From a virus: a DNA stretch of 22,630 bases. This document shows positions 1 through 22,630 of the stretch, in pieces. The translations under genes and the position numbers were made by a program. The notes beneath the pieces are model-generated. The model did no database searches. It was given only the letters and a program-made list of their open reading frames with translations, and was not told where the DNA came from. Position 1 is the first letter of the stretch. Every line of letters starts with the position of its first letter. The stretch covers positions 1 to 22,630 of IMG/VR virus record IMGVR_UViG_3300030107_002159. One strand, given 5' to 3'.

Positions 1-489
1 GTAAACAATTGTAGCCCCTGTTAATTTTACAACAACCTCATAAATTTTTCCAACAACTAAATCAGTTATTTCTTGTGTTACTGACGCACTTGTAAGTTTT
101 AATGTGTTGCCAAATTTAGAACTTGCTGCAGGACTTCCTGATACAGTTGTCCACCCTGTTATACTTGCTGATCCACTAACTTCATAGTCACCATTGGTAA
201 TATAATCCTTTGGTTGTAAAAAGACTGTATCATAGTCAAGATACTTTAACGTTGATGCTATAGTGGCATGTGCATACAATTGTTTACCTGATGTGAGATC
301 TAATGATCCTTGTGCTCGTGTAAAGGGCCAGTTAAGTTCAGAATTAATTATATCCGTAATTCCACGATTAACAAAATCTTTTACGGAAGTCTGTACACCA
401 CGAGAACTGCTAAAAGAAGAACTCGTTAATTCAACTTCATTTATATCTCGTAATACGTTATTTATTAGTGTTAGATATGTGCTTGCCAT
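1..489 (-). CDS. Probable head-tail connector or neck protein (partial, 3' end missing)
   Basis: The frame is open from an ATG at 489 to the window edge (163 codons), so the C-terminus lies outside. It begins MASTYLTLINNVL and has an early NWPFT segment (about residue 56-60), then a Ser/Thr/Gly/Val-rich beta-type stretch. N-termini of this style (short helical start, an 'RG.QT.VKDFVNRG' segment, then a WPF motif) are familiar to me from unannotated structural genes of marine podovirus-like phages, where they sit with head-tail joining proteins. That family link is from memory, not from a search. It overlaps the 3' end of the small gene upstream by 32 nt. It lies downstream of the head and lysis genes in reading direction, which suits the start of the neck or tail block. 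A tail tube or tail fibre anchor is an alternative. Confidence 0.6.
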   Translation of the reverse strand, partial: MASTYLTLINNVLRDINEVELTSSSFSSSRGVQTSVKDFVNRGITDIINSELNWPFTRAQGSLDLTSGKQLYAHATIASTLKYLDYDTVFLQPKDYITNGDYEVSGSASITGWTTVSGSPAASSKFGNTLKLTSASVTQEITDLVVGKIYEVVVKLTGATIVY

Positions 490-616
490 TTTTATTTATT
501 GCCTTATCTATGGACTTGTATATATCTTTGAAGTTAGTTGTAATTTCTTTAACTTGTTGATCAGATTTGGCTTTTTTAACAGCAAATGCTAATGCTTCTT
601 TAAAAAAATGTTTCAT
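458..616 (-). CDS. Small hypothetical protein, 52 aa
   Basis: ATG at 616 to TAA at 458-460 gives a lysine-rich 52-residue protein that begins MKHFFKEALAFAVKKAK and is largely helical by composition. It has no membrane segment and no motif I recognise. No clear Shine-Dalgarno sequence precedes the ATG, which lowers confidence. In favour: it fills the gap between two plausible genes on the same strand and its end overlaps the next start by 32 nt, so translation could be coupled. It may be a small connector accessory protein; no function is assigned. Confidence 0.45.
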   Translation of the reverse strand: MKHFFKEALAFAVKKAKSDQQVKEITTNFKDIYKSIDKAINKNGKHISNTNK

Positions 617-651
617 AACTTATTATACATACATACTACTTATTTGTAAAC

Positions 652-1134
652 TTATTTCTGTGATTGCATAATTAACCATCCCATTAATACGATGCAACCA
701 AAACCAACTAAAGTGGCTATCCCCATAATTATAAAATCTCTAATTTGTTTTAATTTTTCCTCTTTAGCATACACGGCTTTTTGTCTAGCCGATCTAATTT
801 TTCCTTCTTCCTTTAAAATAGACTCCCATGCCGATAAACCATAATGAGCCGTTATAAAATTTTTAAGTTGTTCTCTTTGTTTTTGTATTTTCTTTTTAGC
901 CGCAAACGACTGAAGAGCAACTTCTTCTACAGATCCATTAAATATACGATCTATGTGTGATGGGTTACTAGCCTGTTTATTGATGTTATCTACATCACTA
1001 ACGGCTGTCATCCATTTACCAATTTCTCCTGTTACGTCTTCTATATCACGAGAAACTTGCACAGCTTTTTTTATGCCGTTGTAGGCAATATTAGCTGCAC
1101 TAACGGCTGCTGATAATGTGATGGGGTCTAACAT
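652..1134 (-). CDS. Conserved phage hypothetical with C-terminal membrane anchor, 160 aa
   Basis: Residues 1-90 are predominantly helical with an N-terminal 'LDPITLSAAVSAANIAYNGIK' type start; residues 75-132 are strongly charged and probably coiled-coil. A single hydrophobic segment at about 134-156 (FIIMGIATLVGFG and following) is followed by a four-residue tail, so it looks like a C-tail-anchored membrane protein. I have seen this architecture in marine phage genomes without a known function. Its ATG overlaps the stop of the preceding 59-aa gene as TAATG, so the two are probably co-translated. It stands between the lysis genes and the connector; a role in lysis timing or as an internal virion protein is possible but only inferred. 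Confidence 0.7.
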   Translation of the reverse strand: MLDPITLSAAVSAANIAYNGIKKAVQVSRDIEDVTGEIGKWMTAVSDVDNINKQASNPSHIDRIFNGSVEEVALQSFAAKKKIQKQREQLKNFITAHYGLSAWESILKEEGKIRSARQKAVYAKEEKLKQIRDFIIMGIATLVGFGCIVLMGWLIMQSQK

Positions 1135-1313
1135 TATTTATCCTTTGGTAAACACACAGCCGTTAATTTTTTTTGCGTTCCATCAGGCTGGGGTACTGAA
1201 CGCTGTTCGCTTAATCTTTCTGCAAAATATCTACACCTATCGATATTGTCAAATATTTGTGTATCATTATATAATCTACTTCCTAGATATACGTATAGAA
1301 CAAACTCTATCAC
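1134..1313 (-). CDS. Small hypothetical protein, 59 aa, GTG start
   Basis: The frame begins at a GTG at 1313 that overlaps the TGA of the preceding gene (GTGA) and ends with a TAA that overlaps the next ATG (TAATG). Those tight junctions on both sides are the main evidence for it. The product starts (M)IEFVLYVYLGSRLYND and ends LTAVCLPKDK, with a central FDNIDRCRYFAERL segment. The hydrophobic start followed by a cysteine pair about 35 residues apart suggests a small secreted or membrane-associated protein with one disulphide, but no signal cleavage site is clear. Function unknown. A short protein with this 'I(D)RC(R)YFAERL' layout is familiar from marine phages. Confidence 0.6.
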   Translation of the reverse strand: MIEFVLYVYLGSRLYNDTQIFDNIDRCRYFAERLSEQRSVPQPDGTQKKLTAVCLPKDK

Positions 1314-1537
1314 AATTTTTCATGCAACCAATCAAAAAAACTTGTACCTTTATTTTCTACTAACTTATCATCTAACCAATCAAAAAATGTTATTTGTGGT
1401 GGGTCGCTATTGATAAAAGTAGTATCAAACTCGCCTATACTACCTGCAAAAGAACTGTCACCATCAAAAAAATCAGGTTCGTATTCGCTTGGTGATGTGT
1501 CGTAATTATTTGTTTGGTACAGTTTTTCTGTAGACAT
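1310..1537 (-). CDS. Acidic hypothetical protein with duplicated FFDWL motif, 75 aa
   Basis: ATG at 1537 is preceded by AAGGAG at a 10-nt spacing, a strong ribosome binding site. The product is very acidic (many Asp, Glu, Ser) and probably disordered over residues 1-50. Its C-terminal third holds two copies of an FFDWLxxKL motif 16 residues apart: FFDWLDDKL and FFDWLHEKL. The DNA shows the same duplication as two AACCAATCAAAAAA stretches 48 bp apart (1326 and 1374). The motif looks like an amphipathic peptide that could dock a partner. Function unknown. Confidence 0.65.
   Translation of the reverse strand: MSTEKLYQTNNYDTSPSEYEPDFFDGDSSFAGSIGEFDTTFINSDPPQITFFDWLDDKLVENKGTSFFDWLHEKL
1326..1387 (-). 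repeat. 48-bp-period duplication encoding FFDWLxxKL
   Basis: Two near-identical 14-nt stretches starting at 1326 and 1374 encode the repeated FFDWL peptide at the C-terminus of the 75-aa acidic protein. The period is exactly 16 codons, so the reading frame is kept. Confidence 0.6.
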
Positions 1538-1712
1538 AGACTTTGAACTCCTTGTTTATAGGTTTAAAAAATTCACATAATGCTTGAATGTGACGTTTAC
1601 GATTTTTTTGACGAGCAAGCTCTACTTCGGTGAAGTTACAGGTTGCAACATTTTTATGTTTTTCATTCTTTCTATCAGCCTGTCTGCTCTGTTCGTGACT
1701 TGTTTGTGCCAT
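1506..1712 (-). CDS. Possible small basic protein, 68 aa
   Basis: This frame starts inside the lysozyme 3' end (ATG 1712), crosses the otherwise empty 84 nt at 1538-1621 and ends 32 nt inside the next gene. The product is basic (RKNRKRH near residue 38-44; YRKTVPNK at the end). AGGGAG lies upstream of the ATG but at about 15 nt, which is long. A shorter version from an internal start is possible. The long overlap with lysozyme in another frame makes chance a real alternative. No family recognised. Confidence 0.35.
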   Translation of the reverse strand: MAQTSHEQSRQADRKNEKHKNVATCNFTEVELARQKNRKRHIQALCEFFKPINKEFKVYVYRKTVPNK

Positions 1713-2098
1713 CGACTTGATTCCATCTCCCTTGCGGCATCAGACCACATGCCATCTTTTATAGCCTGTATACATTTACGAAATTTTGAATAGCGAGGAT
1801 ACCCTAGATTAAACATCATGTTTGCACATATTAATCTTACTTCTTCTGGAAGATGTTGCCAATCATCATAAATTTTTTTACAATCGTTAATGGTGACCAT
1901 GATGTCTTGTTCAAAGCATTCACTGATTCTTTCTGAGCTAATTCGTGTTCCGACAGGTTCTCCGTATTCTGGGTCATGTTGTGTAACCAAATGTCCAATT
2001 CCAAACGTTGGATAACCCAAGTGGTCGAGGTATATTTCGTATATGCATCCTTCATCTTCTTCTAATTCTTTCCTTAACTTGTCAATAAATAATTCCAT
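1622..2098 (-). CDS. Phage lysozyme, T4 type (glycoside hydrolase family 24)
   Basis: Endolysin that cuts the beta-1,4 bond between N-acetylmuramate and N-acetylglucosamine in peptidoglycan. At 158 aa it matches T4 lysozyme (164 aa). The catalytic triad is visible with T4 spacing: E16 (in EDEG), D25 (in YLDHLGY) and T31 (in PTFGIGH), equivalent to T4 E11, D20 and T26. No signal peptide or SAR helix is seen, so it should need a holin to leave the cytoplasm; candidate holins lie directly upstream (2098-2349) and at 3212-3595. Its ATG overlaps the upstream stop as TAATG and is preceded by GGGAG at a 6-nt spacing. Family assignment is firm. Confidence 0.95.
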   Translation of the reverse strand: MELFIDKLRKELEEDEGCIYEIYLDHLGYPTFGIGHLVTQHDPEYGEPVGTRISSERISECFEQDIMVTINDCKKIYDDWQHLPEEVRLICANMMFNLGYPRYSKFRKCIQAIKDGMWSDAAREMESSRWHKQVTNRADRLIERMKNIKMLQPVTSPK

Positions 2099-2349
2099 TA
2101 TTTTCTCCCACTGATTGCACTAAAACCAAAATATGCTCCGACCAAGCCACACATACTGATATATTGAGTCATCAAAATGCTTTCTGCTCCTTCTAGTCTT
2201 TCTGGTAATATTAGTGTAGCTATAGTAGTTATAGCCATAAGCAGTATCAAAACCCACGCCATTCTCCTTTTGTTTACTTGGTAGGCTTCTTTATCTGGTA
2301 TTAAATCTTTTGTATTACACGTACAATTATCACCACATTCGCATGCCAT
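2098..2349 (-). CDS. Two-helix membrane protein beside lysozyme, possible holin
   Basis: 83 aa. The N-terminus carries four cysteines (C3, C5, C9, C11 in CECGDNCTC), followed by a charged stretch ending KRRM, then hydrophobic helices at about 31-49 and 59-79 and a short basic tail GRK. Two membrane segments of this length directly upstream of lysozyme, with TAATG coupling, fit a class II holin. The cysteine cluster could bind a metal or form disulphides and is unusual for a holin. AGGA in the end of the preceding gene serves as ribosome binding site. The other candidate holin is at 3212-3595, so one of the two may be an antiholin or have another role. Confidence 0.65.
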   Translation of the reverse strand: MACECGDNCTCNTKDLIPDKEAYQVNKRRMAWVLILLMAITTIATLILPERLEGAESILMTQYISMCGLVGAYFGFSAISGRK

Positions 2350-2353
2350 ATTT

Positions 2354-3028
2354 TTATTCCTGATATAAGTTATTAAATGTTATGTTTGGATCTAAATAGC
2401 TTTCGTGCTGTTCAGCAGAGTGTTTCCATTGAGAAGGTGTAAAATCAGGTGCACCTTCGCCTGTTCGCCACAAAGCAGGACTTGTCGCACGAACTCTATT
2501 GTTTGGTAATGCAACAAAATTTCCTGTCCATTTTCCTGCATCCGTTAAATATAATACATGGGATTGTTTGTGTTGAGCAGGGTCATCTGCTATATCACTG
2601 TCTGTGTAGTCAACTGTAAATAGATACTTACCGTTATAAAACTCGTTACCTATTTTACATAACCACGGACTAGAACTTACTCTGTCCATGACTACAACAC
2701 TGTGGTTTCTTGACTCACAATCCCACGGTTGTACTAAATGGTCTTCCATAGGATCTGACCATTCTTCAAGTGGTATATCGGCAACCAATGCTTGTATTGG
2801 CATTCTTGCCCACATTGCTCCACCATGTATGTTTGTTTCAAGACCATCTTCAAAATCTGCTTCGCAACCTGTAAATACAAGTTGAAAACTAAGAGATCTG
2901 TCTGGTATGGTATTTACTGCAAATACCATAGCGTGTAAAAATTCACCATGATATTTTTGATGGTTAGACGTAAACTCTCTCCGTACCCAACAATGAAAAT
3001 GGGGTACGTTACTGATCAAGTACGGCAT
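2354..3028 (-). CDS. Conserved marine-phage hypothetical protein, 224 aa
   Basis: A soluble protein beginning MPYLISNVPHFHCWVRREF with many conserved-looking aromatic and His motifs: YHGEFLHAMVFAV, HGGAMWARMPIQALVADIP, QPWDCESRNHSVVVMDRV and RVRATSPALW. No membrane segment or signal peptide. I recognise this as a recurring unannotated gene of uncultured marine phages, commonly close to lysis and head genes. No enzymatic motif can be assigned; the His/Asp/Cys-rich segments might bind a metal. Its ATG overlaps the stop of the repeat-rich small gene upstream (TAATG). Confidence 0.75.
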   Translation of the reverse strand: MPYLISNVPHFHCWVRREFTSNHQKYHGEFLHAMVFAVNTIPDRSLSFQLVFTGCEADFEDGLETNIHGGAMWARMPIQALVADIPLEEWSDPMEDHLVQPWDCESRNHSVVVMDRVSSSPWLCKIGNEFYNGKYLFTVDYTDSDIADDPAQHKQSHVLYLTDAGKWTGNFVALPNNRVRATSPALWRTGEGAPDFTPSQWKHSAEQHESYLDPNITFNNLYQE

Positions 3029-3201
3029 TATTTACGTTTCATACCTCTTTTCATCATTCCACCACCCATCATTTTTTTCTTCATAGCTCCACCTTTAGCC
3101 ATTGCTTTAGTTTTCTTCATAGCCCCACCTTTAGCCATAGCTTTAGTTTTCTTCATTGCTCCACCTTTTGCGTAGCCTTTTTTCTTTTTCATGCCAGCCA
3201 T
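3028..3201 (-). CDS. Met/Lys/Gly tandem-repeat protein, 57 aa
   Basis: ATG at 3201 follows AAGGGG at a short spacing, and TAA overlaps the next ATG. The 57-residue product is made almost entirely of Met, Lys, Gly and Ala. It contains the 12-residue unit AKGGAMKKTKAM twice plus a partial third copy (residues 11-42) and ends with a MMKRGMKRK tail. No hydrophobic core is expected, so it is probably disordered and strongly cationic, which suits binding to DNA, RNA or an acidic partner. It is one of four small lysine-rich genes downstream of the capsid block. Similar 'KGG' repeat proteins occur in marine phages; function unknown. Confidence 0.65.
   Translation of the reverse strand: MAGMKKKKGYAKGGAMKKTKAMAKGGAMKKTKAMAKGGAMKKKMMGGGMMKRGMKRK
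3076..3171 (-). repeat. 36-bp tandem repeat encoding AKGGAMKKTKAM
   Basis: Two full copies and one partial copy (to the AKGGAMKK part) of a 36-bp unit inside the 57-aa gene. Copies differ only at a few third positions, which points to recent expansion or to selection on the peptide. Confidence 0.75.
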
Positions 3202-3211
3202 AATAGCCCCC

Positions 3212-3595
3212 TTATTTTTTACGTTTAAATTTATCTAATCCTCTTATCCCCAATGCGGCAGATACTGTTAAAAACAACAAATAAGTATACCACTCAGGCA
3301 ACTCATTAAGTCGTGCAAAACCGTTTTTAACTACATCTTCCATACCGGGAATGAAGACTAGCACTGTTGGAATTAAAATCACAATAGTGACCACCTCGTC
3401 TTTCCACGAGTTCTGTGTGCCCTGTGCCATAATAATTTCCCATTTGGAATCATGTGTGGCAGCAGTACGCATAATTTCTGCTTCGGCTTCGGCTTTAGTC
3501 TGTGCTAATGTAGCCTTTGCCTTTTGTTTATCAATTTGTCCTTGCATGAATGATCCAGCAAGTTCAGCTATTGGTCCTATGAGTGCTTGAAACAT
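3212..3595 (-). CDS. Holin, GTA_holin_3TM-like, 127 aa
   Basis: The start is placed at 3595 because that ATG overlaps the upstream stop as TAATG and has AGGAG at a suitable distance; the longer frame from 3634 lacks this support. The product begins MFQALIGPIAELAGSFMQGQ (amphipathic helix), then an Ala/Lys/Glu-rich coiled stretch (about 22-48), a conserved-looking NSWKDEVVT, hydrophobic segments at about 68-83 and 101-117 around LPEWYTYLL, and a basic tail DKFKRKK. This order (N-terminal helix, coil, SW(R/K)DE, two C-terminal helices, GIRG.DK) matches what I know of the gene-transfer-agent/phage 3TM holin family. It would form the membrane hole that lets the lysozyme at 1622-2098 reach the wall. 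Confidence 0.75.
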   Translation of the reverse strand: MFQALIGPIAELAGSFMQGQIDKQKAKATLAQTKAEAEAEIMRTAATHDSKWEIIMAQGTQNSWKDEVVTIVILIPTVLVFIPGMEDVVKNGFARLNELPEWYTYLLFLTVSAALGIRGLDKFKRKK

Positions 3596-3804
3596 TATGT
3601 ATTTTCTCCTAATGTTATTGGTGCTTGTATGCAAGTAGCAAACCCATTGACATACGCTTCATTTTGTTTTACACTGTCTTTTATACGAGCCGTGTATTCT
3701 AAACAATTTTCATACACACTAAATGGAAAATTAACCATAGGAAAATTTACCCATGTTGGAACTCCATTTAAACTCCATGCTATAACGATTACTGGTATCC
3801 ACAT
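3595..3804 (-). CDS. Small protein with N-terminal hydrophobic segment, 69 aa
   Basis: Start set at 3804: this ATG overlaps the upstream stop as TAATG and follows AAGGAG, whereas the longer frame to 3846 would overlap the preceding gene by 43 nt. The product begins MWIPVIVIAWSLNGVPTW, a hydrophobic run without leading Lys or Arg, then holds two cysteines (ENCLEY and FATCIQ) separated by about 25 residues. It may be membrane-anchored or exported, and its place next to the holin would suit a lysis accessory (for example a small spanin-like or antiholin role), but no lipobox or spanin motif is seen. Function unknown. Confidence 0.6.
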   Translation of the reverse strand: MWIPVIVIAWSLNGVPTWVNFPMVNFPFSVYENCLEYTARIKDSVKQNEAYVNGFATCIQAPITLGENT

Positions 3805-4037
3805 TATTTTTTCTTTCTCCTTCTGCCTGAAGCTGTGACAGACCACTTAACGGCTTTAGGTCCTGTCTTCTTTCGTGCTTCAGTTTTACTAATCTTTTTA
3901 GCTACTTTTGCAGGTCTACACGCAGGATATGGTCTACTTTTTTTTTCTTTGCCAGACCGTCCACACTTCTTGCCTGTCTTGACATCTCGCCAATCTTCTT
4001 TAAACCACTTTGTTAATCCACCTTTAGGTTTAGCCAT
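3804..4037 (-). CDS. Small basic protein with two central cysteines (DUF5872-like), 77 aa
   Basis: Begins MAKPKGGLTKWFKEDWRDV and continues with TGKKCGRSG, YPACRPAKVAKK and a C-terminal GRRRKKK tail; nearly a third of residues are Lys or Arg. The 'KGGLxKWFxExWxD' start and the CGRS..YPxCxP pair are those I associate with the small DUF5872-type family common in cyanophages and other marine phages and in some giant viruses. The name is recalled, not searched. Two cysteines 17 residues apart may be half of a zinc site. Likely binds nucleic acid or packs in the head, by composition only. TAATG coupled at both ends. Confidence 0.7.
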   Translation of the reverse strand: MAKPKGGLTKWFKEDWRDVKTGKKCGRSGKEKKSRPYPACRPAKVAKKISKTEARKKTGPKAVKWSVTASGRRRKKK

Positions 4038-4297
4038 TATGCGTAAGTTCCACCCCTTTTCTTATATGTACGCACTAACCATGCGTTTGCATATGCTGAT
4101 GGGTATACTTTAAATTTACGTTTTGCTTCAGCTTTAACTCTAGCGTACAGAGCAGGATTTTTTGGCTTTGCTCCTGATGTTTTTTTCTTTGTAGACTTCT
4201 TTTTTGCAGATCCACCTTTTTTCATAAGTTTAAAGTCAGCACCACTAATTTTACCATCTTTATTCTTATCCAATTTTTTTTGACCACCCTTTAACAT
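4037..4297 (-). CDS. Lysine-rich protein with EF-hand-like loop, 86 aa
   Basis: The start is placed at 4297, not 4303: AAGGAG lies directly against the ATG at 4303 with no spacing but is 6 nt from the ATG at 4297. The product starts MLKGGQKKLDKNKDGKISG; residues about 10-21 (D-K-N-K-D-G-K-I-S-G-A-D) match a canonical EF-hand calcium loop, though only one loop is seen. A lysine/serine linker (KKKSTKKKTSG) leads to a C-terminal block NPALYARVKAEAKRKF and a TYKKRGGTYA end, similar to short domains of other marine-phage basic proteins. Calcium binding is a motif-level inference. Overlaps the upstream gene by 7 nt and couples to the next by TAATG. Confidence 0.7.
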   Translation of the reverse strand: MLKGGQKKLDKNKDGKISGADFKLMKKGGSAKKKSTKKKTSGAKPKNPALYARVKAEAKRKFKVYPSAYANAWLVRTYKKRGGTYA

Positions 4298-4578
4298 TTC
4301 CATCTCCTTCTAGCTTGTCTTAATCGACTGTTTGGGTTTTTTGCTGCTTTAGGAAACTTCTTCATTTGTCCTGCACTTCTAGCACAAAATGATTTTCTAC
4401 GTTTTGCAGCTTTACTACCTGCCTTTACTTTTCCAGTAACTGCACCTTTTAATTTACTGCCGGGATTATCTCTGCGATATTTTGCAATACCTTTAGCTGT
4501 CATTCCTGCACCAGCTTTGGTTGGTCTTTTATGACCCCCCTTTATAGTATGCCCTTTCATATCACCTTTCTTTGCCAC
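4291..4578 (-). CDS. Small basic protein (DUF6321-like), 95 aa, GTG start
   Basis: The frame opens with GTG at 4578, with GGGG 7 nt upstream; an ATG six codons later (4560), with its own AAAGG, is an alternative start. The sequence contains GAGMTAKGIAKYRRDNPGS followed by KLKGAVTGKVKAGSKAAKRR and KSFCARSAGQMKKFPKAAK, and ends RLRQARRRWKC. I associate the order 'G.G(M/L)T.KG..KYR..NPGSKLK.AVT', 'RRKSFCARS' and terminal 'RxWxC' with a small family found next to capsid genes of marine phages (I believe Pfam DUF6321; recalled, not searched). Two cysteines. Possibly a minor virion or DNA-binding protein. Starts one base after the oxygenase stop. Confidence 0.7.
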   Translation of the reverse strand: MAKKGDMKGHTIKGGHKRPTKAGAGMTAKGIAKYRRDNPGSKLKGAVTGKVKAGSKAAKRRKSFCARSAGQMKKFPKAAKNPNSRLRQARRRWKC

Positions 4579-5208
4579 TTATTTTCCCCATAATTTTTTA
4601 AGATAATTCTGTGCTAAAGTTGATTTTACAGCCATCCCATTATTATTTTGTTTTACAAAATGCATATTTACATCATATAAATTACGCAGTATGTATGTTT
4701 GTTCATAAGATACGTTAGTAGACAACCAACCTATAATTGCTTTTCTTACACCTTTTTTTATTGGTGCAACTGTATGAGCATATATAATTGGAAAGAAAAG
4801 AACTTGCCCTGCTCGTAACTTATAAGGTATTTCACCTATTTCATTATCTACAATAAATTCACCACCCTCGTAGTCATCACTGAGACATATTGAAAATCCA
4901 TAATCAAAATACGTGTTTGCTGTTTTTGGCTCTGCTTTAAAATTGTCAATATGTTTATCGTAGTGTCCATTTTCTTCATATTGGTTGTAAAAGTTTACAG
5001 ACACTTTTGTAGGATTTATAACTGCATCAACAAATGGGTTGTTGTATATTTTTTGTGTTATCAACCCACGTACCTTATCAGGCATGTTTGTTGATTCTTG
5101 GTTATCTTTTGATCCTGTAAGTGGCTTAGATTTTGAGCCATCTTCCATTTGGCAGTTATTTTTTATACAGAAGTCTACCTCTTCTGGGTTTAATAATTGT
5201 AGTAACAT
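4579..5208 (-). CDS. 2-oxoglutarate/Fe(II)-dependent oxygenase (prolyl-4-hydroxylase-like)
   Basis: 209 aa. The double-stranded beta-helix signature is visible: H86-x-D88 (YDKHIDNF), a central SICLSDDYEGGEF strand pair, the distal histidine H145 (IIYAHTVAP) and R155 (KKGVRKAIIGW), the residue expected to hold the 2-oxoglutarate carboxylate. This is the P4Hc/PKHD-like layout (about 200 aa), which uses oxygen and 2-oxoglutarate to hydroxylate a protein or other substrate. The substrate cannot be read from sequence. It sits between the capsid/decoration genes and four lysine-rich small proteins, so a virion or basic phage protein is a reasonable target. Ribosome binding site weak (AAAG). Such oxygenases are common in cyanophage structural regions. 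Confidence 0.88.
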   Translation of the reverse strand: MLLQLLNPEEVDFCIKNNCQMEDGSKSKPLTGSKDNQESTNMPDKVRGLITQKIYNNPFVDAVINPTKVSVNFYNQYEENGHYDKHIDNFKAEPKTANTYFDYGFSICLSDDYEGGEFIVDNEIGEIPYKLRAGQVLFFPIIYAHTVAPIKKGVRKAIIGWLSTNVSYEQTYILRNLYDVNMHFVKQNNNGMAVKSTLAQNYLKKLWGK

Positions 5209-5230
5209 TTAATCTTTTTATTTAAAGTTA

Positions 5231-5254
5231 AAGGGGCAAGTTGCCCTGCCCCTT
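5231..5254 (-). terminator. Hairpin after the capsid/decoration genes
   Basis: Arms 5231-5238 (AAGGGGCA) and 5247-5254 pair perfectly over 8 bp with an 8-nt loop, 7 nt past the stop of the decoration gene. Read on the minus strand it is followed by TAACTTTAAAT rather than a pure T run, so termination may be partial or the hairpin may protect the abundant capsid mRNA from 3' decay. Confidence 0.6.
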
Positions 5255-5261
5255 ATATTAC

Positions 5262-5735
5262 TTAAGTTCCAGTTGAAACTGTAGCAGATTCGACAGGGTT
5301 TTTAGAAATGTCAGCTAAGACAACGTGAACACGAAATCTAGCGGCACTTTCGCCTGTTGATCCACCATCGATGATTAATGCATCGATAGTATCTGCAGAG
5401 GTTAAGATTCTAGCATTAGAACCAGAAGCCCCTGTTGCAGCTTCAAGGAATGGTGTAAAACCAGCAGCTAGTGCAGATCCGTCAACAAAACAGTCTACAT
5501 CACCACCAGTAATACCGATATCCATAGTTATCTGTCCATTACCTCTTGCTTCAAGAACTTCTAAAGCACCTGCAACAATCATAGTATCAGCAGGAACATC
5601 AATTAATTGAATGATGTCGCCACCTGTACCACCATCAGCAGTATCGTGCACTTGAGAAGTCATCACATAAGGTCTTGCAACATTAGATGGATGTCCTGTA
5701 GTTCCACCGTTAGGTGTTCTATCAATAGTAGCCAT
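5262..5735 (-). CDS. Probable capsid decoration / head protein, 157 aa
   Basis: Gene immediately downstream of the major capsid protein, started by ATG at 5735 with AAGGGAG 8 nt upstream. Composition is rich in Gly, Ala, Thr, Ile and Val with short alternating segments (IIQLIDVPADTMIVAGALEVLE, QITMDIGITGGDVDCFVDG), typical of a beta-sandwich virion protein; no helices of note, no signal peptide. In many phages the gene after the capsid gene encodes a head decoration or stabilisation protein made in large amounts, and a strong ribosome binding site and a stabilising 3' hairpin fit that. The function is inferred from place and composition. Confidence 0.7.
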   Translation of the reverse strand: MATIDRTPNGGTTGHPSNVARPYVMTSQVHDTADGGTGGDIIQLIDVPADTMIVAGALEVLEARGNGQITMDIGITGGDVDCFVDGSALAAGFTPFLEAATGASGSNARILTSADTIDALIIDGGSTGESAARFRVHVVLADISKNPVESATVSTGT

Positions 5736-5748
5736 AAACTAATCTCCC

Positions 5749-6720
5749 TTAATCTATGCTTACAACAGCACGACAGATTGCTTCAGGTCTGAGTACCTTA
5801 CGACCAAACACGTGAAGTCCTCTAACTACGTCAGAGAAACTTTCTGTTGATCTAACGACTTCAGTTTTAGCAATATGTGATGCAGTAGCAGTTGATGATA
5901 TGTGACCAGCTAACAAGATATTTTCTGTACTATCAGTTGCTAAACCAGACACGGTTACTTGATCAGTTCCACCAGAAGAATTTAATGCTGTTGATTTATA
6001 GCATGTAAATCCTGCAATGTTACCAAGAGATACTAGACCATTTCTCAATGGTGAAGTTTGATCTCCTGTCACTTGGACTTCAGCAAATTTACCACCTGCT
6101 GAGAATAAGTGTTTGTAAAATAGTGGTGGTGCAACAAACCATCTGTTTTCTTCAGGCACAGATTGATCGTCTAATGCTGTAGCCATTAATAACATAACGT
6201 TTACAGCGTTATCACCCGGAGTACCTGTATTAATATTTAATGCAGTTCCAAGTGTTCCGATGTTTGCAATCTGAGCAGTTGTTGCTCCTGATTCGCCATT
6301 TAATCCAGCATTAGTTGCCATAAGGTCTAAGACGTTAGCATCGTATTTTCTTTTTAGAGAATACGCACCAGATGATGTTGCTAATGCTTCAAAATTGACA
6401 TGAGATTGACGTTCCTCAATGTCATCGATTTTAAACGCAAATGCGTTTGCTTGGTCAACAACCATACTAATTTGATCGTCAGCCAAGTCTTGTGGGTTAA
6501 CTACAGCACCTCTAGTATAAGATGACACTGTAATTGTAGGTTCTTTGATAATATTAACCGTATCGCCAAAATTTTCAATTTCCCCAGCATAGTCTGTATT
6601 AGTAATATCCTCTACAACCGATGCTCTACGAAAAAATTTAAGAACTTTTTGACTGAAAATAGACGGTGTAAAATTACCACTAGGCAGATTCCCATAACCT
6701 GTAGTAGTATCAAAAGCCAT
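5749..6720 (-). CDS. Major capsid protein (HK97-fold, presumed)
   Basis: 323 aa, translated from ATG at 6720 behind AAGGGAG. Begins MAFDTTTGYGNLPSGNFTPS; then SQKVLKFFRRASVVEDITNTD, FGDTVNIIKEPTITVSSYTRG and DQANAFAFKIDDIEERQS. This N-arm, E-loop-like region and a 'WFVAPPLFYKHLFSAGGKF' P-domain-like helix-strand resemble coat proteins of T7/P22-type marine phages, and length is near T7 gp10 (about 345 aa). It lies directly after the scaffold gene and before the decoration gene, the standard order. The C-terminal region FGRKVLRPEAICRAVVSID ends in a typical strand. It should be the most expressed gene here. Assignment from order plus family look. Confidence 0.88.
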   Translation of the reverse strand: MAFDTTTGYGNLPSGNFTPSIFSQKVLKFFRRASVVEDITNTDYAGEIENFGDTVNIIKEPTITVSSYTRGAVVNPQDLADDQISMVVDQANAFAFKIDDIEERQSHVNFEALATSSGAYSLKRKYDANVLDLMATNAGLNGESGATTAQIANIGTLGTALNINTGTPGDNAVNVMLLMATALDDQSVPEENRWFVAPPLFYKHLFSAGGKFAEVQVTGDQTSPLRNGLVSLGNIAGFTCYKSTALNSSGGTDQVTVSGLATDSTENILLAGHISSTATASHIAKTEVVRSTESFSDVVRGLHVFGRKVLRPEAICRAVVSID

Positions 6721-6751
6721 TTTAGCTTCTCCCTTCAGTTAAAGTTAATAA

Positions 6752-7606
6752 TTATGAAGAGAAATCTATTCTTCCTTCTGAACGAGCTTTATCAATTTCT
6801 TTTTCAAGCTTTTCAAAATCCCAAGGTTTCATTTTACCTATTTCAGAAGCTTTCCATACTTTTTTATTTTGTTGAGATGTGGAAACTTCTTTTGCCCCCT
6901 TGGATGACACTGATATTGCAGCGTCTGGAACTTTAACAGATTTCTTTGAGCCATTATCTGCATAATATAAGTCAACAATTCGTGAAGCCCATTTTGCATT
7001 AGAATTATTTTTAAGAATGCCGTCAGATATTGATTCAGGTTGCGTATCAAGCCACTTTAAAAACTTTTCATCTTCTTTTAAAGTATTAAAATCAGGTTGA
7101 AGTCTTAAAAGTTCTTCATAGGCTTTTTCTTTTTCAAGTTCTTTTTCTCTACCTTTTAAAGCGTCAAGCTCTTGTTTTAATGATGCTAGTTGTGCTTCAG
7201 CTTTATTTGTTGCTATTTCTTCAACAGCATTATGTACATCAGGATACTTGTCTTTAAAGGCATTTAAGTTATCTTGAGGTTGTTGAACCGATTCAACTTT
7301 TTGTTTCCACTCTTCCTGTTTTTGGTCGTAGTGACGTTTCAAATCATCGTATCGTTTCTTGTAATCAACATCTTTTGTTTCTTTTTTTTGTGCAAAACTT
7401 TCTGATAATTCTTTATCCTGAGTAGCTTCTTTATTGGAAGGGTCAGCATTATCGTCAGAAACAGCTTGTTCAATGTTTTCTTTATTATCCTCTTCATCTT
7501 CTTTGTAAACGTCATCTCTATATTTATTTCTATATAGACTTGTATTGTTTACAGTTCCAAATGAATCGTTGGGTTTGTTGGCTCTCGCCCCCTTTTGTTT
7601 TGCCAT
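6752..7606 (-). CDS. Head scaffolding protein
   Basis: 284 aa from ATG 7606, chosen because GAGGAG lies 6 nt upstream; the frame stays open 22 codons further to an ATG at 7672 that has no ribosome binding site. Very charged and almost wholly helical: an acidic stretch (EDEEDNKENIEQ), long coiled-coil from about residue 75 to 175 (KKRYDDLKRHYDQKQEEWKQK; LKQELDALKGREKELEKEK) and a C-terminal basic helical segment (WDFEKLEKEIDKARSEGR). This is the usual make-up of phage scaffolds, which fill the procapsid and are expelled on packaging; a helical C-terminus commonly binds the coat protein. Directly upstream of the capsid gene. No protease domain. Confidence 0.82.
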   Translation of the reverse strand: MAKQKGARANKPNDSFGTVNNTSLYRNKYRDDVYKEDEEDNKENIEQAVSDDNADPSNKEATQDKELSESFAQKKETKDVDYKKRYDDLKRHYDQKQEEWKQKVESVQQPQDNLNAFKDKYPDVHNAVEEIATNKAEAQLASLKQELDALKGREKELEKEKAYEELLRLQPDFNTLKEDEKFLKWLDTQPESISDGILKNNSNAKWASRIVDLYYADNGSKKSVKVPDAAISVSSKGAKEVSTSQQNKKVWKASEIGKMKPWDFEKLEKEIDKARSEGRIDFSS

Positions 7607-7690
7607 TTTTTTCTCCTCATTAGGTCGCAGGGCCATTGGCATGGGTAACTGCTCGGTTGTGTAGGGCTGCATTATTGCAGGTAGCTACGT
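7607..7690 (-). promoter_or_regulatory. Structured leader of the scaffold gene, or 22-codon extension
   Basis: This 84-nt interval is markedly richer in G+C than its surroundings and contains a 5-bp hairpin with a 4-nt loop (7667-7680, CTGCA/TGCAG) within a larger GTAG...CTAC pairing, ending in the GAGGAG of the scaffold gene. It is also an open frame (from ATG 7672, MQPYTTEQLPMPMALRP) in phase with the scaffold. Its codon choice (CCC, CTG, GAG, CAG) is unlike neighbouring genes. It is either a mRNA leader that sets scaffold dosage or an N-terminal extension. Confidence 0.35.
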
Positions 7691-9298
7691 TTACTTAGTT
7701 CTTCGTTCTACTTCAGCTATACCTTTTTTGTTAATTGTTTCAAGGTTTGCCAAACCTATGAACGGAACTAATTCGCTTGGAATACGGACTTCAGATTCTG
7801 ATGCTAACACTTTCACAAGTTCACTTCTTGGAATATCTACAGGAATATCAACTATTTCTACTCCTGCGGCAGACGCATCTCTTAGTCCTCTCGTTATCAT
7901 ATTTACCACGTTTCTAATACCGTGTTTTTCAACAGATGGTGAATTTAACATATAGTCATCTTCTTTCATATTTAATGGCACATCATCTGCAATAGAATCT
8001 TTTTCTGTAACTTGATTAGGTGTTTTACCCCCTATAAATCCTACTTCATTTAAATTTATTTGACCACCTTCATTTAACTTTTGTGCAAAATTTTCTACTA
8101 AACCATCATCCATTGTTTCATTTTGGGATAATCTATTTGTTTTTAATATTGAAGCAAGTTGATTTACAGAAACTGTAGGAGAATCTTTAACCTCTCCTCC
8201 CTTATTCAATAAGCTATAATCCCCTGCTTTAATACGATCATCCATTGTATCTTTTTTATTATTGTTATCATCTTCATTTTCAGGAACATCCGTAATTATT
8301 GCAATATCATCAGAAGCTGTTAATTCTTCTATTGCTGAAGTTACGGTTACATTTTTGTCAGCACGAGCTTTTTCCATAGCTTGTGTTAAAACTGTAATGC
8401 TTACTCCCATATCATCAGCTAGTGTTTTAGTTAAAGATCCCCCATAAAGTTTAGACTTTGAATACCCAAACCCATTGTTTGCTACGAAAGTATAATAACC
8501 ATCATCTGTTACAGATCCCCCTGTTCCACCACTATTTAAAGCATCACCAGTGTCTTCATTTTCGCCATCAAGCCTAAACCCTCGTGGATCAAATCCTTTT
8601 GAAATAGCGTCCATTGCTTTTAACATTGCATGTGCATTACCATCTTCAGAAGATAAATGAGATTTAAGACCATCATAATACATTTGGTTAGGAGCACGTG
8701 AAAAATGATTATTACCAATAGTCATTGCAAAACCCATATCCTTATTTCTATCAATAGATTTTGGTAAATTCGATTGACCAATAGTTTGAATTGCAGCTTG
8801 TCTAGCCTGTTGCACTGCTGTAAAATTAGCAAAATGTTTTTGGAGTGCTCGTTCACTAATTCCTCCTACAGAAAATACATTTTTACCTGTAGGACCTTTT
8901 AATTGTGTTCCAAAACCAAAATCCCCACCCCCAAAAAGTATACCTGCAGGACCTAATAGTGCCGATGCAGCTCCTTGCGACATCATATTTCTTGTATTAA
9001 AAGGCGAATTTGATTTATCTACTAAACCTGCAGTGGTTAACATATTCTCATATGATGGAAATTTTTCAGAATAGAGATTATCAAATATTGAAATATCTTT
9101 GCTAGATTTTCCTGTAACAAATTGTTTTATAATTGGGTTTGTATAAAGATCATCTTGGCTATCTGACGTTGCTTTAGAAGACACATCTATCCCTGTAGTT
9201 TCTAAAACTTTATTTGGATTTATTAGATCAGAACTAGGTGAAATAAAACTTTCACCACCCATTTCTCCAAAATCAATATCTTGATATTCATCAACCAT
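7691..9298 (-). CDS. Large unknown protein between portal and scaffold, 535 aa
   Basis: No enzyme motif found. N-terminal 90 residues are acidic and Ser-rich; residues about 105-130 form a Gly/Ala/Leu hydrophobic patch (ASALLGPAGILFGGGDFGFG). A helical region follows (SERALQKHFANFTAVQQARQAA), then acidic low-complexity DDNNNKKDTMDD. The C-terminal part has DSIADDVPLNMKEDDYMLNS and IPSELVPFIGLANL, a variant of the 'D.V.(A)x(L)xxGEFV(M/I)' segment I know from large marine-phage structural or internal proteins. Such genes lie in the head cassette, so a virion-internal or ejection protein is likely. ATG 9298 follows AAGGAA. A capsid protease is an alternative by position, but no catalytic triad is evident. 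Confidence 0.7.
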   Translation of the reverse strand: MVDEYQDIDFGEMGGESFISPSSDLINPNKVLETTGIDVSSKATSDSQDDLYTNPIIKQFVTGKSSKDISIFDNLYSEKFPSYENMLTTAGLVDKSNSPFNTRNMMSQGAASALLGPAGILFGGGDFGFGTQLKGPTGKNVFSVGGISERALQKHFANFTAVQQARQAAIQTIGQSNLPKSIDRNKDMGFAMTIGNNHFSRAPNQMYYDGLKSHLSSEDGNAHAMLKAMDAISKGFDPRGFRLDGENEDTGDALNSGGTGGSVTDDGYYTFVANNGFGYSKSKLYGGSLTKTLADDMGVSITVLTQAMEKARADKNVTVTSAIEELTASDDIAIITDVPENEDDNNNKKDTMDDRIKAGDYSLLNKGGEVKDSPTVSVNQLASILKTNRLSQNETMDDGLVENFAQKLNEGGQINLNEVGFIGGKTPNQVTEKDSIADDVPLNMKEDDYMLNSPSVEKHGIRNVVNMITRGLRDASAAGVEIVDIPVDIPRSELVKVLASESEVRIPSELVPFIGLANLETINKKGIAEVERRTK

Positions 9299-9318
9299 TT
9301 TTTATTACTTCCTTATGA

Positions 9319-11412
9319 TTATGTTTCAATTTCAGGAGTGTTGCCAGTAAAGCCAGCTTCCCCTGCAGTTGGCGTAGCTCCGACTCCGATTGAGCTACCG
9401 TCATTCCCTGCACCACTAGCTCCCTCAGTTCCATTAGGTACTCCTCCAGATTGCTCCATATTTGGTGGTTGTTGATTAGGGGGGCTATCAGTTTGGCTTG
9501 CTTGTTGTTGAGCATTTTGTAATCCTTGTAACATTTGAGCATAGATTTTAGCTTCAGAAAGATCATTAACTAACTCATCAGGATCAATGTCTTGTGCTAT
9601 AGCTAACTCTTTCATTAAATTTGGTAACTTGATAAAAGGTGCTAACATAGGGTTTGAAACTGTTTGTAACAAAGCCGTTAACCTTTGACTGCGTATTTCT
9701 TTTTGCATAACACCAATAGAACCATTTGGTTTAATTTCAAGATCACCTTCAACCTCTGGAGTATCTTTATTAAATTGCATATTCCATTGAAAATAACACT
9801 CACCAATTGGTTTTAATAAATAATCATCTATATTTTTTATAACTGTTTTTACCGATAATGATGCACCACCTAACAACATTGAGAGTCCTGCAGCAGTTCT
9901 ACCTGTGCCACTTACTCCTGTTTGTCCATGCATAATAGATGGCAACCCTGTTTCTTCATCAGCAAGTTGCCTACTTATTTGGTACATCTGTAAGTTCTCG
10001 CCTGCTGTATTTGGAAACTTCAACCCATTGATTGCTGTTCCAGTTACCCCAGATTGTCTTCTAAATATCTTTCCGGGAAATATATCCATGTTTTGACCGG
10101 GGACTAGACTTGCTTCATCAACATCAAATACAAGATTACCTGCTAATGCCAAGTTATCAATAGCCATTCTTACATGCCCATTCATTAACAACTGAGCATC
10201 TTCCATATTTTCAGCAACTCCTACACCCCATAATTGATATGGATTTACTTCATATGGGAATGCATTATATGGAACTCTGGCAGGTGTAAATGGATTTAAA
10301 ACGCATCGTAGTACGTTTGCTCCTGATACCCATGCGTTAATTTGAACTTGCTCAAATTGACTCATGTCTGAACTTATATTAAGACCTACTTCTCGTGCAA
10401 ATTTAGCATCAAGAACTCCCCAATACTCTAATACTTCAAACCTGTTTTCGTAAGTGTTTGGCTGAGTTTCATCATCACGGATTGTATCTTCGTAATATTT
10501 ATCTTCGTAGTTAGGACCTTTTGCTATTAAATCTTCAATTTGTTCTGCATCAAAGTATGGTTTATTAATTAAGGCTCTTAATTGTTGTCGTGTCATTCTG
10601 TGACGTTGAATAACATATTCACAATCCTCTATAGAAGTGGCTGATGGATCTGGATGGAAATCCCAACATGAAACATACTCAAGACGTGGAACTAATCTTT
10701 CATAAGGATCATACGTTTTTGCCCCATCTTCTGTAGTTGCCCATTTGTGAACACGTTTATAATGATTAAACGGACCTTTTATAACTCCAGTTCCCAACAA
10801 AGATGATTCAAAAATAGCATTTCTAAAAACTGTAACTGCATTTGTATCAAGCAACTGATCATGGATCAACTTTTCCATTTCCCTTGCAGCTTCTTTAGCA
10901 GGACTAACTTGAGGTTCTCCTACATTGGACGGACCTTCTTCTAATGGAAGATTTTTATACTTTGCTCCTAATTTATTTGGGTCAGATACTCCTGCAGGGA
11001 TTTCTCTACCATCCCCTTCAAATCCATACGGATCAGTTATATCATCAATAGGAGTTTTAGTATGTGCAAATTCTACAATACCTTCAGGCACAGGAGTTGG
11101 GTCTACAGTAATTGGAAATTTTTTATTGTTAAAAAGTATATCAACAATTTGCCCATAGGCTGCAAGAACTTTTGTTTTTGTTATTTTTATAAAAACTTGT
11201 GATCTTTCAGAATCTCGATACGTAGTCGTACTGTCATAAATTCCTCTAAAGTTTTTATACGCTTGCAACCACTTTTGCTCATGCACACGTCTACCATTTT
11301 CAGAATCTTCAAACTTAGATTTGACATATCCTGCCAAGCCCGGCATTTGTTGTTCTGGGTCTTGTACTTGAACTGACTCGTCATCAGGTGGTTGCAGAAA
11401 GTTTTCTTCCAT
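9319..11412 (-). CDS. Portal protein (head-tail connector, P22-size)
   Basis: 697 aa, close to P22 gp1 (725 aa). The N-terminal third has a helical KWLQAYKNFRGIYDS segment and SQVFIKITKTKVLAAYGQIVD, then a loop-rich insert. The middle carries SLLGTGVIKGPFNHYKR, RLEYVSCWDFHPDPSATSIEDC and YVIQRHRMTRQQLRALI, typical of the wing and clip of large portals. A region around MHGQTGVSGTGRTAAGLSMLL and IKNIDDYLLKPIGECYFQWN corresponds to the stem/tunnel helices. The C-terminus is Gln/Pro/Gly-rich and likely disordered. Forms the dodecameric ring through which DNA is packed. Lies after the terminases and before the scaffold and capsid genes, as expected. Weak ribosome binding site. Confidence 0.92.
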   Translation of the reverse strand: MEENFLQPPDDESVQVQDPEQQMPGLAGYVKSKFEDSENGRRVHEQKWLQAYKNFRGIYDSTTTYRDSERSQVFIKITKTKVLAAYGQIVDILFNNKKFPITVDPTPVPEGIVEFAHTKTPIDDITDPYGFEGDGREIPAGVSDPNKLGAKYKNLPLEEGPSNVGEPQVSPAKEAAREMEKLIHDQLLDTNAVTVFRNAIFESSLLGTGVIKGPFNHYKRVHKWATTEDGAKTYDPYERLVPRLEYVSCWDFHPDPSATSIEDCEYVIQRHRMTRQQLRALINKPYFDAEQIEDLIAKGPNYEDKYYEDTIRDDETQPNTYENRFEVLEYWGVLDAKFAREVGLNISSDMSQFEQVQINAWVSGANVLRCVLNPFTPARVPYNAFPYEVNPYQLWGVGVAENMEDAQLLMNGHVRMAIDNLALAGNLVFDVDEASLVPGQNMDIFPGKIFRRQSGVTGTAINGLKFPNTAGENLQMYQISRQLADEETGLPSIMHGQTGVSGTGRTAAGLSMLLGGASLSVKTVIKNIDDYLLKPIGECYFQWNMQFNKDTPEVEGDLEIKPNGSIGVMQKEIRSQRLTALLQTVSNPMLAPFIKLPNLMKELAIAQDIDPDELVNDLSEAKIYAQMLQGLQNAQQQASQTDSPPNQQPPNMEQSGGVPNGTEGASGAGNDGSSIGVGATPTAGEAGFTGNTPEIET

Positions 11413-11417
11413 AATTT

Positions 11418-11636
11418 TTAATAATCTTTTTGATCAGCCATTGCAAAAAGTGAAGCTTCAACTGTTGCTTTAGTTTGCTTCTTTGGTGCATCCTGTGTTA
11501 GAACATCCTGTGAAGCTCTTGTATCAAATTGTAAAGCTTCTCTGTTCAATTGATTTGAACCCATCGGATCATTTACAGATGTTTTGTCTGAGTTCATAAT
11601 GTAGTTTGCACCGTAATTATAATTACTTCCCGGCAT
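11418..11636 (-). CDS. Small hypothetical protein, 72 aa
   Basis: ATG 11636 preceded by AGGGAG at 6 nt, so it is well translated. Sequence is Asn/Ser/Asp/Gln-rich and probably unstructured (MPGSNYNYGANYIMNSDKTS) with a more helical C-terminus (TKATVEASLFAMADQKDY). No motif recognised. It sits between the recombinase-like fusion gene (10 nt away) and the portal gene (5 nt away), so it belongs to the head operon. A small head or assembly protein is possible; no function assigned. Confidence 0.65.
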   Translation of the reverse strand: MPGSNYNYGANYIMNSDKTSVNDPMGSNQLNREALQFDTRASQDVLTQDAPKKQTKATVEASLFAMADQKDY

Positions 11637-11646
11637 AATTTTCTCC

Positions 11647-13254
11647 CTAATTTAATGATGGCATTTTAGGTGTAAATTTTTCTAAAAAGCCTGTTTTAAG
11701 TTTACTTGCTGCTTCTGCAACAGGTTTAGTTAATGGATCTACAACTTCTCTTTGTGCAAATCCTGCAACATCTTTTACTGCTTTTACATCCCCAACGGAT
11801 ATTGGGGCAAATTCAGTTGATGCTATTACTGCTGATTCTACTGGATCAAATCCTTCAGCTCTACTTTCTTGGTACATTAATGCTGCTCCAACTGGTGGAA
11901 GTACAAATTGTGCAGTTTTTAATGTTCCTTTCAAAATTGTTTTTATATGGGGTGGTAAGTCATCAAATTTGCTAATACGTTTTTTTGAATCATCGTCTTT
12001 TGTTTCTTCTGTAACTGTTTGTGCATATGTTACTTCAGGAGCTTCGACAAGCGTTTTTATTTCATATGGTTTATCAGCAGGCATTACTTTAAATTTTTCA
12101 GTTCCTATAGCTATTTTAATTAAATCAGCATTTGGATCTAACACAACATTGGGGGGCAGTTTGCCACCTGTAGCAGCTTGTTTTTGGAGCAAATTAAAAT
12201 AATAATTATCTAATCTATTTGGAATTTTAGTAGCTTCTGGTTCAAAGAATCCCGGTTCAGGAGATATATAATCTATCTCTTGAGTTTTTCCTGCTATACT
12301 GCCTTTTGCTGTACGAGCTTCATCAGAGCTTATTCTTAAATTATAAGCTGCTGTAGCATGAAGTCTTCTAAAATCATAAGAGGTAATTGTATCATATTTA
12401 GCAGGACTTGTCCGTCCTTCAAGCAAACGTACATCTTCTATTATTCCGGGAACTTTTATATTTTTTAAAAAATTTGTTAAAACTTTGTCATCTATACCTT
12501 TAAATAAGGGTGTGTTTGCTGTTATATTAATACCTTGGGATTTTAAATCAGCCAGTTGTTGTTGTACTATTGCATAACTTCGTGGTCCTAAAACCACATT
12601 TGCAACATCTCCTGTTTTAACATTTCTTTGAACAATGCCCGGAGCTGCACTTTCTTCGATAAACTGTATATCACCTGCCCTTAATCCTAATATTTCATTT
12701 GGTCGCATACCAGTGTTCATAAGAAGTAAAGCACCCCTAGCTTTTGAAGCATTCTCAGGGTTGCTGTTACGGGTCTTTGCAACATATTTCATCAATTCTA
12801 TTTGAAATTGCCCCATCAATCGAGGTTTTACAATTTGTTTTTTGGACTTTGATTTAGGTTTGTCAGGAGTAATTCTTGCTGCAACTATGTCAACTGCGGC
12901 TACCTCCCCTTTTGATGCTAAATTTTGACTATAGTTATCTTGAAGAACTTGAAACTTTGATTTAACAGGAAGAATTACATTAGAGAATTTTTCTCCAGTT
13001 CCAACTCTTTCTACTTCGTTATCATAAAATATTGCATAAGGATTATTATTTGGATTTTTTGATGTTTCAAAAAGTACAGACATTGGTCTGTCTAAAAATT
13101 GTTGTAAAGGTTTTACTTTTAAAAAATCGTTAATATATTTATCAGGATTTTTAAGTTTCGCATTTTCTTTTGCGTATATTTTTATAAAATCTCTTAACGT
13201 AGTTACATCTACATTAAAATTTGGATTTTTAACTAGATAACTTGAGCCTGCCAT
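11647..13254 (-). CDS. Tyrosine-recombinase-like domain fused to a large C-terminal region, 535 aa
   Basis: Residues about 145-335 look like the catalytic domain of a tyrosine recombinase. ARGALLLMNTGMRPNEILGL gives box I with R184 and E187. NVKTGD gives the beta-hairpin lysine K213. SYDFRRLHAT gives box II with R296, where the usual His of HxxR is Y293. AGKTQEIDYIS gives a candidate nucleophile Y329, 33 residues after R296, as in Xer proteins. The usual second His is not seen (K323 or S319 nearby). An N-terminal helical region (1-140) could be the core-binding domain. Residues about 340-535 have no counterpart in integrases: an acidic-basic linker (TKDDDSKKR), then Ala/Val-rich helices (KTAQFVLPPVGAALMY). 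The gene stands between large terminase and portal. Whether it recombines DNA, or is a repurposed structural protein, cannot be told. Confidence 0.75.
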   Translation of the reverse strand: MAGSSYLVKNPNFNVDVTTLRDFIKIYAKENAKLKNPDKYINDFLKVKPLQQFLDRPMSVLFETSKNPNNNPYAIFYDNEVERVGTGEKFSNVILPVKSKFQVLQDNYSQNLASKGEVAAVDIVAARITPDKPKSKSKKQIVKPRLMGQFQIELMKYVAKTRNSNPENASKARGALLLMNTGMRPNEILGLRAGDIQFIEESAAPGIVQRNVKTGDVANVVLGPRSYAIVQQQLADLKSQGINITANTPLFKGIDDKVLTNFLKNIKVPGIIEDVRLLEGRTSPAKYDTITSYDFRRLHATAAYNLRISSDEARTAKGSIAGKTQEIDYISPEPGFFEPEATKIPNRLDNYYFNLLQKQAATGGKLPPNVVLDPNADLIKIAIGTEKFKVMPADKPYEIKTLVEAPEVTYAQTVTEETKDDDSKKRISKFDDLPPHIKTILKGTLKTAQFVLPPVGAALMYQESRAEGFDPVESAVIASTEFAPISVGDVKAVKDVAGFAQREVVDPLTKPVAEAASKLKTGFLEKFTPKMPSLN

Positions 13255-13256
13255 AA

Positions 13257-14942
13257 TTAGTATCCAAAGGTATTATCTTGAGGTTGATATGTTTGTTCTT
13301 TAATATGTTGCAAACTTTTATGTATAGATACATGAGGACTCATTCTTGTCATTACCATATAACGCAACGCATCATATGCGTGATCTTCTGCTTTTGTATC
13401 TACATCTTCAGAGTTTGACTTTGATAACGGTATTCCAGCAAGTTGCCGAACAGTGTTGTTACATGTATTAAATATACGGATTCTTGGAAGTTTTGTCAAT
13501 GGGTTATCTGCTAATCGTCTATGTATTTCCATCTTGCCCATAAGTCTGTTCCTATCAGAGGGAGTCCAACGAACTCCTGATCGCATCATAGACTCAGCTA
13601 TGGACGGACCAAAGCCTGTTCTGTTCCAACACGATGAGTCTAATACGGTGTAATGTGGTGTTGGTTCTTGTTGTTCCATTTCCAATATTCTGTCGGCAAG
13701 TTGTTCGGCTGTGTGTTGTTTTACATACAACTCTTTGTACACCCAGATATTATTATCCCAATCTATTGCCCCCCACAATACACACGATGGACTTGCATAT
13801 CCATAGTCTGCAGCACGTATTCTGGGCCAGTTGGTTGGCATTTCAAATGGTGCAACAACGTGTTTCTGCTTTGTAAATTCAGGGAATGCTGCTCCCTCTG
13901 CAACATCCCAATCCCCATCGAGAAGTCTTTTCCTTTCCACTTCTGGGAGGGATCTAAGCATGGCTTCGTATCGTCCATCTTGCATTAGATAGGGGTTATC
14001 AGTCAACCGTGCTGGAATAAACTTTCGGTAGAACAACGGCTGCCTAGCTTTCTCGTGACCCTCTGGATATAATAACTCTTGTCGTGTTTCTATATCCGTA
14101 GCTGGAAATGCTATGTTAGGTTCACTTGTATCTACATACATTTTTTTAATCCACCACCCACCGACTCCACCGGGGTTGCCTGTGCAACGCATTGACATAA
14201 ATGGTTGCAATTCTGGATCTGTTGTACGTAACCTTGAACGCAAATAATCCCACACATACGGTGTTGGATATTGCGTTATCTCATCTATCCCTATCCAATT
14301 AAACGCTTGACCTTGAAAACGTGTAACATCTTTATCACGGTCAAGATATGTAAACCACATCGTTGCCCCAGAAGGGAACACCCACGTGGATTTTGATTCT
14401 CTAAAATGTGCATTAGGAAATGCTTTTGGGTATAACTGTTTTGATTTGTCGATAAGTTCTGTTAGTTCATCTAAAGTACGTCTAAGGAGTAGACCACGAT
14501 GGTTACTATTATGACAGTACCTAAGAGGATCAACAAGCAACGCAAAACTTTTTCCTCCCCCTGCAGCCCCACCATAGAGCACATCTTCTTCAGAAGCTGA
14601 TAAGAACTCTTCTTGAGGTCCGTTATTAGGTTGGAAAATAACTTCTTGATCTTCAACAAGTTCTTTGACAGGTTCGGATGCAATATTAAGGTCAGCCCTA
14701 TCGATAACTCGTGAAGATACTCCTGCAAGCCCTGTTTGTAATTTTTTAGCACTTGTTTCAATTTTTTTAGCATGATGTTTATGTTGTTCTGCCTTCGCTG
14801 ATGCTTTCTTTGCTTTTTTACGTTGATCTCGTATTCTTTTTTGTGTAGCTCTCCGTGCTAACTCTAGTTTTGATAAGTGGTAGTTAGCTTTAGGAGCATT
14901 TGGGTCTTTCTTAGGTCTACCCCTTGTGGATTTATTCGTCAA
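13257..14942 (-). CDS. terL: Terminase large subunit (packaging ATPase/nuclease), TTG start
   Basis: 561 aa. ATPase: Walker A GGAAGGGKS (124-132), Walker B IGIDE (217-221), and a CTGNP coupling segment near 253-257. Nuclease: D379 (RAADYGYASPS), D435 (VLDSSCW) and D524 (EDHAYDALRYM), the three RNase H-type acids. The motor pumps DNA through the portal and cuts it. An unusual basic N-terminus of about 90 residues starts RGRPKKDPNAPKANYHLS, combining an AT-hook-like RGRPKK with a KKDPNAPK string, then Lys/Ala/Arg-rich helix; it may bind DNA. The start is a TTG at 14942, since an in-frame TAA lies two codons upstream and no ATG or GTG follows before the conserved region. It overlaps the upstream stop by 11 nt. 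Confidence 0.96.
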   Translation of the reverse strand: MTNKSTRGRPKKDPNAPKANYHLSKLELARRATQKRIRDQRKKAKKASAKAEQHKHHAKKIETSAKKLQTGLAGVSSRVIDRADLNIASEPVKELVEDQEVIFQPNNGPQEEFLSASEEDVLYGGAAGGGKSFALLVDPLRYCHNSNHRGLLLRRTLDELTELIDKSKQLYPKAFPNAHFRESKSTWVFPSGATMWFTYLDRDKDVTRFQGQAFNWIGIDEITQYPTPYVWDYLRSRLRTTDPELQPFMSMRCTGNPGGVGGWWIKKMYVDTSEPNIAFPATDIETRQELLYPEGHEKARQPLFYRKFIPARLTDNPYLMQDGRYEAMLRSLPEVERKRLLDGDWDVAEGAAFPEFTKQKHVVAPFEMPTNWPRIRAADYGYASPSCVLWGAIDWDNNIWVYKELYVKQHTAEQLADRILEMEQQEPTPHYTVLDSSCWNRTGFGPSIAESMMRSGVRWTPSDRNRLMGKMEIHRRLADNPLTKLPRIRIFNTCNNTVRQLAGIPLSKSNSEDVDTKAEDHAYDALRYMVMTRMSPHVSIHKSLQHIKEQTYQPQDNTFGY

Positions 14943-16107
14943 CTTTTAATTCTTTCATTTGACTGTCTAATGATTTTACTGTTCCCCCCTCTTTAAAAGG
15001 CAATGCATCTAATGCTTTCTGCCACCAAGACGGTTTTTTTGAAATTTCTTTTTCATTAGTATTGGCTGGTGTTTCAAGTAAGTCTAAAACTTTTTTTGCC
15101 GTATTGTTTAACTTCTCATTATTGTCACGTAACATTTTTAAGTAATCCGAATCCGAGGGATAAAATCCAAATTTGCCCCTAATATTTTTAGTGGGATCAG
15201 TTTTAAATTCCCTTGGGTCAAACTCTCGTAACGGATTTTTAACTTCATCATACGGAAGATCAGGGTCTTTTTTATAATCTCCTATATCTGATCCAATAGG
15301 GTTAATTGTTGTTCTTATTTGCTCGTTGTAAGTTGGATTTTTCAGCCTAGCCAAAGTTTGTTCAGATCTCATCGCATTTAAAAGTTTAAAATTGTCAAAT
15401 TTTATATATGATGGGACCATAGTATCATAAGTATGCATGTCAACTAAATTTTCCGTAAATATCAAAGCATCGGAATCTGAACGACCCAAACCTAGTCGAG
15501 CTATAATATTTGTTGTTTCATTAGGAAACTGTTCTCTTTGATACCCCCCTGTAATTTCAACAGGAGCACCTTCTTCTTTTAAACGCATATTAAGTTCTGT
15601 AGTTTTTGGATCTACTCCTGAAGGTACAACCGTAATGTATTTTGGGTCTTGTTTTGGAGATAATTCTTCAATCGGAGAAGTTCCTTCGCTTAACATTTTA
15701 TTTAACACATTATGTCCAGCGTGTGTAAGTTCATGTACAAAGGTACTGTCTTCATCAATAGCATTAAGAATAAAACGTTTTTGAATATCGGATATTTCAT
15801 CATTATCTTCTATGGCTTGTTTTACTACAATGCTACCAGAATAGCTGTCGGTTGGAGATAAATAAAAACCCTCTAAAGACCTTTCATTTAATTCTTCTAT
15901 TTCATCAGTTATACTCAAATCAAGTTGAAAATTTGCTCCCCCCTCATACTCAGAACCTAAAGCTTTTTTAAAAACATCACTATCTTTAATTGCATAAAAT
16001 CCTAGTTTTGCAACAGCATTATTTTCAAAAAGAGGTTGTAAAGCTTCCTCTAACTCTTTAAAAAAATTTTCATCGTCCTTTCCACTTCTAAATGTAAGTC
16101 TAGCCAA
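14932..16107 (-). CDS. Putative zinc metallopeptidase-like protein (HELTH), TTG start, 391 aa
   Basis: The key motif is STFVHELTHAGHNVLNKML: H125-E126-x-x-H129, a zincin signature in a predicted helix, with H132 a possible extra ligand. The HExxH is preceded by a long helical stretch (about 95-122), as in many zincins. I see no clear metzincin (HExxHxxGxxH) or later gluzincin Glu, so the family is unassigned. The C-terminal 80 residues are charged and end in KEGGTVKSLDSQMKELKVDE. No signal peptide, so it acts in the cell or virion. The start is TTG at 16107 with AAGGGG 7 nt upstream; no ATG or GTG exists before it in frame. It overlaps small terminase by 8 nt and large terminase by 11 nt. A head-maturation protease is one idea. 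Confidence 0.7.
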   Translation of the reverse strand: MARLTFRSGKDDENFFKELEEALQPLFENNAVAKLGFYAIKDSDVFKKALGSEYEGGANFQLDLSITDEIEELNERSLEGFYLSPTDSYSGSIVVKQAIEDNDEISDIQKRFILNAIDEDSTFVHELTHAGHNVLNKMLSEGTSPIEELSPKQDPKYITVVPSGVDPKTTELNMRLKEEGAPVEITGGYQREQFPNETTNIIARLGLGRSDSDALIFTENLVDMHTYDTMVPSYIKFDNFKLLNAMRSEQTLARLKNPTYNEQIRTTINPIGSDIGDYKKDPDLPYDEVKNPLREFDPREFKTDPTKNIRGKFGFYPSDSDYLKMLRDNNEKLNNTAKKVLDLLETPANTNEKEISKKPSWWQKALDALPFKEGGTVKSLDSQMKELKVDE

Positions 16108-16498
16108 TCTCCATCCCCTTTTTTGCTGGCAACAGCACTACACCGTGCAATGCTTGTACATTATGGTTGTGTGTTTCTTCTTTACCCAAACCTACCCTGT
16201 TTAACAACGATTCTGCCGCCTTTAATCGTAGATCATCTCCTCTTACGACTTCAGGAGTGTCAATCATCTGTATTAATTTGTTTGTTGCTTTTACGGATGC
16301 TGTTGCTAAAAGGTTTTTTGACCGTTTTAGTATTTCATCAGCGAGTTTATTTTTCAACCACGTGACTGATCCTTGTGGATATCCTGCATCAACTGCTGCG
16401 GCAGACACCGATCCCCCATTTTTAAATAGGTTTTGAAGGAATAGTTCTTCTTTTTCGGTAATTTTAACCGATTTATGTTTTTGTGGCAATAAATTCAT
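16100..16498 (-). CDS. terS: Terminase small subunit
   Basis: 132 aa, first gene of the packaging operon. Residues 14-52 (TEKEELFLQNLFKNGGSVSA, AAVDAGYPQGSVTWLKNKL) make a helix-turn-helix of the kind in small terminases, which bind the packaging site and load the large subunit. The following helices (KNLLATASVKATNKLIQMID; LRLKAAESLLNRVGLGKEE) match the oligomerisation region and the 'AAESLLNRVGLGK' element often seen there. ATG at 16498 has no good Shine-Dalgarno; the 5' leader has an 8-bp inverted repeat whose second arm lies just upstream of the start. Length (about 130-160 aa) and place before the large subunit support the call. Confidence 0.88.
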   Translation of the reverse strand: MNLLPQKHKSVKITEKEELFLQNLFKNGGSVSAAAVDAGYPQGSVTWLKNKLADEILKRSKNLLATASVKATNKLIQMIDTPEVVRGDDLRLKAAESLLNRVGLGKEETHNHNVQALHGVVLLPAKKGMEIG

Positions 16499-16597
16499 AG
16501 CATTTTGTTAGTAATGGTGCGAAAGTCCATCAAAAAGTTCGTATTGTAAGGTAATAAGTTGTATCTTTGTGACATTTTGCAACGCATTACTATATAT

Positions 16598-16625
16598 ATA
16601 ATATAGTTTATAAAAAAATTGTCAA
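16598..16625 (-). promoter_or_regulatory. Sigma-70-type promoter for packaging/head operon
   Basis: On the minus strand TTGACA (16625-16620) is followed after 16 bp by TATTAT (16603-16598), in an AT-rich run that also offers TATATA variants. Transcription would begin near 16590 and read into the small terminase gene with a leader of about 90 nt. It is the first convincing promoter upstream of the late genes. Confidence 0.65.
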
Positions 16626-16641
16626 TAAGTTATTTTATGGG

Positions 16642-16670
16642 TTGACAAAAGTGAATCTGAACTGTACAAT
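16642..16670 (+). promoter_or_regulatory. Divergent promoter for a short rightward transcript
   Basis: TTGACA (16642-16647), exactly 17 bp, then TACAAT (16665-16670), preceded by TG one base pair away. This is close to the sigma-70 consensus at ideal spacing. Its -35 is 16 bp from the -35 of the leftward promoter, so the two face away from each other. No protein gene lies downstream on this strand; a terminator ends transcription about 58 nt later. Confidence 0.7.
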
Positions 16671-16676
16671 GCAGTT

Positions 16677-16734
16677 GAACCTGCCGAGGTAATATATACA
16701 GTAAGCCCCAATGTCCTGCATTAGGGGCTTTTTT
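16677..16734 (+). ncRNA. Candidate phage small RNA, about 58 nt
   Basis: Defined by a near-consensus promoter at 16642-16670 and a strong intrinsic terminator at 16703-16734 on the same strand. The predicted RNA has a 25-nt single-stranded 5' part containing CCUGCCGAGG and an AU-rich stretch, and then the terminator hairpin, the minimal layout of a bacterial regulatory RNA (seed region plus hairpin plus U tail). It is the only plus-strand transcript I can support in the window. It is not a tRNA or a recognised Rfam-type RNA to my eye. Expression is unproven. Confidence 0.5.
16703..16734 (+). terminator. Strong intrinsic terminator of the short rightward RNA
   Basis: AAGCCCC (16703-16709) pairs with GGGGCTT (16724-16730), extended by AATG/CATT across one bulged A, around a 5-nt TCCTG loop, and followed by TTTT (six T including the stem end). 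On the opposite strand the hairpin is not followed by T, so it acts rightward only. Confidence 0.85.
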
Positions 16735-16876
16735 AGTGCCCAGCCGGGTCTACCTATAGAGTTGCACGACTTAATCATACAAGAAACTATAAAAAATAAA
16801 AATGACCGATAGATTGCATGTACATGTATGGGGGGTGGGGTGACCCTTCACGTGCACACGCACGATATATTTTTAG
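16735..16876. other. Non-coding control region with GC-rich palindromic patch
   Basis: No supported gene. A compositional island at 16815-16864 holds a perfect 10-bp palindrome CATGTACATG (16817-16826), an 11-nt G-rich run GGGGGGTGGGG (16830-16840), and overlapping CACGTG and GTGCAC palindromes at 16849-16857. Its base content differs sharply from flanking AT-rich DNA. It could hold a protein binding site, replication origin or packaging/attachment site; nothing decides between them. Confidence 0.35.
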
Positions 16877-16981
16877 TTATTTTATTTTTGCCTTCATACC
16901 TTTCATTGAAAGGTTTTTAACCACCACAAATGCAACAAGCAAAACCAACCCACCAATTAATAGTATATGCATCTCACACAT
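16877..16981 (-). CDS. Possible 34-aa single-helix membrane peptide
   Basis: ATG at 16981 (alternative ATG in frame at 16972) to TAA at 16877. The product is a short hydrophilic start, then ILLIGGLVLLVAFVVV as one membrane helix, then a basic tail KNLSMKGMKAKIK. The helix-plus-basic-tail layout obeys the positive-inside rule and is unlikely from random AT-rich DNA. No good Shine-Dalgarno is seen. A weak promoter (TTGTCA at 17076-17071, 17 bp, TATTTT at 17053-17048) could serve it. Function unknown. Confidence 0.4.
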   Translation of the reverse strand: MCEMHILLIGGLVLLVAFVVVKNLSMKGMKAKIK

Positions 16982-17122
16982 GCTCGTATAATAAACTTTG
17001 CCAATTAATTATATGAATTACTTTTAAGGCATCTTTAAAGGTCAATAAAAATAGAAGTATTTAATGCCATTGACAAAAATATATAATACTTACAACGCTT
17101 AAACTATTTATTAAGTAGACAT
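16982..17122. other. AT-rich intergenic stretch
   Basis: No gene seen on either strand. It holds TATAAT-like hexamers and a weak leftward promoter candidate (17048-17076), all low in information because the stretch is strongly AT-rich. Confidence 0.4.
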
Positions 17123-17155
17123 AAAAAAAGCCCCAAGAGGTTTAATTCTTGGGGC
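17123..17155 (-). terminator. Strong intrinsic terminator closing the early leftward units
   Basis: On the minus strand GCCCCAAGA (17155-17147) pairs perfectly with TCTTGGGGC (17138-17130) around an 8-nt loop and is followed by seven T. It lies 33 nt past the stop of the zinc-ribbon-like gene at 17189 and separates the early block from the late promoter region. Confidence 0.9.
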
Positions 17156-17188
17156 AGTTAGGAGGAAAAATATATAATACAATTAATA

Positions 17189-17413
17189 TTACATATTAAA
17201 ATAAAGGTCAATATCTTTTTTTACTCGTTCAGCAGTTAATTCATCACGAACCTTAAAGGATATAGACTTTCTTCTGGTCGGAGTATTAATAACATTGTTA
17301 ATCTTCAACCAACACCGAATGCAAATATATTGATCTATCACTGTAACAAGCTCGTGGTTAGATTTCAATTTGTTGCATTCGATACATTCTTTTTGTGAAT
17401 TATCGTAGATCAT
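17189..17413 (-). CDS. Small zinc-ribbon-like protein, 74 aa
   Basis: The start is taken as ATG 17413 (MIYDNSQKE), because AGGA lies 9 nt upstream and the ATG falls 12 nt before the end of the upstream gene; the frame runs further to a TTG at 17497 but that part overlaps the well-supported gene at 17400-17573. C10-x-x-C13 and C31-x-x-C34 (CIEC...CIRC) make a four-cysteine zinc site. The C-terminal half is basic then helical (RRKSISFKVRDELTAERVKKDID). Small phage zinc-ribbon proteins often bind nucleic acid or host RNA polymerase; no specific role can be assigned. Last gene before the terminator at 17123-17155. Confidence 0.7.
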   Translation of the reverse strand: MIYDNSQKECIECNKLKSNHELVTVIDQYICIRCWLKINNVINTPTRRKSISFKVRDELTAERVKKDIDLYFNM

Positions 17414-17573
17414 TTGTTCTTGTCCTATGTTGAAGACATCTTTCATAAAATTTATTTCTCTGAAAGTTTGCATTGAATGATCTGCATATATTCGCAAGAT
17501 CTTCTAGTAGATCATCATCTAAGTTATTCGATCCACAAAATCTCGCAAGTTCTTCAAAATGTTTTCTGGTCAT
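17400..17573 (-). CDS. Small conserved phage protein, MTRKHF family, 57 aa
   Basis: ATG 17573 follows AAAGGGGG, one of the best ribosome binding sites in the window; stop TAA 17400-17402. The protein starts MTRKHFEELARFCGSNN and has a central ICRSFNANFQRNKFYERCL. A start of the form M(T)RKHF and a following 'F N x N F x x x x F x x x C' helix is a pattern I know from small hypothetical proteins widespread in phages of many hosts. No function is known to me. It overlaps the zinc-ribbon gene by 14 nt and lies two nt from the preceding stop, so the three genes 17857-17189 form one operon. Confidence 0.75.
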   Translation of the reverse strand: MTRKHFEELARFCGSNNLDDDLLEDLANICRSFNANFQRNKFYERCLQHRTRTNDLR

Positions 17574-17575
17574 AA

Positions 17576-17857
17576 TTAACCCCCTTTCCTTTCCATCTTA
17601 TCAAGATGTGAATTAAAACCAATCATCTTATTAGTAGAAACAACTTCACCCAAATTAATACGCTTTTGATTATACCAACTCTCACAAATGCCAAAGCTTT
17701 CCAATAACTCTTTTAAACTTTCAGCTTGTTGCAAAAGTAATTTTGATTGGAGATGAATTAAATTCGCTTGTTCTTTAGTTAATACAGAAAGAGATTTTAA
17801 ATCATTGTTTTCATCTTCTGGGTTAAGGTTTGCAATAAATGTTTTTTTAATACTCAT
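17576..17857 (-). CDS. Hypothetical helical protein, 93 aa
   Basis: ATG 17857 with AAAGGA at a good distance. Residues 25-55 (VLTKEQANLIHLQSKLLLQQ and AESLKELLESF) form an amphipathic leucine-rich helix, suggesting coiled-coil dimerisation; the rest is polar. No motif recognised. First gene after the composite terminator/promoter at 17907-17946, with a leader of about 43 nt; its stop region supplies the G-rich ribosome binding site for the next gene. Likely an early accessory protein. Confidence 0.65.
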   Translation of the reverse strand: MSIKKTFIANLNPEDENNDLKSLSVLTKEQANLIHLQSKLLLQQAESLKELLESFGICESWYNQKRINLGEVVSTNKMIGFNSHLDKMERKGG

Positions 17858-17906
17858 AATTAAATCCTTTCAAAATTGTTTATTTGAGTAGTTATTAATA
17901 AACACA

Positions 17907-17934
17907 AGTATAAATAAAAAAAGGGCTAAGTCAA
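17907..17934 (-). promoter_or_regulatory. Promoter embedded in the terminator hairpin
   Basis: Minus strand TTGACT (17934-17929) lies in the loop of the terminator at 17916-17946; 16 bp further is TATACT (17912-17907). Each hexamer differs from consensus at one base. Transcription would start near 17900 and serve the genes 17857-17189. It lets a new transcript begin just where the previous one stops. Confidence 0.55.
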
Positions 17935-17946
17935 TACACCTAGCCC
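17916..17946 (-). terminator. Intrinsic terminator after the DUF932 unit
   Basis: On the minus strand GGGCTA (17946-17941) pairs with TAGCCC (17928-17923) over a 12-nt loop, followed by seven T. It lies 26 nt past the stop of the 30-aa membrane peptide gene. Confidence 0.8.
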
Positions 17947-17971
17947 AATTTAATTTATTTATGAATTTTAT

Positions 17972-18064
17972 TTAAGTAGACCAAACAGCCATTAAAAATA
18001 AAACAGTTAAAATTATTAACGCAACAATAATTTTATAGATATATAATAATGTTTTCCAATTCAT
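17972..18064 (-). CDS. 30-aa single-helix membrane peptide coupled to DUF932 gene
   Basis: ATG at 18064 overlaps the TAA of the DUF932 gene as TAATG, the same junction used throughout this genome, and the frame closes at 17972, just before the terminator. The product is MNWKTLLYIYK followed by a clean membrane helix IIVALIILTVLFLMAVW and a two-residue end. It has the form of a small phage membrane peptide acting on a host membrane protein or as a toxin-like inhibitor, but that is only inference. The unit's terminator lies directly after it, so this gene is inside the transcript. Confidence 0.6.
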   Translation of the reverse strand: MNWKTLLYIYKIIVALIILTVLFLMAVWST

Positions 18065-19089
18065 TACGCAATTACCTTATCTTGGTGTTCTAATGTCTGC
18101 CATTCTTCCGAATTGAGCAAATTGCGTACCATGTTTTGTCTATTAAGTTTTACAGAATGTTGTGATTTAGAAACCCCACTAACTTGATCTTTTCCATCAA
18201 CGTCAACGTAATTTTCTTGTGTATGTGTTGACCAATGTGTCAAGGCATTGTAACCACCCCAAAGGTTAGCACCACAATCTTTAATTTCATTCTGATATAC
18301 TTGTGTAAGGTAATTTAGTTGTTTTTGGTTTACTCTGTATTTTTCTTCTTTAAGTAAACGAACCCCATCACCATTTTTTACTTTGCACAATGTGTTAGAT
18401 AAAAACTTAACAAATTTTTCTTCAGTCAATGGAATGTTTTTCCAAGCTAACATCTGAGCTTTATTTTCATTCCAAGACTGTAAAGATGTCTGAGCTTTTG
18501 AGAGCATCTGATCAACTTCTAATCCTCTCGTATGTTTATGGTTTTGTTGATAAGCTTTCTCTCCACCAAACACCTGAGTGTTACGACATAGTGAACGATA
18601 TGCACCAGAAAAAACTTGGAATGACCATGATTGATCGATAGAATTAAAAACATCTAAACGACACGTTACTTCGTCCTGCTTTGTTCCCACCTGCATTTTT
18701 AAATCTTCAAAATGTATAGAACGTGATGCACGTCTCCCACCTTCATAAATATGGTCAATAACTTTTACATTATTGTGAGGAAGATCGGAATTATCAATTA
18801 TCATATCACCTTGTTTTTTAAATAACTCAGTATGTTGCACAAGTTTATAAGTATTACTAACTGGTCGACAGTGCAAAAGCTTATCAGTTTTTGTATTAAG
18901 TAACCCATAATAATTTTGAAGATGTTGAGAGCTTACAACCCCATCTTTATCTTCATTAAAGTATTGTAATGGAACTTTCTGGACATCTCCTAGATGTTCA
19001 AACAATCCAATATCATTTATATTATTATGAATGTACTCAATACCATTTGGTATTTGGTTAATGTTTAAATCTAAAGTATCTAACGGCAT
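18064..19089 (-). CDS. DUF932 / TIGR03299-type phage-plasmid protein, 341 aa
   Basis: Characteristic segments are SYNTYKLVQHTELFKK-like PVSNTYKLVQHTELF (about 76-90), EVTCRLDVFNSIDQSWSFQV (about 140-159), FSGAYRSLCRNTQVFGG (about 160-176) and a late ANLWGGYNALTHWSTH. The family (DUF932, 'phage/plasmid-like protein') occurs on phages, plasmids and conjugative elements; molecular function is not established, though links to DNA metabolism or defence and anti-defence have been proposed. Length is within the usual 280-400 aa. ATG 19089 follows AAGGAGGAG, the strongest ribosome binding site in the window, so abundant synthesis is expected. Coupled to the gene before (TAATG) and the tiny membrane gene after. 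Confidence 0.85.
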   Translation of the reverse strand: MPLDTLDLNINQIPNGIEYIHNNINDIGLFEHLGDVQKVPLQYFNEDKDGVVSSQHLQNYYGLLNTKTDKLLHCRPVSNTYKLVQHTELFKKQGDMIIDNSDLPHNNVKVIDHIYEGGRRASRSIHFEDLKMQVGTKQDEVTCRLDVFNSIDQSWSFQVFSGAYRSLCRNTQVFGGEKAYQQNHKHTRGLEVDQMLSKAQTSLQSWNENKAQMLAWKNIPLTEEKFVKFLSNTLCKVKNGDGVRLLKEEKYRVNQKQLNYLTQVYQNEIKDCGANLWGGYNALTHWSTHTQENYVDVDGKDQVSGVSKSQHSVKLNRQNMVRNLLNSEEWQTLEHQDKVIA

Positions 19090-19319
19090 TATTCTCCTCC
19101 TTCTATTAGAGCATGGTTTACAATACTATCTATATCTAAGTTAGTATCAATTAATATATCCAGATCATTACCACCAATAAAATCTAATGGGGAATTTTCC
19201 AGATTTTCACGAATTAATCTTGAACATTCAAGTTTTAGATGGTTTTCCAAAACTTCTAATTGATAAGTGCTATCAATTATATCCAAAAATTCTGGATTAA
19301 TTTCATACTTTTTGATCAT
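19089..19319 (-). CDS. Acidic hypothetical protein, 76 aa
   Basis: ATG 19319 overlaps the preceding TGA as ATGA, with AAAGGA upstream; its TAA overlaps the DUF932 ATG. The product is strongly acidic (many Asp/Glu; ends IEGGE) with two helical parts (FLDIIDSTYQLEVLENHLKL; LDILIDTNLDIDSIVNHAL). No motif recognised. The tight coupling between DUF932 and this protein suggests they are made together and may act together. A nucleic-acid mimic is a loose possibility from charge only. Confidence 0.65.
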   Translation of the reverse strand: MIKKYEINPEFLDIIDSTYQLEVLENHLKLECSRLIRENLENSPLDFIGGNDLDILIDTNLDIDSIVNHALIEGGE

Positions 19320-19717
19320 TGTTTTGTTTCCTTTCTCACAAGTTTAGGAATGATAAATTGCAGTTCATAAGTTGTTAAATATTTTTCTATACTTTCGGAT
19401 AAATCATTTTTTGTTGCTCCATCATTATCCAATAAAGTATCATAAAAATTATCTGAAGTTACAATATCATGGGCATATATTTCATCTGCAAAATTTTCAC
19501 CTGTAACTAAATTTCCACTATCATAGTCAAGTAAAAGTTCTTTCAGTTTTTCAATACTAAATTTTGAAAAGGTTAACTCCCTCTCATTTAATGCAGTAGA
19601 AATTTGATCTTTAACTAATTGTTTAATAAATTTTGATATTGCAATTTGCATATCTTTACTCAATAACTCTTCTTTCTCAAATAAGTCATTAGTTCTTTTA
19701 TCAAATTCATCTTTCAT
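19316..19717 (-). CDS. Hypothetical protein, 133 aa, of the DUF932 unit
   Basis: ATG 19717 preceded by AAAGGA. Helical, charged protein: FEKEELLSKDMQIAISKFIK, KFSIEKLKELLLDYDS, then an acidic region rich in Asp and Asn (TLLDNDGATKNDLSE) and a C-terminal helix. No membrane segment, cysteine site or enzyme motif. Coupled to the acidic 76-aa gene by ATGA. Function unknown; position points to an accessory partner of the DUF932 protein. Confidence 0.65.
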   Translation of the reverse strand: MKDEFDKRTNDLFEKEELLSKDMQIAISKFIKQLVKDQISTALNERELTFSKFSIEKLKELLLDYDSGNLVTGENFADEIYAHDIVTSDNFYDTLLDNDGATKNDLSESIEKYLTTYELQFIIPKLVRKETKQ

Positions 19718-19796
19718 AATATTCCTTTCTATTTTTTAAAAGATAATTCTATTATGCACACATACACACACAACACAATACCTATTTTCAAATAAA

Positions 19797-20033
19797 TTAA
19801 TATTCGTTATCGTAATCGTAATCTATTTTTTTTGAATAAGAAGAGGAAGAAAATTTAAAATTTATGAATTCATTTCTTTGAACGCAAAAATAACCAAAGG
19901 GTACTGTTTTGGCATAGAAGTTATTAGTGTCGTTTGGTTTGCCATTTTTAGTGTCGTTTGATTTGCCATCTATACACTTACGGAAAGCCACGTTCAATCG
20001 TGTAGATAAGGAATTAAGTTTGGATTGTGTCAT
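19797..20033 (-). CDS. Hypothetical protein with internal octapeptide repeat, 78 aa
   Basis: ATG 20033 preceded by AAAGG at about 8 nt. The protein starts MTQSKLNSLSTRLNVAFRK, then has KSNDTKNG/KPNDTNN, an 8-residue repeat coded by two 22-nt near-identical DNA copies at 19924 and 19948, and ends in an acidic Tyr/Asp tail (DYDYDNEY). No family recognised. It is the first gene after the promoter and 14-bp inverted repeat at 20054-20112, so it could encode the local regulator, though no DNA-binding fold is visible. Confidence 0.5.
   Translation of the reverse strand: MTQSKLNSLSTRLNVAFRKCIDGKSNDTKNGKPNDTNNFYAKTVPFGYFCVQRNEFINFKFSSSSYSKKIDYDYDNEY
19924..19969 (-). repeat. 24-bp-period direct repeat inside the 78-aa gene
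   Basis: Two copies (19924-19945 and 19948-19969) of a 22-nt sequence differing at one base, read in frame as the duplicated NDT-containing peptide. Confidence 0.7.
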
Positions 20034-20053
20034 TGGGTTTGCCTTTCTTTTCT

Positions 20054-20107
20054 ATAGGGTTGCATTAAAAATGTACTTTGAGGAAGTTAGCTCTAATGCA
20101 ACCCTAT
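20054..20107. repeat. Perfect 14-bp inverted repeat, probable operator
   Basis: ATAGGGTTGCATTA (20054-20067) and its exact reverse complement (20094-20107) are separated by 26 bp. The right arm lies between the -35 and -10 of the leftward promoter and the left arm lies just downstream of the start site. Centre-to-centre distance is 40 bp, near four helical turns, which suits a repressor dimer or loop on one face of DNA. It is not followed by a T run, so it is not a terminator. Confidence 0.7.
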
Positions 20108-20112
20108 GTCAA
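20084..20112 (-). promoter_or_regulatory. Promoter of the DUF932 unit
   Basis: Minus strand TTGACA (20112-20107) then exactly 17 bp and TAACTT (20089-20084), a weak -10. Transcription from about 20077 would serve the genes from 20033 leftward to the terminator at 17916-17946. A weak -10 with an operator across it suggests repression or activation. Confidence 0.5.
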
Positions 20113-20149
20113 ACACAAAATAAGAGAAAGGAATAAAACTCGTTTTGTG

Positions 20150-20308
20150 TTATCGTGTTTGGAATTTTTTAGGTGTCCTATTTTTTAAATCCCAAGTTCT
20201 TTTGATACAGTATTCTTGACAGTATAGTTTTCGTGTGGGTCGTTTGGCATCAGTGATGACATTATTGCAACCCTCTCGTATACACACTCTCTGTATATCT
20301 GTACTCAT
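20150..20308 (-). CDS. Small four-cysteine (zinc-finger-like) protein, 52 aa
   Basis: ATG 20308 overlaps the TGA of the gene before as ATGA, and TAA is at 20150-20152. Cysteines at 9, 14, 30 and 34 occur as C-x4-C...LYCQEYC, followed by KRTWDL. The layout 'C.REGC...RPxRKxYCxxxC' resembles short zinc fingers of phage and HNH-linked proteins. Basic overall (Lys, Arg). Last gene of the chain 21292-20150. Probably binds nucleic acid; no specific function. Confidence 0.65.
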   Translation of the reverse strand: MSTDIQRVCIREGCNNVITDAKRPTRKLYCQEYCIKRTWDLKNRTPKKFQTR

Positions 20309-20529
20309 TTCTGTGCGTTCATCTCCTGATATTTGTATTGGTACTCATTCCAACCTTCATACAGTTGATCACAAACATCTTGCCAATCCATGTGTTTCAT
20401 TAAATGTTGATGGTGTTCATACATATAATCTTCAAGACCAAGAACTGTGTCGTGTTCTTTTAATTGTTCATTGGCAATTTCAAAAAACAATTCTTCATTT
20501 GCAATGACTAAATCACCTACCTTACTCAT
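20305..20529 (-). CDS. Hypothetical acidic/aromatic protein, 74 aa
   Basis: ATG 20529 with GAGGAG 8 nt upstream; overlaps the gene before and after as ATGA. The protein is helical, with YEHHQHLMKHMDWQDVCDQL and GWNEYQYKYQEMN; six His plus many Asp, Glu and Tyr. No motif recognised. One of five consecutive ATGA- or short-overlap genes, which suggests co-translation and equal dosage. Confidence 0.65.
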   Translation of the reverse strand: MSKVGDLVIANEELFFEIANEQLKEHDTVLGLEDYMYEHHQHLMKHMDWQDVCDQLYEGWNEYQYKYQEMNAQK

Positions 20530-20699
20530 TGTATATACTCCTCTATTTGTTCAATGATTACATCATCATAACCTTTGTCCTTCCATTCGTCTGCATCTCG
20601 CTTGGCATCTTTATAGTTTACATAGTAATCATCAACAGCACCAACCCAAACTATATATCGCCAACCATTTTTGTAGTCGTTATCTATTTTACTACTCAT
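20526..20699 (-). CDS. Small hypothetical protein, 57 aa
   Basis: ATG 20699 overlaps the TGA of the preceding gene and TGA 20526-20528 overlaps the next ATG, so both junctions are ATGA. Product: MSSKIDNDYKNGWRYIVWVG, then AVDDYYVNYKDAKRDADEW and KDKGYDDVIIEQIEEYIQ. The order of strand, helix and strand (YIVWVG...A..DA..W...GYDDV.IE) is that of a small ferredoxin-like phage protein family I have seen without annotation. Function unknown. Confidence 0.7.
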   Translation of the reverse strand: MSSKIDNDYKNGWRYIVWVGAVDDYYVNYKDAKRDADEWKDKGYDDVIIEQIEEYIQ

Positions 20700-20932
20700 T
20701 TGTCTACCTCTTGTTCTACAGTTACATTAATATCCCATGAAAAACCATCATGCTCGATATCCATTGAAACTAAAGCATCATGGATAACATCAGATACAGT
20801 CTGTGCATCATTACTACTTATATGTTTGTGCATTGCATCTGCATCTACTTCCGATACAGTTACTTCATCATCACTAAATGTTTCTTTTAAGTATGACTTT
20901 GTGTTGTTGTCAAAATTAATATTTATAGTCAT
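20696..20932 (-). CDS. Acidic hypothetical protein, 78 aa
   Basis: ATG 20932 with AAGGAG upstream, ATGA junctions on both sides. Strongly acidic (Asp, Glu), with an initial strand MTININFDNN, a central DADAMHKHISSNDAQTVSDV helix and a C-terminal strand WDINVTVEQEV. No motif recognised. A mini beta-alpha-beta fold is likely; function unknown. Confidence 0.65.
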   Translation of the reverse strand: MTININFDNNTKSYLKETFSDDEVTVSEVDADAMHKHISSNDAQTVSDVIHDALVSMDIEHDGFSWDINVTVEQEVDK

Positions 20933-21120
20933 TTGTCTATCTCCTTATAACTATCTATAAATGCATTGATTGAGAATCGCATTAAATCAGCTATGGAAAC
21001 GGAAGTCAAACTATTTTTTGTTTCCTCTGTAGCTATATGATTTAACTTATCGTATGTATCTACAGATAGAGTTAAGTTGTAAGTTTTCATTTCTGTATCA
21101 AATTTTTTAGGTCTTGGCAT
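20929..21120 (-). CDS. Ribbon-helix-helix (CopG/Arc-like) DNA-binding protein, 63 aa
   Basis: Starts MPRPKKFDTEMKTYNLTLSV: a basic arm then a beta-strand (about 11-19), followed by helix DTYDKLNHIATEE, a turn and a second helix SIADLMRFSINAFIDSYKEI. This is the order and size of ribbon-helix-helix repressors that bind inverted operators as dimers. It could be the protein that recognises the 14-bp repeat at 20054-20107 less than 1 kb away, an inference from proximity. GAGAGG 8 nt upstream of ATG. A plasmid-type antitoxin is the alternative, but no toxin partner is recognisable. Confidence 0.7.
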   Translation of the reverse strand: MPRPKKFDTEMKTYNLTLSVDTYDKLNHIATEETKNSLTSVSIADLMRFSINAFIDSYKEIDK

Positions 21121-21292
21121 TACGTTTACCTCTCACTATTATGGGTGTTGAAAGTCTAAGTTCTAAGTCTGCAAGTTTATCAGCAAGTTCTTTAGCGAAA
21201 CCCTTTGACATTGTTCTTTGACCATTTGATACGTCATACAATTCAAACATAACTTCTTGTAACATAGTTATGTTATTAGTTTCATAACTCAT
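21107..21292 (-). CDS. Hypothetical helical protein, 61 aa
   Basis: ATG 21292 overlaps the methyltransferase 3' end by 11 nt and its own end overlaps the next gene by 14 nt. Mostly helical: ITMLQEVMFELYDVSNGQRT, then KGFAKELADKLADLELRLS and a strand PIIVRGKRNAKT. No family recognised. It lies between a DNA methyltransferase and a ribbon-helix-helix regulator, so an early accessory role is likely. Confidence 0.6.
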   Translation of the reverse strand: MSYETNNITMLQEVMFELYDVSNGQRTMSKGFAKELADKLADLELRLSTPIIVRGKRNAKT

Positions 21293-22412
21293 TTTTCAAC
21301 CCCTTAAATATTTCTGTGACTACATCTACACACCAACCATTGCCCAACATTTTATAACGTTGTGTTTTAGACACTTCCTTAATAAAATAATCATCTTTTG
21401 TTCTGTCAGATATTTTAGTATCTTCAAAATCTCCAAACATAGTATAGTCATCAGCTAATGTCTGTAGACGTTCACATTCTTTTGGTGTCAGTGATCTCCA
21501 ATACTTATCTGTAACTACAAGGTTATCTTTTTGTACAGTTGTCAAAGCACCACTTTTACCATCACCTTTCAACTCAATACGTTGCTCGGTTTTGATGTTA
21601 GGGTTGTAGTCATCTCTCTTGTTTGTTTTAGGATTGATCTTGCGACCAACCATCTGTCCACACACGACTTTGGGTTCTCTATGTCCACCTTGCATAGTTG
21701 TTAGTGTTGGGGATTTTCCCTCTCGTGAGTATACACGCTTAATTATATCATACCCTTTGATATCAGCTACACCCACTTGTATGCAACTATGGTCATCAAA
21801 CACAAGTTGTCTTCTGTGTTTTTTAAAGTATGTTTTAAGATTACCACCTTTAAAATAGTTAGCATCTATACAGAACGATTTATCTCTATCTACATAGCCA
21901 TCTTCAACAATGTCTTTAAGATAAATGTTTTTATCTGTAGGCATATCGAATGGGATATTTGTCCAATACCATCTATCTCTTTTTTGTGCCGACACAAGAC
22001 TTGACGGAATCATAATGGGTTGCACTCCAAGAGTATTAGAAATTATATCTTGATACTCTTTTTTCATTCGGACATTTTCCAACAAGAAATATTTGGGTTT
22101 AATAATGTCTAAATGTTCTGCCCACTTGAAGAACAGATTGGAACGTTCTCCCTCGATCAAGCCTTTACCTTTCCCACTAAAAGATACATCTTGACAAGGT
22201 GATCCACCTATCATCAAATCAATATCTTTTATACTATGAGGGTTGACTTTATTGATGTCTCCTATCTGTATAGTATTAGGAAAATTATATTGCGTTACAG
22301 CGATAGGATATTTGTCAACTTCTGACGCTAGATATGTAGTTGGATAAATGCCATTTCTTTTTAATGCCACTTGTCCACACGACATACCATCAAATGCACT
22401 ATATACTCTCAT
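21282..22412 (-). CDS. DNA (cytosine-5-)-methyltransferase
   Basis: 376 aa. Motif I YSAFDGMSCGQVAL (SAM binding, 4-17), motif IV GGSPCQD with catalytic C73, motif VI LENVR with E112, motif VIII QKRDRWYW (143-150) and motif X MLGNGWCVDVV near the end. Transfers a methyl group from S-adenosylmethionine to carbon 5 of a cytosine in a target site. The target-recognition region between motifs VIII and IX has two related 'LTT.Q' segments, SPTLTTMQGGHREP and GALTTVQKDN. No restriction nuclease accompanies it, so it is an orphan enzyme probably guarding phage DNA from host cleavage. ATG 22412 follows AGGG. The FDGMSCG start is of the DNMT3-like group commonly seen in phages. Confidence 0.95.
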   Translation of the reverse strand: MRVYSAFDGMSCGQVALKRNGIYPTTYLASEVDKYPIAVTQYNFPNTIQIGDINKVNPHSIKDIDLMIGGSPCQDVSFSGKGKGLIEGERSNLFFKWAEHLDIIKPKYFLLENVRMKKEYQDIISNTLGVQPIMIPSSLVSAQKRDRWYWTNIPFDMPTDKNIYLKDIVEDGYVDRDKSFCIDANYFKGGNLKTYFKKHRRQLVFDDHSCIQVGVADIKGYDIIKRVYSREGKSPTLTTMQGGHREPKVVCGQMVGRKINPKTNKRDDYNPNIKTEQRIELKGDGKSGALTTVQKDNLVVTDKYWRSLTPKECERLQTLADDYTMFGDFEDTKISDRTKDDYFIKEVSKTQRYKMLGNGWCVDVVTEIFKGLKNEL

Positions 22413-22414
22413 AG

Positions 22415-22630
22415 CTACACCCTCGCAGTTCTATTGAAGTTTCGGCATCTAAATTTATCCAAGATAAGTTCATCAGCTTTAAGATAAATGGATCGTTTTT
22501 TCTCTTCAAATTGATCTACCCAAATATCATAGTGTGTTTCAGTATGCTTAGTGTATCTAAACCTTTCCATAAGTTTATTTTCAGCATCATCATCATGGTA
22601 GGCATCAATAAAAACTGTAAATGTTTTACC
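22415..22630 (-). CDS. Hypothetical protein, partial (N-terminus outside window)
   Basis: Open frame of 71 codons entering from the right edge and ending TAG at 22415-22417, just before the methyltransferase start. Visible part: FTVFIDAYHDDDAENKLMER, then HTETHYDIWVDQFEEKKRSI and a basic end FRCRNFNRTARV. Charged and helical with no motif I can place. It belongs to the same leftward transcript as the methyltransferase. Confidence 0.6.
   Translation of the reverse strand, partial: GKTFTVFIDAYHDDDAENKLMERFRYTKHTETHYDIWVDQFEEKKRSIYLKADELILDKFRCRNFNRTARV

Follow-up and report, generated by a model that had tools for sequence, protein, structure and literature searches.

The gene that directly follows the large terminase gene in the window, by which we mean the whole 22,630-nucleotide stretch analyzed (IMG/VR virus record IMGVR_UViG_3300030107_002159, positions 1 to 22,630), encodes a 535-amino-acid protein whose fold and active site, according to our analyses, support its membership in the tyrosine recombinases (YRs). 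The kind of enzyme is a known one; its genomic setting is unusual and its cores are modular. Our leading, if tentative, explanation is a late, packaging-coupled, and catalytically competent YR that is probably the phage's own integrase or circularizing enzyme and possibly virion-associated. A point against the integrase or circularizing part of this explanation is the location: integrases are normally early or lysogeny genes and would not be expected in a late operon.

A recombinase gene in the packaging operon

The open reading frame (ORF) occupies positions 11647..13254 on the minus strand, exactly where the first-pass annotation, which gave no strand, had placed it between the large terminase and the portal. 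Its ATG lies 2 nt past the stop codon of terL (13257..14942, minus strand; PHROG_979, E = 1e-62, and Terminase_6N), and it is followed by a conserved small ORF of 72 amino acids with the motif NYNYG (11418..11636, minus strand), a small ORF being found after the YR gene in 51 of 56 complete relatives, and by the portal gene (9319..11412, minus strand; SU10_portal 2e-27, PHROG_332 2e-82). In order of transcription, the operon comprises the probable terS (16100–16498), a 391-amino-acid protein (14932–16107, minus strand), terL, the YR gene, the 72-amino-acid ORF, the portal, a 535-amino-acid ORF (7691–9298, minus strand), a scaffold-like protein (6752–7672), and the major capsid protein (5749–6720). 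The TerL and portal proteins are nearest to those of HMO-2011-type phages of Pelagibacter, Roseobacter, and SAR116 at ~50% identity, and we therefore take the window to be a fragment of a phage that is related to these but distinct from them.

The integrase profile PHROG_216 matches residues 129–305 of the window protein with an E value of 6e-10, and PHROG_1 matches the protein with an E value of 1.6e-7. The Pfam Phage_integrase profile (PF00589), suggested as a check in the first-pass annotation, gives a match as well (E = 2.4e-4), although its 21.3 bits fall under the curated cut-off of 27.1; 13 of the 23 family members are matched at E ≤ 0.01 (best 5.8e-9), and one relative, L004 (G009), passes the cut-off. 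In the AlphaFold model, pLDDT is mostly 85–97 for residues 10–320 and confidence is reasonable to around residue 400; residues 410–535 are mostly below 50 except for short helices. Comparison of the model of residues 1–400 with known structures using Foldseek bore out the suspected relationship with tyrosine recombinases, giving XerH (E = 2.2e-4, probability 1.00) followed by Tn1549 integrase, Cre, and archaeal Xer, and a fold search of BFVD matched phage integrases. While XerH, Tn1549 integrase, and Cre share the fold of this part, they are 11–16% identical to the window YR and have neither such a tail nor a linkage to terminase. Whole-chain TM scores were modest (0.3–0.5), which is not surprising given the two domains and the long, uncertain tail, and the YR assignment is for that reason based jointly on the E value, the consistency across the family, and the conserved residues. 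From the model and the PHROG_216 match, the recombinase core, consisting of an N-terminal helical core-binding-like part and the catalytic domain, covers approximately residues 1–345 (12220..13254, minus strand).

The recombinase-like residues R184, K213, R296, and Y329 had been picked out from the window sequence alone, and they are conserved in an alignment of 23 relatives (A1) with a mean column identity of 23%. The five invariant columns are M1, R184 (box I Arg; codon 12703..12705), F251, R296 (box II Arg; 12367..12369), and Y329 (the presumed nucleophile; 12268..12270), and K213 (β-hairpin Lys; 12616..12618), conserved in at least 90% of sequences (21/23), is one of eight nearly invariant columns, all codons being on the minus strand. 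The four residues fall within the 13 best-conserved columns of 535, for which the naive chance is ~2e-7. Neither of the outcomes named in the first-pass annotation as refuting its reading, a missing fold match or a lack of conserved Arg and Tyr, was observed. The protein is of the same domain family as the phage tyrosine integrases (PF00589, PHROG_1, PHROG_216), including the canonical integrases of HMO-2011, CRP-1, and CRP-3, and in a profile alignment R184, K213, and R296 pair with the Arg, Lys, and Arg of the canonical enzymes. The two departures from the canonical active site that the annotation pointed out are also real. The box II His (HxxR) is replaced by Tyr (Y293) in the window protein and by Y, S, A, T, K, E, P, and others in its relatives, and the box III His/Trp is replaced by Ser (AKGS, residues 318–319). 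The window protein shares this Ser with L004 and L007, the rest of their cluster having mostly Arg (GR or SR). As this trio has neither the box II His nor a box III His/Arg, the window copy could be impaired, and the sequences of all three possibly reflect an altered or impaired active site. However, the box II His is likewise missing from the canonical integrases of the HMO-2011 group (LMDLRR/LRDLRR), and its absence alone does not exclude activity. The conservation of R, K, R, and Y together with the purifying selection on the core (see below) argues for catalysis.

Conservation of the slot and comparison with canonical integrases

A peptide-pattern search of IMG/VR with the window protein found nothing, the family being too divergent, and relatives were reached via TerL instead. 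Similarly, tblastn with the window protein and four other YR types gave no match among 50,697 phage records. The TerL search of IMG/VR yielded 80 loci with TerL at least 74% identical, representing a clade of uncultured, mostly marine phages. In all 74 loci whose contig continues past terL, a single long YR-type ORF comes next, 519–759 amino acids in length where complete and, in 73 of them, with its ATG from −1 to +5 nt from the terL stop. The order terS-(x)-terL-YR-72aa-portal-ORF-scaffold-capsid is found in five near-complete genomes and the window. BLAST clustering of slot ORFs of at least 340 amino acids gave six clusters of 30, 10, 9, 9, 7, and 4 members, which were aligned separately (A1 and A4–A8). 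Across the six alignments, both Arg and the Tyr are found in 59/59 sequences and the Lys in 57/59, in recombinase order. Box III has His (GH) in 27/27 sequences of clusters A4, A5, A6, and A8 and Arg in 9/9 of A7, and the box II His is absent in all six clusters. Outside the window's own cluster, matches to PHROG_1, PHROG_216, and PF00589 are weak or none. Profile comparison connects A1 with A7 (94%, E = 1e-7) and both A6 and A8 with A5 (98% each); the connection of A1 with A4 is weak (E = 2.5e-3), yet their catalytic residues align. The model for A6 (7 sequences) is poor (pLDDT 61) and has no structure match, and its assignment is consequently based on the comparison with A5 and the conserved R, K, R, H, and Y; it is the least certain of the YR clusters.

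These patterns bear on the possibility that an inactive YR fold has been retained as a structural, DNA-binding component of the virion or the motor. Such a role would agree with the location in a packaging operon, with the lack of the box II His everywhere, and with the lack of a box III His/Arg in the window trio. A DNA-binding relic should nevertheless lose its Tyr and Arg, whereas R, K, R, and Tyr are invariant or nearly so over six clusters at very low overall identity, and four of the clusters have the box III His. We regard an inactive fold as very unlikely. The related suggestion of the first-pass annotation, a domesticated DNA-binding domain and nothing else, is disfavored because purifying selection acts on the core and R-K-R-Y has survived even where the sequences have diverged extremely.

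In the five near-complete records (47–57 kb), PF00589 and PHROG_1 matched only the slot gene and no other YR was detectable; in G003 neither profile matched, and the slot ORF belongs to cluster A4 and has the full set of catalytic residues. The distribution is different in the HMO-2011-type phages. A canonical integrase is encoded away from terL in HMO-2011, CRP-1, CRP-3, and ctYwJ313 (E values from 1e-32 to 1e-38), and in the first three terL abuts the portal with no YR beside it. PF00589 matched nothing in HTVC115P, HTVC033P, and HTVC103P, and the YR domain profile was unmatched in 37 loci of HTVC115P-type phages; small ORFs occupy the slot in both sets. Some HMO-2011-type subgroups have been described as carrying an integrase upstream of the replication genes and others as being without lysogeny genes (PMC9038755, PMC6918029), and CRP-3 is reported to integrate at tRNA-Met (PMC6918029); we came across no account of a terL-adjacent recombinase in the literature on these phages. 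In comparison with the canonical HMO-2011-type integrases, which lie upstream of replication genes, the window YR lies beside terL and has a long C-terminal tail, and its cluster has Arg or Ser instead of His in box III. The similarity between A1 and these integrases is remote (profile comparison, E = 1e-3), the same catalytic residues being aligned.

The slot gene could be seen as an ordinary integrase that was moved into the late operon by recombination and acts after reinfection, with an incidental tail and the protein staying outside the particle. That it encodes the only detectable YR in near-complete genomes, and that phages with a canonical integrase have no YR in the slot, would suit this explanation. 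On the other hand, late coexpression with terL in every member gives the protein no obvious route to incoming DNA, and an incidental tail does not explain why tails are kept while cores are replaced. Neither a prophage nor an attachment site was found: a TerL scan of GTDB genomes gave no prophage of the clade, the one contig detected representing a lineage without YR, and the proven-temperate relatives also gave none; no tRNA was found near the YR gene, and no attachment or recombinase site for the YR was identified. These negative results count against integration in the reading that we favor as well. We consider an ordinary, relocated integrase improbable. No HTH_3 or HTH_17 lysogeny regulators or ParA were found, and as none was convincing in the proven-temperate CRP-3 either, their absence is uninformative.

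Upstream of terS, the window has ~690 nt without a clear gene (16499–17188). This noncoding block is ~70% identical over 260–640 nt in relatives with different YR types and is therefore not a YR-specific attachment site; it is more likely a candidate packaging or regulatory region.

Exchange of cores and retention of tails

The C-terminal tail (approximately residues 346–535; 11650..12219, minus strand), ending in ..GFLEKFTPKMPSLN, is fast-evolving, and among the relatives tails are common to different cores. An extra region fused to the YR domain had been recognized in the first-pass annotation but described as rich in Ala and Val, which it is not notably: residues 336–535 contain 11% K, 10.5% A, 9% P, and 8.5% V. 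Within clusters, dN/dS is 0.05–0.24 for the core, 0.25–0.7 for the tail, and 0.05–0.10 for terL; YR cores are under purifying selection and tails less so. The pattern [SGNTD]F[LMIV] occurs in the last 40 residues of 41 of the 56 complete proteins in comparison with at most 12 in shuffles, a result that serves as a lead only since the pattern was picked after viewing the tails and the proteins are related. A membrane segment was considered for the tail and rejected, as a hydropathy of 1.6 was reached by only 1 of 60 tails.

The clearest case of core exchange is the pair L064 and L078, in which the TerL proteins are 96% identical and the YR cores, ~20% identical, belong to different clusters. 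Their DNA is 94% identical through terL and approximately the first 420 nt of the YR gene, and 88% identical from the last nucleotides of the YR gene onward. Both proteins of this pair have an extra N-terminal segment, the first 167 amino acids, that is 85% identical and joined to cores from different clusters. Unrelated cores with largely shared tails were found in four further pairs, L027/L037 (TerL 96% identical), L010/L012 (93%), L012/L018 (95%), and L002/L013 (92%). The retention of tails while cores are replaced suggests that the tail has a job, and the exchange of whole cores suggests that the recognized target differs between close relatives, a pattern that fits target-site switching. 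A host target explains such exchange more easily than a fixed internal packaging step. At the same time, the presence of the gene throughout the clade and its coupling to terL point to a role in, or timed with, packaging, and cores that are swapped with the active site and the neighboring genes kept suggest an active role tied to particle assembly.

Drawing on these patterns, the integrase or circularizing explanation that we tentatively favor would work as follows. The YR would be made late, by translational coupling to the large terminase, and its N-terminal unit of ~345 amino acids, with the core-binding and catalytic parts, would bind a DNA site as a multimer. Y329 would cleave the DNA, with R184, K213, and R296 activating the phosphate, and the strands would then be rejoined. 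The C-terminal tail would serve as an adaptor, probably tethering the enzyme to the machinery of packaging or of the head. The target would most likely be a specific site whose identity differs between phages, and for this reason exchange would affect the core as a cassette and leave the tail, terL, and the small ORF in place. The result would be an integrase or circularizing recombinase that is encoded beside the packaging motor and may travel with the particle. In a more specific form, the YR translated with the terminase would be anchored in the particle through its tail and delivered together with the genome at injection, allowing integration or circularization without new protein synthesis and a change of target by a swap of the core alone; we think this form of virion-delivered recombination rather unlikely.

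The main rival, ranked next after the integrase or circularizing reading and in our judgment possible rather than probable, draws on an analogy with VLF-1 of baculoviruses. The YR would then be incorporated into the particle during assembly and act in packaging or genome processing, resolving replication products that are branched or multimeric or trimming genome ends to allow unit genomes to be packaged; the tail would bind terminase, portal, or head, and integration would not occur. VLF-1 is an integrase-family component of the virion that binds cruciform DNA and is required for nucleocapsids to form (PMC6669607), and in bracoviruses both excision and packaging of DNA depend on a relative of VLF-1 (PMC3649998); VLF-1 thus shows that proteins of the integrase family can become virion components on which nucleocapsid formation depends. 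The obligate position of the YR, its translational coupling with terL, and its presence in every relative examined, as opposed to the patchy integrases of HMO-2011-type phages (PMC9038755), speak for such a role. Nevertheless, phages of the HMO-2011, CRP, and HTVC115P types have the same packaging genes and manage without the YR, and an enzyme acting on a fixed internal substrate would not readily account for the wholesale exchange of cores, unless its cognate site is part of the cassette. The VLF-1 proteins of baculoviruses and nudiviruses, both insect viruses, resemble the window YR in possible role only, as judged from genomic position, and the nudivirus VLF-1 was an insignificant match (E = 0.62) in the fold search with the window protein.

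The protelomerases TelN and TelK are large phage proteins with a YR fold and C-terminal extensions. None was among the structure matches listed for the window protein, and a protelomerase was rejected as a candidate, there being no long near-perfect palindrome in the window, which is a genome fragment only.

Implications and other variable genes of the operon

The HMO-2011 literature that we found reports only an integrase upstream of the replication genes, and a terL-coupled YR with an exchangeable core and a shared tail is absent from it. Several subgroups are called lytic in this literature since no integrase was identified. Should the slot YRs integrate DNA, divergent recombinases may be overlooked in such assignments; should their role lie in packaging, VLF-1 would have an equivalent among tailed phages. 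In both cases, the clade offers a natural collection of recombinases whose cores differ while their genomic context is the same.

The gap between terS and terL is a second variable slot in the clade. In the window it holds the 391-amino-acid protein, which has a HELTH zinc-metalloprotease-like motif and the C terminus KEGGTV..LDSQMKEL and, among the loci fetched via TerL, a relative in L004 only. The proteins in the slot after the portal vary greatly in length and sequence between relatives, those of the window and of the near-complete genomes being 535 to 845 amino acids long. The window also has, in the block of genes upstream of the packaging operon, minus-strand genes for a DUF932 protein and a C5 cytosine DNA methylase (18064–19089 and 21282–22412).
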